Origin: Kribbella flavida DSM 17836
GTDB lineage: Bacteria > Actinomycetota > Actinomycetes > Propionibacteriales > Kribbellaceae
DNA length: 64,000 bases
Direction: 5' to 3'
Assembly (NCBI RefSeq): GCF_000024345.1
Contig: NC_013729.1
Location: 7,006,001-7,070,000, forward strand
How positions within the stretch are numbered: the first letter of the stretch is position 1; each line of letters starts with the position of its first letter. A program made the translations under genes and the position numbers. Shown piece by piece: positions 1-64,000 of the stretch. Below the pieces are notes generated by a model. It had not been told where the DNA came from. It searched no databases and saw nothing but the letters and a program-made list of their open reading frames with translations.

Positions 1-678
1 GTCGTGGAAGCCGGTCCTATGCTCGTCCCAGGCGGTCGCGAACTGCTCGCTCGCGGCGTGCAGCTCGGCGATCAGCGCGCGCAGGTCGCGGTCCTTCGGG
101 TAGCGCGCGGCGGCCGCGCGCAGGTCGGTGACCATGGCGAGTCTGAACCGGCGAGCCTGTTCCTCGGTCTGCACCACCTTGACGGAGCGGCCCGCCCAGC
201 TGTCCTCGACAGCGGTGTAGTGCCGCCAGATGATGTTGCGGGCCCGTCCGCGCAGCGCCGACGGGTCACCGAGCAGCGCCGCCCACAACGGGTTCCAGCT
301 GATCATCGTCCAGGCCGCGTCGCACACCATCACCGGCGCACCGTCCAACTGGTTCACGAGCCGCTGGACGCCAGGTGGAATGTACGCAGAGATCTGCCCC
401 GGCGTCGGCGGCGTCTGCCCGGCCAGCACGAACAGGTGGTCGCGTTCCGCGTCGCTGAGCCGTAGTGCGCGGGCCAGCGCGGTGAGCACCTGGACCGACG
501 GAGCCGACGACCGGCCCTGCTCCAGCCGGACGACGTAGTCCACGGACAATCCCGCCAACTGGGCGAGCTCCTCACGCCGGAGCCCGGGCGCCCGCCGTAC
601 GCCGTTGACCGGCAGGCCCGCTTCGGCAGGGGTCACGCGGTCGCGCCAGGCGTGCAGCATGTTGCCGAGTTCTCCCAC
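1..678 (-). CDS. XRE-family regulator with MmyB-like C-terminal domain (3' end outside window)
   Basis: The frame is open from the left window edge to a GTG at 678 (an in-frame ATG lies at 660), giving 226 visible codons. The N-terminus is a helix-turn-helix of the XRE type, with the motif LRREELAQLAGLSVDYVVRLE. The rest resembles the MmyB-type ligand-binding domain found in many actinobacterial regulators: a stretch reading DAAWTMISWNPLWAALLGDP, then WRHYTAVEDSW and a TDLRAAAARYPKD segment. The role is probably transcriptional control of a neighbouring gene to the left, such as an SDR or oxidoreductase; the target is not visible. The stop codon lies outside the window. Confidence 0.8.
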   Translation of the reverse strand, partial: MGELGNMLHAWRDRVTPAEAGLPVNGVRRAPGLRREELAQLAGLSVDYVVRLEQGRSSAPSVQVLTALARALRLSDAERDHLFVLAGQTPPTPGQISAYIPPGVQRLVNQLDGAPVMVCDAAWTMISWNPLWAALLGDPSALRGRARNIIWRHYTAVEDSWAGRSVKVVQTEEQARRFRLAMVTDLRAAAARYPKDRDLRALIAELHAASEQFATAWDEHRTGFHD

Positions 679-747
679 GTGCCCAGTATTGCGGTTCGTG
701 CCGGGAACAGCCTGGTACTGCCAATCCCTACGACCGCAGGCCGGCCG

Positions 748-1287
748 TCACGGAGTCAGCAGGTCCAGCAGGGCAAGCAGGTGGTCCGTCAGCGTGGGAT
801 TGTCCGGCGGCTCCGGGTCGTCCGGCGGACCGGACGGTGTGGGCGACGGAGTACCGGGCGGAGGGCTCGGCGGCTGCGACGGGGTGGCAGTCGAGGTCGC
901 GGTCGGCGTCGGGTCCGGGCGCGGCCGGACCGTGCGCTCGTCGCCGGGCGGCGGGGGCTTCGCGGTGACCGGGTCGCCAGGACGCGCACTCTGCTCGGCC
1001 GGGCCGGGCGTCGGCGCATCCCGCTGGGGACCGGACCGGGAGTCGCTGTTGTCCTGACCGGCGGAGCCGGCGGTGTCCGGGGCACCGGGCAGCGTCGCCG
1101 GTGGCGGGGTCGGGTACGGCGTCGTCGTGGCCGGCGGGTCGCCCGGGATCCGCGGAAAAACCGGGTCGGACGAGCTCACCGACGGTGGTCCGTCGACCGG
1201 GTTCACCGCGTCGGCGGTCTGGGCCGGGCCGGGCAGTGGAAGCAGCGGGACCCGGGGACCGCCGAGCAGGCTGACGACGGCCAGCAC
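748..1287 (-). CDS. Pro/Thr-rich membrane-anchored or secreted protein, unknown function
   Basis: The 179-residue frame is dominated by Pro, Thr, Ser and Gly with many PTP and PPP steps. It looks like an extracellular low-complexity stalk, and no enzymatic domain is seen. The conventional GTG start at 1287 lies inside a hydrophobic segment and has no ribosome-binding site. Reading further upstream, an ATC codon at 1335 sits six bases after GAGGAG and would begin a classical anchor (IRRFTYIALPLAALYAVLAV), so the real protein probably starts there with a rare start codon, or the base is a variant. Function unknown. Confidence 0.5.
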   Translation of the reverse strand: MLAVVSLLGGPRVPLLPLPGPAQTADAVNPVDGPPSVSSSDPVFPRIPGDPPATTTPYPTPPPATLPGAPDTAGSAGQDNSDSRSGPQRDAPTPGPAEQSARPGDPVTAKPPPPGDERTVRPRPDPTPTATSTATPSQPPSPPPGTPSPTPSGPPDDPEPPDNPTLTDHLLALLDLLTP

Positions 1288-2177
1288 GGCGTACAGGGCG
1301 GCGAGTGGCAGGGCGATATAGGTGAAGCGTCGGATCTCTGGCTCCTCAGGCAGATTCCGGCGAGGTGGTGCCTGTTCTTTCCTCGGAGAACAGCCTCACA
1401 ACCTTTGGGACCCTAGCGGGTGAACACCCGTTTGAAACACCCCCCGGCCCGAATCTTTGCGCAACGCGCCAGCTCCGGGGCGCGACGGCGGCGGCCACGT
1501 GCCAGCCTGCTGGGATGACGCTCCTGCTGCTGCACGGCCTCGGCGCGACCCGCCGGGTCTGGGACCACTGGCCCGTCGGCGACCCCGGCGTACTCGCTCC
1601 TGACCTGCCCGGCCACGGCACGGCCGAGCCCCTCGACCACTACAGCTTCGAGTCGATCGCCGCCGCGGTCGCCGCCGGCCTGCCGGACGACGCCGGCGAG
1701 CTGGACGTCGTCGGCCACTCGCTCGGCGGCGTGATCGCCCTGGAGCTGGCCAGCGGCCGGTACGGCGTTCAGGTCGCCAAGGTGGTCGCGCTCGGGGTCA
1801 AGGTCTCCTGGTCCGACGACGACCTGGCCCGGACCGCGGCACTCGCGGCGAAGCCGGTGGCCTGGTTCGACCAGCGCGAGGACGCGGCCCAGCGCTACCT
1901 CAAGGTCTCCGGCCTGCAGGGGCTGGTCGATCCCGCGAGCGACGCGGTCGACCACGGCCTCGTCCAGCACGACGGGCGCTGGCGGCTCGCGCTGGACCCG
2001 CGGGCCTTCGGGGTCGGCGCGCCGAACCTGCCGCGGCTGCTCCGCGAGGCGTACGCGACAGTGACCATGGTCCGCGGCGAGCTGGACCCGATGAACACCG
2101 ACGCGGAACTCGCCGCGCTGCACGACCGGACCGTCACCCTGCCGGGGCTCGGCCACAACGCCCACGTGCAGGACCCG

Positions 2178-3551
<1,374 letters not shown>

Positions 3552-3607
3552 GGAGGATTCCTTCCGGTCGCCGTTGACCGATCGGTGTGCCTCCCCGCTC
3601 TGTCGGA

Positions 3608-3735
3608 CGGCCGTCCTCCAGAGGTGCCTCGCCCGTGCGGTGAGGGGGCCTGAGAGATTCTGGGGAGAGTTGCTCCTACGGCGCCCGGGTCCGTACCACC
3701 TGCCGGCCCGGGTCTCTCCCGCACGGGTTCATGCG
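3608..3735 (-). promoter_or_regulatory. Glycine riboswitch in the sdaA leader
   Basis: Read on the minus strand, the leader has the conserved blocks of the glycine aptamer in order: GGGAGAGACC, GGCGCCGTAGGAGCAA, CCCCAGAATCTCTCAGGC, and finally CTCTGGAGGAC. The flanking CGTGCGG and CCGCACG segments can pair to form the basal helix. Only one aptamer is evident, rather than the classical tandem. It ends about 55 bases before the sdaA start, so it could act on transcription elongation or on translation. In this family glycine binding normally turns expression on; here it would draw down serine when glycine is plentiful. Confidence 0.9.
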
Positions 3736-3859
3736 GCTGTGCAGTTTGCTCTGTCGCCGCGACGGTACGGCGCGCTCGTGGCACGCGTCAATCCGGCGAG
3801 GGAGGCTTTTCCCCCACACGGGGGAACCGCCTCGGGCTCGACCCGTGGAGGCTGAACGC

Positions 3860-4783
3860 ATGACAACGATCACGCGGCCGGCAGGTGTCACCGCAACCAC
3901 CCGGCCGGCCTGGATGCACTGGGCGCCGCGGCTCACGGCCGGCTGGGCGGCGGCGTACGGGCTGGTGCGGGTGTGGTTCGCGACCGGGCACGCGCCGGAC
4001 TGGAAGTTCCCCGGCGGCGATCTGCTGCTTCCGGACTGGGCGTCCGTCGCCGCCTGCGTGATCAGCGCACTGGTCGTCGCCTGGCCGGCATCGCGGACCG
4101 GTGTCGTGCTCGCCTGGGCGGCGGCCGCCGGCTGGGTCGCCGTCTGCGCGATGGCGCTGCTCGACGTGATCGGCGGCGTCCTGCCCGGTCTGGGCATCCC
4201 CTTCGACCTCGCCGGGATGCTGAGCCGCTTCGGTGGCCTCACCGGCGCTGCACTGCTCGCCGCGACGGCTCTGGCTCGCCAGCGCCAGCTCGACCCGACC
4301 TGTCTGAGCTGCAGCGGCGGTCCGGCTCGAGTGAGCTCCACGCCGCGGTGGGCCGTGGCCGGAGCCCTCGTCGCCGTCGCAGGCTGCCTGATCCGGGTGG
4401 CCGCCCAGGCCGCCGTGGGCTTCGACTTCGTGCCGTACGACGCCGGACTGGCGATGATCGTGTTCGAGGGCGGGTTCCTGCTCGCCGGCATCGCGCTTCC
4501 ACTGCTGCTGGTGACGCGGATCGGCCGGGTGTTCCCGCGCTGGATGCTGCTGCTGCCCGGCGGCCTGCTCGGTGCCGGCATCACGGCGTACTTCGGGGTC
4601 GGGCTGCTGCAGATGGTCGTCGCGACGCTGTCGGGCGAGCCGGTCTACACCGATGTCGGCTTGCCGGCGAGCTTCTTCTGGGTGGCCGTGCCGGCGTACC
4701 TGGTGTGGGGCGCCGGTCTGGCGGTGGCGACCGCCGGCTACTGGCTGCGCACCCGCAAGCCGTGCGGGACGTGTGGGCGCTAG
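3860..4783 (+). CDS. polytopic membrane protein, unknown function
   Basis: A 307-residue protein with roughly seven to eight hydrophobic segments separated by short loops, including a Cys pair (TCLSCSGG) in a central loop and a C-terminal CGTCGR tail. No transporter signature is recognised. The ATG at 3860 has a good site (GTGGAGG) eight bases upstream and lies head-to-head with the sdaA riboswitch promoter region. The 3' end overlaps the convergent DUF3817 gene by four bases. Similar multi-pass proteins of unknown role are common in actinomycetes. Confidence 0.75.
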   Translation: MTTITRPAGVTATTRPAWMHWAPRLTAGWAAAYGLVRVWFATGHAPDWKFPGGDLLLPDWASVAACVISALVVAWPASRTGVVLAWAAAAGWVAVCAMALLDVIGGVLPGLGIPFDLAGMLSRFGGLTGAALLAATALARQRQLDPTCLSCSGGPARVSSTPRWAVAGALVAVAGCLIRVAAQAAVGFDFVPYDAGLAMIVFEGGFLLAGIALPLLLVTRIGRVFPRWMLLLPGGLLGAGITAYFGVGLLQMVVATLSGEPVYTDVGLPASFFWVAVPAYLVWGAGLAVATAGYWLRTRKPCGTCGR

Positions 4784-5112
4784 CGCAGGCGACCGGTCCG
4801 CGCCGCCCAGAGCTCGAAGAACCAGGTGAACAGCGGCGGGATGCTCGCGGCCAGCGCCAGCAGGGTGGTGGGCCAGCTCCAGCGCAGCGGCTTGCGGACC
4901 ACCGCGACGGTCAGCACGTAGAGCATGAAGATGCCGCCGTGGATCGGGCCGAAGATCTGCACGCCGATCTCGTTGTCGGACAGCACGTACTTGAACAGCA
5001 TGCCGATCAGCAGCCCGGTCCAGGAGATCGCCTCGGCGATCGCCACGACGCGGAACCAGGTCGCGTGCTTGGAACCAGCCGGCGCGTCCACGGCTGCAAC
5101 AGTCTCGGTCAT
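4780..5112 (-). CDS. DUF3817 family small membrane protein
   Basis: A 110-residue protein with three hydrophobic segments and the family pattern WFRVVAIAEAISWTGLLIGM followed by FGPIHGGIFMLYV and a final WPTTLLALAASIPPLFTWFF segment, typical of the DUF3817 (YdzA-like) integral membrane proteins widespread in actinobacteria. Function is unknown. The ATG at 5112 is chosen because the homology begins just after it; an upstream in-frame extension is poor coding sequence. Confidence 0.85.
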   Translation of the reverse strand: MTETVAAVDAPAGSKHATWFRVVAIAEAISWTGLLIGMLFKYVLSDNEIGVQIFGPIHGGIFMLYVLTVAVVRKPLRWSWPTTLLALAASIPPLFTWFFELWAARTGRLR

Positions 5113-5143
5113 CAGATCAGCGACCTTAACAAGCGCCTTCAAG

Positions 5144-5885
5144 TCAACCAGGACAGTGGGTCCGGGCCGGCACCGTCCCGTCCAGCAGGTAGGCCCCGAC
5201 CCGGTCGTCCACGCAGCGGTCGATCCCGCCGTACGCGCCGTGGCCGGTGCCGTCCCACCGGAGCAGGACGCCGGAGTCGAGCCGGCCGGCGAGTTCCTCG
5301 GCCCACGCGTAGCGGCCCAGGGGATCGCCGGTGTTGCCGAGGACAACAATCGGCGCGGCGCCCTCGCCGTCGATCGGGCGCTCCCGGCCGACGCCCGGGA
5401 ACGGCCACTGCGCGCAGGTGAGCAGCAGCATCCCGGTGAGCTGCCCGAACCGCGGAGAGGCCCTGGCGAAGGCCGGCATCGCCGCGCGAACGGTGTCGAC
5501 GGTCAGCCGGTCCGGGTGGTCGAGACAGTTGACGGCCGCGTTGACCACCGCGAAGTTCGAGAACGACCCGTCCGCGCGGCGACCGGTGAAGGCGTCGGCG
5601 AACCCCTGCAACGCCTCGCCCTGCCCGGCGTACGCCGCGGCGAGCGCGTCGCTGAGCCGGGACCACAGCGGCGGGTCGGAGAAGCCGATCGTGAGCGACG
5701 CGAGCACGCCTGAGCGCCTGAGCGGCGTACTGCGCTCGGTCGGCAGCGGCTTCACGTCCAACCGGGTGAGGAACGCGTCGAACGTCGCCAACGCGTCCTG
5801 CAGGTTCGCGCCCAGCGCGCACGGCGCCGACGCCAGGCAGTGCCGGACGGGCGGTGAGCACGAGCACGGTCGTCCGGCGAATCAT
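5144..5885 (-). pseudogene. Relic of a TAP-type S33 alpha/beta hydrolase: catalytic half deleted
   Basis: The frame from 5791 to 5144 encodes only the C-terminal half of a tripeptidyl-aminopeptidase-like hydrolase. It includes the TAP-like C-terminal region with VVLGNTGDPLGRYAWAEEL and the catalytic-His stretch WDGTGHGAYGG, but no GxSxG nucleophile and no oxyanion loop. Directly upstream, an ATG at 5885 starts a signal-peptide-like MIRRTTVLVLTA in a different frame, after which the segment HCLASAPCALGANLQDAL appears in yet another frame; it aligns with QWCADSTSCALHGRDVRALW of the intact neighbour. This is best explained by an internal deletion that fused the leader to the C-terminal half. Confidence 0.7.
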
Positions 5886-6034
5886 GCGATCAAATTAGCA
5901 CAGTCGTATTGAACGACCTGACCCGCAGCCTTCCCCCACGCGCCGTCCGGGGAGCGCTCCGGGACAGCACCGGATGCCGTGGCCGCGGGCAGAGCCAAGG
6001 ATCGACGGTGTCCCCCACCGACAGGAGAGCTCGT

Positions 6035-7528
6035 GTGAACATCCGACGCCGTACCACTGCCTGGGGCGTGGTTCTGGCCACCTCCCTGGCGACCCTCGGC
6101 CTGCCCACCGCCGCCGCTGCCCCGACGACTGCGAGCACCCCCGGCGCCGTCGCCTGGGAGCCGTGCCGGCCCGAGCCGGGCGACACCGAGCAGGAGCTGA
6201 AGCTGCTGCCCGGCTCCGAGTGCGCCACCGTGACCGTGCCGATCGACTGGAACCGCCCGTCCCGCGGCACCTTCGAACTGTCCATCGCCCGGCGCAAGGC
6301 CCAGCAGCAGCGGACCGGCGTCCTGGTCTTCGGGCCGGGCGGTCCCGGTGACTCCGGGGTCGAGCGGATCCGGACCGGGATGAGCCGGTTCAGCCAGCGG
6401 CTCGAGGACCGCTTCGACATCGTCAGCTTCGACCCTCGGGGCATTGCCCGCAGCAACCCGGTGATGTGCTCGGCCGCGCTGATCGCCCGCCAGCCGTCAC
6501 CGATCATGAAGAGCCAGGCCGACTTCGACCGCACGGTCCAGTACAACCGTGAGCTGGCTGCCGACTGCCGCACCCACACCGGCGCGCTGTACGACCACCT
6601 CGACATGCTGCAGACCGTGCGGGACGTCGAGGCGATCCGCCGCGCCCTGGGCGAGCAGCAGATCTCCTTCCACGGCAGCTCGTACGGCACGATGCTCGGC
6701 ACGCAGTACGCCGAAGCCTTTCCACAGCGCGTTCGGGCCCTGGTGCTGGAGAGCGTGAACGACCACAGCACGCCGACCACCCGGAGGTTTCTCACCGAGC
6801 AGGCAGCCACCGCCCAGGACTCGTTCGACGAGTTCGTGCAGTGGTGCGCCGACTCGACCAGCTGCGCACTGCACGGACGGGACGTGCGCGCGCTCTGGGC
6901 GGAGCTGCAGCGGCGCGCCGAGCTCGGTCAGGTCCCGGACCCGCAGCGGCCGCAGTACGCAACGACCCGGTTCATGCTGGGATTCGCGGTCTTCCGGCTG
7001 CTCTACGGTCCGGACTGGGCGCGGCTGGCGCAGACCCTGCGGGCGCTGGAGACCAGCCCGCCGCCGACCCAGCAACCGCCGGTTCCGACCGGGCTGGCGC
7101 CGTTCTCCTTCGCCCCGTTCTGCCAGGACTGGGACCTGCCGCTGCGCGACTACCGCGAGTACGCCGGCCTGCTGAAGCGTGTCGGCAGGGCGAACCCGGA
7201 GATGCGGTACCCGGGGCAACTGATGGCGATCACCACGTGTCTCGGCCTGCCGAGGGCGGACAACCCGCAGCACGTGCTGAAGGTGCGGGACCTGCGGACG
7301 CCTGCCCTGCTGACGAATTCGCTGCACGATCCGGCGACGGGGTACGAGTGGGCCCGCAACGTCGCGCGGCAGCTCGGCCGCCAGGGTGTGCTGCTGACCT
7401 ACGAGGGCTGGGGACACGGCAGCTACACCACGAGCCCGTGCGTCGAGGCACTGGTCGACAACTATCTCGTCGACCTGACCGTGCCGCCGCGGGGCACCCG
7501 GTGCGCCGCGATCCTCCCCACCGCCTGA
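6035..7528 (+). CDS. Secreted S33-family hydrolase, tripeptidyl-aminopeptidase (TAP)-like
   Basis: A 497-residue exported alpha/beta hydrolase. The signal peptide runs from the GTG at 6035 (preceded by AGGAG) to about the AAAAP at residue 32. The oxyanion loop is FGPGGPGDSG, the nucleophile is Ser216 in GSSYG, the acid is probably in SLHDPATGYEWA and the His is in WGHGSY. The C-terminal portion matches the TAP-like domain of Streptomyces tripeptidyl aminopeptidases, which release N-terminal tripeptides from extracellular peptides. A dead copy of the same family lies immediately upstream in the opposite orientation. Confidence 0.88.
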   Translation: MNIRRRTTAWGVVLATSLATLGLPTAAAAPTTASTPGAVAWEPCRPEPGDTEQELKLLPGSECATVTVPIDWNRPSRGTFELSIARRKAQQQRTGVLVFGPGGPGDSGVERIRTGMSRFSQRLEDRFDIVSFDPRGIARSNPVMCSAALIARQPSPIMKSQADFDRTVQYNRELAADCRTHTGALYDHLDMLQTVRDVEAIRRALGEQQISFHGSSYGTMLGTQYAEAFPQRVRALVLESVNDHSTPTTRRFLTEQAATAQDSFDEFVQWCADSTSCALHGRDVRALWAELQRRAELGQVPDPQRPQYATTRFMLGFAVFRLLYGPDWARLAQTLRALETSPPPTQQPPVPTGLAPFSFAPFCQDWDLPLRDYREYAGLLKRVGRANPEMRYPGQLMAITTCLGLPRADNPQHVLKVRDLRTPALLTNSLHDPATGYEWARNVARQLGRQGVLLTYEGWGHGSYTTSPCVEALVDNYLVDLTVPPRGTRCAAILPTA

Positions 7529-7536
7529 ACCGAAGG

Positions 7537-7573
7537 ATCACCCTCGGTTCACCGAAGATGAACCGAGGGTGAT
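7537..7573 (+). terminator. Perfect 15-bp dyad downstream of the TAP-like gene
   Basis: ATCACCCTCGGTTCA is followed seven bases later by its exact reverse complement, starting nine bases after the TAA/TGA region of the preceding gene. There is no T-run, which is usual for actinobacterial hairpin terminators. A related half-motif (GATCACCGTCGG...) recurs around 7622, so a regulatory role for the downstream protease gene is also possible. Confidence 0.65.
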
Positions 7574-7714
7574 GCCCGGCGGATCGAAGGCTTTCCCTTG
7601 AACCGGTCGCACCGACCCGTTGATCACCGTCGGTTTGCTTGTGGTCATCGTCGGTGAACCTCAACGATTCCCTCACCGTGGCCCTGTGAGGCAAGGCCAC
7701 CAGAGGAACCGGAT

Positions 7715-8980
7715 GTGACCATGTCCTTTGTTTCCCCGCCCCACCGCCCCCGTCAGCTGCGCAGGTCCCTGGCCGGCGCCGCGCTGGTGCTCGGGCTCGG
7801 CGCCGCCGCCCTGGCGCCGATCCAGTCCGCCAGCAGCGCGCCCGCTCCCCAGCCGGTCGACGGGGTGTACGACGTCCTCGGCAAGAGCTGGGGCGTCCCC
7901 GCGTCCGAGGCCAAGGCCCGGCTGGACGCCGAGCACCGGCTGGCGAACGCCCTGGAGACCGCGCAGGCCCAGCTGGCGAAGGCATCCCGCACCGCCGAGG
8001 CCGCTCCCGGCCTGGACGGCGCGTTCTTCGACGCCGACCGCCGGCTCGTGGTCAACGTGCACTCGGCCGAGGCCGCCGCGACCGCCAAGGCGCACGGGCT
8101 GACCCCGCGCACCGTGGCCCGCGGCGAGAAGGCGCTGGCCGCGCTGCAGACGCGGGTCCAGGCGCTGGCCGACCGGTCCGGCTCGACCCAGGTCCAGTCG
8201 ATCGGCGCGGACCTGCCCACCGACCGCCTGAAGGTTGTCCTGCAGCCCGGCGCGCGGACCGCCAAGACCGTTGCCCTGGTCAAGCAGTTGACGGCGCTGC
8301 CGGGGGTCGACGTCAGCACCAGCACCACCACGCTGGCGATGACCGCCGACGTGATCGGCGGCCAGATCATGGACCTGGTGCCGGGCAGCAACTGCTCGCT
8401 CGGCTACCCGGGCACGCTGAGCAACGGCAACAACGTGCTGCTCACCGCCGGCCACTGCGTCGAGGGCAACCCCGACGTGCTGAACCGGTCCGGCGTGCAC
8501 ATCGGCAAGGGCATCGCCAGCCGGTTCCGTACCGGGTACTCCAGCGTCGACATGGGCCTGATGGACATCGACGCCGAGGACGTCGGCCGCGGCTACATCG
8601 ACAACCGCAACGGCACCACCACCCGGGTCACCGGCTCGTCCAAGGCACCGGTCGGCAGCACGATCTGCAAGGCCGGCAACACCACGGGCTGGACCTGCGG
8701 AACGATCCAGCAGTACAACGTGACCGTGAATTACGGCGGCGCCGGTGGCAGCGTCACCCGCACCAGCGGCCTGGCCCGCTCGACCGTCTGCACCGAGGGC
8801 GGCGACTCCGGCGGCGCCTACATCTCCGGCACGATCGCCCAGGGCATGACGTCGGGCGGCCCGTCGGACGGCCACGACTGCGGCTTCAACCAGGGTGGCA
8901 ACGCCACCGGCTCGTACTCGTTCTACCAGCCGGTCGTGGACGCCGCGAGCTACTACGGCGTCACCCTCACCCGAGGCTGA
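7715..8980 (+). CDS. Streptogrisin-like secreted serine protease (S1E, with alpha-lytic-type propeptide)
   Basis: A 421-residue preproprotease. The signal peptide ends near residue 40 and is followed by a propeptide of about 170 residues resembling the alpha-lytic protease pro-region, the folding chaperone of this family. The mature domain begins near ADVIGGQIM. The catalytic triad is His247 (LTAGHCV), Asp279 (SSVDMGL) and Ser365 (GGDSGGAY), with Cys pairs as in streptogrisins. GTG 7715 is preferred to ATG 7721 because GAGGA sits seven bases before it. The enzyme degrades extracellular protein and fits the adjacent peptidase genes. Confidence 0.93.
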   Translation: MTMSFVSPPHRPRQLRRSLAGAALVLGLGAAALAPIQSASSAPAPQPVDGVYDVLGKSWGVPASEAKARLDAEHRLANALETAQAQLAKASRTAEAAPGLDGAFFDADRRLVVNVHSAEAAATAKAHGLTPRTVARGEKALAALQTRVQALADRSGSTQVQSIGADLPTDRLKVVLQPGARTAKTVALVKQLTALPGVDVSTSTTTLAMTADVIGGQIMDLVPGSNCSLGYPGTLSNGNNVLLTAGHCVEGNPDVLNRSGVHIGKGIASRFRTGYSSVDMGLMDIDAEDVGRGYIDNRNGTTTRVTGSSKAPVGSTICKAGNTTGWTCGTIQQYNVTVNYGGAGGSVTRTSGLARSTVCTEGGDSGGAYISGTIAQGMTSGGPSDGHDCGFNQGGNATGSYSFYQPVVDAASYYGVTLTRG

Positions 8981-8993
8981 TCCCCGGCCGAGC

Positions 8994-9023
8994 CGAAGCC
9001 CTCACCACCCGGTGGGGGCTTCG
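8994..9023. terminator. Bidirectional terminator hairpin
   Basis: CGAAGCCC pairs with GGGCTTCG, with an inner CACC/GGTG extension, between two convergent genes (stops at 8980 and 9031). There is no extended T-run. Confidence 0.75.
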
Positions 9024-9030
9024 CTCACGC

Positions 9031-9255
9031 TCAGACGGACTCGAGCACGCGGCACAGCTGGTCGCCCCGGACCACCCGGCTGGACAGTTCCAGCAGCTCG
9101 CCGCAGGCGGTCTCCAGCGCCTGCGACTGGGTGCGGCAGCCGTCGACGTACCAGAACGGGTCGTCGGGCTGCGGGTCGTCCGCGTCGTCGATGTCGGCGT
9201 ACCAGTGCCGGTCACCGGCACAGCCGCAGTACAGCACCCGCACCCGCAGGTTCAT
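9031..9255 (-). CDS. Small acidic Cys-containing protein, unknown
   Basis: A 74-residue product beginning MNLRVRVLYCGCAGDRHWY and followed by an Asp-rich segment (ADIDDADDPQPDD). Four Cys residues are spread along the chain (CGC early, single Cys later). The ATG at 9255 follows GGGGGA in the proper position. No family was recognised; the size and composition suggest a cytoplasmic small protein conserved among related actinomycetes. The 196 bases upstream (9256-9451) contain no credible gene. Confidence 0.6.
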   Translation of the reverse strand: MNLRVRVLYCGCAGDRHWYADIDDADDPQPDDPFWYVDGCRTQSQALETACGELLELSSRVVRGDQLCRVLESV

Positions 9256-9451
9256 GGCCGTTCCCCCGTAGCGATGACGTCCCTGGGTCCCCCCGGATCC
9301 CAGTCGGAGTCGTCCGGCCGGCGCGTGACCGCGGCCCCCCACTGCCACGCGCCGAGCCGAGATCGACCCTCCCCCGCTGACTACATCGGCGCCGACCGGG
9401 CCGGTGTTACAGCCCGTGACGACAATTTTTGGGCCGGCTCGGCCCGGGTAC

Positions 9452-10873
9452 TCAGCGCAGCTGGTCCTTGACCCACTGCTCCAGCCCGTCGGCGGTGATC
9501 GGCAGCGGGTCGGTGAGGATCTCCAGACGGTCAGCGTGCACGACGACGTTGTCCTCGATCCGGATGCCGATGCCGCGCAGCTCGGGCGGCACGGTCTCGT
9601 CGTGCGGGTGGAAGTAGAGACCGGGCTCGACCGCCAGCGCCATCCCGGCCTCGAGGTCGGCGGCGAAGTACGTCTCCGGCCGGGCCGCGTCGCAGTCGTG
9701 CACGTCGAGGCCGATGAAGTGGCCCAGCCCGCACACGACGTACCGGCGGTGCTGCTGACCGTCCGGCCCGAGCGCTTCGTCCAGCGAGACGTCGATGAGC
9801 CCCCAGTCGCGCAAACCCTCGACCAGCACCCGCATCGCCTCGTACTGGAAGGCCCGGTACGGCGCCCCGGGGCTGACCGCCGCGAGCGCCGCGAGCTGCG
9901 CCTGGTGGACCAGGTCGTACACCTGGCGCTGGGCAGCGGTGAACTCGCCGGTCGCCGGGAACGTCCGGGTCACGTCGGCGGTGTAGAGTGTCCGGGTCTC
10001 GACCCCGGCGTCCAGCAGGATCACGTCGCCCTCGCGAACGGCGCCGTCGTTGCGGACCCAGTGCAGCACCGGCGCATGCTGGCCGGCGGCGACGATCGAC
10101 GCGTAGCCGACGCCGTTGCCGGCGGTCCGCGCGCGCCGGTCGAAGGTGCCCTCCAGCCAGCGTTCGCCACCGCCGCGGATCGCCTCCGGCAGCTCCCGGG
10201 CGACGTCGGCGAAGCCCTGCACGCTCGCGGCGACGGCCTCGCGCAGCTGGTCGAGCTCCCAGTCGTCCTTGATCCGGCGCAGCTCGGCGAGCGTCTGGCG
10301 CAGGATGTCACCGTCGGACCGTGAGGTCCGAACCAGAGCGTCCAGCATCGGGTCGACGCCGGGCGCGGTGAGCATGTACGGCACGGCGCCGCGCACCGCC
10401 GCCGGCAGCTCCTCGATCGGCCGGCAGGCGATCTGCAGCGCCTCGGACCAGTCCTTCAGCCCCGGCACCGGGCCGATCCACAACTCGCCGTCGCGGGCGC
10501 TCGCGAAGTAGTCGGCCTCGTCCGGCCCGGCGGCCTCGCGCAGGTACAGGGTCGCGTCGCCGTCGGCGGACAGCACCAGGACGGCGCCCTCGGCCTGGCA
10601 GCCGGTCAGCCAGACGAAGTCGCTGTCGGCGCGGAACCCGTAGTCGGTGTCGTTCGACCGGACGGGCGCGTGACCCGCGCCGAGGGCGATCCGCCGTCCC
10701 GGCAACGCGGTCACCAGCCGCCGCCGGTGCTCGGCGGCGGCTTCGGCGAGCCCTTCGGGCAGCACCACCGACCGGTCCACCGGCCCCCAGTGCAACGGGA
10801 TCGAGGCGCGGAAGCCCGCCGCGTCGATCGGCCGGTACGACTTGCGCTGTTCTTCGGTCCGGTCTTCGGACAT
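9452..10873 (-). CDS. pepP: Xaa-Pro aminopeptidase (aminopeptidase P, M24B)
   Basis: A 473-residue cytoplasmic metallopeptidase that removes an N-terminal residue preceding proline. The N-terminal creatinase-like domain (about residues 40-190) is followed by the pita-bread M24 domain. Metal ligands are in the expected order: the two Asp of [20 protein letters not shown], His in [12 protein letters not shown], Glu in AVEPGLYFH, and Glu in [10 protein letters not shown]. The ATG at 10873 has GGAGGAG ideally placed; a longer reading upstream to 11080 lacks support. Xaa-Pro (and Xaa-Hyp) peptides processed here could feed the imino acid pathways encoded downstream. Confidence 0.93.
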
Positions 10874-11094
10874 GCCGGCTCCTCCAGGGACCTCAGGTTC
10901 GGTAGACGCTGCCGGCACCTCGGTCACGAACCTGAGCCCGGGGGCGTGGGTGATCGCGAACGGGGGCCGTGATGCCATCAACGCAGCTTGGGGCGTCACT
11001 CCGCAAGCCCGAAACCGGAACGTCGCCCGGCTCGCCGTCGACCACTTCACCGAAGTCCGGTACGGCCAGGTCGCGGGCAACTCCGGCGGCTACC
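10874..11094. other. Intergenic stretch without recognised gene
   Basis: 221 bases between pepP and the GntR gene. Open frames cross it on both strands, but none begins with a ribosome-binding site or shows family similarity. It presumably holds the pepP promoter and the end of the regulator transcript. Confidence 0.4.
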
Positions 11095-11844
11095 TCACGG
11101 GCGGGCGCGGAAGGCGGCGAGCAGAGCTGCTTCGGAGTCGAGCATGTACTGGTGCAGCTCGTTCGCGGCTTGCTCGTAGCGACCGGCTTCGAGCAGGTCG
11201 AGCAGAGAGCGGTTGCGCGCGATGTAGGGCTCGTGCAGCGCCTGCGGCGTCGCGATGACGTGGAAGAGCAGTCGCAGCTCGGCCAGCAGGCGGCCGGTGA
11301 TCTCGTCGATCCGGCTGCTGCCGGCCAGGCCGACGAGGTGCCGGTGGAAGCGCATGTTCGCCGTACCGACGGCGGTCCAGTCACCGGCGCGCGCCGCGGC
11401 CTCGCTGTCCTCGACGTCGTCGCGCAGCGGTGCGAGCTGCTCCGGGGTGAGGTCGGCCACCGACCGGACGACGTCGCACTCCAGCACCCGGCGCAGCCGG
11501 TAGAGGTCGACGAGATCGGCCTCGGTGAGATCCGGAACGAAGACCCCGCGGTGCATCCGGTGCACCAGCAGCCCTTCGTGGGTGAGCAGCCGGAAGGCCT
11601 CGCGCAGCGTGTTCCGGCTGACTTGGAGAGCGTCCTTGAGCAGCTCCTCGGACAGCTGGGTGCCGGGCCGCAGGTCGCCTTCGGTGATCCGGCGGCGCAG
11701 CACGTCGGCCACCCGCTCGGCCGAGCTGCTCCGGTCGAACAGGGCCGCGTCGCCGGCGACGGCCCGCAGCCATGACGTGTCGGTCCCGGGATCGGCCGGC
11801 GGTCGGATCTCGTTGGAGCTGGACACCCTCGCATCATCACCCAC
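11095..11844 (-). CDS. GntR-family regulator, FadR/FCD subfamily
   Basis: A 249-residue repressor. The winged helix-turn-helix spans about residues 40-110, with the hallmark GDLRPGTQLSEELLKDALQVSRNTLREAFR. The all-helical FCD effector domain follows; its metal or ligand pocket includes the Arg/His pattern of MRFHRHLVGL and the RNRSLLDLLEAG segment. It is divergent from the 5-oxoprolinase operon and very likely controls it through the palindrome at 11889. The start could be GTG 11844 or GTG 11826; neither has a clear ribosome-binding site. Confidence 0.88.
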   Translation of the reverse strand: MGDDARVSSSNEIRPPADPGTDTSWLRAVAGDAALFDRSSSAERVADVLRRRITEGDLRPGTQLSEELLKDALQVSRNTLREAFRLLTHEGLLVHRMHRGVFVPDLTEADLVDLYRLRRVLECDVVRSVADLTPEQLAPLRDDVEDSEAAARAGDWTAVGTANMRFHRHLVGLAGSSRIDEITGRLLAELRLLFHVIATPQALHEPYIARNRSLLDLLEAGRYEQAANELHQYMLDSEAALLAAFRARP

Positions 11845-11888
11845 TCCGGGACCGGAAGGGAAACCGCGTTGAACGAAAGTCTTGCAGG

Positions 11889-11901
11889 ATTGTTGAACAA
11901 T
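11889..11901. promoter_or_regulatory. Probable operator for the GntR/FCD regulator
   Basis: ATTGTTGAACAAT is a perfect 13-base palindrome around a central G. It lies in the divergent intergenic region between the GntR gene and the pxp operon. FCD regulators typically bind TTGT/ACAA-type half-sites such as these. Confidence 0.7.
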
Positions 11902-11974
11902 ATCTACCCTCGGGAGTCACGAGACGCAATCGACCGCCCACGGACTGCGTCCCCTCATCCCCCGGGAGCCTGCG

Positions 11975-12493
11975 ATGATCCGCATGAAGCTCTTCCCCGC
12001 CGCCCTGGTCGCCCGTGACTTCATCGAGGCCGCCGGCGCCAGGCTCTGGAAGACCGCGGTCGACCGAGCCCAGGGCCGGCTGACCTCCGGCTCCATCGAC
12101 CGGTACGACGACCGCCCGCTCTACTGGGCCAGGACGACGATGAGCCGGGCGGTGCGCGAGTGGCAGGCGCCGTTCCCGCTGACCAGCCTGCAGCGGCAGG
12201 CGATCCTCCGGCAGTTCAGCTACGCCTCGCGCGGCATCGATCAGGTGACCTTCGCGAAGAACAGCACCAAGCTGCTGGTCAGCCGCAAGGACCCGCGGTA
12301 CTGCGGCGCGATCCGGCTGCGGCTGGGCACCGGGCACCCGACGTTGCCGGGTGGCCACCTGCACATCTCGGCCCTGGAGTACCCCACCGATGCGAGTGCA
12401 CTGACCAGCCCTGCGTTCGAGGCCGATCGCAAGGCTGTCGTCGACCAGACCGTCGCCCTCGTCGAGGCCGCCGGCAAGGCCGTTCGGCGCTGA
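11975..12493 (+). CDS. First gene of pxp operon, unrecognised 172-aa protein
   Basis: The ATG at 11975 follows CCGGGAG. The protein is soluble, with an N-terminal helical part (MIRMKLFPAALVARDFIEAAG), a conserved-looking DDRPLYWARTTMSRAVREW block, a basic middle and a GGHLHISALEYPTD motif close to the C-terminus. No family was recognised with confidence; a pyroglutamyl-peptidase-related fold is an idea suggested only by context. It is the first gene under the GntR operator and is followed closely by the NRAMP-type transporter, so it most likely acts in 5-oxoproline or peptide metabolism. Confidence 0.65.
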   Translation: MIRMKLFPAALVARDFIEAAGARLWKTAVDRAQGRLTSGSIDRYDDRPLYWARTTMSRAVREWQAPFPLTSLQRQAILRQFSYASRGIDQVTFAKNSTKLLVSRKDPRYCGAIRLRLGTGHPTLPGGHLHISALEYPTDASALTSPAFEADRKAVVDQTVALVEAAGKAVRR

Positions 12494-12536
12494 CGCCGCG
12501 GTCCCCCCCGCATTCCCCCGAGACCAGGAGACCACC

Positions 12537-13832
12537 ATGGCCAATCCGCCGCCCCGCAAACCCGCACATCCGCCCACCAAGCCCGGCGGGCAGCGCCCGG
12601 TCCGCCGGGCCGGCCGGCCCACCTCGGAGCCGGTGGGCGCAATGAAGACCAGCACCCGGTCCACGCTGATCGGCGCGATGTTCCTGATGGCCACCTCGGC
12701 CATCGGCCCCGGCTTCATCACCCAGACCACGACGTTCACGGTGCAGCTCGGCGCCGCGTTCGCCTTCGCCATCGCGGCGTCGATCCTGGTCGACATCGCC
12801 CTGCAGCTGAACGTCTGGCGGGTGATCGGCGTGTCCGGCCGCCGCGCCCAGGAGCTCGGCAACCTGGTCGCTCCCGGTCTCGGCTGGGTGATGGCCGGCC
12901 TGCTGTTCGTCGGTGGCCTGGTGTTCAACATCGGCAACGTGTCCGGCTCCGGCCTGGGCACCGACGCGATGTTCGGGCTGGACCCGAAGCTCGGCGGCGC
13001 GCTGTCCGCACTCGTTGCCATCGGCATCTTCATCTCGAAGCGCGCGGGGCTGGCGATGGACCGGATCGTGGTCGTGCTCGGCGCGCTGATGATCGTGCTG
13101 ACCACCTACATCGCGATCACCTCCGGCCCGCCGGTCGGCCGCGCGCTGAAGAACGTCGTACTGCCCGAGCAGGTCGACTTCCTGGCCATCACCACCCTGA
13201 TCGGCGGCACCATCGGCGGCTACATCGTGTACGCCGGTGCGCACCGCCTGCTGGACTCCGGCATCTCGGGCCCCGAGCACCTCCGCGACATCACCCGCGG
13301 CTCGGTGACCGGCATCCTGATCACCGGCGTGATGCGGATCGTGCTGTTCCTGGCGATCCTCGGCGTGGTGGCCGGCGGCGCGAAGCTCGACCCGGCCAGC
13401 CCGGCCGCTTCGGCGTTCCAGCAGGCCGCCGGTGAGGTGGGCCTGCGGGTCTTCGGCATCGTGCTGTGGGCCGCCGCGATCACCAGTGTGATCGGCGCGT
13501 CGTACACGACGGTCTCGTTCATCACCTCGCGGACGAGGACCAGCGAGCGGCTGCGGACCGCGCTGGTGGTCGGCTTCATCGCCGTCACCACCATCATCTA
13601 CCTGTCGGTCGGTACCGCACCGACCACGCTGCTGGTGTTCGCCGGCGCGTTCAACGGCTTGCTGCTGCCGGTCGGGATCGGTGTGCTGCTCTGGGTGGCC
13701 TGGCGGCGCAAGGACCTGCTGAACGGGTACCGGTACCCGGCCTGGCTGCTCGGCATCGGTGGCGCGGCCTGGCTGCTCACCATCTACCTGGCGGTGCGCT
13801 CGGTGCGTCCCGTCATCGACCTGTTCAACTGA
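12537..13832 (+). CDS. NRAMP-superfamily transporter of the pxp operon (YcsG-like)
   Basis: A 431-residue protein. After a Pro/Lys-rich cytoplasmic N-terminus (about 40 residues) come eleven or so membrane segments. The first membrane segment holds AIGPGFITQTTTFT, the position where true metal-transporting NRAMPs carry the DPGN motif; here the Asp and Asn are replaced, arguing against divalent metal transport. Bacillus subtilis ycsG, an NRAMP homologue, sits with ycsF/kipI/kipA in the same way. The likely role is uptake of 5-oxoproline or a related compound. The ATG at 12537 follows CAGGAGA. Confidence 0.8.
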   Translation: MANPPPRKPAHPPTKPGGQRPVRRAGRPTSEPVGAMKTSTRSTLIGAMFLMATSAIGPGFITQTTTFTVQLGAAFAFAIAASILVDIALQLNVWRVIGVSGRRAQELGNLVAPGLGWVMAGLLFVGGLVFNIGNVSGSGLGTDAMFGLDPKLGGALSALVAIGIFISKRAGLAMDRIVVVLGALMIVLTTYIAITSGPPVGRALKNVVLPEQVDFLAITTLIGGTIGGYIVYAGAHRLLDSGISGPEHLRDITRGSVTGILITGVMRIVLFLAILGVVAGGAKLDPASPAASAFQQAAGEVGLRVFGIVLWAAAITSVIGASYTTVSFITSRTRTSERLRTALVVGFIAVTTIIYLSVGTAPTTLLVFAGAFNGLLLPVGIGVLLWVAWRRKDLLNGYRYPAWLLGIGGAAWLLTIYLAVRSVRPVIDLFN

Positions 13833-13859
13833 TCCAGCCGGACGCCTGAAGGAGGACCC

Positions 13860-14621
13860 ATGAACACCGTCGATCTGAACGCCGATCTCGGCGAGGGCTA
13901 CGGCAGCTGGGCGATGGGCGACGACAACGCCCTGCTCGACGTCGTCACCAGCGCGAACGTCGCCTGCGGCTTCCACGCCGGCGATCCCTCCATCATGCGG
14001 GCGGTCTGCCGGCGGGCCGCCGATCGCGACGTGGCGATCGGCGCGCACGTCGGGTACGCCGACAAGCCCGGCTTCGGCCGCCGGTTCATCGACATCGAGC
14101 CGGCCGCACTGCGCGACGAGGTGCTGTACCAGATCGCCGCCCTGGACGCCTTCGCCCGGGTTGCCGGGTCGGAGGTCAGCTATGTCAAGCCGCACGGCGC
14201 GCTCTACAACACGATCGGGCACCACGAGGAGCAGGCCGCGGCCGTGGTCGCGGCCGTCGCCGACTACGACCGCGCGCTGCCGGTGCTCGGTCTGCCCGGC
14301 GCGGTCTGGCTGAAGCTGGCCGAGGAGGCCGGTCTGACCGTCGTGCACGAGGCGTTCGCCGACCGGGCCTACACGCCCGAAGGCACGCTGGTGTCTCGCC
14401 GGCTGCCCGGTGCGGTGCTGCACGACGGCCGCGAGATTGCCAAGCGGTGCGTGGCGATGGCCACCGGCGCGCCGATCAAGGACGTCGAGGGCGGCGAGCT
14501 GAAGCTGCAGCCCGGTTCGATCTGCGTGCACGGGGACACCCCGGGCGCGGTTCAGATCGCGCAGCGGGTCCGCAAGAGCCTCACCGACGCCGGGGTCGAA
14601 CTGACCCCGTTCGCCGCCTGA
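13860..14621 (+). CDS. pxpA: 5-oxoprolinase (ATP-hydrolysing) subunit A, LamB/YcsF family
   Basis: A 253-residue protein with the family opening VDLNADLGEGYGSW, followed by NVACGFHAGDPSIM, IGAHVGYADKPGFGRR and SYVKPHGALYN. PxpA with PxpB and PxpC converts 5-oxo-L-proline (pyroglutamate) and ATP to glutamate, removing a damage product of glutamine and N-terminal Gln/Glu peptides. GAAGGAGG precedes the ATG. Its stop overlaps the start of pxpB by one base (TGATG), indicating coupled translation. Confidence 0.95.
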   Translation: MNTVDLNADLGEGYGSWAMGDDNALLDVVTSANVACGFHAGDPSIMRAVCRRAADRDVAIGAHVGYADKPGFGRRFIDIEPAALRDEVLYQIAALDAFARVAGSEVSYVKPHGALYNTIGHHEEQAAAVVAAVADYDRALPVLGLPGAVWLKLAEEAGLTVVHEAFADRAYTPEGTLVSRRLPGAVLHDGREIAKRCVAMATGAPIKDVEGGELKLQPGSICVHGDTPGAVQIAQRVRKSLTDAGVELTPFAA

Positions 14622-15250
14622 TGCGCCTGCTTCCCTGCGGCAGTTCCGCGCTGCTGGTGGAGCTCGCGGACCTCGACGAGGTGCTCGGGTACTACGCGGC
14701 GCTGCGGGCCGCGCCGCCGGCCGGTGTCGTGGACATCGTGCCGGCGGCCCGGACCGTGATGGTGGCGATCGACCCGGCCGTCACCGGCCTGGCCGCGCTC
14801 GAGCGGTCCTTGCGCGACACGGTGGCGCGCGAGGACCGCCGGGCCGGCGGCGACCTGGTCGAGATCCCGGTCGTGTACGACGGACAGGATCTGGCCGACG
14901 TCGCCGAGCTGCTCGGCTGCGACGTGGCCGAGGTGGTCCGGCGGCACACGTCCGACGAGTGGACGGTCGCCTTCTGCGGGTTCGCTCCGGGCTTCGGCTA
15001 CCTGACCGGCCAGTCGGAGTGGAACGTGCCGCGGCGGTCGTCGCCGCGGACGAAGGTGCCGGCCGGTTCGGTCGCGCTGGCCGGTGAGTTCAGCGGGGTC
15101 TACCCGCGCGAGTCGCCCGGCGGCTGGCAGCTGCTCGGCCGGACGGAGGTCGCCGTCTTCGACCTCGACCGCGATCCGGCGGCGCTGCTGAGCCCTGGTC
15201 GACGGGTGCGCTTCGTCGACGTTCGGGACACGTCGCGGGGAGCCCGGTGA
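14621..15250 (+). CDS. pxpB: 5-oxoprolinase subunit B (KipI family)
   Basis: A 209-residue KipI-type protein with the diagnostic FCGFAPGFGYLTG, VPRRSSPRTKVPAGSVALAG and YPRESPGGWQLLGRT blocks. The ATG at 14621 is selected because it overlaps the pxpA stop; there is no need for the longer upstream reading. It forms the 5-oxoprolinase complex with PxpA and PxpC. The 3' end overlaps the GTG of pxpC by four bases. Confidence 0.95.
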   Translation: MRLLPCGSSALLVELADLDEVLGYYAALRAAPPAGVVDIVPAARTVMVAIDPAVTGLAALERSLRDTVAREDRRAGGDLVEIPVVYDGQDLADVAELLGCDVAEVVRRHTSDEWTVAFCGFAPGFGYLTGQSEWNVPRRSSPRTKVPAGSVALAGEFSGVYPRESPGGWQLLGRTEVAVFDLDRDPAALLSPGRRVRFVDVRDTSRGAR

Positions 15251-16134
15251 GCGGGGGCTTCGAGGTTCTGGAGACCGGTCCGCTGACGACCGTGCAGGAC
15301 GCCGGGCGGTTAGGTCAGGGCGCGCTCGGCATCGGCCGGTCCGGCGCCTGCGACCGTACGTCGTACCGGCTGGCGAACCGGCTGGTCGGCAACGCCGAGG
15401 ACGCGGCGGCGCTGGAGGTGACCTTCGGCGGGCTCGAGCTGGTCGCGTCGTCCGACCTGGTCTACGCGGTGACCGGTGCGCCGTGCGCCGGCATCGCCCT
15501 GAACGCGCCGACGGTGCTGCGCACGGGCGAGGTGCTACGGCTCGGCGTGCCCCGGACCGGGCTGCGCACGTACGTCGCGATTCGCGGCGGCGTGAACGTC
15601 GCGCCGGTGCTCGGCTCCCGGTCGACCGATCTGCTGTCCGGCCTGGGCCCGGCTCCGTTGTCGGCCGGAGATGTGCTTGCTGTCGGCAAGGAGTGTGGCC
15701 CGATGCCGGGGGTCGACCTGGCTCCGGTCGCGGATCCGCCGGGGGGTGAGGTGTCCGTGCGCGTGCTGCCCGGTCCGCGCCGCGACTGGTTCACCGACGC
15801 CGACTGGGACTCGTTGACCGGCCAGTCCTACACCGTCAGCAGCAACAGCAACCGGATCGGCGTACGCCTGGAAGGCACCCCGCTGGAACGCGCCCGCGAA
15901 GGCGAGCTGCCCAGCGAGGGCATGGACCTGGGCGCCCTGCAGATCCCACCCTCCGGTCTGCCCGTGCTCTTCCTCGCCGACCACCCCGTCACCGGCGGCT
16001 ATCCCGTCATCGGCTACGTGGACGGCGCCGATCTGGACCTCTGCGCCCAACTCCGCCCCGGCCAGTCCCTGCGCTTCCGCAGTGCTCAGAGGACGAATCC
16101 GGTGGGGAACGGGTCGGTCGGATCCAGCAGGTAG
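15247..16134 (+). CDS. pxpC: 5-oxoprolinase subunit C (KipA / biotin-dependent carboxyltransferase-like)
   Basis: A 295-residue KipA-type subunit. It has the typical ETGPLTTVQDAGRLGQGALG opening, RTYVAIRGGVNV, LGSRSTDLLSGLG, and the C-terminal SEGMDLGALQIPPSGLPVLF and VTGGYPVIGYV motifs. GTG 15247 overlaps the pxpB stop as GTGA. The last 16 codons lie over the end of the convergent hydroxyproline epimerase gene, and the last dozen residues look non-conserved. Confidence 0.94.
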   Translation: MSGGFEVLETGPLTTVQDAGRLGQGALGIGRSGACDRTSYRLANRLVGNAEDAAALEVTFGGLELVASSDLVYAVTGAPCAGIALNAPTVLRTGEVLRLGVPRTGLRTYVAIRGGVNVAPVLGSRSTDLLSGLGPAPLSAGDVLAVGKECGPMPGVDLAPVADPPGGEVSVRVLPGPRRDWFTDADWDSLTGQSYTVSSNSNRIGVRLEGTPLERAREGELPSEGMDLGALQIPPSGLPVLFLADHPVTGGYPVIGYVDGADLDLCAQLRPGQSLRFRSAQRTNPVGNGSVGSSR

Positions 16135-17087
16135 TTGCCCATGCCGGTGATCCACGCGCGGCCGGTCACCGTCGGCACCACCCCCGGCCGGTCGCCGACC
16201 GTCGTCTCTTCCAGCAGCCGCCCGGTGAAGCTCGTGCCGATGAACGACTCGTTGACGAAGTCCTCCCCCAGCCCCAGCTCACCGCGCGCGTGCAGCTGCG
16301 CCATCCGTGCACACGTCCCGGTCCCGCACGGCGACCGGTCGAACCACCCCGGGTGAATCGCCATCGCGTTGCGCGAGTGGCTCCCGTTCTGCCCAGGTGC
16401 GGTGAACTGCACGTGCTTGCAGCTGTGGATGCCCGGATCCACCGGGTGCACCGGCCGGTCGGTCGCGTTGATCGCGTCCATGATGTCCAGCCCGGCCTGC
16501 AGGATGCGGTCCTTCTCGGCCCGGTCGAACGGAATTCCCAGCTGCTCCAGCGGCAGGATCGCGTAGAAGTTGCCGCCGTAGGCCAGGTCGTAGGTGACCG
16601 TGCCCAGCCCCTTCACCTCGACCGTCGCGTCCAGCGCGTGCGAGTACGCCGGGACGTTGCGCAGCGTCACGTGCTCGGCCCGCCCGTCGCGTACCGCGAC
16701 GTCGACCACGACCAGCCCGGCCGGCGTGTCCAGCCGCACCTGCGTGACCGGTTCGCTGACCGGCACCATGCCGGACTCGACCAGCACGGTGGCGACCCCG
16801 ATCGTGCCGTGCCCGCACATCGGCAGACAGCCGGACACCTCGACGTAGAGCACACCCCAGTCCGCGTCGGGCCGGGTCGGCGGCTGCAGGATCGCGCCGC
16901 TCATCGCCGAGTGGCCGCGCGGCTCGTTCATCAGGAACAGCCGCAGGTCGTCGAGGTCGGCCAGGAAGTACTGCCGCCGCTCCTCCATGGTCGCGCCCGG
17001 GATCACCCCGACGCCGCCGGTGATCACCCGGGTCGGCATGCCCTCGGTGTGCGAGTCGATCGCGCTCAGCGTGCGGACGGATCTCAT
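16086..17087 (-). CDS. Proline racemase family: probable 4-hydroxyproline 2-epimerase
   Basis: A 333-residue cofactor-independent epimerase. Both catalytic Cys residues are present, Cys91 in MCGHGTIGVA and Cys254 in SPCGTGTCARMA. This excludes trans-3-hydroxyproline dehydratase, which lacks the second one. It should interconvert trans-4-hydroxy-L-proline and cis-4-hydroxy-D-proline, the first step of hydroxyproline catabolism. The ATG at 17087 overlaps the stop of the upstream DapA-like gene (ATGA). It is the last gene of the operon starting near 20.9 kb. Proline racemase activity cannot be excluded from sequence alone. Confidence 0.9.
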   Translation of the reverse strand: MRSVRTLSAIDSHTEGMPTRVITGGVGVIPGATMEERRQYFLADLDDLRLFLMNEPRGHSAMSGAILQPPTRPDADWGVLYVEVSGCLPMCGHGTIGVATVLVESGMVPVSEPVTQVRLDTPAGLVVVDVAVRDGRAEHVTLRNVPAYSHALDATVEVKGLGTVTYDLAYGGNFYAILPLEQLGIPFDRAEKDRILQAGLDIMDAINATDRPVHPVDPGIHSCKHVQFTAPGQNGSHSRNAMAIHPGWFDRSPCGTGTCARMAQLHARGELGLGEDFVNESFIGTSFTGRLLEETTVGDRPGVVPTVTGRAWITGMGNYLLDPTDPFPTGFVL

Positions 17088-17986
17088 GCCAACGACTCTA
17101 CGGCGCGCTTCATGTCCTGCTCGAGCTGTGCGACGTGCTCGGGCACCAGCGGTCCGCGCGGCGGCCGGCAGGGACCGCCGTACCGGCCGACGTAGTCCAT
17201 CGACCACTTGATCGCCTGCACGAACTCGACCCGCGAGTCCCAGCGGAAGGCGGCGACCAGCGGCTCGTACAGCGCCCGGGCCTCGGCCAGCCGGCCTTCC
17301 AGCGCGAGGTCGAACAGCCGGACCGACTCCTTCGGGAAGACGTTCGGGAAGCCGGCGAACCAGCCGGTGGCGCCCATCAGCAGCGCTTCCAGGGTCAGGT
17401 CGTCGGCGCCCGCGACCACGGTCAGCTCCGGCGCCTGCTCGCGGATCTCCAGGATCCGCCGCACGTCACCGGTGAACTCCTTCACCGCGACCACGTTCTC
17501 GATCTGCGCGAGCTCGCCCAGCAGGCCGGGCGTCAGGTCGACCTTGGTGTCGTGCGGGTTGTTGTAGGCCATCACCGGCAGCCCGGCCTTCGCGACCTCG
17601 GTGAAGTGGTGCACCACCTCGGACCGGTTCGCCCGGTACATCGTCGGCGGCAGGCACAGGACGCCGTGCGCGCCGTCCTCGGCCGCCTTCTCCGCCCAGC
17701 TGCGCGCCTGGTGCGCCCCGACCCCGTGCACGCCGACCACCACGATCCCGTCGTCGCCGACCGCCTCGATCGCGGTCCGCGCGACCCGGCGCCGCTCCTC
17801 GTCGCTGAGCGAGGAGTACTCCCCGAGCGACCCGTTGGGGCCGACACCGCGGCAGCCGTTGTCGATCAACCACCGGCAGTGCTCGGCGTACCGGTCGTAG
17901 TCGGGCCGCAACCCGGCCGGCGCGGCCGTGTCCTCGGCGTACGGCAGCGCGGTGGCGACGATCACGCCGTCGAGCTTCTCGGTCAC
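17084..17986 (-). CDS. DapA-family lyase: probable pyrroline-4-hydroxy-2-carboxylate deaminase
   Basis: A 300-residue class I aldolase-fold protein of the dihydrodipicolinate synthase family. The Schiff-base Lys is in VVAVKEFTG, the catalytic Tyr in MAYNNPHDTK, and the GPNGSLGEYSSLS loop replaces the usual GTTGE motif. In this operon context (as LhpC in pseudomonads) it should convert delta1-pyrroline-4-hydroxy-2-carboxylate to 2,5-dioxopentanoate and ammonia. GTG 17986 has AGGAGGA five bases upstream and overlaps the preceding stop (GTGA), so all four genes are translationally coupled. Confidence 0.88.
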   Translation of the reverse strand: MTEKLDGVIVATALPYAEDTAAPAGLRPDYDRYAEHCRWLIDNGCRGVGPNGSLGEYSSLSDEERRRVARTAIEAVGDDGIVVVGVHGVGAHQARSWAEKAAEDGAHGVLCLPPTMYRANRSEVVHHFTEVAKAGLPVMAYNNPHDTKVDLTPGLLGELAQIENVVAVKEFTGDVRRILEIREQAPELTVVAGADDLTLEALLMGATGWFAGFPNVFPKESVRLFDLALEGRLAEARALYEPLVAAFRWDSRVEFVQAIKWSMDYVGRYGGPCRPPRGPLVPEHVAQLEQDMKRAVESLA

Positions 17987-19746
17987 TGGTCCTCCTGGGG
18001 GTTGGCTAGGTCCTTCAGGCGTACGGGGACGGCGATCGGGCGGTTGAACTCGTTCCGTACGACGGCGTTCTGGTCGGGTGAGGTGAGGCAGGTCGCGTTC
18101 CGGGAGCAGATCCGCCCCTGGCACATGCCCAGGCCCACCCGGCTCGACAACTTGAGGCTGCGCCCCGGGAGCAGCTCCCGATCGGCCGCCGCCCGCCGCA
18201 ACTCACCGCGGGAGACCTCCTCACACCGGCAGATCAGCGTCTCGTCGTCGCTCCACTCCACCCACCCCGGCCGGACCGGATGAGCAGCCGCCAGGGCCGC
18301 GGCAAATCGCTTGCCCTTAGCAACCTCTTCGTGGGCCTGGGACAGCACGGCTTCCGAGCCGGTGACGAAGCGGGCTGCCGCCGCACCGGCGACCCGTCCC
18401 TCGGCGGCGGCCAGGTCGGCGCCGCCGATGCCGGTGAGTTCGCCGGCGGCGAAGACTCCGGGCGTACTGGTCTGCTGGTGCTCGTCGACCCGGACGGCGG
18501 GACCGCCGTCGGGCCCGGCGGTGAGTTCGCAGCGGGTGGAGACGGCCAGTTCCAGCTGTGCGGTGAAGCCGAAGCCCACGCAGACCGCGTCGGCTTCGAG
18601 CTGCTGCTCGGTCCCGCGGATCGGGCGCCAGTCGTGGTCCAGCTTCGCCACCGTGACGGCCTCGACCCGTCGGTCACCGTGCGCGGCGACGACCGTCCAT
18701 CCCGTCCGAGGGCGGATCCGGTGCCGCGCCAGCAGTCCGGCGTACCCGGCTGCTTCGCCGATCTTGCCCCGGGCAACCAGGGGGTCGCTCGACCAGCCGC
18801 GCGCGATCGTCCGGGCCGAGTTGGCCTCGAACATGCCGGCCACCTCGGCCCCGACGCCGACCAGCGACTCCGCCACCGGTAGCAGGAACGGCCCTGTGCC
18901 CGCCAAGACCACCCGCTGCCCGACCGCGATCCGCTGCCCCTTCGCCAGCGCTTGCGCGGCCCCCGCGCTGTAGACCCCGGGCAGGTCCCACCCCTTGAAC
19001 GGCAGCACCCGGTCGTACGCACCCGGCGCCAGCACCAGAGCCCGCCCGTCCACAGCCCGTACGCCGCGCCGCCCCGCGTCGGCCGGTCCGGTCTGTGCCC
19101 ACAGTCGATGTCCGTGCTCGATCTCCTCGATCGCCCACACCGACGTCTCCGCCAACTGGGTGATCCGGTGGTGCCGAGCCACCCGGTCCCGCAACTGCAC
19201 GAACCGGGCCCATCCGTGCTGCAACCGCTCCGGCCGCCGCGCCGCGAACTCGGTCGGCAACTGCCGGTGGAACTGTCCGCCCACGGCCCGTCCCGCGTCC
19301 ACCAGCCCAACCGAGACTCCCGTCTCCGCAGCTGCCAGTGCCGCGGTCAAACCAGCAGGCCCCGCGCCCACGACCACCACCTCGAACGACAGTGCCTCCG
19401 AGTGCTGCGTGGGCTGCGCAGCGCCGGTCCGGGTCGGCAGCTGCGCGCCGGCCTGCGTCGTGATGGCGTCGCCCGGCTGGATCGTTCGTTGGCAGGCGCG
19501 GACGTCGGGGGTTCCGTTGACGACCACCAGGCAGTCGAAGCAGGCGCCGATGCCGCAGAACACTCCGCGCGGACGCTCGGCCCCGCGGGTGGTTCGCCAC
19601 GAGTCCCGCCCGGTGGCCATCAGCGCGGCGGCCACCGTCTGCCCGGGAACCGCGGCGACCGGGACCCCGTCCACCGAGATCTCGACCGGCTCTCCGAAGC
19701 GCGGCTCGGACGGATCGCCCGGTGCGGACCGCGAAAAGGGGCTCAT
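17983..19746 (-). CDS. Fused ferredoxin/FAD subunit of D-hydroxyproline dehydrogenase
   Basis: A 587-residue fusion. Residues 20-100 form a [2Fe-2S] domain with Cys64, Cys69, Cys72 and Cys85. Residues 122 onward form an FAD/NAD-binding domain opening VVVVGAGPAGLTAAL. The C-terminus (about 500-560) is a BFD-like [2Fe-2S] site with Cys506, Cys508, Cys542 and Cys547. In pseudomonads and rhizobia these parts are separate small and alpha subunits (LhpE/F or HcnA/B type). With the DadA-like protein encoded just before, it should oxidise cis-4-hydroxy-D-proline. The ATG at 19746 overlaps the upstream stop (ATGA). Confidence 0.88.
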   Translation of the reverse strand: MSPFSRSAPGDPSEPRFGEPVEISVDGVPVAAVPGQTVAAALMATGRDSWRTTRGAERPRGVFCGIGACFDCLVVVNGTPDVRACQRTIQPGDAITTQAGAQLPTRTGAAQPTQHSEALSFEVVVVGAGPAGLTAALAAAETGVSVGLVDAGRAVGGQFHRQLPTEFAARRPERLQHGWARFVQLRDRVARHHRITQLAETSVWAIEEIEHGHRLWAQTGPADAGRRGVRAVDGRALVLAPGAYDRVLPFKGWDLPGVYSAGAAQALAKGQRIAVGQRVVLAGTGPFLLPVAESLVGVGAEVAGMFEANSARTIARGWSSDPLVARGKIGEAAGYAGLLARHRIRPRTGWTVVAAHGDRRVEAVTVAKLDHDWRPIRGTEQQLEADAVCVGFGFTAQLELAVSTRCELTAGPDGGPAVRVDEHQQTSTPGVFAAGELTGIGGADLAAAEGRVAGAAAARFVTGSEAVLSQAHEEVAKGKRFAAALAAAHPVRPGWVEWSDDETLICRCEEVSRGELRRAAADRELLPGRSLKLSSRVGLGMCQGRICSRNATCLTSPDQNAVVRNEFNRPIAVPVRLKDLANPQEDQ

Positions 19747-20894
19747 GGCAACCCCACTACGGCCGGTCGGTCGACCCGGAAGGGCTCCGGGTCGACGTGC
19801 GGCGGCACACCGATGAAGAGCTCCGTCACCAGGCGGCCGGTCGACGCCGCGAGGCCGATGCCGGCACCTTCGTGGCCGGTCGCGTGCCAAAGGCCCGGCA
19901 CCCGCGGATCCGGCCCGAGGACCGGGAGGTGGTCCGGGGCGTAGGGCCGGAAACCGCCGTACGTCCGTATCACCGCGACGTCGGCGAGAAACGGGAACAG
20001 GCCGACCGCCTTGCGCGCCAGTTCCCGCAGGACGTGCACCTTGACCGTGTCGTCGAAGCCGATCCGCTCCCGGCTGGAACCGATCAGGACCGTGCCACTC
20101 CGGGTCGACTCGACCACCGTCGAGGTCTGCAGGTCCGCGTCGCCGCTGCCGACCGCGCCGACGTAGTCCGCGTCGTACACCTTGTGCCGTACGCACTCCG
20201 GCAGCGGCGCGGTGACCAGGATCATGCCGCGGCGTGGCAGCACCTCGATCGGTCCGCCGACCGCCGCGCCGAAGGCTCCCGCCCAGGGGCCGCAGGCGTT
20301 GACGACGGCCACGCAGTCGATCAGGCCCGCGTCCGTCTCCACACCGATCACCCGGCCGGTGGCTGCGCGTCGTACGGACACAGCGGTGACGCCGGACCGG
20401 ACCTCGCCGCCTCGGGAGCGAACGGCGGCCAGCAGGGCCGTGGTGGCGAGGACCGGCTGCAGCTGCGCGTCCTCGGGGTAGTAGGCGGCCGTCGTCACCG
20501 CGCGGGTCAACAGCGGCTCGAGCTCGAACGCCTCGGCCGGCGTGATCAGCTGCGCGTCGACGCCCGCCTCGCGCTGCTGGGCCGCGAACTTCTCCAGCGG
20601 TGCGGGATCCGTGGTCGCGACCACCAGGCCGCCCTTCGGCTCCCACTCGACGTCGGCGACCTGCTCCGGCAGCCGGGCGAGCACCTTCGGCCACTCCTGG
20701 CGCGACGCGATCGCCAACTGCAGCTCGGGCCCGGGCTCCTTGTCGGAGACCAGCACGTTGCCTTCGCCGGCCGCCGTCGTACCACCGGCCGGGGTGCCAC
20801 GGTCGAGCACGAGCACGTCGACGCCGGCCGCCGAGAGGGCTTCGGCGCAGGCGGCACCGATCATTCCCGCCCCGACCACCACCACGTCCGGCAT
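19743..20894 (-). CDS. DadA-family FAD-dependent oxidoreductase, D-hydroxyproline dehydrogenase catalytic subunit
   Basis: A 383-residue flavoprotein with a Rossmann opening PDVVVVGAGMIGAACAEAL, an RGTPAGGTT segment after the second strand, and a C-terminal FRPYAPDHLPVLGPDP stretch typical of D-amino acid dehydrogenase/HcnC-like subunits. It is the first gene of the hydroxyproline operon and pairs with the ferredoxin/FAD fusion downstream. ATG 20894 is preferred: homology starts immediately, and GGAG lies nine bases upstream. GTG 20918 would add eight residues but lies inside the operator-like palindrome. Confidence 0.88.
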   Translation of the reverse strand: MPDVVVVGAGMIGAACAEALSAAGVDVLVLDRGTPAGGTTAAGEGNVLVSDKEPGPELQLAIASRQEWPKVLARLPEQVADVEWEPKGGLVVATTDPAPLEKFAAQQREAGVDAQLITPAEAFELEPLLTRAVTTAAYYPEDAQLQPVLATTALLAAVRSRGGEVRSGVTAVSVRRAATGRVIGVETDAGLIDCVAVVNACGPWAGAFGAAVGGPIEVLPRRGMILVTAPLPECVRHKVYDADYVGAVGSGDADLQTSTVVESTRSGTVLIGSSRERIGFDDTVKVHVLRELARKAVGLFPFLADVAVIRTYGGFRPYAPDHLPVLGPDPRVPGLWHATGHEGAGIGLAASTGRLVTELFIGVPPHVDPEPFRVDRPAVVGLP

Positions 20895-20911
20895 CCGCCC
20901 ACTCCGCTCAT

Positions 20912-20929
20912 CGTTCACTTTAATGAACG
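20912..20929. promoter_or_regulatory. Operator-like palindrome before the hydroxyproline operon
   Basis: CGTTCA-CTTTAA-TGAACG: two perfect six-base arms around an A/T-rich centre, located 18-35 bases upstream of the first start codon of the operon. This is a likely binding site for the adjacent XRE-cupin regulator. Confidence 0.6.
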
Positions 20930-20977
20930 CTGCGAGCGTACGGCGCGCGCCCGGGTCAGGTCAACGGCCGAGCGGCC

Positions 20978-21580
20978 TCAGTCCAGGTGCAGGGTTTCCA
21001 GCACACCCGGGCTGGTGTCCGGCGGGTACTCCAGGAGCAGGACCGAGCGCACTTCGCCGTCCAGCGCCTCGTACTCGTGCGGCGCATCGGCCCGGAAGGC
21101 CAGGTAGTCGCCGGGTCCCAGCTCCTGGCTGCGGTCCCGTGCGGTGATGCGAACCCGTCCCGTGAGAACGACGTGGTGCTCGGTGCCGGGATGGCCGGTC
21201 GAGTGCTGCACCTTGCCGGGGCGGATGCGCTGGTCGTAGATCTCGAACAGGCTGCCGGGATTCTCGAGCCGCCGCAGCATCCGCAGGTCGACCGCCGCGC
21301 CGCTGAGCACGTCGGTGTCGGCGGAGCGGACCAGGACCAGGTCGGACGCCGGCGGCTCGCTCAGCAGGGCCGACACCGGGACGCCGAGAGCGTTCGACAG
21401 ACTGAACACCGTTTCGATGGTGGGATTGCCCGCGCCGGACTCCAGCTGCGACAGCGTGCCCTTCGCGATGCCGGACCGGCGGGCGAGCTCGGACAGGGAG
21501 ATGCCCTGCTCGTCCCGGCGCGCCCGCAGGTTGACCCCGAGCACGCGCCCCGCTCCCTGACCGCCCACAGCCGGGAGCAT
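20978..21580 (-). CDS. XRE-family regulator with cupin sensor domain
   Basis: A 200-residue regulator. The helix-turn-helix (about residues 15-75) reads LRARRDEQGISLSELARRSG followed by KGTLSQLESGAGNPTIETV. A C-terminal cupin follows, with HHVVLTGRVRI and PGDYLAFRADAPHEYEAL. Such HTH-cupin proteins regulate amino acid and amine catabolism (PuuR type). It lies just upstream of the hydroxyproline operon in the same orientation, 60 bases from the putative operator. Start chosen at ATG 21580; internal GTG codons near VLGVNLRARR are alternatives. Confidence 0.88.
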   Translation of the reverse strand: MLPAVGGQGAGRVLGVNLRARRDEQGISLSELARRSGIAKGTLSQLESGAGNPTIETVFSLSNALGVPVSALLSEPPASDLVLVRSADTDVLSGAAVDLRMLRRLENPGSLFEIYDQRIRPGKVQHSTGHPGTEHHVVLTGRVRITARDRSQELGPGDYLAFRADAPHEYEALDGEVRSVLLLEYPPDTSPGVLETLHLD

Positions 21581-21593
21581 GCCACACCCTGGC

Positions 21594-22631
21594 TCAGGGG
21601 ATGATCCGGCGGTGCCGCAGGTCCTCGAACAGGCGGTAGAACATCTGCTCGGTCTCCACGTACTCGTGGAAACCGGCCCGGCGGGCCTTCGACCCGTCGG
21701 CGAAGAAGTCGTAGTCCCAGCCGAAGACGAAGTCGGCGAACCCCCACGACGACACCTCGGCGTACGGCGTACCGGCGAGGCCGTGACGGACCTGCAGCTC
21801 CTTCCAGACCGGCTCCTTGTCGGCCATCACGTCCTGCAGCGACAGCTGCAGCGGCGGCGCCACGTCCATCCCGAACCACGCGGCCAGCCTCGGCCACAGC
21901 TCGTTCCAGCGGAACAGGTCGCCGTTCGTGATGTTGAACGCCTGGTTCGCCGCGGCCGGGCTGGTTGCCGCCCAGACGGTTGCTTTGGCCAACAAGTCGG
22001 CGTCGGTCAGCTCCAGCAGCGCGTCGTACGCGCCGGGCTTGCCGGGGAACCGCAGCGGAACGCCCAGCTCCTTCGAGATCGACGCGTAGCCGGCGATCGC
22101 GACGGCCAGGTTCATCGGGTTGCCGAGCGCGGTGCCGCCGACCACGGAGGGCCGCAGCGCCGACCAGGCCCAGCTCTTGCCCTGCTGCCGGTCCTCCAGG
22201 AACCGCTGCTGGTCGACGTTGAACTCCGGCGGCAGGTGCGGCGGATCGTCCTCCCGCGCCGGCGTCTTGAACGGGCCGAGATGTGCGCCGTACACCTTGT
22301 AGCCCTGCATCAGGCTGACGTGCCGCAGCCCGCGCGCGACCGGCTCGACGGCTTCGACCACGTGCACCAGCATCGCGAGGTTCGGCGCGACCAGCTCGGC
22401 CCAGGTCGGCCGGTCCTGGTACGCCGCGTAGAACACGTGGGTCACGTCGGTCAGCCCGGCCAGCTTCGCTCGGGTGTCGTCGATGTCCAGCAGGTCGACG
22501 GCGAGCTGCCCCGGCCCACCGCGCCGGGAGAGTCCGACCACGTCCCAGTCGGGTAGGCCGTTCAGCTGCGCGATCAGGTTGCTGCCGATCACGCCGTTCG
22601 CTCCGACCACCAGGGCCTGCTGTTTCGTCAT
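21594..22631 (-). CDS. PRISE-type NAD(P)-dependent reductase (atypical SDR)
   Basis: A 345-residue extended/atypical SDR. The nucleotide-binding motif is VVGANGVIGSNLI. The substrate-site signature of the progesterone 5beta-reductase/iridoid synthase-like group is visible in the MQGYKVYGAHLGPF stretch, where Lys and Tyr match the KxxY-type catalytic pair of these enzymes, plus ALRPSVVGG. Members reduce activated C=C bonds of enones or aldehydes. The physiological substrate here is unknown. ATG 22631 follows CTGGGGA. It is divergent from a LysR regulator, which probably controls it. Confidence 0.85.
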   Translation of the reverse strand: MTKQQALVVGANGVIGSNLIAQLNGLPDWDVVGLSRRGGPGQLAVDLLDIDDTRAKLAGLTDVTHVFYAAYQDRPTWAELVAPNLAMLVHVVEAVEPVARGLRHVSLMQGYKVYGAHLGPFKTPAREDDPPHLPPEFNVDQQRFLEDRQQGKSWAWSALRPSVVGGTALGNPMNLAVAIAGYASISKELGVPLRFPGKPGAYDALLELTDADLLAKATVWAATSPAAANQAFNITNGDLFRWNELWPRLAAWFGMDVAPPLQLSLQDVMADKEPVWKELQVRHGLAGTPYAEVSSWGFADFVFGWDYDFFADGSKARRAGFHEYVETEQMFYRLFEDLRHRRIIP

Positions 22632-22678
22632 GTCCCCAGCCTGTGGGAGAACCTGTGGATAAGTCCAAGGCATCCTTT

Positions 22679-22693
22679 TTACAATGTGCATAA
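22679..22693. promoter_or_regulatory. LysR-type box (T-N11-A)
   Basis: TTACAATGTGCATAA is an interrupted dyad of the T-N11-A type, placed ten bases before the lysR start in the 71-base divergent intergenic region. It could be used for autoregulation and for control of the PRISE gene. Confidence 0.5.
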
Positions 22694-22702
22694 ACTCAGC
22701 TC

Positions 22703-23605
22703 ATGGCTACGCTGCGTCAGCTGGAGTACCTGGTGACCGTGGTCGACCAGGGCTCCTTCACTCGCGCCGCCGAGTTGCTGCACGTCACCCAGCCCGCGCT
22801 GTCCCACCAGATCCGGGCGCTCGAACGCTCCGCGGGCGGACCGCTGCTGGAGCGCCTGCCGAAGAACCTGCGCCTCACCCCGACCGGCCGCGCGATGCTG
22901 CCCCACGCCCGGGCCGCGCTGGCCGATGCCGAACGCGCCCGGTGCGCCGCCCGGCAGGCGGCCGGCCTGGAGACCGGTGAGCTGCAGATCGCGACGCTCT
23001 ACTCGGTCAGCCTCGGCATCCTTCCGGCCGCGTTGAAGGCCTGGCGGCGCCAGTACGCGGACGTAGGCATCCGCCTCTTCGAGCACCGGCACACCGACGA
23101 GCTCGCCGAGGCGATGACCACCGGCCAGGCCGACCTGGCCATCGGCCCGTCACCGGCCGCGTGGACCGGCTCCACCCACCGCCTGGGCATCGAGGAGTTC
23201 GTCGTCGTCCTGGCCTCGGACGACGCGCTCGCGTCCTCGGACGGGGAGCAGGCCATCTCGCTGACCGAGTTGGCCGAGCGCGCATGGGTTCACTACACCC
23301 CCGGCCACGGCCTGGCCGATCTGCTCGACCAGGCTTGCGCGCAGGCGGGATTCCAGCCCCGGATCGCGGTCCGTACCGAACAGACCGCCGCTGCTCCAGC
23401 CCTCGCCGCGGCAGGGCTCGGCCCCGCCCTGGTCCCGGCCAACATCCTGCCGGCCGGCTTCGACGGGCTGGTCCTGCGCCCCGATCCGCCGATCTGCCGC
23501 ACCCTCACGGCGTACACGCGCGGCACGCCGGACTCGCTCTCCGCCGCCTTCATCGAGGTGATCCAGGCGGCCTGGCCGACCATTCCCGGTACCAAGCCGG
23601 GGTGA
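22703..23605 (+). CDS. LysR-family transcriptional regulator
   Basis: A 300-residue LTTR. The N-terminal HTH has the classical LRQLEYLVTVVDQGSFTRAAE and HVTQPALSHQIRALE segments, and residues 90-295 form the periplasmic-binding-protein-like effector domain. It is divergent from the PRISE reductase gene. The ATG at 22703 is only ten bases past the T-N11-A box, implying a short leader. Confidence 0.92.
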   Translation: MATLRQLEYLVTVVDQGSFTRAAELLHVTQPALSHQIRALERSAGGPLLERLPKNLRLTPTGRAMLPHARAALADAERARCAARQAAGLETGELQIATLYSVSLGILPAALKAWRRQYADVGIRLFEHRHTDELAEAMTTGQADLAIGPSPAAWTGSTHRLGIEEFVVVLASDDALASSDGEQAISLTELAERAWVHYTPGHGLADLLDQACAQAGFQPRIAVRTEQTAAAPALAAAGLGPALVPANILPAGFDGLVLRPDPPICRTLTAYTRGTPDSLSAAFIEVIQAAWPTIPGTKPG

Positions 23606-23611
23606 CCGGCT

Positions 23612-24067
23612 TCAGACCTTGGCGGGCAGGGAGAGCTGAGCCAGCGCCTTCACCAGGGGCGCCAGCTCGGGGAGTTCGGCGGCGGCCTCGAGCGCGGCCG
23701 TCAGGACTGCGTCGTGCGTGGGCTGGGCCTCGTCGAGCAGGTCACGGCCGGCCTTGGTGACCTCCGTGTAGATGCCGCGACGGTCGGTCGGGCACAGGTA
23801 GCGCTCGAGCAGCTTGCGATCCTCCAGCCGGTTCACCAGGCGGGTGGTCGCCGACTGGCTGAGCACCACGGCGTTCGACAGCTGGTTCATCCGCAGGTGG
23901 TAGTCGTCCTGCCGCGCCAGCACGTCGAGCACGCTGTACTCGCTGACCGACAGCGCGTAGTGCTTCTGCAAAGCGCGCTCGAGCTCGTCCTCGATCCGCG
24001 CGTGCAAGGCCGCGAGGGTGCGCCACCCCTGGGCCCGCGCCTCCGCGGCGTCGTCCGGTAGTCCCAC
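23612..24067 (-). CDS. MarR-family transcriptional regulator
   Basis: A 151-residue winged-helix protein. It shows SVSEYSVLDVLARQ, the recognition helix region AVVLSQSATTRLVNRLEDR, and the wing CPTDRRGIYTEVTKAG. GTG 24067 is supported by GAGGAGGAGC upstream. It is convergent with the LysR gene. The upstream region has dyads suited to autoregulation. The target gene is not evident; the secreted trypsin gene is the next gene on the other side of a 373-base gap. Confidence 0.9.
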   Translation of the reverse strand: MGLPDDAAEARAQGWRTLAALHARIEDELERALQKHYALSVSEYSVLDVLARQDDYHLRMNQLSNAVVLSQSATTRLVNRLEDRKLLERYLCPTDRRGIYTEVTKAGRDLLDEAQPTHDAVLTAALEAAAELPELAPLVKALAQLSLPAKV

Positions 24068-24440
24068 AGCTCCTCCTCACACCCCGCGTCCACAGCCGGC
24101 CCAGCACTGCGGTTACCTGTGCAATAACCGGCGCGTGCAACTATCGCGCACGCTGGTATTACTCACAGATTACCGTCCGAAGCAATAGTCCCCACGATCA
24201 AGCGGTTCGACCGAGCGCCCACAGCAGCCCCGCCGCGCCCGCTGGGAGAACTTGTGGTTGCGACCTCCCCGACCGCGCCGGTCGGAGGTTTTCCCTTGCC
24301 CTGCGCACCTTTTTGTGACACAGCGCTGACCCGACACCGATGTGCCCGGTGAATCGCTTGCTTCACGGACGGTGAAGCGATGACTCTTCTCAGTCAGAGG
24401 CCGCACCGCCCACGCGGCCGATGACACCTGGAGTGTGGAC
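24068..24440. promoter_or_regulatory. 373-base intergenic region with dyads and an orphan hairpin
   Basis: No gene is visible. Two inverted repeats lie near the marR start: GGTTA/TAACC at 24111-24129, and GCGTGC/GCACGC at 24133-24153. They are candidates for MarR binding. At 24263-24292 a stem of ACCTCC..GACC with GGTC..GGAGGT is followed by TTTT, terminator-like on the plus strand although no gene ends there; a short untranslated RNA or leader attenuator is possible. Confidence 0.45.
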
Positions 24441-25241
24441 ATGACCGGAAAGCTCACCTTCGCCCGTGCGGCCCTGGCCGCCGCTGTGGTCGCTCTCGCT
24501 TCGACCGGAGCGGTCGGTGCGGCGCAGGCCAAGCCGCCGGCCCCGCCGGTGACCAACATCGTCGGCGGCTCCCTGGCGAGCACCGCGCAGGCGCCCTGGG
24601 CGATCGCGCTGAACAACAGCCAGTCCCCGTCCCCGAGCGGCCAGTGGTGCGGTGCCACCCTGGTGAAGGCGAACAAGATCGTGACCGCCGCGCACTGCGT
24701 GACCAAGGCGCGCAGCACCTACACCGCGATCCAGGGCCGCGACAGCCTGAGCAGCACGACCGGCCGGACCTCGAAGATCGCGTCGATCTGGAAGGACCCG
24801 CAGTACGGCCGGGCGCCGGGCCACGACGTCGCCGTCCTGACCCTGGCCACGCCGTTCACCGGCGTACCGACGCTGCCGCTGGAGACCAGCCTCGCGGCGG
24901 ACGCCGTCGGTGCGCAGCCGACGGTGTACGGCTGGGGCAACACCGAGGGCACCGGTCCGGCAGACCGCTTCCAGAAGGTGCTCGTGCCGGTCCTGGGTGA
25001 CGCGTACTGCGGTCAGGTCTACGCGAACTACGACTACGTCGCCAACGGTGAGATCTGCGCCGGCTACAAGGAAGGCGGCAAGGATTCCTGCCAGGGCGAC
25101 TCCGGCGGCCCGCTCGTGCTCAACGGCCGGCTCTTCGGCGTCGTCTCCTGGGGCATCGGCTGCGCCGATGCCGGCAACCCGGGCGTGTACGCCGAGGTCG
25201 CGACGTACGCCGCGGCGCTGACCGCCCAGATCAACAGCTGA
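24441..25241 (+). CDS. Secreted trypsin-like serine protease (S1A)
   Basis: A 266-residue exported protease. The signal peptide ends at about AAQAK, and a short propeptide precedes the IVGG mature N-terminus. The catalytic triad is His85 (TAAHC), Asp129 (GHDVAVL) and Ser221 (CQGDSGGPL). Asp215 at the base of the S1 pocket (GKDSCQGD) predicts cleavage after Lys/Arg. Cys pairs match trypsin. ATG 24441 is chosen because GGAG lies seven bases upstream; the GTG six bases earlier is too close to it. Confidence 0.93.
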   Translation: MTGKLTFARAALAAAVVALASTGAVGAAQAKPPAPPVTNIVGGSLASTAQAPWAIALNNSQSPSPSGQWCGATLVKANKIVTAAHCVTKARSTYTAIQGRDSLSSTTGRTSKIASIWKDPQYGRAPGHDVAVLTLATPFTGVPTLPLETSLAADAVGAQPTVYGWGNTEGTGPADRFQKVLVPVLGDAYCGQVYANYDYVANGEICAGYKEGGKDSCQGDSGGPLVLNGRLFGVVSWGIGCADAGNPGVYAEVATYAAALTAQINS

Positions 25242-25288
25242 TCGCCCTGCTCGCAGGCTGACCGACTACTCAGCCGGCAGGCTGCACC

Positions 25289-25320
25289 GACGGCCGTTCC
25301 CTTTCCCGGGAGCGGCCGTC
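25289..25320. terminator. Bidirectional terminator hairpin
   Basis: GACGGCCGTTCCC pairs with GGGAGCGGCCGTC (13 pairs, one G-T wobble) across a six-base loop, between the convergent trypsin and sortase genes. Confidence 0.85.
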
Positions 25321-25326
25321 GTCGGG

Positions 25327-26070
25327 TCAGCCGATCGGCCGGGCGATGACGACGGCATTGCTCTCGTAGTCCGTGCCGTTCCAGTCCTCGCAGGTGACAA
25401 GCACCAGCCGGCCGGGCACGGTCTGGTCGAAGAGCCGGCCGGCCTGCTTGGCCAGGGCCCGTTTGCGGTAGGTGGTGACCGAGACGACGGAGTACCGCAG
25501 CGTTCGCCGGCCGGTGGCGACGCTGACCGCGTCCCCCGGTCGCAACGTGCCGAGGTCGTCGAACGCGCCGCCGCCGGTGTGCACGGTGTGCCCGGTGATG
25601 ATGGCCGATCCCCGGGCGGCTCCCGGCCGCGCCCCGTCGGACCACCAGCCGACCAGCCGGGGATTCGCCGGCGGGATCAACGTGCTGCCGTTGGCCCGGA
25701 TCCCGAGAACCCGCGCCGAGACCTTGAGTCGCGGTACGACGATCCGCTGCGGACCGCCCGCTGCCGGCCGGTGCGTGCCGGTGGCCTCGGGCAGGGCCGT
25801 GGACGGCGTGCTCGGCTGGTTCGCCGGTTTGCCCGGCGTCGTCGGCCGGCCCGGGGCTGGAGTCGAGGGTTTGGCCGGTGACTTGGCCGGGGACGACGGG
25901 GCGGCAGACGGCACAAGGCCGGCGGGCGATGCCGGCCGGCCTTGCTGGGTGTCGTCGTCGGGGCGGAACTGCAGGTAGCCACCGGCAACGACGAGGACCA
26001 CACCCGTCGCCAGCACCACCGCGGTCCGGCGCCGGCCGGGGCGGTGCTGACGATCAGGTCGAGCGGTCAT
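25327..26070 (-). CDS. Sortase (class E/F type)
   Basis: A 247-residue membrane-anchored transpeptidase. Its single N-terminal transmembrane segment is at about residues 16-35, followed by a Pro/Ser/Thr-rich spacer to about residue 105 and then the sortase beta-barrel. The catalytic His161 is in ITGHTVH and Cys227 in LVLVTCEDW, with the class F-like YESNAVVIARP ending. It links surface proteins to the cell wall after cleaving a C-terminal sorting signal. Its evident substrate is the tandem-repeat protein encoded immediately upstream: two bases separate that gene's stop from this ATG, so they form one operon. Confidence 0.9.
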   Translation of the reverse strand: MTARPDRQHRPGRRRTAVVLATGVVLVVAGGYLQFRPDDDTQQGRPASPAGLVPSAAPSSPAKSPAKPSTPAPGRPTTPGKPANQPSTPSTALPEATGTHRPAAGGPQRIVVPRLKVSARVLGIRANGSTLIPPANPRLVGWWSDGARPGAARGSAIITGHTVHTGGGAFDDLGTLRPGDAVSVATGRRTLRYSVVSVTTYRKRALAKQAGRLFDQTVPGRLVLVTCEDWNGTDYESNAVVIARPIG

Positions 26071-26071
26071 G

Positions 26072-27373
26072 TCAGAGCGCGTGCTTGCCCGGACGCAGGC
26101 GTCCCTTCAGCACGGCGGCGGCCATCAGGAGTCCACCGAGGACCAGCAGGGCGATGCCCCAGACGTTCTGCTGGCTGGTGCCCGCCGAGGTGTTGGCCAG
26201 CTGCGCCGAACCGGCCACACCGGCGTCGATCTCGGTCGGCACGACCACCGGGGTCGACGTGCTGGAGGTCGGCTGGCTCGGCGTCGGGGTCTGCGAGGGC
26301 GACTGCGACGGGGACTCGGACGGCGTGCCGCTCGGGCTGTCCGTCGGGGTCGGGGTCGGCGACTCGCTCGGGGTGTCGGTCGGCGTCGGGGTGTCGGACG
26401 GGGTGTCCGTGGGCGTCGGCGTGGGGGTCGGCGTCGGCGTGTCCGAAGGCGTGTCGGTCGGCGTCGGCGTCGGGGTGTCGCTCGGGGTGTCCGTCGGCGT
26501 CGGGGTGTCGGACGGGGTGTCGGTCGGCGTCGGCGTCGGGGTGTCGGACGGCGTGTCCGTGGGCGTCGGGGTCGGCGTCGGGGTGTCCGAAGGCGTGTCG
26601 GTCGGCGTCGGCGTCGGCGTCGGCGTGTCGGACGGCGTGTCCGTCGGCGTCGGGGTGTCGGACGGGGTGTCGGTCGGCGTCGGCGTCGGGGTGTCGGACG
26701 GCGTGTCCGTGGGCGTCGGGGTCGGCGTCGGGGTGTCCGAAGGCGTGTCCGTCGGCGTCGGGGTGTCCGAAGGCGTGTCCGTCGGCGTCGGGGTGTCCGA
26801 AGGCGTGTCGGTCGGCGTCGGGGTCGGCGTGGTCGGCGTGCCGTAGCAGAACGACACGTGGCTCAGCTCGTAGAACGTCTTCTGCTTGGTGTTGACGTTC
26901 ACCGGAGCGTGCAGCGACGTACCGACCGTCGTACCGGCCGGGCGGTAGTCGTAGAAGTTGGCGTTCGGGCCGCCCTTGACGATGACGCCGAGAATCGTGC
27001 CGCCGGTGGCGGTGAAGTCGACCACCTCGCTCCCGGTCTGGTCACCGTCGTGCGCCGGGTCGTCGGCGGCGAGCCGACGAACGTCGATGGTGATCTCCAG
27101 GTCGCCGGCTTTCTGCGAACCGTCCTTCACCTTGCCGTCGAACTTCAGCTCCTTGGCCCCCGGCACCAACGTCGCGCAGTTCGGGTTGCCGTCGTGCGGT
27201 GTGCCGTCGGCCGAGGCGGACGGCGCCAACATCACCGTGACGCCGCCCAGAGCGACGACGACGGCACCCGCGCCGGCCAGCATGGTCGTGCCCCGCGCGG
27301 TGGCCGCCTTGACGGCGTCCCGAACGCGCGCTGCCTTCGATGCGTTCACAGAAAAGTTCCCCACTGTTGTCAT
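26072..27373 (-). CDS. Sortase-anchored surface protein with Thr/Pro/Asp tandem repeats
   Basis: 433 residues. A long signal peptide ends near PSASADG. A globular domain of about 120 residues follows ([14 protein letters not shown] to [11 protein letters not shown], with a Cys pair), then a stalk of [11 protein letters not shown]-type repeats for about 170 residues, and a C-terminal sorting signal: LANTSAG, a hydrophobic helix ([19 protein letters not shown]) and a basic tail ([11 protein letters not shown]). The pentapeptide LANTS deviates from LPXTG and LAXTG. The gene is co-transcribed with the sortase. The globular domain is of unknown function; ligand binding or adhesion is inference. 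Confidence 0.85.
26341..26835 (-). repeat. Tandem repeat encoding the [11 protein letters not shown] stalk
   Basis: About 500 bases of imperfect tandem units on the plus strand reading GTGTCCGTCGGCGTCGGGGT and variants, in units of 18 to 36 bases. All length changes are multiples of three, keeping the reading frame. It is a likely site of copy-number variation and of assembly error. Confidence 0.9.
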
Positions 27374-27717
27374 GCCGGTTCCGGACCGGCGAAGTCGTCG
27401 GCCGATCGGTACGCCGACTGCGGCCGTGCTCGCGTGCCGTCCCGCTGTGGCGCAGGGCCGTACCGGCCCGCGCGACCGATCCCCGGTCGTCCGCGCCGCC
27501 CCCGACAGGACTGCGGCTGCATCCTTCTAGATCCCGTGCCCGCGGGACAAGTGAACTTCTGGTGTCTCGTCGAAGGCTTTACAAACGCGGCCGTTGCCGA
27601 GGTCATGCAAACGCTATCCGTAGCTGTGGGCAACGTTCTGCGCTCGTCCGGTGGCAGAAAGTGCGCTCCTAAAACATCGTGTCAGTAGATTGAACAGTGT
27701 TTTAGTAAGCTGCACCC
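27374..27717. other. 344-base divergent intergenic region
   Basis: No gene is visible. It must hold the promoter of the surface-protein/sortase operon and that of the TetR gene. Close to the TetR start, AACAGTGTT (palindromic around G) within an A/T-richer stretch, TTGAACAGTGTTTTAGTAAG, is a plausible TetR autoregulatory operator and promoter. Confidence 0.4.
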
Positions 27718-28470
27718 ATGGCGCGCGAGGCGGACGAGAGGACGGCCCTGGGCTCGGTCTGGCTGCGGTCGGAGCCGGCGCCGACCCGCGCACCGCTCGA
27801 CCGTCAGGACATCGTCCGGACCGCCGTCCAGCTGCTCGACCGCGACGGCCTGGAGCAGTTGTCGATGCGCCGGCTCGCGACGGAGCTGGGAACGGCCGCG
27901 ACCTCGGCGCTCTACTGGCGGGTGGCCACCAAGAACGACCTGCTCGAACTGGCCGTCGACGAGGTCTTCGGCGAGGCCCTGCTCCCGGCGGACGCGACTG
28001 CGGAACCACCTGGTCGCTCGTCCCGGCGTACGGGCGCCGGCGAGGCCGACTGGCGCGACCGGCTCGGCACGCTCGCGAAAGCGGCGTACGACGCCTTCGC
28101 CCGGCACCCGTGGGCGCCGCAGCTGCTCGCCTCGCACGCGGGTCTCGGCCCCAACTACCAGGCCTATGCCGAGCAGGTGGTGAGCATCCTCGCGTCCGCC
28201 GGATTCAAGGGCGTGCACCTGGACGCGGCGGTGTCGGCGGTTTTCCACTACCTCGTCGGCGCCGCCGTCACGGACGCGGCCTGGACGGCGACGGTCCGGC
28301 GCAGCGGGCTCCCGGGCACCGCGTGGGCGCACGCCGCCGGCGACCGGCTCGGCGTACCGGCGGCGTCGCTCACGTCCTACCTGTCCCGCGACGACCAGTC
28401 CGGCCCCGAAGCCCGCTTCACCACCGGCCTCCGCGTCATCCTGGTAGGCCTCCGCCCCCGCCGCCTCTGA
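27718..28470 (+). CDS. TetR-family transcriptional regulator
   Basis: A 250-residue regulator with an N-terminal extension of 25 residues before the HTH (RQDIVRTAVQLLDRDGLEQLSMRRLATEL, then SALYWRVATKNDLLELAVDEV). The YWRV variant of the recognition helix is typical of the TetR class with a TetR_C_1 effector domain, whose members often repress efflux pumps or drug-modifying enzymes. No such partner is next to it. The ATG at 27718 immediately follows the palindrome-containing promoter region. Confidence 0.88.
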   Translation: MAREADERTALGSVWLRSEPAPTRAPLDRQDIVRTAVQLLDRDGLEQLSMRRLATELGTAATSALYWRVATKNDLLELAVDEVFGEALLPADATAEPPGRSSRRTGAGEADWRDRLGTLAKAAYDAFARHPWAPQLLASHAGLGPNYQAYAEQVVSILASAGFKGVHLDAAVSAVFHYLVGAAVTDAAWTATVRRSGLPGTAWAHAAGDRLGVPAASLTSYLSRDDQSGPEARFTTGLRVILVGLRPRRL

Positions 28471-28546
28471 CCCCACCCCTCGCCGGCGGACCACCCCGCC
28501 AGCACCCCGCACCGCCGACTTTCCCCCTCCCCCGCCCCGCACACTC

Positions 28547-28627
28547 TGGTGGGTCAACCCCTGAGGTTGGGGGTTGGCCCACCAGAATTCCGTGGGCCAA
28601 CCCTGCGTTCGAGGGGTTGACCCACCA
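28547..28627. repeat. REPIN-like cluster: four alternating copies of a 15-mer palindrome arm
   Basis: TGGTGGGTCAACCCC at 28547, its inverted form GGGGTTGGCCCACCA at 28570, a partial forward copy GTGGGCCAACCC at 28592 and an inverted copy GGGGTTGACCCACCA at 28613. They form two consecutive hairpins between the convergent TetR and bkd genes. It may act as a bidirectional terminator, but the structure also matches REP doublets. Confidence 0.8.
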
Positions 28628-28658
28628 AACGCAGGGGCGAGAGGTCCAGGCAGTGGGG

Positions 28659-30104
28659 TCAGAGGTCGGCGAAGGCGGAGGTGGGGTTTTCGAAGGCGTC
28701 GGCGACGAAGCGCAGGAAGCCGGCCGCCGTGCCGCCGTCGCAGACCCGGTGGTCGAACACCAGGGACAGCTGGGTGAGCTTGCGGATCGCCAGTTCGCCG
28801 TCGACCACCCAGGGCCGGTCGATGATCCGGCCGACGCCGAGGATCGCGACCTGCGGGTGGTTGATGATCGCCGCGCTGCCGTCGACGCCGAAGCTGCCGT
28901 AGTTGTTCAGCGTGAACGTGCCCGACGACAGTTCGTGCGCGGTCAGCCAGCCGGCGCGCGCCGCTTCGGTCAGGCGGCGGATCTCGGCGTCCAGCTCGCG
29001 GGTCGTCAGCGTGTGCGCGTTCGGCACCGCCGGCACCAGCAACCCGCGCTCGGTCTGCGCCGCGAGCCCGAGGTTCACCCCGTCGTACTGGACCAGGTCG
29101 TCACCATCGACAAGACCGTTCAGCTCCGGGTACTTCCGCAGCCCCGCGACCACGAACCGCCCCATCAGCGCGAGCAGTCCCGGCCCGGCGTCGGTTGCCG
29201 TCCGCAACGACTCGCGCAGCTCCACGAGCGCGGTCGCATCCACGTCCACCCACGTCGTCGCTTCGGGAATCTCCGCCCGGCTCCGGCTCAACGTCGCCGC
29301 CACGGCCTTCCGGAACCCACTCATCCCCGTACGCCGAAGCTCCGGCAACCCGGTTCGCGCGTCGACCACGCCGGCAGCCCCGGACGTTGTCTCCTCCACT
29401 GCTGGAGCCGCCGGCGCCGCCACGGTGGAGCGGGCCGCGATGGCGGCTTCCACATCACGGCGCAGGATCAGCCCGCCGGCACCCGACCCGGTCAGCGCCC
29501 GGAGGTCCACGCCGGCATCCCGCGCGATCCGCCGGACCAGCGGCGAGATGACCAGCGGCACCCGCGGACGGTCCTCGGTCGAGGCAGCGCTCCCCGCACC
29601 GGTGACCGGCGAGGCGTTCCGGGCCTCGCGCGGGCGTTGCTCGACCAGCGTGCCGACCGCGTGGCCGTTGGCTCGAGCGCGAGGGCGGCGGCGACGGCCC
29701 GAGGCGGCGCCTTCCGGCGTGCCGTACCCGATCAGCACGTTGCCCGAACCCGCCTTCTCCTCTTCGCGGTACGCCTCGCCCGCCGTGCTGCCGCTCGCAC
29801 TCGTGGCGCTGTCAGCGCTGAGGGACGGCGTGGCGCTGATGCCCGCAGGACCGACCGACACAGGCTGCAGATCGATGGTGATCAGCGGTTTGCCCACGTC
29901 GATCGTGCTGCCTTCGGCGCCGTGCAGCTCGGCGACCACACCGGCGTACGGCGACGGCAGCACGACGATCGACTTCGCCGTCTCCACCTCGGCGATCGGC
30001 GCGTCCACCACCACCTCGTCGCCGACGGCCACCAGCCAGCGCACCACCTCGGCCTCGGTCAGTCCCTCACCGAGATCGGGCAGCAGAAACGTCTGCGCGC
30101 TCAT
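28659..30104 (-). CDS. bkdC: Branched-chain alpha-keto acid dehydrogenase E2 (dihydrolipoyl acyltransferase)
   Basis: A 481-residue E2 core subunit. The lipoyl domain covers residues 1-80 with lipoylated Lys44 in EVETAKSIV. A flexible Ala/Arg-rich linker follows, then the E1/E3-binding domain (SPLVRRIARDAGVDLRALTG), a second linker, and the catalytic acyltransferase domain ending in DHRVCDGGTAAGFL with the active His and Asp. It transfers branched acyl groups to CoA. ATG 30104 overlaps the E1 beta stop (ATGA). No E3 gene lies nearby, so a shared lipoamide dehydrogenase must be used. Confidence 0.92.
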   Translation of the reverse strand: MSAQTFLLPDLGEGLTEAEVVRWLVAVGDEVVVDAPIAEVETAKSIVVLPSPYAGVVAELHGAEGSTIDVGKPLITIDLQPVSVGPAGISATPSLSADSATSASGSTAGEAYREEEKAGSGNVLIGYGTPEGAASGRRRRPRARANGHAVGTLVEQRPREARNASPVTGAGSAASTEDRPRVPLVISPLVRRIARDAGVDLRALTGSGAGGLILRRDVEAAIAARSTVAAPAAPAVEETTSGAAGVVDARTGLPELRRTGMSGFRKAVAATLSRSRAEIPEATTWVDVDATALVELRESLRTATDAGPGLLALMGRFVVAGLRKYPELNGLVDGDDLVQYDGVNLGLAAQTERGLLVPAVPNAHTLTTRELDAEIRRLTEAARAGWLTAHELSSGTFTLNNYGSFGVDGSAAIINHPQVAILGVGRIIDRPWVVDGELAIRKLTQLSLVFDHRVCDGGTAAGFLRFVADAFENPTSAFADL

Positions 30105-31087
30105 CGGTCGTCCCACTGGAGGTCGTCGACGGCGTCGAGAATGCGGTCCACCGACGGCAGCTGGTGCCGTTCGAGCTTCGGCGGCGGGTACGGGATGTCG
30201 AAGCCGGTCACCCGCCGGATCGGCGCGGCCAGCGAGTGGAAGCAGCGTTCGGTGACCCGGGCAACGATCTCCGACGACACGCTCGCGAACCCGCTCGCCT
30301 CCGCCACCACCACCGCCCGCCCGGTACGCCGGACCGCCGCGCACACCGTCTCGTCGTCGAACGGCACGATCGAGCGCAGATCCACGACCTGCAGCTGCCG
30401 TCCTTCGGCCGCGGCGGCTTCGGCCGCCTCCAGCGCGACCGGCACCGTCGGCCCGTAGGCGATCAGCGTCGCGTCCGCGCCCTCGCGCCGGACGACGGCC
30501 TTGCCGATCCCGGGCTCCGCGACGGTCAGGTCGACCTCGTCCTTGGCCCAGTAGAGCTTCTTCGGCTCCAGGAAGATCACCGGGTCCGGGAACTCGATCG
30601 CCCGGCGCAGCAGCGTGTACGCGTCGGCGACCGTGCCCGGCGCCACCACGGTCAGGCCCGGCGTGTGCGCGTAGTACGCCTCCGACGAGTCGCAGTGGTG
30701 CTCGACGCCGCCGATGCCTCCGGCGTACGGCATCCGGATGACGATCGGCAGCGTGATCCGGCCGCGGGTCCGGTTGCGCATCTTCGCGACGTGGCTGACC
30801 ACCTGCTCGAACGCCGGGTAGCCGAACGCGTCGAACTGCATCTCGACCACCGGCCGCATGCCGTTCATCGCCAGGCCGACGGCCAGGCCGACGATGCCGG
30901 ACTCGGCCAGCGGCGTGTCGAAGCAGCGCTGCTCGCCGAACTCCGCGGTCAGCCCGTCGGTGATCCGGAACACCCCACCGAGCGCGCCGACGTCCTCACC
31001 GAACATCAGCACCGACTCGTCGGCCCGCATCGCGTCCCGCAGCGCCTGGTTCAGCGCCTGCGCCATGGACAGCTTCACGTGTGTCAT
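30101..31087 (-). CDS. bkdB: Branched-chain alpha-keto acid dehydrogenase E1 subunit beta
   Basis: A 328-residue transketolase-type beta chain: FGEDVGALGGVFRITDGL, DTPLAESGIVGLAVGLAMNG, VEMQFDAFGYPAFEQVVSH and PYAGGIGGVEHHCDSSEAYY are classical E1 beta motifs. With E1 alpha it performs thiamine diphosphate-dependent decarboxylation of the keto acids from Val, Leu and Ile, giving branched acyl-CoA starters for fatty acids. The ATG at 31087 follows GAGGAGG and lies one base after the E1 alpha stop. Confidence 0.93.
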   Translation of the reverse strand: MTHVKLSMAQALNQALRDAMRADESVLMFGEDVGALGGVFRITDGLTAEFGEQRCFDTPLAESGIVGLAVGLAMNGMRPVVEMQFDAFGYPAFEQVVSHVAKMRNRTRGRITLPIVIRMPYAGGIGGVEHHCDSSEAYYAHTPGLTVVAPGTVADAYTLLRRAIEFPDPVIFLEPKKLYWAKDEVDLTVAEPGIGKAVVRREGADATLIAYGPTVPVALEAAEAAAAEGRQLQVVDLRSIVPFDDETVCAAVRRTGRAVVVAEASGFASVSSEIVARVTERCFHSLAAPIRRVTGFDIPYPPPKLERHQLPSVDRILDAVDDLQWDDR

Positions 31088-31088
31088 C

Positions 31089-32207
31089 TCAGACCTCCTC
31101 GCGGGCCAGCTCGTCGGCCAGGAACGCGGCCTGCTCCCGCAGCTGCGGGGTCGGCGTGGTGTAGAGATGCTCGAAGAGTTCGGCCGGATCCGGCTGGACC
31201 TCCTGCATCAGCCCCTCGCGCAGCGCGTCCGCGACCTTCTCCGCGGCCCGCGTCGCCTCTTGCTTCGCCTCGTCGTCCAGCACACCCAGACCGGTCAGGT
31301 AGGCGTCGAGTCGCTTGATCGGGTCGCGCTCGAGCCACGGCGTCACCTCGGCGTCGTCGCGATACTTGCTCGCGTCGTCGGCGTTGGTGTGCGCCTGGAC
31401 CCGGTACGTGTGCGCCTCGACCAGCTGCGGCCCTTCGCCGGCTCGTGCCTTGGCGACCGCGCTGCCGAGCACCGCCAGCAGGCCGGCCAGGTCGTTGCCG
31501 TCGGCCCGCTCACCCGGTACGCCGTACCCGATGCCCTTGTGCGCCAGCGACGGCGCGACGGTCTGCTTCGACAGCGGGACCGAGATCGCGTACTCGTTGT
31601 TCTGGATGAAGAAGACCACCGGGGCGCGGAAGACGGCGGCGAAGTTCAGCGCCTCGTGGAAGTCGCCCTCGCTGGTCGCGCCGTCGCCGCACAACGCCAT
31701 CACGACGGTGTCCTCGCCCTTGAGCCGGGCCGCGTGCGCGACTCCGACCGCGTGCAGCAGCTGGGTGGCCAGCGGTGTCGCCTGCGGAGCGACCTTGTGC
31801 TCGTACGGGTCGTAGCCGGAGTGCCAGTCGCCGCGCAGCAGCGTCAGCGTCTCGATCGGGTCGACGCCGCGGCTCACGATCGACACCGTGTCCCGGTACG
31901 TCGGGAACAGCCAGTCCTGCGCGCCGAGCACCATCGTCGCGGCGATCTGGCAGGCCTCCTGGCCGTGCGACGACGGGTAGACCGCGAGCCGGCCCTGGCG
32001 GACCAGCGCACCGGCCTGGTCGTTGATCCGGCGGCCGGTGACCAACTGTGCGTAACCGCCGGCCAGCGTCTGCGCGGCCGGCATCTCGTACTGCGGGTGC
32101 TCGTGCGCGACGCCGTGCTGGTCGATCAGGCGGACGGGCTCGGCGGAGGGCAGCAGGCGCTGCTCGACGGAGCCGGACTCGACGGTGAACTCGCTCCGCT
32201 CGCTCAC
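31089..32207 (-). CDS. bkdA: Branched-chain alpha-keto acid dehydrogenase E1 subunit alpha
   Basis: A 372-residue alpha chain with the thiamine diphosphate motif GDGATSEGDFHEALNFAAVF followed by VVFFIQNNEYAIS, and the phosphorylation-loop-like HTNADDASKYRDDAEV region. GTG 32207 has GGAGGG four to five bases upstream; the GTG five codons earlier lacks a site. It is the first gene of the bkd operon and is divergent from an Lrp-type gene, exactly as in other actinomycetes and pseudomonads, which favours branched-chain keto acid rather than pyruvate dehydrogenase. Confidence 0.92.
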   Translation of the reverse strand: MSERSEFTVESGSVEQRLLPSAEPVRLIDQHGVAHEHPQYEMPAAQTLAGGYAQLVTGRRINDQAGALVRQGRLAVYPSSHGQEACQIAATMVLGAQDWLFPTYRDTVSIVSRGVDPIETLTLLRGDWHSGYDPYEHKVAPQATPLATQLLHAVGVAHAARLKGEDTVVMALCGDGATSEGDFHEALNFAAVFRAPVVFFIQNNEYAISVPLSKQTVAPSLAHKGIGYGVPGERADGNDLAGLLAVLGSAVAKARAGEGPQLVEAHTYRVQAHTNADDASKYRDDAEVTPWLERDPIKRLDAYLTGLGVLDDEAKQEATRAAEKVADALREGLMQEVQPDPAELFEHLYTTPTPQLREQAAFLADELAREEV

Positions 32208-32327
32208 GGGGCCCTCCTGCACGAGAGACGGACTGATGCCTCATGGTCATACTTGTGGCCATTCGGATCCATAGGCTGCAGAATTGCGAGACGATCGGTC
32301 CAGGCACCCGGCGAGCGGAGAAGCAGA

Positions 32328-32816
32328 ATGTCCGAGCGAGATATGGTCGACGCGGGCGGGCCTGGACAGATGGTCGTGGCACCCGCGCTGGACGAGCTCG
32401 ACCGGCAGATCGTCGAGGCCCTGACCCGGGACGGACGACTGTCGATCCGTGCCCTGGCCGACCAGGTGCACATCTCCCGGGCGAACGCCTACGCCCGGGT
32501 CGAACGGCTCACCTCGACCGGCGTGATCACCGGGTTCACCACCACGGTCGACCCGTTGAAGCTGGGCCTGGCGACCTCGGCGTACGTCACCCTCAGTCTC
32601 CGCCAGAGCTCCTGGCGCGCCCTGCGCGAGCAGCTCCAGGCGATCCCCGAGATCAAGCACATGGCCCTGGTCGGCGGCGACTTCGACGCCATCCTGCTGG
32701 TCCGCGCCGCCGACAACGAGGGCCTGCGCCGCGTCGTCCTGGAGAAGCTGCAGGCCATTCCCGAGGTGCTCGCCACCCGTACCGCGCTCATCTTCGAGGA
32801 CCTCGGAACGCTTTAG
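32328..32816 (+). CDS. bkdR: Lrp/AsnC-family regulator of the bkd operon
   Basis: A 162-residue Lrp-type protein. After a 17-residue leader comes the HTH (LDELDRQIVEALTRDGRLSIRALADQVHISRANAYARVERL), then the RAM effector domain with HMALVGGDFDAILLV. It is divergent from E1 alpha with a 120-base intergenic region. Lrp-type activators respond to branched-chain amino acids, so it should couple their availability to bkd expression. ATG 32328 has GGAG eight bases upstream. Confidence 0.88.
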   Translation: MSERDMVDAGGPGQMVVAPALDELDRQIVEALTRDGRLSIRALADQVHISRANAYARVERLTSTGVITGFTTTVDPLKLGLATSAYVTLSLRQSSWRALREQLQAIPEIKHMALVGGDFDAILLVRAADNEGLRRVVLEKLQAIPEVLATRTALIFEDLGTL

Positions 32817-32825
32817 CCTGAGCGA

Positions 32826-33182
32826 ATGCGCCACCGCCCCGCCACCGCCGTCGTCGTACTGGCCTGCCTGGCCGGTCTCCTGACGGCGTGCGGACCGCGA
32901 GGTTCCAGGGCTCAGGTCGGCCTGACCGTCGACGACGCGGGTAAGCCGGTGCTCGTGCTGCAGGACTGCAAGGGCGAGATCGAAGAGCTCGGGGTGCAGA
33001 GCGGCAGTCCCGGAGCTGACAGCGTGGACGAGGGCGATCTGCGCAACGACGACCCGGCGAAGGGCATCACGCTGATCCCGTTCCCGACCGGCGGCAACGG
33101 CTGGGAACCGGCCGATCCACTCCCGGCACTGCACGCCGGCGAGTACACCATCCAGGAATTCGCTCCACCCAACTGCAGCTGA
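32826..33182 (+). CDS. Small lipoprotein, paralogue of the next gene
   Basis: A 118-residue lipoprotein with lipobox LLTAC (lipidated Cys22) after a short signal peptide. The mature part VGLTVDDAGKPVLVLQDCKGEIEEL is clearly homologous to GLTVDDQGNVLIIVEDCDREINKV of the next gene, but this copy is about 40 residues shorter at the C-terminus. Function is unknown. It lies nine bases after bkdR and could be transcribed with it. Confidence 0.7.
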   Translation: MRHRPATAVVVLACLAGLLTACGPRGSRAQVGLTVDDAGKPVLVLQDCKGEIEELGVQSGSPGADSVDEGDLRNDDPAKGITLIPFPTGGNGWEPADPLPALHAGEYTIQEFAPPNCS

Positions 33183-33269
33183 CCGACCCGCCGCGCGGCA
33201 GCCGATGGTTGCAGCAATGTGCAGTCTTGAACGGCGGTCTCGGCACCCCGCCGCACCTATTCTGACGAG

Positions 33270-33746
33270 ATGCGTCTACGAACCGCCCTCGCGCTGGTCT
33301 GCCTGACCGGCTGCCTGACTGCTTGCGGTCCACGACCGGTGGACGCGAAGGCCGGACTCACGGTCGACGACCAGGGCAACGTGCTGATCATCGTGGAGGA
33401 CTGCGACCGCGAGATCAACAAGGTCACCCTGCACGGCGACGCGACGGGTTCCGACGTGGCAACCAGCACCTACACGCGGGAGAAGCCGGTCAAGGGCCGC
33501 ACGCAGTTCTCGGTCAGTACCGGCGGCGACGGCTGGAGCGCGCCGGGCGTCGAGCCACGGCTCACGGCGAACGTCAAGTTCTCGCTCAACCTGACCTCGA
33601 CCGACGGCACCCTGTTCGGTAGGCCGCTCGGGTTCACCATCGCGGACGTGGCGAAGCTCGAGCCCGGCCAGGTCTTTCACCGCGGGGTGATGGACGGCGT
33701 GACGCTGTCCGAGACCGTCGAGGAGTTCGACGGGGTCGCCTGCTGA
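33270..33746 (+). CDS. Small lipoprotein, paralogue of the previous gene
   Basis: A 158-residue lipoprotein with lipobox CLTAC (Cys19). Besides the domain shared with the previous gene (one Cys in VEDCDREI) it has a longer C-terminus with a second Cys in DGVAC, which could form a disulfide. Function unknown. The pair arose by tandem duplication; the stop is eight bases from the convergent cis-prenyltransferase gene. Confidence 0.72.
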   Translation: MRLRTALALVCLTGCLTACGPRPVDAKAGLTVDDQGNVLIIVEDCDREINKVTLHGDATGSDVATSTYTREKPVKGRTQFSVSTGGDGWSAPGVEPRLTANVKFSLNLTSTDGTLFGRPLGFTIADVAKLEPGQVFHRGVMDGVTLSETVEEFDGVAC

Positions 33747-33754
33747 TCGGTGTA

Positions 33755-34522
33755 CTACCTCGCGCGGCGGTCGGCGTAGGAGCGGAGGGCTCGGAGGAAG
33801 TCGATCTCGCGGAAGGCCGGCCAGTACGGGTCGCAGAAGTAGAGCTCGGCGTGGGCGCTCTGCCAGAGCAGGAAGTTCGACATCCGCTGCTCGCCGCTGG
33901 TCCGGATGATCAGGTCGGGGTCGGGCCGGCCCGCGGTGTAGAGGTGCTTGGTGATGTCCTCGATCTCGAGGGTCTCCGCGACGCCGTCCAGGTCGTTGCC
34001 CGCCGCGGCCTCGGACTCCAGCAGGGAGCGGACCGCCTCGACCACCTCCTGCCGGCCGCCGTACCCGATGGCGAGCGTGACATGGTTGCCGGTGGCACAT
34101 TTCTCGGTCGCCTCGACCGCTTCCTTGAGCGCCTGCGCGGTGCTCGCCGGCAGCAGGTCCAGCAGCCCGGCGACGTGCACCTGCCAGCGACCGTCGGGCT
34201 CGGAGAGCCGCTGCGCGACGACCTCCTCGATCAGGCTCATCAGGTACGCGACCTCGACGTCGCCGCGCTTGCGCAGGTTCTCGGTCGAGCAGACGAACAC
34301 CGTGACGTGCCGGACCCCGGCCGCCTCGCACCAGCCGAGCGCGTTCTCCACGTGCAGCGCGCCGTACCGGTGCCCGACGCTCGGGTTCGCGTGGCCCTGA
34401 CCGCGGGCCCAGCGGCGGTTGCCGTCCATCACCAGCCCGACGTGCTGCGGCCGCGGCTTGCCCACCAACTGCCGCCTGAGCTGCCACGTGTACATCCCGT
34501 ACAACACCTCTTTGACGGCCAT
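33755..34522 (-). CDS. cis-Prenyltransferase (UppS family isoprenyl transferase)
   Basis: A 255-residue enzyme that elongates allylic diphosphates with IPP in cis configuration for polyprenyl phosphate carriers. Signature regions are VGLVMDGNRRWAR (catalytic Asp), TVFVCSTENLRKR, and RTSGEQRMSNFLLWQSAHAELYF. The short form is like the actinobacterial Z-farnesyl diphosphate synthases (Rv1086 type), but chain length cannot be told from sequence alone. ATG 34522 is where homology begins; further upstream the frame continues without a convincing site. Confidence 0.9.
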   Translation of the reverse strand: MAVKEVLYGMYTWQLRRQLVGKPRPQHVGLVMDGNRRWARGQGHANPSVGHRYGALHVENALGWCEAAGVRHVTVFVCSTENLRKRGDVEVAYLMSLIEEVVAQRLSEPDGRWQVHVAGLLDLLPASTAQALKEAVEATEKCATGNHVTLAIGYGGRQEVVEAVRSLLESEAAAGNDLDGVAETLEIEDITKHLYTAGRPDPDLIIRTSGEQRMSNFLLWQSAHAELYFCDPYWPAFREIDFLRALRSYADRRAR

Positions 34523-34573
34523 GCCGCCCAACTTACCCACCCCGAAGCCCCCTCGAAGCGCCACGATGAACCG

Positions 34574-35161
34574 GTGTGGACACTCCGCGACTACCGCCCC
34601 GAGGACGAAACCAGCTGGCTGCGCTGCCGGGTCCTGGGCTTCCTCGACACCGCATACTTCGACGACGTCGCAGTTCGCAAACCGCAGCGCGACCCGGGAC
34701 TGGAAGTGGTCGCGGTCGCCGGCGACCAGGTCGTCGGCCTGCTGGACGCGAGCATCGACGGCGATCAGGCCACGATCGAGACGGTCGTGGTGCACCCGGA
34801 CCACCGCCGGCTCGGCATCGCTCACGCTCTGCTCGACGAGATCAGCCGGCGGTTGGCAGTACGAGGTGTACGGCAGATCGACGCGTGGACGCGGGACGAC
34901 GCGAGGACGTTGGACTGGTACGCCGGGCAGGGGTTCGTCGAGGAGATGCGGTACCTGCACGTCTACGCCTCGACCCCCGAGGAGGCGGCGTTCGCCGGGC
35001 GGGAGGGATTGCTGCCGCGGAGCGGGTTCTTCCACGCCTGGCTGGAGCAGGAGGACGAGTTACGGGCCGAGTTCCGCCGGGTGCACGTGTGCCGGCGGTT
35101 CGTCCGGTCAGTGAGTGAGACCGGTGTCGGTGAGGATGCGATGCACGGTCGACTCGAGTGA
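34574..35161 (+). CDS. GNAT-family N-acetyltransferase
   Basis: A 195-residue protein beginning at GTG 34574 with VWTLRDYRPEDETSWLRCR. The acetyl-CoA site is VVVHPDHRRLGIAHALLDEI, followed by DAWTRDDARTLDWYAGQGFVE. The C-terminal 30 residues extend past the GNAT fold. The acceptor substrate is unknown. Its 3' end overlaps a non-functional fragment on the opposite strand. Confidence 0.8.
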   Translation: MWTLRDYRPEDETSWLRCRVLGFLDTAYFDDVAVRKPQRDPGLEVVAVAGDQVVGLLDASIDGDQATIETVVVHPDHRRLGIAHALLDEISRRLAVRGVRQIDAWTRDDARTLDWYAGQGFVEEMRYLHVYASTPEEAAFAGREGLLPRSGFFHAWLEQEDELRAEFRRVHVCRRFVRSVSETGVGEDAMHGRLE

Positions 35162-35245
35162 ACTGGTGTGGTCGATGACCGCCGGACGGCCTCCTCGAAG
35201 GCGAGCTGCTCGGTCCAGCGCGGGGGACGTTGGGGCAACGGCCCG
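35108..35245 (-). pseudogene. C-terminal fragment of a P-loop/AAA-type kinase-like protein
   Basis: On the minus strand one frame reads RWTEQLAFEEAVR and, one base shifted, continues PAVIDHTSSLESTVHRILTD and a stop at 35108. The second part resembles the C-terminal end of small ATP-binding kinase-like proteins (VIDHTxSLExTV). Nothing upstream supplies the N-terminal half, because a VOC gene begins there. It is best seen as a frameshifted remnant. Family assignment is tentative. Confidence 0.35.
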
Positions 35246-35275
35246 GGCCCGGTGGGGTTCAGGCCCGAGTGAGGC

Positions 35276-35707
35276 TCACCAGGTTTGCGGCTGGCCCGGG
35301 ACGTGCGTGCCGAAGGTCCACTCGTAGCCCTCGGGGTCGGCGACGCGGCTGCGGTAGTTGCCCCACGGGGTGGTGTCGGGCGTCCACACCGACTCCGCCC
35401 CGGCCTTCACCGCCGACGCGTACATCTCGTCGACCGCCGTCTCCGACGCCAGCGCGACGTACGCCCCCGAGCCGACGCTGTCCCCCTTGCGCGCCGGCCG
35501 GTCGTAGCCGACCTCGTCGGAGAAGACGGTGAACGCGACCCCGCCGTACCGCATCTCGGCGTGCAGGATCCCGCCCTTGTCGTCGGGGAACTCCATCGTC
35601 GTCTCGAACCCGAACGCCTGCTCCAACCACCGCAGCGCGGCCACGGCGTCCCGGTAGGCGAAGTACATGTGCAGAGTGGCGGCAGGGCCGGCGCTGTTTT
35701 CGGTCAT
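35276..35707 (-). CDS. VOC (glyoxalase/bleomycin-resistance fold) protein
   Basis: A 143-residue protein with two beta-alpha-beta-beta-beta modules: LHMYFAYRDAVAALRWLEQAFGFETTMEFPD, then SETAVDEMYASAVKAGAE and the final YRSRVADPEGYEWTFGTH typical of the YycE/PhnB-like branch of the VOC superfamily. Enzymatic activity is unknown. ATG at 35707. Confidence 0.85.
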   Translation of the reverse strand: MTENSAGPAATLHMYFAYRDAVAALRWLEQAFGFETTMEFPDDKGGILHAEMRYGGVAFTVFSDEVGYDRPARKGDSVGSGAYVALASETAVDEMYASAVKAGAESVWTPDTTPWGNYRSRVADPEGYEWTFGTHVPGQPQTW

Positions 35708-35756
35708 GCCCCCACCCTGACGGCGGTAGCGGCCAGCTCGTGACCGCTACCTGAAC

Positions 35757-36764
35757 TCAGCGCCGGAACTGCCCCGGCCCGAGCACCTGCCACCCCTTGG
35801 CGGCCGGATCCGCGATCGACCGCACCGGCAGCGTGAAGCTGCGGACCTGCCGGGCCGGCCGGCTGATCGCCCAGAACGTCGGGTTCCGGACCGACGACCG
35901 GTCCCACGCGATGCCCTGCCCCTGGATCTCCGGCAGGTGCACGGTCGCCACCCAGCGCAGCTCCGACCCGGCAACCGGCAGCGTCATCACGTACGCCTCG
36001 CCGAGGTCGTGCCCGGTCAGGTAGAGCCGTCCGTCCGGCCCCCACGACCCACCCGAGTTGCTCATCGGGCTGAACCGGTCGAGGATCGGCTTCGGGATCG
36101 TCCACCCGGCGACCACCTCGAACCGGTCGTTCAGCTTCACCACCTGGGTGTTGTAGGTCTGCCCGTACGGTTCGCTGCTGCCTTCGCGCGGCTTGTCGTA
36201 GTTGGCGAACCCGGCCCACCAGGCGCCGTCGTACCGGTCCAGCCAGGTCAGCGAACCGCGCTCGATGCCGAAGCTGTGCGTGCTGACGTGCCGCATCGTC
36301 CGGGTGTCGAAGACCTCGATCGAGCTCTCCATCGGCCACTCCGGGTAGTTCGAGTGGGCGGCGTACAACTTGCCATTGACCACAACCCCGCTGTCGAGGT
36401 GCTCGACCGGGCCGTCGGTGTCGCCGGCGAACTGCAGCAGCGGCTCGCCGGTGGAGCGGTCGTGCTTGGTGACGGTCCGGTTGTTCACCGCGTAGAAGTA
36501 CTTCGCGTCGACCGCGACCGCCTGGTTGGCGTCGAACGCCGGGTACGTCCGCACCGGCGTCGCCGGGAACGCCGGCGGCTCGACGTCGGCCGTACCGGCT
36601 GTCTGTACAGCGCGTGTGTCCGGGGCACCGTACGCACCGGCCGGTACGACGGCCGCGGCCGCCGCGGTGGTGGAAGCGGGACGCGCGGCCGCGGCGGCGA
36701 ACGGGCCGACCGCGGCTGCGGCGAGCACGGTCGACGCGGCGAGCAGGGCGGGAACCTTCTGCAT
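35757..36764 (-). CDS. Secreted protein, probable beta-propeller, unknown function
   Basis: 335 residues. The signal peptide ends in the Ala-rich stretch around residues 25-35. The mature part has recurring strands such as KYFYAVNNRTVTKHDRSTGE, GKLYAAHSNYPEWPMES and DGRLYLTGHDLGEAYV, which suggest a beta-propeller of the YncE/quinoprotein type. No catalytic motif was recognised. ATG 36764 follows GGAGG with correct spacing; the longer upstream frame is not needed. Confidence 0.75.
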   Translation of the reverse strand: MQKVPALLAASTVLAAAAVGPFAAAAARPASTTAAAAAVVPAGAYGAPDTRAVQTAGTADVEPPAFPATPVRTYPAFDANQAVAVDAKYFYAVNNRTVTKHDRSTGEPLLQFAGDTDGPVEHLDSGVVVNGKLYAAHSNYPEWPMESSIEVFDTRTMRHVSTHSFGIERGSLTWLDRYDGAWWAGFANYDKPREGSSEPYGQTYNTQVVKLNDRFEVVAGWTIPKPILDRFSPMSNSGGSWGPDGRLYLTGHDLGEAYVMTLPVAGSELRWVATVHLPEIQGQGIAWDRSSVRNPTFWAISRPARQVRSFTLPVRSIADPAAKGWQVLGPGQFRR

Positions 36765-36945
36765 GCTGACCTCCGAGGGGAAAGAACCTGCCCCGGCAGC
36801 CTCCGCCCGGCGCCGGAACACCCGCGGACCCGCAGATGAACCCGCCGCGTCAGGCAGGTTGCCGCCCACGGACCGGACCGCCGGCGACCAGCGCCCGCGC
36901 CGCGAAATAGGCTGGCCCGGACGCAGCCGACCCCAGGGAGATCCG

Positions 36946-37914
36946 ATGCCCCGCCCGCTCGTGTTGATGCCCGGCCCGATGAACCGCTCGGTCGCGGACG
37001 GTCTGGCCGGCGGCTTCGAGGTGCTCCGGCTCTGGGAGGCCGACGACCCGGACGTCGTCCTGGCCGAGCGGGGCAAGGACGTCGTCGCCGTCGCCACCGG
37101 CGGGACGCCGATCGACGGCGCCTTCCTGGACCGGGTGCCGGCCGTGCAGATCGTCGCGAGCTTCGGCGTCGGCTACGACCAGATCGACGCGGCCGCGGCG
37201 GCCGAGCGCGGCGTCGTGGTGACGAACACCCCCGGCGTGCTGGACGACGAGGTCGCCGACACCGCGCTGGGCCTGCTGCTGATGACCGCGCGGGAACTGC
37301 CGCAGGCCGAGCGCCACCTGCGCGACGGACATTGGCACGAGCGGCCGTACCCGTTGACCAAGGCAACCTTGACCGGCCGGAGGATGGGCATTCTCGGGCT
37401 CGGCCGGATCGGCGAGGCGATCGCCCACCGCGCCACGGCGTTCGGGATTTCCGTTGCCTACCACAACCGTCATCGCAAGGACGTCGACTACGACTACTAC
37501 CCGACGCCGGTCGAGCTGGCCGCGGCGAGCGACATCCTGATGATCGTGATCCCCGGCGGCGACGAGACCCGGCACCTGGTGAACGCCGAGGTGCTGCAGG
37601 CTCTCGGCCCCGACGGCATCCTGGTCAACGTCGCCCGCGGCTCCGTCGTCGACGAGCACGCGCTCGTCGAGGCGCTGCGCTCCGGCACGATCCAAAGCGC
37701 CGGTCTCGACGTCTTCGAGCACGAACCCGAGGTCCATCCCGGCCTGCTGGAGCTCGACAACGCCGTCCTGCTCCCCCACGTCGGCTCCGCCACCGTCCCG
37801 ACCCGCGACGCGATGGGCCGCCTGGTCGTCGACAACCTGGTCAGCTGGTTCGAGCACGGCACCCCCGTCACCCCGGTCCAGGAATCGGCCGACCTCGTCC
37901 GCCGGACGAACTGA
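36946..37914 (+). CDS. D-2-hydroxyacid dehydrogenase family (glyoxylate/hydroxypyruvate reductase-like)
   Basis: A 322-residue NAD(P)-dependent enzyme with the Rossmann motif GILGLGRIGEAIA, followed by NRHRKD at the second strand end (Arg/His pair consistent with NADPH). The catalytic triad is Arg in VNVARGSVVDE, Glu in FEHEPEV and His in LPHVGSAT. Length and motifs match GhrB-type reductases of glyoxylate and hydroxypyruvate. ATG 36946 follows AGGGAG. Confidence 0.9.
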   Translation: MPRPLVLMPGPMNRSVADGLAGGFEVLRLWEADDPDVVLAERGKDVVAVATGGTPIDGAFLDRVPAVQIVASFGVGYDQIDAAAAAERGVVVTNTPGVLDDEVADTALGLLLMTARELPQAERHLRDGHWHERPYPLTKATLTGRRMGILGLGRIGEAIAHRATAFGISVAYHNRHRKDVDYDYYPTPVELAAASDILMIVIPGGDETRHLVNAEVLQALGPDGILVNVARGSVVDEHALVEALRSGTIQSAGLDVFEHEPEVHPGLLELDNAVLLPHVGSATVPTRDAMGRLVVDNLVSWFEHGTPVTPVQESADLVRRTN

Positions 37915-37937
37915 CGCCCGATCTTCAGCGTCGGTGA

Positions 37938-38441
37938 TCAGGCGGGATCGAGGTCCCAGATCCGGCCGGTTTGCCAGGCGTACTCCCACGCCTGGATGTC
38001 CGGCGGCCCGATGCCGAAGCCGGTGAGGATCGCGCAGACCTGTTCGCGGTGGTGGTTGGCGTGGTTCAACGCCTGGGCGATGAAGATACCGGCCCGCGTA
38101 CCCCGGGTGCCGTTGTCGACGATGACCACCCGCTCGACCTCGATCGGTCCACCCAGCACCTGCTCCCAGACCGCGCCGGCCACGTCGTTCCACCGCGCCA
38201 GCAGTTCGAAGTCCGGCGTCTCCGCGCTGTCGACGAACTCGAGCTCCCGCTGCGCCAGCCGCCGCACATAACTCCCGTCACACCGCACGACGTGCTCCAG
38301 CGTCGCCAGGATCCCGCCGTACGTCCCGACCCCGGTCACCTCCAGCTGCTCCACCGACAACCCCTGCTCCCGGCAGAACCCGATCAGCCTCTTCGTCGCC
38401 CAGTTGTTGTGCCGGACCGCATCCACCAGTACGTCGTTCAC
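37938..38441 (-). CDS. DinB-family metal-binding protein
   Basis: A 167-residue four-helix-bundle protein. Likely metal ligands are His in ATLEHVVRCDG and the paired His of LNHANHHREQV. DinB superfamily members include thiol-dependent S-transferases (for mycothiol in actinomycetes), but the role here is not determinable. GTG start at 38441. Confidence 0.82.
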   Translation of the reverse strand: MNDVLVDAVRHNNWATKRLIGFCREQGLSVEQLEVTGVGTYGGILATLEHVVRCDGSYVRRLAQRELEFVDSAETPDFELLARWNDVAGAVWEQVLGGPIEVERVVIVDNGTRGTRAGIFIAQALNHANHHREQVCAILTGFGIGPPDIQAWEYAWQTGRIWDLDPA

Positions 38442-38573
38442 CTTCGCGCCCCAATCCTCGCCTCCCCCGACGCTAGCCCCCGGTCACCGGCCGCGAGTAC
38501 TCATTTACCTTGGGCACATCGTCAGTACTGCGCCTGCCGGCCGTCGGGCAGGCGCAGGGGCTCGGGGTGCCCG

Positions 38574-38987
38574 TCAGCTGGGCGGTGCGGTGATGTTGAC
38601 CATCCAGGCGGTCCCGAACCGGTCCACGCACATGCCGAACTCGTCGCCCCACATCTGCTTCTCCAGCGGCACCCCGATCGTGCCGCCGTCCGCGAGCTTG
38701 TCCCAGTAGGCGTGCAGCTCGTCGCTGTCGTCGCCGCTCAGGCTGACCGACACGTTGGTGCCCGGGGTGAACTCCATGCCCTCCGGGACGTCGGACGCCA
38801 TCAGCGTGTAGCCGCTGGGAGTCTCCAGCTGGCTGTGCATGATCTTGTCCGCGTCCGGGGAGTCCGGCGCCCCGAACTCGCCGAAGGTGTTCAGCACCAG
38901 GTCACCGCCGAAGACTCCCTGGTAGAACTCCATCGCCTCCCGCGCGGCACCGTCGAACGCGATGTACGGATTGAGCCGAGATGCCAT
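38574..38987 (-). CDS. PhnB-like VOC-family protein
   Basis: A 137-residue protein, with LNPYIAFDGAAREAMEFYQGVFGG at the start, LMASDVPEGMEFTPGTNVSVSLSG in the middle and the closing WGDEFGMCVDRFGTAWMVNI, all characteristic of the PhnB/YjdN branch of the VOC superfamily. Function unknown. ATG 38987 follows GGGGAG. The 216 bases upstream (38988-39203) show no gene. Confidence 0.87.
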   Translation of the reverse strand: MASRLNPYIAFDGAAREAMEFYQGVFGGDLVLNTFGEFGAPDSPDADKIMHSQLETPSGYTLMASDVPEGMEFTPGTNVSVSLSGDDSDELHAYWDKLADGGTIGVPLEKQMWGDEFGMCVDRFGTAWMVNITAPPS

Positions 38988-39203
38988 CACACACTCCCCT
39001 TGCCGAGCCTGACCTGCTGATCTTTCGCACACTAGACCCCGGCGGCGACGGTTCGCGATGCCTCGAAAGCACAGTTCACCGACAACCTCATCACGTGACC
39101 GTGCCCGCTCGGTGGGTAGTCGTTGTCCTGGACAACCGTTCCGCAGCGGAGTGGCCGCCGGAAATTCCCGGCGGTTCACGGAACCCGGGGCTAGGGTGAG
39201 CCG

Positions 39204-39578
39204 ATGATCCCTCGCCACATCACTGTCGACGCCGCCAATCCCTACCAGCTGGCGACGTTCTGGAGCCAGGCGACCGGCTGGCCGGTCTCCGCCGACGACG
39301 CGCCGGGCGACAACGAAGTGCTGGTCGAGGCGCCGGCACCCGTGCCCGGACTGCTGTTCATCGGCGTACCGGAGGGCAAGACGGTGAAGAACCGCGTGCA
39401 CCTCGACTGGGTCCCCGACGAGCGCACCCGCGACGAGGAAGTCGACCGCCTGGTCGCCCTCGGCGCCACCGTGCACGAGGACCACCGCACCCCCGACGGC
39501 CCCGGCTGGGTCACCCTGCGCGACCCCGAAGGCAACGAGTTCTGCATCGAACGCAGCGCCGCCGAACGCGCCGAGTAG
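39204..39578 (+). CDS. Glyoxalase-like domain (VOC) protein
   Basis: A 124-residue single glyoxalase-like unit: RHITVDAANPYQLATFWSQATGW, then VHLDWVPDERTRDEEVDRLVALGA and the C-terminal WVTLRDPEGNEFCIE. It belongs to the VOC superfamily. Substrate unknown; the third VOC gene within 4 kb. Confidence 0.85.
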   Translation: MIPRHITVDAANPYQLATFWSQATGWPVSADDAPGDNEVLVEAPAPVPGLLFIGVPEGKTVKNRVHLDWVPDERTRDEEVDRLVALGATVHEDHRTPDGPGWVTLRDPEGNEFCIERSAAERAE

Positions 39579-39627
39579 GGCTGCCGAGCGGCCACCGACA
39601 CCGGCTTGCTGAGTGCTGCGGGTTCGC

Positions 39628-40308
39628 TCAGCCGACGGCGCGGATCGCCGCGCCCAGCCGTTGCATTCCGTGCGCGATCGCGTCTGCCCCGGCCGCGGCC
39701 AGCTCGGCTCCGCGTTCGGGCGACTTGGCGTAGCCGACCGACGGCATCCCGACCCGCCGGCTGAACTCGATGTCGCTCGCCGAGTCCCCGACCATCAGGC
39801 AGCGGCCCGCCGCGACGCCGAGCTCCGGCAGCAGGCCGTCGATCAGCGCCGGATTGGGCTTCATCAGCTCCGGCCGCCCGAACGGCCGGCCGACCACGCC
39901 CTCGACCCGCCCGACCAGCCCTTCCCGCTCCAGGAAAGACTGCACCGCCACCCCACAGTTGTTGCTCACTACTACGACCCGGCGCCCGGTCTCCGCACAC
40001 GCGTCCAGGAACTCGACCACTCCCGGCGTCACCGGAGCCGTGCCGGCCGCCTCGACCTCGCCAGCGACCGACGCCCGTTCGACGTCCTCGACCACCTGCG
40101 GCGCGCGGACGCCGGCGAACTCCAGCACGACCAGGTGCTGCACCGTCGCCCGCACCACCTCCGGCAGTTCCACCCCGGCCCGCAGCAACGGTTCCCGCGC
40201 GCGATCCCCGATCCGGCTCCCACTTCCCCGCGGAAACAGATCCGCCACCGGCCCGTCGAAGTCCAGCAGAACAACCTCGGTCCCCCGAAGCATTTCAGCC
40301 ACCGTCAT
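39628..40308 (-). CDS. HAD-superfamily hydrolase
   Basis: A 226-residue phosphatase-like protein: motif I is VVLLDFDGPVADLF (nucleophile and acid Asp), motif II VVVVSNN, motif III Lys in LMKPNPALI, motif IV CLMVGDSASDIEFS. The helical cap between motifs I and II is type C1, as in phosphoglycolate phosphatases. Substrate not predictable. ATG 40308 chosen; ATG 40293 is an alternative. Confidence 0.87.
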   Translation of the reverse strand: MTVAEMLRGTEVVLLDFDGPVADLFPRGSGSRIGDRAREPLLRAGVELPEVVRATVQHLVVLEFAGVRAPQVVEDVERASVAGEVEAAGTAPVTPGVVEFLDACAETGRRVVVVSNNCGVAVQSFLEREGLVGRVEGVVGRPFGRPELMKPNPALIDGLLPELGVAAGRCLMVGDSASDIEFSRRVGMPSVGYAKSPERGAELAAAGADAIAHGMQRLGAAIRAVG

Positions 40309-40383
40309 TACACAACTGTCCCAGCCGCCTCGATCCCCCCGGACGCCGGTCCCCTGGCACCGCCGCCAACACCTGACCACGCC

Positions 40384-40758
40384 CTAGGAGATCGCCGTCG
40401 CCTGCGACCACCGGACCCGCCACATCCCGTCGTCGCCGACGGCGTACACGTCCAGGTGCCACGCGTCGAGCTTCGCCGAGTCGTTGCCCTTGACCGCGAT
40501 CTCGATCGCCGACCGGTACCGCAGGACGGCGAGCGCCCCGTCGGCCAGCACCTCGATCTCCGACACCGCCTCGAACCGCCGGTAGTCGATCTCCCCGTTC
40601 GCGATCCCGCCGAGGTACTCCTCCTTGGACCACACCAACCCGCTCGGCGTCACGAGCCGGAAGTCGTCGGCGTGCACCAGTTCCGCCGCCACCACGTCCT
40701 TCTCCACCAGCGCCCGCAACCGCGCCCGTTCGATCCGCCGCAGCTCATCCGCATCCAT
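40384..40758 (-). CDS. NTF2-like (SnoaL/DUF4440) protein
   Basis: A 124-residue protein with the cone-shaped NTF2 fold pattern: ELRRIERARLRALVEKDVVAAELVHADDFRLVTPSG, then KEEYLGGI and a terminal strand WRVRWSQATAIS. It belongs to the DUF4440 branch. Its activity is unknown; members act as small-molecule isomerases or as binding proteins. Confidence 0.8.
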   Translation of the reverse strand: MDADELRRIERARLRALVEKDVVAAELVHADDFRLVTPSGLVWSKEEYLGGIANGEIDYRRFEAVSEIEVLADGALAVLRYRSAIEIAVKGNDSAKLDAWHLDVYAVGDDGMWRVRWSQATAIS

Positions 40759-40848
40759 TCCGCCAACTTAACCGCGCTCGTCGGCGCGGCGTCGGCAGGG
40801 ACACCGGCCCGAGCGGCGGGACCTGTCCCGATCGGGCATGCTGGCCTC

Positions 40849-41265
40849 ATGTCCTCCACCGAGGTACCCGAGGCAGCGCCCGGCGAGGTCACCTTCACCC
40901 TCGCCTGGGAGAACACCGACGACGGCCTGCGCGGCATGCTCGAGGCGGTGAACGTCAGCGACCACCCGGTCCGGCTCACCGGCAAACCCGGCGTCACCCC
41001 GGTCGGCACCGACGGCATCAAGCTCGACACCACCACGATCGTCTCGCTGGAGGCGCTGATCCCCGGCTACGTCGTGCTCGAACCGGGCGAGCGGGCGACG
41101 TCCCCGGTCTACTGGAGCGCGTGGTCGGGCCCGAACGCGGGCGACACGGTGATCGTGGAGTGGAACGGCTGCGAGGCCGAGGCGGCCGTCACCGGCCCAC
41201 GCCAGCCCGTGTCCCGGGAGGGCGCGACGAACCTCTCGACCTCCTGGTTCGCCAAGGCCGACTGA
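40849..41265 (+). CDS. Beta-rich hypothetical protein (DUF4232-like)
   Basis: A 138-residue protein without signal peptide. The pattern EVTFTLAWENTDDGLRGMLEAVNVSDHPVRLTGKPGV, followed by PGERATSPVYWSAWSG and VEWNG, is like the immunoglobulin-like DUF4232 domain, but it lacks the usual secretion signal. Role unknown. Confidence 0.65.
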   Translation: MSSTEVPEAAPGEVTFTLAWENTDDGLRGMLEAVNVSDHPVRLTGKPGVTPVGTDGIKLDTTTIVSLEALIPGYVVLEPGERATSPVYWSAWSGPNAGDTVIVEWNGCEAEAAVTGPRQPVSREGATNLSTSWFAKAD

Positions 41266-41326
41266 CGCGCGGACGGCGTACCAGAACTCGGTTGCCGCGC
41301 TCCGCGCCCGCTGCCAGGGTCGGGGA

Positions 41327-42175
41327 ATGCCCACCTTCAGCACGTACGACGGAACCGAGCTCGCCTATCACCTCCTCGGCGATTCGCCCGGCGACGCCCC
41401 GATCGTCTGTGTCCCCGGTGGCCCGATGCAGGCGTCGGCCTATCTCGGCGACCTCGGCGGCCTGGCCACGCATTGCCCGCTGATCCAGCTCGATCTGCGC
41501 GGCACCGGCGACTCCGCGATCCCCGCCGACCCCACGTCGTACCGCTGCGACCGCCAGGTCGGCGACGTCGAGGCCCTTCGCCGGCACCTCGGCCTCGAGA
41601 GCCTGAACCTGCTGGCCCATTCCGGCGGCACCAACTTGGCCGTCCAGTACGCCGCCCGCCACCCCGAGCACGTCGCCAAGCTGGCCCTGATCTCGCCCAG
41701 CGCCTTCGGCGTCGGCCTCACCATCACCGGCGAGCAGCGCCTCGCCGCCGCCCGGCTCCGCGCGGACGAGCCGTGGTTTCCCACCGCGTACGCCGCCCTG
41801 CAGGAGATCGTCGCCGGCAACTTCGCCCCCGACCACTGGCAGGCCATCGCACCGCTCTCCCACGGCCGCTGGGACGACGCCGCGCAAGCCATGGAAGCCG
41901 CCGGCGCCACCCAGAAGAACGACGAGGCCGCCGGGATCTACGGCTCCGACGACGCCTTCACCCCCGAGGCCACCCGTACGGCGCTCGCGGCGTTCCCGCA
42001 CCCGGTCCTGGTGCTCGCCGGCCGCACCGATGTCGGCGTTCCGGCTCCCGTCGCCACCGAGTACGCCGCTCTCTTCCCCCACTCCACGCTGACGATCCAG
42101 CCCGCCTCGGGCCACTTCCCCTGGCTGGACGACCCGCGGTCCTTCACCACCACGGTCTCGGCCTTCTTCGCCTGA
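41327..42175 (+). CDS. alpha/beta hydrolase, proline iminopeptidase-like
   Basis: 282 residues. The oxyanion motif CVPGGPMQ and DLRGTGDS resemble the S33 proline iminopeptidase group. The nucleophile is in LLAHSGGTNLAVQYA, the acid is the Asp of VLAGRTDVG and the His lies in ASGHFPWLDDP. It may be an aminopeptidase or an esterase. ATG at 41327. Confidence 0.85.
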   Translation: MPTFSTYDGTELAYHLLGDSPGDAPIVCVPGGPMQASAYLGDLGGLATHCPLIQLDLRGTGDSAIPADPTSYRCDRQVGDVEALRRHLGLESLNLLAHSGGTNLAVQYAARHPEHVAKLALISPSAFGVGLTITGEQRLAAARLRADEPWFPTAYAALQEIVAGNFAPDHWQAIAPLSHGRWDDAAQAMEAAGATQKNDEAAGIYGSDDAFTPEATRTALAAFPHPVLVLAGRTDVGVPAPVATEYAALFPHSTLTIQPASGHFPWLDDPRSFTTTVSAFFA

Positions 42176-42225
42176 CCCGGCCGCAGCGTCCGGCGTACGG
42201 CGGGGTGGCTCGTATCCTGACCCCC

Positions 42226-42513
42226 ATGGACGTCCAGTTCACCGGCGACATCTGGTACTGGCGAGGACCCTCGCCCTTCTACTTCGTCTCCGTGCCCGAC
42301 GACGAGTCGACCGACATCCAGGCCACCGCCACCTCCGTCAGCTACGGCTGGGGCATGATCCCGGTCGCCGCTCAGGTCGGCGGCACCACCTGGACCACGT
42401 CGCTCTACCCCAAGGACGGCCGCTACGTGGTCCCGCTCAAGGACGCCGTCCGCAAGGCCGAGTCGCTGGCCGAGGGCGACACCATCACCGTCCACCTCAC
42501 CATCGACGTCTGA
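42226..42513 (+). CDS. DUF1905 domain protein
   Basis: A 95-residue small beta-barrel protein with FTGDIWYWRGPSPFYFVSVPDD, YGWGMIPVAAQVGGTTWTTSLYPKDGRYVVPLKDAVRKAE and GDTITVHLTI, diagnostic of DUF1905. Biochemical function is unknown. Confidence 0.85.
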   Translation: MDVQFTGDIWYWRGPSPFYFVSVPDDESTDIQATATSVSYGWGMIPVAAQVGGTTWTTSLYPKDGRYVVPLKDAVRKAESLAEGDTITVHLTIDV

Positions 42514-42549
42514 CCGACGGTTGTCGCGGTTCACCTTAGAGTTGGCGCG

Positions 42550-42879
42550 GTGAATCTGAACGACTACCAACAAGCAGCGCTGCGGACAGCTGCCCCGAAA
42601 GACAAGCCGAACGAGCTGTTCCATCTCCTGCTCGGACTGGTCGGCGAAACCGGCGAGATCGCCGAAAAGGCCAAGAAGATCGTCCGCGACCACAACAGCG
42701 ACTTCTCCCGGTGGGACCTCGATGACCTCACCAAGGAACTCGGCGACACGCTCTGGTACGTCGCCGTGCTCGCGGACCATTTCGGCGTCTCGCTGGACGA
42801 CGTCGCCCACCGCAACATCGCCAAACTCGCCGACCGGCAATCCCGGGCAGCCCTCGGCGGCAGCGGCGACAACCGCTGA
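42550..42879 (+). CDS. MazG-like nucleotide pyrophosphohydrolase
   Basis: A 109-residue all-helical protein. The metal-binding EXXE motif is in GLVGETGEIAEKAKK and the EXXD motif in KELGDTLWYVAVLAD. Such small MazG/MazG-like enzymes hydrolyse (d)NTPs to the monophosphate, cleaning the nucleotide pool. GTG 42550 start. Confidence 0.88.
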   Translation: MNLNDYQQAALRTAAPKDKPNELFHLLLGLVGETGEIAEKAKKIVRDHNSDFSRWDLDDLTKELGDTLWYVAVLADHFGVSLDDVAHRNIAKLADRQSRAALGGSGDNR

Positions 42880-42951
42880 CTGCCGGTCCCTGCGCCGAAG
42901 GTCCACCAGGTGCGCGTGCAGATCGCGGTCGACCGGCTGCGGTGTCGACCG

Positions 42952-43548
42952 TCAGCCGCCAGAACTCCCGCCGAGTATGGATCCACCGCCTTGCCCTGAA
43001 CGGCTGCGCCGATAGAGGTCGCGGAGCAGGCAGATCTCGGCGCCGTGGTGAACGACCTCCACACTCGTGTACAGGACCTTCCTCGCCATCGGAGCGTCGG
43101 CGAACTCCGGCGGAACCGATGCACCTTGCGGCTCGGCAAGCCCTCTGTCGCCGAGTCGCCGCACCCCTTCGACCCACGTGTCATGGGCGTCGTCGAGCTG
43201 ACGGAGCGCCTGCTGGGCGTCGCCCGCACAGTCGAACGACGCGATGTGCGCCGGCGGGCCGCCGAAGTCCGTGCCGTTCATCTCTGCGAATCCGACGATC
43301 AGATGCGCGAGACGCCAGGCGATGGTGGTGACCGGCTCTGACTTCGCGCCTCACCGAAGTCCCAGGTGAAGTCTTCGTTCCCGAGTGACACCGGCGCCGA
43401 GCTCGCCCCTCGGCGGCTGACTGTCCAGCAACCGGAACCGGCTGCCAGAAGTAGTCATCATCGGTCAGGCCATCGAGCCGAGACGCAGCCGATGCCGCCA
43501 GTGCGACTCGAGCTGCTCGATCAGCTCTGCGTTCCAGTCGACGCCCAT
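42952..43548 (-). pseudogene. DinB-family gene broken by three frameshifts
   Basis: The reading starts at ATG 43548 with MGVDWNAELIEQLESHWRHR. It shifts frame near 43485 to LDGLTDDDYFWQPVPV, near 43435 to CWTV followed by PVSLGNEDFTWDFGEA, and near 43345 to SEPVTTIAWRLAHLIVGFAE. It then continues in a single open frame (42952-43281) to VEVVHHGAEICLLRDLYRR. Put together the pieces give one normal DinB protein of about 190 residues with its metal-binding His near the end. Individual open pieces are unlikely to be functional. Confidence 0.85.
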
Positions 43549-43649
43549 CGCCGGATGGTAGCCCGCACTACTCCACCGCGCTGGACTACCGGGCCAAGGG
43601 GCGCTGCCGTCCGCCGCTGTGCGCAGATTGCTCGCGATGGCTTCGGAGG

Positions 43650-43735
43650 TCTCGCCCGACACCACTCATAGTCGAGCTCTGACACCAACTCGGTCGGGCG
43701 GCATGGGAGTGTTGGTCTGACTCGACACCACCCGT
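43650..43735 (+). repeat. Left copy of an inverted repeat flanking the TetR-SDR-MFS cassette
   Basis: CCGACACCACTCATAG, then TCGAGCTCTGACACCAACTC, then TGTTGGTCTG and TCGACACCACC. The same blocks in the same order occur inverted at 47947-48026, with about 80 percent matching bases by eye. Confidence 0.75.
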
Positions 43736-43841
43736 GAGTTGCTGGTGGCGTCGACCATGGTGACGAGTTCGAGTCGCTCGCGCGGTGTGAGCGGTGTTGA
43801 TGCAATGGGCCTGTGGCCTGGTCGATCGATCGGCGGCCGGC

Positions 43842-44471
43842 TCAGTGGTCACGGTGACTCTGCTCGGCGGTAGGCCAGTTCTGCACTGCCAGCTCTGCGA
43901 CCGCTTGGAGGGTCTCGGGTGCTACGCCGCTGGCGGCTTGGACTGCGATGCCGTTCCCGACTGTCATCAGATAGCGGGCGAGGAGTTCGGGGTCCGTGTC
44001 GGCGGGGAGGTCGCCCTCGTCGATGGCGCGGGTGAATCGTTCGCGCAGCATGGTGGCGGCATCGTTGCGCCAGTTGGCCAGGGTTTCCTGGGTGCGGCGG
44101 GATGCCTCTCCGACCGCGAGACCGGCCTGGACGCCCATGCATCCAGCAGGATCACCCGGATGTGTCGTGGCCTCTACGGCGCCGGCGAGGAAGGCTGTGG
44201 CGACCGCGCGGGCGGTCGGCTGTTGCCGGGCTCGGACGGCGTACGAGGCGGGGCCTTCGGTGTAGCGCTGGAGAGCCTTCTGGAAGAGCTCCTCCTTGTT
44301 TCCGAACGCCGCGTACATGCTCGTCCGAGTGATGCCCATCGCGTCGGTGAGAGCGCTGAGGCTCGCGCCTTCGTACCCGTGCTCCCAGAAGACGCGCATC
44401 GCGCGTTCCAGGGCCGCGTCGGCGTCGAAGCCGCGGGGGCGCCCGGGCGATGCCTTCTGCTGAGCCTGCAT
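43842..44471 (-). CDS. TetR-family regulator of the adjacent SDR cassette
   Basis: A 209-residue regulator. The HTH is FDADAALERAMRVFWEHGYEGASLSALTDAMGITRTSMYAAFGNKEELF, and the C-terminal domain carries GCMGVQAGLAVGE and RYLMTVGNGIAVQAASG, typical of the AcrR/YxaF-like group controlling reductases. It is divergent from the SDR gene, with two matching operator sites between them. Confidence 0.9.
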   Translation of the reverse strand: MQAQQKASPGRPRGFDADAALERAMRVFWEHGYEGASLSALTDAMGITRTSMYAAFGNKEELFQKALQRYTEGPASYAVRARQQPTARAVATAFLAGAVEATTHPGDPAGCMGVQAGLAVGEASRRTQETLANWRNDAATMLRERFTRAIDEGDLPADTDPELLARYLMTVGNGIAVQAASGVAPETLQAVAELAVQNWPTAEQSHRDH

Positions 44472-44491
44472 GCCGCCATCGTACCCGTTAT

Positions 44492-44543
44492 GTACCGATC
44501 GATACGCATTGTGCTACCGTCACTATTCAGTACCGATCGGTGC
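44492..44543. promoter_or_regulatory. Twin TetR operator sites
   Basis: GTACCGATCGATAC (44492-44505) and GTACCGATCGGTGC (44530-44543) share the palindromic core ACCGATCGGT-type sequence. They lie between the divergent TetR and SDR starts. Confidence 0.8.
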
Positions 44544-44583
44544 ATAAATGGGTGGTTCTAGCCGCCCGCGAGAGCGGAGACAC

Positions 44584-45327
44584 ATGATGGGGCAGTTCGA
44601 AGACAAGACGGCGGTAGTGACCGGCGGCAACGCTGGCATCGGCCTGGCCACGGCCAAGCGGTTGGCAGCCGAAGGTGCGCATGTCTTCATCACCGGACGC
44701 CGGGAGGCCGAGTTGCACCAGGCCGCCGCCGTCATCGGCAACGCAACCGCGGTGCCCGGCGACGTGAGCGTCGCGGCCGACGTGGACCGGCTCTACCAGC
44801 GCGTGCAGGATCGGGGCCAGGGCCTCGACGTGGTGTTCGCGAACGCCGGGATCAATGCCCTGGTCGGGCTGGAGGAGCTCACCGAGGAAATCCATGACTC
44901 GATCTTCGACATCAACGTCAAGGGCACCTTCTTCACCGTGCAGAAGTCGTTGCCGCTCCTCAACGACGGTGCGGCGATCGTGCTCACCGGTTCCACCGCC
45001 GCTGAGGGCGGCGCCGCGGGCATGAGTGCCTACGGCGCCTCCAAGGCAGCCATCCGCGCCTACGCCCGCGCGTGGGCAAGCGAGCTCGGCCCCCGGGGCA
45101 TCCGAGTCAACGTCGTCTCCCCGGGCCCGGTGGACACCCCGCTGTGGGACACCGCCTTCGGGGACCGTCGGGAGGAGATGATCGCCGGCGTCGCGGCCGG
45201 CATTCCTGCTCAGCGACCCGGGGATCCGGACGAGATCGCCGCCGCCGTCGCCTTCCTGGCCTCGCCCCAGAGCAGCTTCGTCTACGGCGCGAACCTCTAC
45301 GTCGACGGCGGGCTGGGCCAGATCTAG
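44584..45327 (+). CDS. SDR-family oxidoreductase
   Basis: A 247-residue classical short-chain dehydrogenase. It has the cofactor motif TGGNAGIGLATAKRLAAEG, FANAGIN, the catalytic Ser in VLTGSTAAEGG and the YxxxK pair in MSAYGASKAAIRAYARAW, then VVSPGPVDTPLW. Substrate unknown. ATG 44584 with GGAG upstream. The stop overlaps the GTG of the next gene by one base, so it is co-translated with the Gfo/Idh gene. Confidence 0.92.
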   Translation: MMGQFEDKTAVVTGGNAGIGLATAKRLAAEGAHVFITGRREAELHQAAAVIGNATAVPGDVSVAADVDRLYQRVQDRGQGLDVVFANAGINALVGLEELTEEIHDSIFDINVKGTFFTVQKSLPLLNDGAAIVLTGSTAAEGGAAGMSAYGASKAAIRAYARAWASELGPRGIRVNVVSPGPVDTPLWDTAFGDRREEMIAGVAAGIPAQRPGDPDEIAAAVAFLASPQSSFVYGANLYVDGGLGQI

Positions 45328-46445
45328 TGACCAGCCTTGGGTCAGCACCCACGGGTCGCGCCACGAACCGTCCGATTGGTGTCGGTGTCGTCGGGCTGAG
45401 CGCCGCGGGCGGCTGGGGAGCCGGGGCCCACCTTCCGGCGATGGTCGCGGCCGATGGTTTCGAGCTCCGTGGACTCGTGGGCAGCACGGACGAGTCGGCG
45501 CGCGCCGCCAGCCGACGCTACGGTGCGCCGTCGTACGCCTCGGTCGAGCAACTGGCGGCCTCGGACGATGTCGATCTCGTCGTGATCACGGTGAAGACCC
45601 CGAGCCACCGGGACCTGGTCCGATCTACGACCGCTGCTCGGAAGCCGGTCTTCTGCGAGTGGCCCTTCGCCGTCGACCACTCCGACGCGGTGGAGCTGGC
45701 CGCGTCGGCGGCCGGTGTCGCTACCTTCGTCGGCCTCCAGGGCCGGTCCTCGCCACACTTCCGGTGGCTGCGTGACTTGGTTGCCGCCGGCTACGTCGGC
45801 GAGTTGCTCTCGGTGACGGTCTCCTCCACCGTTACCGAGTGGGGTGGACCGGTCTCCGAAGGATCGCTCTACACCCTCGATCGGGATCAGGGCGGGTCGA
45901 TGCTCGGAATCGGGTTCGGGCATGCCATCGATCCGGTCCTGATGGTGGTCGGAGAGCTTGTCGATGTGGTGGCGACGACGGCAACCCGCCATCCCCGGGT
46001 GCCGCTGGGTGGCACCGGACGACTGGTGCCGATGACCAGCGTGGACCAGATCGCAGTCTCCGGCACCCTGCCGGGGGGTGCAGTGCTCTCCGCGCACCAA
46101 CGCGGCGGCACCGCCTCCGGCCCGGGGTTCTGGCTGAGGATCGACGGTAGCCGGGGGACGCTCGAGGCCACTGCCCGCAACCATCCCCACATCGCGCCCG
46201 TGACGGTACGCGGCGCCCTGGGCGGACACCCCCTGACCGAACTGACCCTGCCTGCGGCGTACGACGAATTCCCGCGCTTGGCGGGGTCCCACCTCCACAC
46301 CCTGGCACACGCCTACGCACGGATCGGACACCAACTGCGTGGCGGCGCCACCGAGATACCCGACTTCGCGCACGCCGTCACCCGCCACCGCCTCCTGGAC
46401 GCGATCACCGAGTCCGCGGCGACCGGTCGCCGTATCTTCCTCTGA
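45327..46445 (+). CDS. Gfo/Idh/MocA-family oxidoreductase
   Basis: A 372-residue NAD(P)-dependent dehydrogenase. The Rossmann start is IGVGVVGLSAAGGWGAGAHLPAM, and the EKP-equivalent motif is altered to CEWPFA, so the usual catalytic Lys of EKP is missing. The C-terminal beta-sheet domain has GSMLGIGFGHAIDPVLMVVGEL. Members with this branch include galactose 1-dehydrogenase-like Gal80/Idh proteins. GTG 45327 overlaps the SDR stop. Confidence 0.87.
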   Translation: MTSLGSAPTGRATNRPIGVGVVGLSAAGGWGAGAHLPAMVAADGFELRGLVGSTDESARAASRRYGAPSYASVEQLAASDDVDLVVITVKTPSHRDLVRSTTAARKPVFCEWPFAVDHSDAVELAASAAGVATFVGLQGRSSPHFRWLRDLVAAGYVGELLSVTVSSTVTEWGGPVSEGSLYTLDRDQGGSMLGIGFGHAIDPVLMVVGELVDVVATTATRHPRVPLGGTGRLVPMTSVDQIAVSGTLPGGAVLSAHQRGGTASGPGFWLRIDGSRGTLEATARNHPHIAPVTVRGALGGHPLTELTLPAAYDEFPRLAGSHLHTLAHAYARIGHQLRGGATEIPDFAHAVTRHRLLDAITESAATGRRIFL

Positions 46446-46535
46446 ACCGAGCAACACCTTCGCCCGAGTGGCCGAACTCCCGGCCGCTCAGGGCGGCTAC
46501 GGCCGCATCACGTCGACCCATGCAAAGGACCGACC

Positions 46536-47690
46536 GTGACTACCCATGCCGATCCATCCCCGACAGCCGCCAAGACCGAGAACTGGCCCGGCGTCATCGC
46601 GCTTGGCCTGGGCATCTTCGCTCTCATCACGGCCGCGTTCCTTCCCGCGGGACTGCTGCCCCGCATCGCCGGTGGCCTCGACGTCTCAGCAGGCGTCGCC
46701 GGACAGACCGTGAGCGTGACCGCCTTCGCGGCCGCGGCATCGGCTTTCCTCATCGCCGTCGTGCTGCCCCGCGCCGACCGGCGCCGCGTGATGATCGGCC
46801 TCACCCTGCTCGCCATCGCCTCGAACCTCATCGTCGCGATCGCTCCCAACCTCGCCGTACTCCTCCTCGCACGAATCCTGCTCGGGATCGCGCTCGGTGG
46901 TTTCTGGGCGATGGCCACCGCCGTGGCCTCGCACCTGGTGAACCCCGAACGACTCGGCCGCGCTCTGACCGTCATCAACACCGGCGTCGCCCTCGCGACT
47001 GTCGCAGCCGTGCCGATCGGCGCCTACCTGGGGGACGCCTGGGGTTGGCGCGCGGTCTTCGTCGTAGGTGCCGGCGCAGCAGCGATCGCGCTGATCGTCC
47101 AGGCAACCACGTTGCCACATGTCGAGCCCGTCAGCGCCAGCAGCATCAAGGCACTCGGTGCTGTGCTGCGCTCCGGGGTCGTGCTGGCCGGCCTCCTCGG
47201 AATCCTGCTCGTCTTCAGCGGTCACTTCAGCGGGTTCACCTATATCCGACCGGCCACCGAGACGCTCTCGAACCTCGACGCCGGCGCCTTCGCTCTGTTG
47301 CTGCTCGTCTTCGGCATCGCCAACTTTCTCGGCACCCTCCTGGCGGGCCTGCTTGCCGACCGAGCGCCGAGAATCGGCCTCCTGCTCTTCCCGGTCGTCA
47401 TCGGTGCGGGAATGCTGCTCACGTACGCCGCCAGTGGCTCGACTGCACTGCCCTTCGTCGCCGCAGCAGCGTGGGGCCTCGGCTTTGGTGGCGTCCCAAC
47501 CACCGTGCTCAGCTGGAGCGCTCGAACCGAACCAACTCGCGTGGAACAAGTCAGCGGTGTCATCGTCACCGTCTGCAACGTCGCCATCGCCGTTGGGGCC
47601 GGTATCGGCGGGACTCTCGCTGACAGCACCTCGCCCACCACACACTGCTGGTCGGCGCCATCGCAGCCATGGCCGGTGGCCTCATCCTGA
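46536..47690 (+). CDS. MFS transporter (DHA1 type) with a C-terminal frameshift
   Basis: 384 residues in the open frame, with eleven clear membrane segments. It has the MFS loop 2-3 pattern LPRADRRRVMIGL, LLLARILLGIALGGFWAMATAV and LVNPERLGRALTVINTG, as in sugar-efflux or arabinose-efflux type exporters. The frame ends in non-hydrophobic SPTTHCWSAPSQPWPV. One base away, the DNA continues HTLLVGAIAAMAGGLILTSL, which is the expected twelfth helix. The gene therefore carries a frameshift near 47640 and has probably lost its last helix. Confidence 0.82.
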   Translation: MTTHADPSPTAAKTENWPGVIALGLGIFALITAAFLPAGLLPRIAGGLDVSAGVAGQTVSVTAFAAAASAFLIAVVLPRADRRRVMIGLTLLAIASNLIVAIAPNLAVLLLARILLGIALGGFWAMATAVASHLVNPERLGRALTVINTGVALATVAAVPIGAYLGDAWGWRAVFVVGAGAAAIALIVQATTLPHVEPVSASSIKALGAVLRSGVVLAGLLGILLVFSGHFSGFTYIRPATETLSNLDAGAFALLLLVFGIANFLGTLLAGLLADRAPRIGLLLFPVVIGAGMLLTYAASGSTALPFVAAAAWGLGFGGVPTTVLSWSARTEPTRVEQVSGVIVTVCNVAIAVGAGIGGTLADSTSPTTHCWSAPSQPWPVASS

Positions 47691-47730
47691 CCAGCCTCCG
47701 CCGCCCAAGGCCGTGCACAGGACCAGTGCG

Positions 47731-47925
47731 TCCGCCGGGCGAGAAGCGTTCTTCGAGGGCCACGCCCCCGCGTACCAGGTCCTCGGTGGAGTCCCGATCG
47801 GGAAGATCCGCTACGACAACCTCGAGGCCGCGGTCGCGAGAGTAATCAGGTTCTCCCGTCAACGAGTCGGGGCCGAGGGGTGGACCGCGTTCCGATCTCA
47901 TTACCGCATCGAAGCCTTCTACTGA
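47731..47925 (+). mobile_element. Fragment of an IS21-family transposase (IstA)
   Basis: The segment REAFFEGHAPAYQVLGGVP followed by IGKIRYDNLEAAVARVIRFS and WTAFRSHYRIEAFY is an internal part of the DDE domain of IstA. Its Asp-Asn-Leu (DNL) motif is intact, but all flanking parts of istA and the partner istB are absent. It is fused in frame to the out-of-frame tail of the MFS gene region. Confidence 0.82.
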
Positions 47926-47946
47926 CCGCTGCCGGGCACGGGTGGT

Positions 47947-48026
47947 GGTGTCGATGCAGACCAACATCGCTGGCGCTGATCCCGCCCAGTTGGTGTCAGA
48001 ACTCGGCTATGAGTGGTGTCGGACGA
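47947..48026 (-). repeat. Right copy of the inverted repeat flanking the cassette
   Basis: In reverse complement it reads CCGACACCACTCATAG, CCGAGTTCTGACACCAACTG, GATGTTGGTCTG and ATCGACACCACC, matching the left copy at 43650-43735. It overlaps the supposed N-terminus of the next gene. Confidence 0.75.
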
Positions 48027-50322
48027 AACCCCCGTAGCCACTCGCGAGGTCCTCCTGTTCCGGTGTGCCGGCCTGGACGCTGACTGCCCGAGGGGCACGC
48101 CGGGGGATTCCTTGCCTCGCGATGACGTCGGCCGGTACCGTCCGAAGGACCGTGGCGCCGCGCCGGCGCTGACTGCTGTAGGAGGCGGCATCGAGTCTGC
48201 CGAGAAGCCGCCTGCGTCCTTCCCCGCCGACGGGGACGACGCTCCGGTCGAGCGCGAAGAGAAGCCCGTTGAGCACGGAGTCAAGCAAGCCCCGGTCGAG
48301 CGCGACGACGCGGCCTCCGGCCGGCGGCGGCCGGGACCACCGCGCTTCGTGCCGACCGGAGACTCCGCGGGCGAGACGACGTCGGCGCAGGCGGTGCTGC
48401 TGGCCACGGCGGGCGCTGCTTTCCTGACGGTCGCGGCGGTACTGCTGCTCACCGGCTGGGCGTACGCGACCGCCACGGGAAGCACGGACCTGAACCGACG
48501 TGACGTGGATCCGGTGTTCGAGGTCCGCGACAAGCTGGTCTGGATCGCGGCCCTGGTGATCGCCGGCTCCTTGGGCTTGGTGCTCGCCCTGATCAAGCGA
48601 CCAGTACGGCGCCTGCTGGAGTCCTGGCCGGTCCTCTTCCTGACGGTGGCCGGCACGGCCGGTGTGGCGTACTCGGCCGCGTGGGTTGACGGCTGGATCG
48701 GATTCGGTCCGGCGAACCTGCTCCTGGCGGTTGCCCTGGTCCCGCTCCTGGTCTTCGCCGTCGGCCCGTGGTCCCGAGGTGCAGTGCCCTTCCTGTGGCC
48801 GGCGGTCGTGGCGCTCGGCCTGGTGCTGTACTTGCCGGCTCTGTGGCAGACCCCCCGCGGCATGTACGACCCGTACCACGCCGCACGCAACATCGACGAG
48901 CTGCTCGGACCAGTGGCCGGCAGCTTTCCGCTGTCCGACTACGTCCCGCAGTACGGCGGGATGCTTGGCCTGCCACTGATCCCGTTCCGGTCGCTGGTGG
49001 CAGCCGACGTCGAGTGGTGGATCATGTCCTACCTCTCGGTGCTCAGCGTGATCACCGTCGTCGCGTTGTGCGTTGCCGCGGCCATGATGCTCCCCCGCGG
49101 GCGACGTGCGCTCGCGCCGCTGCTGGTGATTCCCGTCCTGCTGATGAAACCGAGCAGCCCGGACGGCCTGACTCCCGCCGGAGTCCAGCGCCTGTTCCAG
49201 ACCATCCCGGAACGGTCCCTGTTGCCGGTGCTGCTGGGAGTCGTCCTGTTGCTCGCCGCCTCGCGGATGCAGGCGCGGAGCCGCTGGATCTGGGTCGGGG
49301 TCATCTCCTGCCTCGCCGCGCTGCACAACATCGAGTCCGGGGTGCCGGCCACCGTCGCGGCCGCGCTGCTCCTGGTCGCGCTGCGCGCAGGGTGGCGCGC
49401 CCTCGGGTACTTCGCGGCCGCGTGGATCGGCGTTGTCGTGGTGTACGCCGGCGTCCTGGCGCTCGCCGGTGGTTCGTTGCGGCCGGAGTACTGGGCGGGC
49501 TTCGTGCTGGAGTTCGCCAACGGCTTCGCGCAGCTGCCCATGCCGCCGTACGGCAACTACGTCTTCGTGCTCTTCGTCCTGGTGGCGGGCACCGCCAGCG
49601 CCTTCCCCGTCGTCTGGCGAGGCCCTGCCGCCATGTCGGTGGCGGCCACCGGCGGCCTGTACTTCGGCGCGTGGGGTCTGCTGATGTTCCCGTACTACGT
49701 GGGCCGGTCCAGCAGCCTCGGCCAGCTCCAGTTCTTCCTCATCCCGGCCAGCGTCGCCGCCATCTGGCTGCTGATCGGGGCCGCCAGGGCCGTGCAGGTC
49801 CGGCGCCTCACCCCTCGCCTGGCCTACGCGGTCCTGCTGTGCTGCCTTCCCGCTGCCCTGTGCGCCACCACCGTGATGAAGGCGCCGTGGCCGGAGACGA
49901 ACCTGAAGCGCCTCACCGGTGGCTTCTCCCCCGACAGCGATTTCCGGAGCACGGCGCACGGCCCGCGGCCGGTCGTCGACGAGCAACAGGCGCAGCTCAT
50001 CCGCGACGTGAGCGCCGACGCGCGCAAGCCGGTCGGCTTGTTCTTCACCTCCGGCAACGTGGCGGCACTGAGAACCGGCCTGCCCAACGCCTCGGTCCTG
50101 GCCGTCCCGCAGGAACTGATGGCCCGGCGCCCGTGGTCCGGCGACCCCAACGACACGGGCAACGCCGCGTTCCGCCGCATGCAGTGCCGATCCTTGCAGC
50201 AGTCCGACCTCAACTCGGTCATCGCCGAGGACCTGATCGCGGACGCCCTCGACAGCTGCACGGGCTTCACCCGAGGACAACTGGACCGCGGCATGGTCGT
50301 CTTCACCCGAACCTCCGGCTGA
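48013..50322 (+). CDS. Large polytopic membrane protein, GT-C-like architecture
   Basis: Up to 769 residues. The first 110 residues are polar and low-complexity. About a dozen membrane segments follow from AVLLATAGAAFLTVAAVLLL to about residue 615, then an extracytoplasmic C-terminal domain of 150 residues with Cys in RRMQCRSLQQSD and DALDSCTGF. The loop LYLPALWQTPRGMYDPYHAARNIDE, with its Asp residue, is like the first loop of GT-C glycosyltransferases. Start is uncertain: GTG 48013 lies inside the inverted repeat, so the true N-terminus may have been replaced or lies downstream. The 3' end overlaps the next gene by 20 bases. Confidence 0.7.
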   Translation: MVSDETPVATREVLLFRCAGLDADCPRGTPGDSLPRDDVGRYRPKDRGAAPALTAVGGGIESAEKPPASFPADGDDAPVEREEKPVEHGVKQAPVERDDAASGRRRPGPPRFVPTGDSAGETTSAQAVLLATAGAAFLTVAAVLLLTGWAYATATGSTDLNRRDVDPVFEVRDKLVWIAALVIAGSLGLVLALIKRPVRRLLESWPVLFLTVAGTAGVAYSAAWVDGWIGFGPANLLLAVALVPLLVFAVGPWSRGAVPFLWPAVVALGLVLYLPALWQTPRGMYDPYHAARNIDELLGPVAGSFPLSDYVPQYGGMLGLPLIPFRSLVAADVEWWIMSYLSVLSVITVVALCVAAAMMLPRGRRALAPLLVIPVLLMKPSSPDGLTPAGVQRLFQTIPERSLLPVLLGVVLLLAASRMQARSRWIWVGVISCLAALHNIESGVPATVAAALLLVALRAGWRALGYFAAAWIGVVVVYAGVLALAGGSLRPEYWAGFVLEFANGFAQLPMPPYGNYVFVLFVLVAGTASAFPVVWRGPAAMSVAATGGLYFGAWGLLMFPYYVGRSSSLGQLQFFLIPASVAAIWLLIGAARAVQVRRLTPRLAYAVLLCCLPAALCATTVMKAPWPETNLKRLTGGFSPDSDFRSTAHGPRPVVDEQQAQLIRDVSADARKPVGLFFTSGNVAALRTGLPNASVLAVPQELMARRPWSGDPNDTGNAAFRRMQCRSLQQSDLNSVIAEDLIADALDSCTGFTRGQLDRGMVVFTRTSG

Positions 50323-50947
50323 CGGCGTACGCACCGCGCCCGAGCTCAGCGGGTCGGGTCCAGTGGAGCAGGTAGCGGAACAACGGCAGTCGTCGCCACC
50401 GGACGCCGGGAAGAGTGGCGGTCGCGATGCTGCGTACCTCGGAATAGGTGTGCGGGAACCGCATCTCGACCGGCGCAGAGTGCTGCCAGTAGCCGCGCGT
50501 TCGGGACAGCACCTGGTGCTGCAGGATCCCGACCCCCTCGACCAGGTAGTCGCTGACTGTCGACGCTCGAGCGCATCCGACCACCACGACGCTTCCGCCC
50601 GGGGCGGTGAGCTCAGCGAAGCGGCTGAGGCCGTCGGCCAGGTCCGGCAAGTGGTGCACAGTCGCGATGGTGCCCACCAGATCGAAGTGCGCGAGCGGGA
50701 GCGACTGTGTCATCACGTCCCCGTGCAGCCACTGCACGTCCGCCTCACTCGCCCTGGCTCGTTCCAACACGGCGGCATCGGGGTCGATGGCAACAACTTC
50801 CGGCACCCGCTCGCGCAAGTCCGTCGCCAGCAACCCGTCCCCCGTCCCCACATCCAACGCGGACCGGGCGTTCGCCGGCAACGCCGCAAGAACCAGTCGG
50901 TGATAGTGCGTGTTGTGATTCCACCGTCGCTTGAGATCAGTCGGCAT
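50303..50947 (-). CDS. Class I SAM-dependent methyltransferase
   Basis: A 214-residue protein with motif I ALDVGTGDGLLATDLRERV, motif post-I VVAIDPDAAVLERAR, HGDVMTQSLPLAHFDLVGTIATVHHL and the GGSVVVVGC strand. The C-terminal part (YWQHSAPVEMRFPHTYSEVRSIA) is typical of the ubiquinone/methylase-like group in actinomycetes. Target molecule unknown. ATG 50947 is chosen since the family begins here. Confidence 0.88.
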   Translation of the reverse strand: MPTDLKRRWNHNTHYHRLVLAALPANARSALDVGTGDGLLATDLRERVPEVVAIDPDAAVLERARASEADVQWLHGDVMTQSLPLAHFDLVGTIATVHHLPDLADGLSRFAELTAPGGSVVVVGCARASTVSDYLVEGVGILQHQVLSRTRGYWQHSAPVEMRFPHTYSEVRSIATATLPGVRWRRLPLFRYLLHWTRPAELGRGAYAVSRRFG

Positions 50948-51104
50948 CTTCAGAACTATGACACGCAGTAGGTCCGCTGCAGGCGGAGCAGCCACTGGGC
51001 ACGGCCGGGCCGGCTAGGCATGATGGAGAGCGGGAGGAGCGCGAGTGATGGCTAGGTCGACCGCGCCGACACCGCAAGCATCGACACTGACGTGAGGGGA
51101 TCCG

Positions 51105-51420
51105 GTGACGGAGCTGTCCGAGCTGTTCGACTACGACGCGGAACTGCGCCGGCACAACGAACTCCTCCGCGCCGCAACCCGCGTCGGTCCCGGTGACCGC
51201 GTGCTCGACATCGGCTGTGGCACTGGCCAGACCACGCGCGAGGCGGCACGAGTCACCGCATCCGGTAGTGCGGTCGGCGTCGACCTCTCCGTCCCGATGC
51301 TCGAACAGGCCGTCAGCTCAGGACGACCAGGGACTGTCCAACGTCGCCTACCAGCACGCCGACGCCCAGGTCCATCCGTTCCCGCCGGCGTACTTCGACC
51401 TGTGCATCAGAGCATCTCGA
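51105..51420 (+). pseudogene. Degraded class I methyltransferase gene
   Basis: From GTG 51105 the frame encodes TELSELFDYDAELRRHNELL and the SAM motif VLDIGCGTGQTTREAARV, then GVDLSVPMLEQA. The homology then jumps by a frameshift near 51325 to LSNVAYQHADAQVHPFPPAYFDL, and stops abruptly after CIR; the expected rest of the Rossmann fold is absent. A short unrelated-looking end (EHLDAFRAGRRTDPVDF and stop) follows in the third frame. Confidence 0.75.
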
Positions 51421-51499
51421 CGCCTTCCGCGCGGGCCGCCGTACCGACCCGGTCGACTTCGGCTCCTGACCCCACCGGTCCCTGCGGTCGGCACGTCCG

Positions 51500-52177
51500 T
51501 CAGCAGGCGATGCCGGCAACGATCTTGTTGATCGCGGCTCGTTCGGACGGCTCGCGGAACTCCACGCTCCAGAGCGCATCCTTGACCGCGCACGCTTGCA
51601 CCCACCGCACAACCCGCTCCCGCTCCAGCTCAGCCGCCTCGGCGAAGGCTGCCAACTGATACGTCAACGTCTGCACCAGATCCGCCTCGCGCGCGATGAG
51701 ATGCCACCGATCGCGGAGCAGGTTGACAAGACCCTCCGGCGCAGGCACCGCCAGCCGGCGGTTCAAGCGTCCCGCGACAACCACTCGCTCGACGGCGTCG
51801 GCCAGGTGTGCCAAGCAGTCGCTGCCCGCCTTCTCCAGCACCATCGCGAAGATCCCGGCATCGTGCTCCAGCAACCGCACCGCACCACGCCCCGCCCACG
51901 CCGCGAGCGCCTTCGGTTCGGCGACGTTGCCAGGATGGGGAAACGAGATCTTCAGGACAGCAGCGGCTCCGTCGGCCCGGCGTACCGGTACGACGATGCC
52001 GACCGCGCCGTGCATCGTCGCACCCGACAGCGTGAGCTCCCACTGCGCGAGAGCGTGATCGACCAGGCCGGGCAGCACGTCGAGCCACGCTGTGCCCGGC
52101 TCGCCCTCCCGCTCGCTGATCTCCCGCACGAACGGCTCCGGAACCCCGATCGCCACCTCTGCGTCATTCACCGTCAT
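51500..52177 (-). CDS. Aminoglycoside/hydroxyurea-type kinase homologue lacking its catalytic loop
   Basis: A 225-residue protein of the APH(6)/hydroxyurea resistance kinase family, normally about 300 residues. The N-lobe is present (VVPVRRADGAAAVLKISFPH with the ATP-binding Lys, EPKALAAWAGRGAVRLLEHD, FAMVLEKAGSD). The C-terminal helices are present too (RERVVRWVQACAVKDALWSVE). Between LAVPAPEGL and LLRDRW about 70-80 residues are missing in frame, and these would carry HGDLH and the DPK metal site. The product should fold poorly and not phosphorylate. ATG 52177 overlaps the GntR-TetR gene by 14 bases. Confidence 0.8.
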   Translation of the reverse strand: MTVNDAEVAIGVPEPFVREISEREGEPGTAWLDVLPGLVDHALAQWELTLSGATMHGAVGIVVPVRRADGAAAVLKISFPHPGNVAEPKALAAWAGRGAVRLLEHDAGIFAMVLEKAGSDCLAHLADAVERVVVAGRLNRRLAVPAPEGLVNLLRDRWHLIAREADLVQTLTYQLAAFAEAAELERERVVRWVQACAVKDALWSVEFREPSERAAINKIVAGIAC

Positions 52178-53081
52178 CTGCCGCCCCGGAACCGGCCAGC
52201 AGGGCGGCGAAGCCGTCGAGGTGCCGCGCGAGGCTGTACTCGAACATCCCGTCCAGGTCCGCCGCGGTGTGCGCCGGGGTGCGGGCCAGCAGGGGGAAGC
52301 GCGCGAGCAGTTCACCGGCCCGATCCCGCTGGCCGAGCCACCACATGTCGAGGCTCACACCGGTCTCCTGCTCCGCTTCGATCTCGTCGGCCAGGGAGAG
52401 TCCGGCCGTGACGACCAGCGCGTGCAGCGTGAGCGCTTCGCGCGTGACCGTCGCGATCGGCAGGCCGAGGCCGTCCAGCGCCCGCAGGGTCCACTCGGTC
52501 TGCGCCATCATGTTCGGCATCAGGACCGGCCGGGTGAACGAGATCGCCCTGGGCAGCCAGAGGTGCCGCCGGCACAGGTCCCACTGCCGGCGGGCGATCA
52601 GTTCGAGCTTGGCGCGCCAGCCGGCCGGCCCTTGGTCGGGAAGCTCGCACTCACCGAAAACCTCGTCGGCCATCTGGGCCAGCAGTTCGTCCTTGCCCTT
52701 GACGTGCCGGTACAGCGACATCGGCCCGACGTCCAGCTCGACCGCCAGCCGTCGCATCGACACCGCGTCGAGGCCCTCGGCATCCGCGACCGCCACCGCG
52801 GCCCGGAGGACGCGCGTGCGGGTCAGGCCCTGCTGAGTTCTCCGGCGACGCCCAGGGCTCTTCGGTAGCGAGCGGTGGCTGACGACGGTCCCGGAGCCGA
52901 CCGTGGTCTCAACCAGCCCGTCGTCGCGCAGCCGCGCGATCACCTTGGTCGCGGTCGAGATCGCCACGCCCTCGTTCTGAGCGATCTGCCGCACCGACGG
53001 CACGCGGTCGCCGGGCCGCAGGTCACCCGCGACGATCCTCGCCCGCAACTGTCCGAGGATGCGCTGGTACGGAGAGCTCAT
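52164..53081 (-). CDS. GntR-TetR fusion transcriptional regulator
   Basis: 305 residues. Residues 1-70 form a GntR winged helix (YQRILGQLRARIVAGDLRPGDRVPSVRQIAQNEGVAISTATKVIARL). Residues 85-140 form a TetR HTH (TRTRVLRAAVAVADAEGLDAVSMRRLAVELDVGPMSLYRHVKGKDELL), followed by a TetR_C effector domain to the end. Two DNA-binding modules in one chain are an actinobacterial peculiarity. A near-perfect 18-base palindrome sits just upstream. It is divergent from a GNAT-hydrolase operon and followed by the kinase homologue. Confidence 0.9.
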   Translation of the reverse strand: MSSPYQRILGQLRARIVAGDLRPGDRVPSVRQIAQNEGVAISTATKVIARLRDDGLVETTVGSGTVVSHRSLPKSPGRRRRTQQGLTRTRVLRAAVAVADAEGLDAVSMRRLAVELDVGPMSLYRHVKGKDELLAQMADEVFGECELPDQGPAGWRAKLELIARRQWDLCRRHLWLPRAISFTRPVLMPNMMAQTEWTLRALDGLGLPIATVTREALTLHALVVTAGLSLADEIEAEQETGVSLDMWWLGQRDRAGELLARFPLLARTPAHTAADLDGMFEYSLARHLDGFAALLAGSGAADDGE

Positions 53082-53086
53082 CCCTC

Positions 53087-53104
53087 AAGTGTACTAGTTC
53101 ACTT
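53087..53104. promoter_or_regulatory. Palindromic operator between the GntR-TetR gene and the GNAT operon
   Basis: AAGTGTACTAGTTCACTT matches its own reverse complement at 16 of 18 positions. It lies six bases before the regulator start and about 80 bases before the GNAT start. Confidence 0.7.
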
Positions 53105-53182
53105 TGCCCTCTGCAGAACACTTTTCTCTTGATGCTGAACGATCGAGCTCGGCAGCGGCGAATTCGTAGATACGGTGTACGC

Positions 53183-53767
53183 ATGATCACGCAGGCCACT
53201 GACGCAGACTTCACCACCGTGGTGGACGTCCTCACCGAGGCGTTCCAGGACGATCCACTGGTCGGGTGGCTCTTCCCGGACGCCGCCGAACGGGCCCACC
53301 TGCAAGCGCGCTTCTACCGCTCCCAGCTCGCCGACCCGTGCGTCGAGGCGTACCTGATCGACGGCGAGGCCGGCGCTGCGTTGTGGAGGACAACGAGTTC
53401 GGAGGCGACGCCCTCCGGCGACGGCTCGGAGCCCGACCTGGAGGCGGCCTTCGGACCGGCCGGGGCGCGGTTGCGGGCCCTGGGCGCGGCTCTCGCAGTG
53501 CGGCACCCTGTCGCGCCGTACCTCTACCTGTCCTGCATGGGCGTCACGGCCGGTCGCCGCGGCACCGGGCTCGGCTCGGCGTTGCTGCAGCACCGGCTGG
53601 ACGAGGCAGGCGACGTCACGGCGTACCTGGAAGCCAGCTCACCAGGAAGCCGTGCTCTGTACCTGCGCCACGGATTCCACGACTTCGGCGCACCGGTGCA
53701 AGTGGCGGACGGTCCGCTGCTGTGGCCGATGGCGCGCCTCCCCCAGAAGAAGGAGATCAACCGATGA
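53183..53767 (+). CDS. GNAT-family N-acetyltransferase
   Basis: A 194-residue acetyltransferase: ITQATDADFTTVVDVLTEAFQDDPLVGWLFPD at the start, acetyl-CoA loop LYLSCMGVTAGRRGTGLGSALLQH, then EASSPGSRALYLRHGFHDFG. It resembles the puromycin N-acetyltransferase/related family in its opening. ATG 53183 is preferred over ATG 53129. Its stop overlaps the next ATG (ATGA), so both are one operon under the GntR-TetR regulator. Confidence 0.88.
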   Translation: MITQATDADFTTVVDVLTEAFQDDPLVGWLFPDAAERAHLQARFYRSQLADPCVEAYLIDGEAGAALWRTTSSEATPSGDGSEPDLEAAFGPAGARLRALGAALAVRHPVAPYLYLSCMGVTAGRRGTGLGSALLQHRLDEAGDVTAYLEASSPGSRALYLRHGFHDFGAPVQVADGPLLWPMARLPQKKEINR

Positions 53768-54618
53768 CAACTCGACCCACCGTCCTGATCGTGCACGGAA
53801 CCAACTCGTCCTCGTTGTGGTGTGCGGGACTGGTCAGGGAGCTGACCCTGCGAGGAGTTCGGAGCGTGGCGCTCGACCTGCCCGGTCATGGTGAGGAAGC
53901 GTTCTACCCGCGCTCGTACCAGGCGCCGCAGGATCTCGGCGCGCTCGCCACCGAGCCGTCACCGCTGGCCGACGTCACCATCGACGACTACGTCGAGCGC
54001 GTCGTGGACGTCGTACGCCGGGCGCGCCGCCAGGGGCCGGTGATCCTCGCCGGCGCCAGCCAGGGCGGCGTCACGCTCAGCAGAGTGGGCAACGCCGTAC
54101 CGGAACTGCTGGATCGGGTCGTCTACCTGGCGGCGTACTGCTGCGTGGACCTGCCGAGCTTGACCGCGTACCTCGAGACGCCCGAGAACGCCGAGAGCCT
54201 GTTGCCCCTGGTGCAGGCCGCGATCGTCGCCGACCCGGCAGTGCTGGGGGTCACCAGACTGAACTGGCGCTCGGCCGACCCCGCGGTTTTCGAGGGCGTC
54301 CGGCAGTGCCTGGCCGGCGGCTTCACCGACGCGGAGGTGAGTCGGCTGCTCAACCGGCTCGAACCGGACGAGAGCGCGACCATCCCGCACGCCGAGGCCC
54401 GCGGCCGGGCGGAGTCCTGGGGCCGGATCCCGCGCACGTACGTGCGGTTCACCCAGGACCGGTTGATCCCGCTCGCCCTGCAGGACCGCTTCATCGCCGA
54501 GGCCGACCGCCTCACCCCGGACAACCCGACCGACGTCCGCAGCATCGACGCCCCCCACGTCGGCCCGTTCGACCGCCCCGACCTGGTCGACATCCTCGAA
54601 GACCTCGCCCAGATGTAA
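53764..54618 (+). CDS. alpha/beta-fold hydrolase
   Basis: A 284-residue hydrolase with TVLIVHGTNSSSLWCAGLVREL (oxyanion region), DLPGHGEEAFYPRSY, the nucleophile elbow AGASQGGVTLS and the terminal His in DAPHVGPFDRP. Similar enzymes include salicylate esterase/MhpC-like carboxylesterases of actinomycetes. It is translationally coupled to the preceding acetyltransferase gene. Confidence 0.87.
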   Translation: MTTRPTVLIVHGTNSSSLWCAGLVRELTLRGVRSVALDLPGHGEEAFYPRSYQAPQDLGALATEPSPLADVTIDDYVERVVDVVRRARRQGPVILAGASQGGVTLSRVGNAVPELLDRVVYLAAYCCVDLPSLTAYLETPENAESLLPLVQAAIVADPAVLGVTRLNWRSADPAVFEGVRQCLAGGFTDAEVSRLLNRLEPDESATIPHAEARGRAESWGRIPRTYVRFTQDRLIPLALQDRFIAEADRLTPDNPTDVRSIDAPHVGPFDRPDLVDILEDLAQM

Positions 54619-54648
54619 GCGGCCGGATCCCGATCCCGAGCGGTGATT

Positions 54649-54816
54649 ATGCTCGGCGGTGCGGGTGGGCGCGAAGGCCTTGCCGCAGCGGACGTCCTCG
54701 CCGCCGGTCTGGTTGCTCACGCCATCCAGCTCGGCCGTCGACGCGGATGGAGTCCAGACCGCCCCGGCTCGCCATTCCCACTGGACCTCTCTGAGGGCTT
54801 CACCGCCTCGAGCTGA
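54649..54816 (+). pseudogene. Short 55-codon frame, possibly a C-terminal gene remnant
   Basis: From ATG 54649 to TGA 54816 the frame encodes GLAAADVLAAGLVAHAIQLG and GWSPDRPGSPFPLDLSEGF. The pattern of a helix followed by GWxPxxPG and a terminal strand is seen at the end of several actinobacterial hypothetical proteins. No ribosome-binding site precedes it and no N-terminal part exists. The rest of the 54619-54993 gap shows nothing else. Confidence 0.3.
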
Positions 54817-54993
54817 CCTGTCAAGCACGCCCTGTGATCGACGCGAACCCGAAGCGCCCTGTGCGCCGGGTTGACCAGTTGAATCCACGTCGGCGCCGGC
54901 TGGGGCCTGGACCTTCGCTATGTTTGACCGACTTTGCCGATGCTCGTACTCCAGAACGGGCGGCGGGCCGGACGGCCGAGGGGGCTGGGTTTT

Positions 54994-56079
54994 GTGCGGG
55001 CGATACTGCTGAGCGGCGGGCTGGCGGCGATCTGCTCCCTGCTGGGGACCCGGGTCGCCGTCGGCTGGTTCACCCGTCGTGGCTTCGGCCAGCCGATCAG
55101 GCAGGACGGGCCGACGACGCATCATGTCAAGCGGGGTACGCCGACGATGGGCGGTCTGCTCATCCTGCTGAGTGCCGCGGCGGGCTATCTGACGGCAACG
55201 ATCGTGACCGGCGGGTCCCCGAGTGCCAGCGCCTGGCTCCTGATGCTGCTGTTCTTCGGCTGCGGAGTGGTGGGGTTCCTCGACGACTTCATCAAGGTCT
55301 ACACGCAGAACAACCAGGGTCTGAGCAGTCGGGCCAAGATGGCGGGTCAGACCCTGGTCGCGCTCTCCTTCGGGATCCTGGCCACCCAGTTCTTCGCCGA
55401 CGAGCGAGGCGTCCGGCCGGCGTCGCAGTACATCTCCACCACCCACGACTGGGGGATCAAGCTGCCCCTGGTCGTGATCCTGCTGGTGATCTGGTTCATC
55501 GTCACCGCGACCTCCAACGGCGCCAACCTCACCGACGGCGCCGACGGGCTGCTCGCGGGCTCCTCGGCGTTGATCTTCGGCGCGTACACCATCGTGAACG
55601 TCTGGCAGAACAACCAGCTGTGCGACTCCTCGCGGCCCACCGTGGTGCAGGCACAGTGCTACCAGGTGCGCGACCCTCTCGACCTCGCGGTCTTCGCCGC
55701 CGCCATCGCCGCGGCGTGCGTCGGCTTCCTCTGGTGGAACGCCAAGCCCGCACGGATCATCATGGGCGACGTCGGCTCCCTGGCCATCGGCGGCGCCTTG
55801 GCCGGACTGGCCATCATGTCGCGCACCGAGCTCCTGATGGCCGTCGTCGCCGGACTGTTCGTGCTCGAGACCCTGTCCGTGCTCCTGCAGATGAGCTACT
55901 TCCAGCTGACCAAGCGACTCACCGGCACGGGGCGTCGCATCTTCCGCATCGCCCCCATCCACCATCACTTCGAACACCTGGGCTGGGACGAGGTCACCGT
56001 AGTGATCAGGTTCTGGATCGTCGCCGGGATCTGCGTCGCCGCCGGGCTCGGGATCTTCTACGCCTCCTGGCTGACCTGA
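54994..56079 (+). CDS. mraY: Phospho-N-acetylmuramoyl-pentapeptide transferase paralogue, outside a dcw cluster
   Basis: A 361-residue ten-helix membrane enzyme that links phospho-MurNAc-pentapeptide to undecaprenyl phosphate, giving lipid I. All signature elements are present: GPTTHHVKRGTPTMGG, the Asp pair in FLDDFIKV, NLTDGADGLLAGSS, IIMGDVGSLAIGG and IAPIHHHFEHLGW. GTG 54994 fits the family start (VRAILLSGG); the upstream ATG at 54940 would add 18 non-conserved residues. No murF, murD, ftsW or murG lies alongside, so this is probably a second copy. An enzyme variant associated with resistance to a nucleoside antibiotic is one possible role. Confidence 0.9.
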   Translation: MRAILLSGGLAAICSLLGTRVAVGWFTRRGFGQPIRQDGPTTHHVKRGTPTMGGLLILLSAAAGYLTATIVTGGSPSASAWLLMLLFFGCGVVGFLDDFIKVYTQNNQGLSSRAKMAGQTLVALSFGILATQFFADERGVRPASQYISTTHDWGIKLPLVVILLVIWFIVTATSNGANLTDGADGLLAGSSALIFGAYTIVNVWQNNQLCDSSRPTVVQAQCYQVRDPLDLAVFAAAIAAACVGFLWWNAKPARIIMGDVGSLAIGGALAGLAIMSRTELLMAVVAGLFVLETLSVLLQMSYFQLTKRLTGTGRRIFRIAPIHHHFEHLGWDEVTVVIRFWIVAGICVAAGLGIFYASWLT

Positions 56080-56146
56080 GCCGACCCGCAGGTGGACGGC
56101 GCCCCCAGCAGCCCACCTGCTCCGCGGACCCGACAGACTGTTGCAC

Positions 56147-56557
56147 ATGCTGAGCCCGACGGTCTTCGACGAACAAAAACGAGAGATCTGTGAGTCCGGA
56201 CCGCCCAGTGACGGTGACAATCTCTTGGGTATGGAGGTCGACTTTCTGGCTCTGCTGAGTGATACGACCTACGCCGACCAGCCACACGAACTGTGGGATG
56301 ACGCCGTCGTCCAGCGAAACGAACGAGGCGAGTGGCTGATCGACGCCGCGGCAACGGCAAAGCCCGGCGTCACCGCCGCACAAGTCGAGGCAGCTCTGTC
56401 CACGGCCTGGACGCAGCACCTCCGATACCAGTACCGCGAGGCGCACACGCTGCGCACCGAGCCGGCGTCCGTCACGCTGCAGGCAGTGACCCAGATGGAC
56501 CCAGCTGACCTCTGGGTCACCGCACGAGTGCGAGTGAATTTGTCCTCTCCGGTGTAG
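56147..56557 (+). CDS. Hypothetical acidic protein
   Basis: A 136-residue frame from ATG 56147; ATG 56231 (MEVDFLALLSDTTYADQ) is an equally possible start. The protein is soluble and acidic, with DELWDDAVVQRNERGEWLIDAAATAKPG in the middle and ending WVTARVRVNLSSPV. No family recognised and no signal peptide. The preceding mraY gene is in the same orientation, 67 bases away. Confidence 0.5.
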   Translation: MLSPTVFDEQKREICESGPPSDGDNLLGMEVDFLALLSDTTYADQPHELWDDAVVQRNERGEWLIDAAATAKPGVTAAQVEAALSTAWTQHLRYQYREAHTLRTEPASVTLQAVTQMDPADLWVTARVRVNLSSPV

Positions 56558-56636
56558 CTCCGGCGAGGGGATCGAACGGCGGGGATCTGCCGGCGCGCGC
56601 TCAGTGCAGCGGCGCCGGCCGCCACGAGATTAGGTC

Positions 56637-57164
56637 CTATGTGTACGGGTTGTCGAAGAACGCCATGCCGCCGCCGACGAACTCGCCTGCTGTCACGCCG
56701 TCCGCGTCGCCTCCACCGCCGTCACGCTCGCGCAGCATCACCCAGACGCGGTCGATGCGCTTTGTGGTGGTGACGGCGTACGAGGAGCGGTGGGTCACGC
56801 CGTTGCCGCAGCCGTTGGTGTCGGCGACGACGGCGCGGTCGGTCCGGGTTCCGTCGCGGAACTGGATCCGGAGCAGCACGTAAGCGCCCTCACCGTCACC
56901 CCGACCGCTGGCGGTGTAGCGGCAGTAGTCGATGACGTTGGTGTCGCGGAGCCTGATCGTGGAGGCACCGGTGTAGCGCAGGTAGGTGGTCATCTTGGCG
57001 GAGCCGTCGTTGTCGTCGCGCGGCGCCGAGGGCTTCGTCCGGTTGGCGATCAGGTCGGCGGCGCTGGCCGATGTCGGCACCACGGCGGCGCTCCCGAGCG
57101 CGATGGCGCGGAGTCGCTCACACCTGAGCCGACCCGCGCACTGGCAGAAATTTTGCACAGGCAC
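56637..57164 (-). CDS. Secreted hypothetical protein
   Basis: A 175-residue frame with a probable signal region (RLRAIALGSAAVVPTSASAAD), then beta-rich sequence: TTYLRYTGASTIRLRDTN, YVLLRIQFRDGTRTDRAVVADTNGCGNGVTHR and VWVMLRERDGGGGDADG. Two Cys residues (YCRY and NGCGNG) could form a disulfide. Unknown function. The GTG at 57164 is not backed by a clear ribosome-binding site, so the N-terminus is uncertain. Confidence 0.55.
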   Translation of the reverse strand: MPVQNFCQCAGRLRCERLRAIALGSAAVVPTSASAADLIANRTKPSAPRDDNDGSAKMTTYLRYTGASTIRLRDTNVIDYCRYTASGRGDGEGAYVLLRIQFRDGTRTDRAVVADTNGCGNGVTHRSSYAVTTTKRIDRVWVMLRERDGGGGDADGVTAGEFVGGGMAFFDNPYT

Positions 57165-57262
57165 GGGCCACTCAGGATCGGGCAGCTAGCACGGGCTGCC
57201 GAGCCGCACCGCGGGACGCACATCGACGGGGAGGCGGTTCACTTGACGGCTCGTTGCCGCGA

Positions 57263-58321
57263 TCAGGCTGTGCAGGACCAGGTCACCGGACGGGTACGGC
57301 CCTGTGCGTCTGCGCTGTTGCCCGCGGCTGTGTTGTTGTTGGTGACTACGGAGGCAGCAGTGGAGAAGGGGTCGCCGGCGGCGAGTGCGGGGAGCGGTTG
57401 CTGCTGGTCTCCAACCCAGATCACCGGACCGAGGTGGGCATCGAATCCCACCACCGTTCCGTGGTCGTTCACCCCGGCCGCGGTGGGATGGTTCCCCGGC
57501 AGGGCACGGGGGCCGGTCGGTGCCCACACCACCGCCTGGCCCAAGTCCTCGGGTCCACCGGTCAGTACGGCAGTACCGACGATGTAGGGACCTGCGGCGG
57601 CGCGTGCGACCGAACTGGAGCCGGACACAGGGCCGGGCAGCGTCGTCAGTCCTTCGCTGACCGTGCCCTTGATGGCCTGCTGCCTGAACTCTCCGACCGC
57701 CTCGACCCACCCCACGACGGCGCCGTGCTGGGTGACGTCGGTGAGGTAGGCATTGCCCGCCATCACGCCGAGATCCTGAATCGAGTGGGGGGAGTCCGCA
57801 GTCCAGGCGACGGCGTGGCTGGCGCCCCCGGCTACTGCGTAGCCAACGATCAGGCCGGCGTCGTTGATCGCCGTCGGCACGGCGTAGCCGCCGGGCAGCA
57901 ACGGAAGGTCGATGACCTGGCCACCACGCCAGAGGACTCCGCGCGACGGGGTGTCCTCACCCTGGGTAACGCCGATGACGTCCCCATGGCTATTCACGTC
58001 CTGCGCGGTGGCGTCCGTGCCGCCCGGAGCATCGAGCACGGTCACCTCGCCGTCGTGCCACACCAACGGGCGTGTCCTGCCGTCCGCATCGACGCCGTAG
58101 CCGGCAAACGAGTGGTGGCGGTCGCTGTTGCGCACGTGCCCGGAACTCCACCCTGCCGGTAGCGGGAGCTCGTTGACCACCCAGGTGCAGCCGCCTGTCT
58201 TGTCCCGGACGCTTGGCGCCGCCGCCGCCGGAGGCGGCATCAGCATCACGGTTGCCGCGACACCCGCGACCAGACCGGCAAGCTGCGGCAAGCATCGAAC
58301 ACCGCGCATCGACCACACCAT
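57263..58321 (-). CDS. Secreted HAF-repeat / beta-propeller-like protein
   Basis: 352 residues. The signal peptide (to about PPPAAAAPS) is followed by repeats of about 45 residues with the HAF-type core: AINDAGLIVGYAVAGGASHAVAW, GVNDHGTVVGFDAHLGPVIW, and DVNSHGDVIGVTQGEDTPSRGVLW. A Cys pair (GGCTW early, TWSCTA at the end) may close the propeller. ATG 58321 follows GGGTGGGG; ATG 58309 is an alternative. Function unknown. Confidence 0.75.
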   Translation of the reverse strand: MVWSMRGVRCLPQLAGLVAGVAATVMLMPPPAAAAPSVRDKTGGCTWVVNELPLPAGWSSGHVRNSDRHHSFAGYGVDADGRTRPLVWHDGEVTVLDAPGGTDATAQDVNSHGDVIGVTQGEDTPSRGVLWRGGQVIDLPLLPGGYAVPTAINDAGLIVGYAVAGGASHAVAWTADSPHSIQDLGVMAGNAYLTDVTQHGAVVGWVEAVGEFRQQAIKGTVSEGLTTLPGPVSGSSSVARAAAGPYIVGTAVLTGGPEDLGQAVVWAPTGPRALPGNHPTAAGVNDHGTVVGFDAHLGPVIWVGDQQQPLPALAAGDPFSTAASVVTNNNTAAGNSADAQGRTRPVTWSCTA

Positions 58322-58572
58322 CTGTCCCCACCCTCTCAACGACGGAGGCGTCAATCTAGCGGAAAACTGACGGCTCAGATACAGGAATGCGTGACCACCG
58401 TGGTGGGCCGCACCGGTCACCCTTCCCGGATCACGAAGGCCCGTGGCGCACGCACCGGCCGTCGTCGGCCAGTACGCCGACCAACTCGTTCGTCTGGGTG
58501 CCCATCGGACGGAGTACAACTTTTCCGCGCAGCCTTGCATCGAGCCCCGTAGACGACTACTGGGGAGATCGA

Positions 58573-59856
58573 ATGCTGCAAGGAATCCTCGCCACCGCGG
58601 CGGGTCTGGCGCTCGTCACCCATCCACTGCCCGCGGCGGCCGCCGCGACCGTGGACGGCGTGACGATCGCCTGGAGCGACACCACACACACCAAGATCCG
58701 GATCACCTGGACCGAATCGACGCCAGTCGCGAACACGCTGCGCTTCCAGAGCGGCGCGCACCAGCTCGACCTCGGCGCCACGACCGCGGCCCAGCCGAAC
58801 GAGGTCCTGATCAACACCTCTCACCTCGGCTCGTCCGCGCAGTACGACGAAGGCCGCATCGTCGTCAGCTCCACCGGCGGCGGCGAGGCGAGCTCACCGG
58901 CGTTCGACCGGTTCCTGCCGGGCATCGAGCCGGCGCTGAACTTCGCGGCCGACGGGCGGTGGACCTGGCGCGACGCACACTTCCTGCCGGCCGACACCAC
59001 ACCGGACGATCCCCTCGACCTCGACCTGATCGCCCGGTACACGCCGCGGCTGCTCGTCGACCAGGAGCCGCGGGTGCTCGCCGGCTGCGGCGTGATCGAA
59101 GGACCGAACACCAGTACGACGACCGGCCCCGTGCCCGCCGCCGATCAGGCCGCCGCGCTGGTGGTCAGGTCGGTGAACGAGTGGGGACGCAACGGCCGCT
59201 ACGGGTTCAGCCTGCCGGTGACGACGGCGACGATGTCGCTCACCGCGCCCACCAGCACGCCGTACGGCGCACCGCTGGTGCTGACCGGCCGGTCGATGGA
59301 GAAGCGGATCACTTTCACGCCGACGACCGGGAGCTGCAGCATCGCCGACCGGCCGCTGGACGGCACCCGTCTGGAGGCGCGCGACTCCAGCACCGGTCCG
59401 TGGTACCTGGTCGGGACCCTTCCCCAGCAGCGCGGCGACGGGAACGTCACCGCCACCTTGGTGAATCGCGGCGCTCGAGAGTTCCGGCTGCACCAACCCG
59501 AGATCCTCTACTCGCGCTACGTCGATCTCGGCGCGGCCTCAGCGGTGCGCGCGGTCCGCACCACGACGCGGGTCGTCTCGGCCAAGTTCATCCAGCCGGC
59601 CATCACCGCCGGCACCCGGCCGCAGGCCTACCTGTGGGTCGACCCGGCCGGCACGCAGAAGGCTGCGCTCCAGTTCAAGAACGCTTCCGGGGTTTGGCAG
59701 GGCCTGACCTACCAGACCTTGTCCGCCGGTCGAGGGCTGGTTGCCTTCAGCTGGAACGCGCGCGGCACGTTCCAGTTCCGCTGGTGGGTCCCCGGCTCGA
59801 CCGGTCCGACGGTCGACGCCGTGTACAGCCCCGTCTTCACTCTCACAGTTCGGTAG
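58573..59856 (+). CDS. Secreted protein of unknown function, tandem paralogue 1
   Basis: 427 residues. Signal peptide to about AAAAAT, an Fn3-like opening (VTIAWSDTTHTKIRITWTES), a middle part with a Cys pair (LAGCGVIEGP, TGSCSIADRP), and a C-terminal module FIQPAITAGTRPQAYLWVDP, then FKNASGVWQGLTYQTL and GTFQFRWWVPGS. The same layout and exactly the same length occur in the next gene. ATG 58573 follows GGGGAG. Function is not recognised; no catalytic motif is seen. Confidence 0.78.
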   Translation: MLQGILATAAGLALVTHPLPAAAAATVDGVTIAWSDTTHTKIRITWTESTPVANTLRFQSGAHQLDLGATTAAQPNEVLINTSHLGSSAQYDEGRIVVSSTGGGEASSPAFDRFLPGIEPALNFAADGRWTWRDAHFLPADTTPDDPLDLDLIARYTPRLLVDQEPRVLAGCGVIEGPNTSTTTGPVPAADQAAALVVRSVNEWGRNGRYGFSLPVTTATMSLTAPTSTPYGAPLVLTGRSMEKRITFTPTTGSCSIADRPLDGTRLEARDSSTGPWYLVGTLPQQRGDGNVTATLVNRGAREFRLHQPEILYSRYVDLGAASAVRAVRTTTRVVSAKFIQPAITAGTRPQAYLWVDPAGTQKAALQFKNASGVWQGLTYQTLSAGRGLVAFSWNARGTFQFRWWVPGSTGPTVDAVYSPVFTLTVR

Positions 59857-59865
59857 GTGCCACTG

Positions 59866-61149
59866 ATGATGACTTCCTTGCTCGCTGCGACTCTGCTCTC
59901 CACCACGCTGACCGCGCCGCCGTCCGTGCTCGCCGCGGACGTCCGGCTCGCCTGGACCACCGACGGCAAGGTCCGAATCAGCTGGAGCGAGACCTCTGCC
60001 GCGCCCAACACCGTCTCGCTCGAACGTGACGGCGCCGACGACCTGTTGCTGGGGAGCCCATCGGCGGCCCAGCTGAACGAGCTCGTCCTCGAACCAGCCG
60101 CGCTGGAGCCCTCGACGGCCGGCACCAGCGCCGCGCGGATCGTGGTGTCCGAACCGAGCGGCGACATCGCCCGCTCGGCGTACTTCGACCGCTACCAGCG
60201 CGACCGCGTCGTACCACGGATCAGCTACCTCGCGAACGGGGACCTGGCCTGGTCGGTCCCGCCGGACCAGGTCACCGACACGACGCCGAACGACCCGCTC
60301 GACTCGGCCAAGCCGACGACGTACGGGTTGCGGCTGATGAGCGGGGAGCAGCCGTGGGCCTACGACCGGTGCCGGATCGAGTACACCACGCCCAGCACCG
60401 CGCCGAACGGCGTGCTGAGCAAGCAGCGGGCGATGGAAATCAGGACCCTGGCGTACAACGAGTGGGGCACCGCGGAGCTGGACTGGCGGCTGATCGGGAG
60501 CAGCAGCGTCGCGCTGAACGCCTCGAGCACTTCGCCGTACGGCGCGACGACCACGCTGACCGGCAAGGTCGGCGCCCGGGCGATCTACGAGAACCCGAAG
60601 CCGCCCGGTGACGTCCCGCCGATCTGCTTCGACGCCGACGGCGGTGTCCGCGCGAACACGGCGATCACCCTGCAGGCGCGGAACTCCGCCACCGGTCCCT
60701 GGTACGCCGTCGGCCCCGGCAAGACCGATGCTGCAGGCAACTACAAGTTCTCGCTGCGTACGCCGGGCACACGCGAGTACCGGGTTACGGTCGGCGGCAC
60801 CTCCTCGATGCAGCCCGCCACCAGCCCGGCCCGCACCGTCCGCTCCTCCACCCGGGTCGTCTCGGCCAGGTTCATCCAACCGGCCGTCAAGGTAGGCACC
60901 CAGCCCCAGGCCTACCTCTGGGTCGACCCCGCCGGCACCCAGAAGGCCGCGCTCCAGTTCAAGAACGCCTCCGGCGCATGGCAGGGCCTCACCTCCAAGA
61001 CCCTGTACGCCGGCCGCGGCCTGGTCGCGTTCCCGTGGAACATCCGCGGAACGTTCCAGTTCCGCTGGTGGATCCCCGGGAGCACCACCCCGACCGGCCT
61101 GCGGGTCGAACCGGCGTACTCGGGTGTGTTCTCGCTGACGGTGTCGTAA
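59866..61149 (+). CDS. Secreted protein of unknown function, tandem paralogue 2
   Basis: 427 residues counted from ATG 59866 (a GTG nine bases earlier is possible). Signal peptide to about VLAAD, an Fn3-like first domain (VRLAWTTDGKVRISWSETS), a Cys pair (YDRCRIEY, PPICFDADG) and a C-terminal module nearly identical in protein and DNA to that of the previous gene. It starts nine bases after the previous stop, so the two form an operon, ended by the terminator at 61173. Confidence 0.78.
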   Translation: MMTSLLAATLLSTTLTAPPSVLAADVRLAWTTDGKVRISWSETSAAPNTVSLERDGADDLLLGSPSAAQLNELVLEPAALEPSTAGTSAARIVVSEPSGDIARSAYFDRYQRDRVVPRISYLANGDLAWSVPPDQVTDTTPNDPLDSAKPTTYGLRLMSGEQPWAYDRCRIEYTTPSTAPNGVLSKQRAMEIRTLAYNEWGTAELDWRLIGSSSVALNASSTSPYGATTTLTGKVGARAIYENPKPPGDVPPICFDADGGVRANTAITLQARNSATGPWYAVGPGKTDAAGNYKFSLRTPGTREYRVTVGGTSSMQPATSPARTVRSSTRVVSARFIQPAVKVGTQPQAYLWVDPAGTQKAALQFKNASGAWQGLTSKTLYAGRGLVAFPWNIRGTFQFRWWIPGSTTPTGLRVEPAYSGVFSLTVS

Positions 61150-61172
61150 CCGTCGCACCGAGACCGGACGAC

Positions 61173-61216
61173 GGCCAGCGGCGCCACCGAGATCCTCGGC
61201 GCCGCTGGCCCTTTTT
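61173..61216 (+). terminator. Intrinsic terminator
   Basis: A perfect 13-base stem (GGCCAGCGGCGCC with GGCGCCGCTGGCC) and a 12-base loop followed by CTTTTTG, 24 bases after the stop of the second paralogue. It is the clearest rho-independent terminator in the window. Confidence 0.92.
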
Positions 61217-61369
61217 GCGCGGACGCTCTGCCTGCCCGCCGGTGGCCATGCCGCAGCTGTTCAGCCAGATTCGCGGCACAGGTATCGATGGGTTGGACAA
61301 TTGCATTAGACACTTGCGCAAATTGGCCTTAGGGTCGAGCGGGATGGCCCCGAGCACCCAGGAGCGACG

Positions 61370-62962
61370 ATGTCCCAGCAGTTGCCGCGACGCGCAGTAC
61401 TGATCGGCGGAATGGCAGCGGGCATCGCCGGCCCGTGGCGGTCGAAGGAGCCCCGTCCCGGTGAGTCCGGCTCGGGCGATCGTTCGCTGGCGATCACTCA
61501 CGTCGACGTGATCGACTGCACGCAGCCACGTCCTCGCCGCGACATGACGGTCCTGATCGACCGAGGGCGCATCTGCGCCGTGGACCGCAGCGGCGCGCTT
61601 CCGGTGCCGTCTGGGTTCACCGTTGTCGGGGGACGCGGCAAGTTCCTGATTCCGGGGCTGGCGGACATGCATGTGCACAGCCCCGCGGCGTCGGTGCGGA
61701 TCACCCCGTCACTCCACCTGGCGAACGGCGTGACGTCGGTCCGCGAGATGGCCGGGACGCCCGAGATCCACCGCTGGCGCAAGGCAATCGAGCGCGGCGA
61801 ACTCCTGGGCCCGCGATGGACCGTGGGCAGCGAGATCGTCGACGGCTACCCGTCCCTGCTGCTCGGGCCCGGCGAGACCGAGGGCGCGATCGTGGTCAAG
61901 GACGCAGGCGACGTTCGCGCGGCGCTGCACCGCATCCGGCGCAGCGGTGCGGATTTCGTGAAGATCTACTCCCGCGTCTCCCCGGCCGCGTTCCGCGCGC
62001 TCATGACCGAGGCCCGGCGTACCGGCCTCTCCGTCGCCGGGCACCTGCCGGACGGCGTCACCGTCACCGAGGCGGTTCGCTCCGGCCTGAGCACGATCGA
62101 GCACCTCCAGGCGCTCGGCTGCGCGATCTCCACCGACGCCGTGTGGGCCCGGTTGGCCGCCGTCCGCATCGCCGCCGGAGACTACGCGAGCTGGTTCCGC
62201 CAGTTGCACCCGATCGAGTACGCCGCGATGACCCAGCAGGACCCGTCGCGGCGGTCGCGACTGCTGGACCTGCTCGCGGAAGCCGGCACGTTCGTCGATC
62301 CGACCCTCACGATGCACCTGACGGCGGATCGGCCGGAGGACGTCGACACCGACGACCCGCGGCTTGTGTACATCCCTCAGGAGACGCGGGACTTCTGGAC
62401 GTACGGTCTCGAGGAGATCTACCTAGCCGGACGGACGCCGCGGGAGATTTCCGAACAGCGCCGCCTCTACGATCTGCGCCTCGACCTCGTCGCCCGGATG
62501 CAGGCGACCGGCGTACGTCTGCTCGCGGGGACCGAGGCGGGCTTCATCTATTCGTACCCCGGTTTCGGCATGCACGACGAACTCGTCGAGCTGGAGCGGG
62601 CCGGGTTGACGCCGTGGCAGGCGTTGCGGGCCGCGACCCTGACGCCCGCCGAGGCGCTGGGCCGGGCGGACGACCTGGGCACGGTCGAGCGCGGCAAGTT
62701 CGCCGACCTGGTCCTGCTCGGTGCCGATCCCCTCGCCACCACGGCCAACCTCCGCCGCATCGACTCGGTGGTGGCCGGCGGCCGGCTGATCACGCCGACG
62801 ATGCGGCAGCAACTCCTGGCCGACGCCAAGCGCGCCGCCGGGGCCGCCGACGCGAACGCCGGGTACCACGGCGGCTGCGGATGTCACCTGCCGCGGCAAC
62901 GGCCGGCAGCCGGCGGAGACAGGTCCGTCGGCGAGCGCGGACACGCCGCCGCTCTAGGGTAG
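61370..62962 (+). CDS. Exported metal-dependent amidohydrolase
   Basis: 530 residues. The N-terminus LPRRAVLIGGMAAG resembles a Tat signal. The amidohydrolase barrel has His101 and His103 (ADMHVHS), the likely carboxylated Lys in ADFVKIYSRV, His in VAGHLPDGV and His in STIEHLQAL. The usual metal-binding Asp of AGTDAG is Glu here (LLAGTEAGF). The family includes imidazolonepropionase/prolidase-like hydrolases. The last 40 residues are Gly/Cys/Arg-rich and non-conserved. AGGAG precedes ATG 61370. Confidence 0.85.
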   Translation: MSQQLPRRAVLIGGMAAGIAGPWRSKEPRPGESGSGDRSLAITHVDVIDCTQPRPRRDMTVLIDRGRICAVDRSGALPVPSGFTVVGGRGKFLIPGLADMHVHSPAASVRITPSLHLANGVTSVREMAGTPEIHRWRKAIERGELLGPRWTVGSEIVDGYPSLLLGPGETEGAIVVKDAGDVRAALHRIRRSGADFVKIYSRVSPAAFRALMTEARRTGLSVAGHLPDGVTVTEAVRSGLSTIEHLQALGCAISTDAVWARLAAVRIAAGDYASWFRQLHPIEYAAMTQQDPSRRSRLLDLLAEAGTFVDPTLTMHLTADRPEDVDTDDPRLVYIPQETRDFWTYGLEEIYLAGRTPREISEQRRLYDLRLDLVARMQATGVRLLAGTEAGFIYSYPGFGMHDELVELERAGLTPWQALRAATLTPAEALGRADDLGTVERGKFADLVLLGADPLATTANLRRIDSVVAGGRLITPTMRQQLLADAKRAAGAADANAGYHGGCGCHLPRQRPAAGGDRSVGERGHAAALG

Positions 62963-62967
62963 GCGCC

Positions 62968-63555
62968 ATGGGCAACCGGGAATCACTGCTGGCCGGCGCG
63001 AGGAAATGCCTCCAGACCAAGGGCTTCGCCCAGACGACGGTCCGCGACATCACCGAGGCAGCCGGCGGCGTGAGCATGGCCGCCATCGGCTACCACTTCG
63101 GCTCCAAGGAAGCCTTGCTCACCGAGGCCCTGGTGCAACTGACCGAGGAGTGGGGCCGGCAGGTCGAGGATGCGTTGAGCGCCTCCGATGAGCAACTGGA
63201 ACCGGCGGCGCGGTTCGCCGTCGCCTGGGACCGCTTGCTCCAGTCGGCGCTCGCCAACCGGCGACTGTGGGCAGTCACGTTCGAGGTCATCGCCAGCGCG
63301 GATCAGGTTCCCGCCGTGCGCGAACGCATCCTCGCCGGGCTCGGCCAAGCACGCGACGGTTTGCTGCAGAACCTCGGCCATCCCCTCGATGCCGACAACG
63401 CGGAGTCCACCTGGGCCGTCGGCTCGCTCTACCAGGCCCTTCTCACCGGCCTGATGGCCCAAAGCCTGATCGACCCCGACCACGTCGTGACCGGCAGCCA
63501 ACTCGCCCACGCCTTCGCCGAGATCGGCCGGCACAGCGCCGGCCGGCCAAGGTGA
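62968..63555 (+). CDS. TetR-family transcriptional regulator
   Basis: A 195-residue regulator with HTH LLAGARKCLQTKGFAQTTVRDITEAAG and SMAAIGYHFGSKEALLTEAL, and a C-terminal domain of the AefR/tetracyclin-repressor-like type (LWAVTFEVIASADQVPAVRERI). It begins five bases after the amidohydrolase stop, so the two are probably co-transcribed and the regulator may act on the amidohydrolase promoter. Confidence 0.9.
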   Translation: MGNRESLLAGARKCLQTKGFAQTTVRDITEAAGGVSMAAIGYHFGSKEALLTEALVQLTEEWGRQVEDALSASDEQLEPAARFAVAWDRLLQSALANRRLWAVTFEVIASADQVPAVRERILAGLGQARDGLLQNLGHPLDADNAESTWAVGSLYQALLTGLMAQSLIDPDHVVTGSQLAHAFAEIGRHSAGRPR

Positions 63556-63683
63556 TGATCGAAGTCCCTGCTCAAGGAACGGATCGTCCCTGACCAACGC
63601 ACGACGTCCTGATCGAACCGACCACGTTCCGGTACGGCGTACTGAGCATTCTGATGACTCGGCGGACCGTTAGCATCGCCGCC

Positions 63684-63890
63684 ATGAGGTACACGCCCAT
63701 GGGCCGCCGAACGATTGCCTGGTTCACCGTGATCGGCGTGATCTTCACCGTCATCGGCCTCGTGCTGCGGCCGGTGAACATCGACGTCGCGGTGGGTGCG
63801 TTCCTGCTTGCGCTCGGCGGTTTCGGCCTGGCCGGCTACGGCCTGTTCGAGCGCCTCGTCGACCGCATTCCGAGCCGCTCGCAGCGCTGA
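63684..63890 (+). CDS. Small two-helix membrane protein
   Basis: 68 residues from ATG 63684: a basic start (MRYTPMGRRT), a first helix AWFTVIGVIFTVIGLVL, a short loop and a second helix VGAFLLALGGFGLAGYGLF, then a basic tail. No family recognised. The 110 bases after it to the window end contain no identifiable gene. Confidence 0.6.
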   Translation: MRYTPMGRRTIAWFTVIGVIFTVIGLVLRPVNIDVAVGAFLLALGGFGLAGYGLFERLVDRIPSRSQR

Positions 63891-64000
63891 CGCCCGGCCT
63901 AGCCACAACTGACCGGGCAGGCCTGACCTGGAGGTGGGTGGACTGACCGCGCGACCGGACAGCACCTCCACGGACGGCGCCGCCTGAGCGGTGGCTCAGG

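Follow-up and report, generated by a model that had tools for sequence, protein, structure and literature searches.

A probable IS21-family transposon remnant with a TetR-SDR-Gfo/Idh-MFS operon inside its ends in Kribbella flavida

What kind of unit places a regulator, two oxidoreductases and an exporter between inverted repeats, beside a scrap of transposase? The question is raised by a locus of Kribbella flavida DSM 17836, lying in a stretch of 64,000 nucleotides that was analysed as a whole (the window; contig NC_013729.1, positions 7,006,001 to 7,070,000). An earlier note on this DNA had taken the locus for a composite or non-autonomous mobile unit outside the standard named IS. The usual description of an IS21 element is of a small one with istA and istB only. 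The reading favoured here, with a probability of roughly 0.87, is that one IS21-family transposon, with a TetR-SDR-Gfo/Idh-MFS operon lodged between left end and istA, inserted here as a unit and survives as the remnant seen now.

The mobile unit occupies 43638-48040 (4403 bp), starts with TG and ends with CA. Its parts and immediate borders, in window coordinates, are as follows.

43631 to 43637, no strand: target-site duplication, left copy (CTCGCGA), a 7-bp direct repeat just outside the termini
43638 to 43735, forward strand: left transposon end, TGGCT..., with [CT]GACACC at +20, +43 and +86, in register with the ends of relatives
43842 to 44471, reverse strand: TetR-family regulator, cargo (Pfam PF00440/PF16925; 75% identity to the TetR of Microbacterium sp. 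MPKO10)
44492 to 44543, no strand: two palindromic candidate operator sites in the TetR-SDR spacer (44492-44505 and 44530-44543), with similar aligned sites in the Microbacterium spacer
44584 to 45327, forward strand: short-chain dehydrogenase/reductase (SDR), cargo (Pfam PF13561/PF00106; 83% to the Microbacterium protein; start codon picked by eye)
45327 to 46445, forward strand: Gfo/Idh/MocA oxidoreductase with a Gal80-like C-terminal domain, cargo (Pfam PF01408/PF22685)
46536 to 47690, forward strand: MFS exporter, cargo, its last residues frame-shifted (Pfam PF07690)
47706 to 47924, forward strand: internal fragment of an IS21 istA, about residues 171-242 of 558 (82% DNA identity over 219 bp to the istA of G035)
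47944 to 48040, reverse strand: right transposon end, ...AGCCA (80% over 96 bp to the right end of the intact G341 IS21 element)
48041 to 48047, no strand: target-site duplication, right copy (CTCGCGA), a 7-bp direct repeat just outside the termini

The inverted repeat proves real and slightly longer than had been claimed, its arms (43638-43735 and about 47944-48040) aligning over 56 nt at 88% and 23 nt at 91% in slightly offset blocks. When 50-nt TG/CA pairs spaced by 0.5-12 kb were scored across the whole window, the ends of the unit matched at 44 of 50 positions and the runner-up pair reached 35. Both ends carry [CT]GACACC at +20, +43 and +86/88, and the termini read TGGCT/AGCCA; TG...CA termini with at least two repeated sites per end are typical of the IS21 family, and L1/L2 and R1/R2 sites and CA termini are described for its ends in the available part of PMC10122671. 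Within the 7.58-Mb genome the repeat is located at two places only, both ends of the unit. Apart from the G341 match, the right end is 74-78% identical to the ends of nine other elements in the genus, and the ends of the window element align with those of the elements L138, L139 and L157. The intact IS21 element of G035 has all three motif positions of its right end in common with the window element, and two of three in its left end, where the +20 site is lacking. Because the repeat matches the termini of IS21 elements, it is not part of two genes; this match and the end-pair score led us to reject a repeat arising by chance or made of parts conserved in two unrelated genes, a notion for which no support was found and which we consider virtually excluded.

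IS21-family target duplications are 4-8 bp long. The earlier note had proposed looking for a target duplication, and one flanks the unit directly outside its TG/CA termini, both of them features that the note had overlooked; it measures 7 bp here and, in those relatives where one was seen, 6 bp in most cases, with 5 bp given for IS21 in the accessible text of PMC10122671. CTCGCGA lies within a near-palindrome (CTCGCGAG), so that the duplicated 7-mer is nearly an inverted repeat as well; read as a direct repeat it needs no gap, whereas as an inverted repeat it does.

The transposase fragment seen earlier can be assigned to IS21 IstA. It comprises 72 codons, and its protein is 74-82% identical to the IstA clade of L038, L138, L139 and L157, against at most 72% for all IstA rows outside that clade. 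It aligns with positions 155-216 of the curated IS21 model NF033546 at 30 bits, below the 160-bit cut-off, and the fragment itself has no Pfam match. Intact relatives retain istB and pass the curated IstA and IstB models (for G035, istA 219.5 bits with a cut-off of 160 and istB 252.3 bits with a cut-off of 200). No istB is present in the window element, where the right end comes directly after the istA piece, and we therefore class the unit as derived from an IS21 element and not as a full member of the family. Since its own genome holds no other IS21 transposase match (NF033546, E <= 1e-5), the element is stranded.

With IS21-type ends and a 72-codon IstA piece, the unit is one IS21-family transposon remnant and not a composite. 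A gene cassette enclosed by inverted arms does recall a composite transposon, in which a passenger segment lies between two IS copies, but the arms are terminal sequences of about 97 bp, and a single istA fragment is present with no istB after it; this very improbable reading was rejected for lack of IS copies at the arms. What stands of the earlier proposal is a mobile-element unit that is now non-autonomous; its composite nature falls, as does its place outside the named IS, the ends and transposase piece being those of the IS21 family.

The flanks qualify a further claim, that a gene directly outside is broken on the left. The gene on this side, with a DinB_2 domain (26.1 bits), appears to begin at 43548. 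This lies 89 bp away from the element, and the gene itself contains several frame changes, so it was not broken by the insertion. To the right, an ORF at 48013-50322 overlaps the transposon end, and its natural start may lie further downstream. The right neighbour gene has no relatives in 37 other genomes of the genus (E <= 1e-20) and no match in 292 other genomes from the order, genus included (E <= 1e-40), and beyond its own genome the right-flank DNA has only short, weak matches, which fall in 20 other genomes out of 38 and reach a best E of 5e-6. The searches of genus and order genomes yielded no empty site. Among the 38 genomes reached by a family-wide search the left end occurs in its own genome only, and it has no match among plasmids. 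The whole element matches 298 plasmid records, none over 80% of the query, and the best 10 of these 298 concern the TetR-SDR part only.

Pfam supports the four genes named earlier between the repeats, and all four occur in Microbacterium sp. MPKO10 at 67-83% identity. The DNA match to the Microbacterium MFS gene reaches window position 47705, which corresponds to the last codons of that gene. Relatives of the Gfo/Idh/MocA protein at 67-74% identity lie in other genera, and the remaining genomes of this genus gave none at E <= 1e-60. In the 13.1 kb examined around the Microbacterium cargo region neither the repeat nor the ends have a match. The Microbacterium operon looks like a source-type operon in a different genus, not the same locus minus the repeat; the same gene order without a repeat was not found at the same locus. 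The palindromes between TetR and SDR may be operators, and the cargo probably came from another actinomycete as an export or detoxification operon under TetR repression.

Cargo is also present in all five nearest relatives with delimited ends, which measure 3.9-7.5 kb; four have 6-bp duplications and the fifth, L139 (4741 bp), is a whole contig and has no flanking sequence. The four are L038 (7367 bp, ACCTGG), L138 (4332 bp, TCCCTG), L157 (3933 bp, ACCTAC) and L177 in G341 (7472 bp, GGTCGG on both sides). At the DNA level L177 is 80% identical to the window element in its right end and 81% identical in the istA piece, but has intact istA and istB and a different cargo of TetR, a DrrA-like ATPase, an ABC permease and a UvrA-like protein. 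The IstA proteins of L139, L038, L157 and L138 form a clade with 100/99 support and are the sequences most like the window fragment. Annotation in the records examined names just istA and istB and does not assign the cargo to the element. L163, which also carries cargo on the left, does not group with the left-cargo clade, and the alignment of its ends is poor. At three places in the IstA tree there are other IS21 elements, whose cargo follows istB; it includes arsenic, copper and acetyltransferase genes.

The L038 cargo also lies at other sites inside its ends, with the duplications CCATAT, CAGGGA and GCCGA. In five of its ten loci (the reference counted among the ten) istA-istB is mostly deleted and the cargo kept, with breakpoints that differ from copy to copy. 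No duplication was seen at L044 and L046, which are L038 copies keeping both end regions, and four other copies have no left end. These copies bear on a reading in which a plain IS21 was present first and the operon recombined into it later, the cargo never having moved with the ends. The junction between cargo and istA is abrupt, as such recombination would allow, and plain elements of about 2.5 kb are present in the genus and order (in G017, 2539 bp at three sites); however, every IstA sequence that stands nearest to the fragment belongs to an element with genes to the left of istA, and one such cargo, that of L038, sits inside its ends at several unrelated sites. We consider this sequence of events unlikely.

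Ends were sought around 28 istA loci, chosen from the better matches of earlier searches and hence not a random sample, with five block shuffles per locus as the control for end finding. Cargo of at least about 1 kb lies between accepted ends at 12 of the 28 (L038, L138, L139, L140, L141, L143, L153, L156, L157, L161, L162 and L163), nine of them, all except L139, L140 and L143, with a 6-7-bp duplication; L143 and L153 are near-copies of 9930 bp each and thus not independent. Two loci (L158 and L166) hold elements of about 3.1 kb and six (L145, L149, L150, L151, L154 and L155) plain elements of about 2.5 kb, and two (L146 and L152) are ambiguous; at the remaining six (L142, L144, L159, L160, L164 and L165) ends were not found. 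The accepted pair at L163, scoring 30, is inside the shuffled range and that at L157 ties for the top score, so that both acceptances rest on the duplication. For L145 and L149-L151 the score of the accepted pair falls within the shuffled range and is not the highest; at L154, too, the accepted pair is not top-scoring.

For the single transposon remnant, the course of events may be pictured as follows. IstA would have bound the repeated [CT]GACACC sites at both ends and, with IstB helping, joined the CA termini to target DNA, a staggered cut leaving the 7-bp duplication; such a transposition mechanism is known for IS21. One internal deletion would then have removed the MFS stop codon and about the first 170 istA codons, and another the remaining istA together with the whole of istB, leaving both ends and the cargo in place. 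This order of events, like any present mobility of the element, is something we infer. Because the element is single-copy, its movement as a unit is read solely from its own ends and duplication. It cannot now move unless IstA/IstB is supplied from elsewhere, and none was detected in its own genome.

The timing of the deletions could also be reversed, istAB having been lost already and the unit moved here in trans by the IstA/IstB of another element, as a mobile insertion cassette; such transfer has been proposed for cassettes of this kind in other IS families. The Bacillus cereus and qnrS2 cases of such cassettes, as far as the available sources go, share with the window unit IS-type ends, passenger genes and the absence of an own transposase gene (72 istA codons are left here); the window unit differs in keeping an istA remnant, and its movement in trans is conjectural. 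Retention of both ends and a clean 7-bp duplication with istAB gone would suit this order, and the accessible parts of PMC3129680 and PMC3281130 describe transposase-less elements activated by a related transposase. Against it stand the single copy, the lack of a partner transposase in its own genome, and the individual breakpoints of the deleted L038 copies, which are expected for decay after insertion and not for the spread of one deleted form. Since the breakpoints of istAB loss vary among these sister copies, which stand at different sites, we judge decay in place to be likelier than movement after deletion, which we hold to be possible though doubtful.

Among known systems, the IS21 family (IS21, IS5376) shares with the unit an IstA piece, TG...CA termini, several repeated sites per end and a short duplication, whereas the window unit has four passenger genes, an istA cut to 72 codons and no istB. 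The actinobacterial element ISLxc1 of Leifsonia xyli, described in the accessible part of PMC2516522 as an IS21-family element of 2631 bp with both listed ends beginning TG and a disrupted istA, is similar in these last two traits; its end sequence differs, and that part mentions no passenger genes for it. Transporter IS, for which IS1 and IS1595 are examples (PMC8496243; the term also in PMC3129680, both as far as available), likewise enclose, between the ends of one IS, passenger genes that have no part in transposition. The window unit differs in having IS21-type ends and transposase and no working transposase; passengers of a transporter IS move with it, and L038 has its cargo inside its ends at several sites, but the window element is single-copy. 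The open-licence literature searched, available in part, yielded no report of a transporter IS within the IS21 family and no recognisable IS21 element with internal passenger genes. The gene cfr is situated between IS21-558 copies; the window cargo, in contrast, lies inside one element and not between copies. For IS21-558 and cfr, the available part of PMC9137128 associates IS21-family sequences with the movement of a resistance gene.

The cargo-carrying layout of the window element and its relatives thus seems little described. Regulators in left-slot cargo are of the TetR, MarR, PadR and winged-helix types, and in most cases seen they accompany exporters or detoxifying enzymes (MFS, DrrAB(C)-type ABC, hydrolase). 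On balance we lean towards regarding the window element as a relic of a distinct lineage of IS21 cargo transposons in Actinomycetota, with a loading slot between left end and istA that was repeatedly filled with a regulator and mostly an exporter or detoxifying enzyme, moving 4-7.5 kb by IstA/IstB and often ending as cargo fixed between two ends once istAB was lost, while other IS21 elements load after istB. If this were so, the cargo capacity of IstA/IstB would be directly testable with natural ends and natural cargo sizes; and if carrying regulated operons for export, detoxification and metal resistance is routine in this lineage, some of the genes exchanged among soil actinomycetes and their plasmids would travel by a simple two-protein system.

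The inverted repeat pair that the earlier note had placed around a regulator-reductase-exporter cassette is borne out by a comparison of all TG/CA end pairs with a spacing of 0.5-12 kb across the 64-kb window. As 50-nt TG/CA ends, the two arms are identical at 44 of 50 positions (35 of 50 for the second-best pair), and in the 7.58-Mb genome the repeat was detected at these two arm positions only. The search for target duplications that the note had proposed found CTCGCGA at both borders, abutting the TG and CA termini, and because it lies exactly outside them the element is delimited as a 4403-bp unit. CTCGCGA belongs to a near-palindrome; counting it as part of the inverted repeat requires a gap, whereas the direct-repeat reading requires none.

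Features of the window element and its neighbours
42952-43548, minus strand: DinB_2-domain gene with several frame changes
43631-43637 and 48041-48047: CTCGCGA direct repeat
43638-43735: left arm
about 47944-48040: right arm
48013-50322: ORF of 769 residues

Pfam names all four genes expected between the arms: TetR, short-chain dehydrogenase (SDR), Gfo/Idh/MocA oxidoreductase and MFS transporter. The suspected transposase fragment is also present, as 219 bp downstream of the MFS gene with 82% DNA identity to IS21-family istA, corresponding to about residues 171-242 of 558 and followed directly by the right end. Pfam gives this piece no assignment; the curated IS21 transposase model, at a threshold of E <= 1e-5, matches the genome here alone, with 30 bits over model positions 155-216. 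With this match, and with end motifs common to an intact IS21 element in the genus, the idea that the unit belongs to no standard named IS has to be given up.

The proposed search of related genomes matched the right end elsewhere in the genus. In four of the 38 genus genomes, the own genome included (G009, G015, G030, G035), the istA piece and the right end both have a match at one place, with about 1.7 kb between them, the spacing of a complete istA-istB pair. Among the matches listed, G006, G013, G016, G034 and G037 have the right end without the istA piece, and further search added G033 to the right-end carriers. The G035 element (locus L038) is complete, at 7367 bp with target duplication ACCTGG. 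Its cargo (PadR regulator, ABC ATPase with DrrA-type C-terminal domain, ABC permease, a further ORF and alpha/beta hydrolase) is followed by istA, istB and the right end, and both transposition genes score above their NCBIfam cut-offs (IS21 transposase and IstB). In both ends of the window element and in the right end of the G035 element, [CT]GACACC occurs at +20, +43 and +86/88, and TGTTGG at +73/75; the left end of the G035 element has both motifs as in the others, with the +20 site absent. Inside the G035 element, about 356 bp are directly repeated (L038 8510-9607, reverse strand), and because of this repeat the PadR and ABC-ATPase ORFs start with identical residues.

Copies of the G035 element in other genomes carry the same cargo at 95-99% identity in long aligned blocks. 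Over about 20 kb compared, they have no flanks in common except two short weak L044 matches. Three copies have duplications (CCATAT, CAGGGA and GCCGA); none was found at L044 or L046. The left end is absent in L041, L042, L043 and L178, L043 retaining the right end only. In five of the 10 loci compared, reference L038 included, istA-istB is mostly deleted and the cargo retained (L042, L044, L045, L046, L178); both end regions persist in three of these five (L044, L045, L046), and the breakpoints differ locus by locus. The window element shows the same type of loss, with istA-istB gone and cargo and ends retained.

In IS21, both ends contain repeated sites bound by IstA, and correct target duplications depend on IstB (PMC10122671, PMC11208146). 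An intact ancestor would have inserted by this mechanism, leaving the 7-bp duplication. One deletion would then have removed the MFS stop together with the istA start, and a second the remainder of istA and istB; compared with its Microbacterium homologue, the MFS 3' region has a 1-nt frame change and no stop codon. If the deletions instead preceded the last jump, the element would have moved as a mobile insertion cassette, a kind of unit described for other elements (PMC3281130). This is less favoured, as the deleted sister copies each have their own breakpoints, and for that reason decay in place, after the last jump, appears the better account.

For the wider group, 28 istA loci were chosen from the better matches in genus, order and plasmids. 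Twelve have at least about 1 kb of cargo between accepted ends, and nine of these twelve show a duplication of 6-7 bp. Of the other loci, six are plain (about 2.5 kb), two are about 3.1 kb, two are ambiguous, and no ends were found at six. The list below covers the twelve except L156, and L177 from outside the 28.

Cargo of IS21 elements (left or right of istA)
L138, left: TetR, hydrolase
L139, left: MarR, MFS
L157, Rhodococcus plasmid, left: winged-helix regulator, DUF1761
L038, left: the G035 set
L163, Mycolicibacterium plasmid, left: TetR, hydrolase, TetR
L141, right: acetyltransferase
L140 (G199), 8794 bp, right: ArsA ATPase, pyridine-nucleotide disulphide oxidoreductase, ACR3 arsenite efflux
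L143 (G114), 9930 bp, right: response regulator, kinase, multicopper oxidase, copper-type P-ATPase; no exact target duplication
L153 (G238), 9930 bp, right: near-copy of L143, IstA nearly identical; duplication CCTGTCG
L161, right: glyoxalase-superfamily gene
L162, right: TetR gene
L177 (G341), 2595-10066: intact, 7472 bp, GGTCGG on both sides; TetR, DrrA-like ATPase, ABC permease, UvrA-like protein of 756 residues (DrrA and UvrA model scores slightly below cut-offs)

Of the right ends found, that of L177 most resembles the right end of the window element (80% over 96 bp). The entire 4741-bp contig of L139 (G142) is a single cargo element, end to end, a pattern that a multicopy element, or a circle in the assembly, might produce. 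The L158 record, NZ_CP129139.1, is a 4001-base linear 'plasmid', most of it taken up by an IS21 element of 3.1 kb that has a 7-bp duplication; the record may represent an unplaced contig.

In an IstA tree of 21 rows, a 100/99 clade unites four of the five left-cargo elements and leaves L163 outside; right-cargo elements fall in three places, and the four plain elements included in the tree group together. The 72-residue IstA piece of the window is closest to left-cargo proteins (L138 and L157 82%, L038 79%, L139 74%), the other 17 rows being at most 72% identical; left cargo would therefore be the expected ancestral layout, judging from this fragment.

MFS relatives in the genus (E <= 1e-30) reach at most 38% identity. 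A Gfo/Idh scan of the species-genome collection, able to detect only close relatives, found 26 loci. Identity is 67-74% at four of them and 31-42% at the others; 391 order genomes gave one more, at 69%. One of those four loci, in Microbacterium sp. MPKO10, holds the complete set of cargo genes in the order and orientation of the window (75, 83, 67 and 67% for TetR, SDR, Gfo/Idh and MFS). There an extra stretch of about 1 kb, absent from the window, separates Gfo/Idh from MFS, and the window's transposon ends have no match. At the other three loci and in the order genome, nearby relatives at >= 52% are TetR and Gfo/Idh only. The TetR-SDR spacer of the window holds two palindromic sites similar to sites in the Microbacterium spacer. 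Of the protein models, NepI gives the MFS protein its best score, followed by a 'sugar transporter' model and by Cmx/CmrA; every one of these scores lies well below its cut-off.

As to the neighbours, the gene that the note saw broken on the left lies 89 bp outside the element; this DinB_2-domain gene, with its several frame changes, is apparently a pseudogene that the insertion did not create. The ORF on the right has no Pfam match, and no relative of it was found among 37 genomes of the genus and 292 taken from the order, the own genome excluded in both cases.

Published work describes transporter ISs, with IS1 and IS1595 as examples (PMC8496243, PMC3129680), and says that IS21-558 takes part in cfr mobility (PMC9137128). 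The actinobacterial ISLxc1 is described as a plain IS21 element (PMC2516522), whereas the window element carries a four-gene cargo. In the open literature searched, no paper could be recognised as a description of IS21 elements with internal passenger genes, and because coverage was partial this is a weak sign of novelty. The window element is a real derivative, now decayed, of an IS21 lineage that bears cargo, and it is stranded, since the IS21 transposase model matches nothing else in its own genome.
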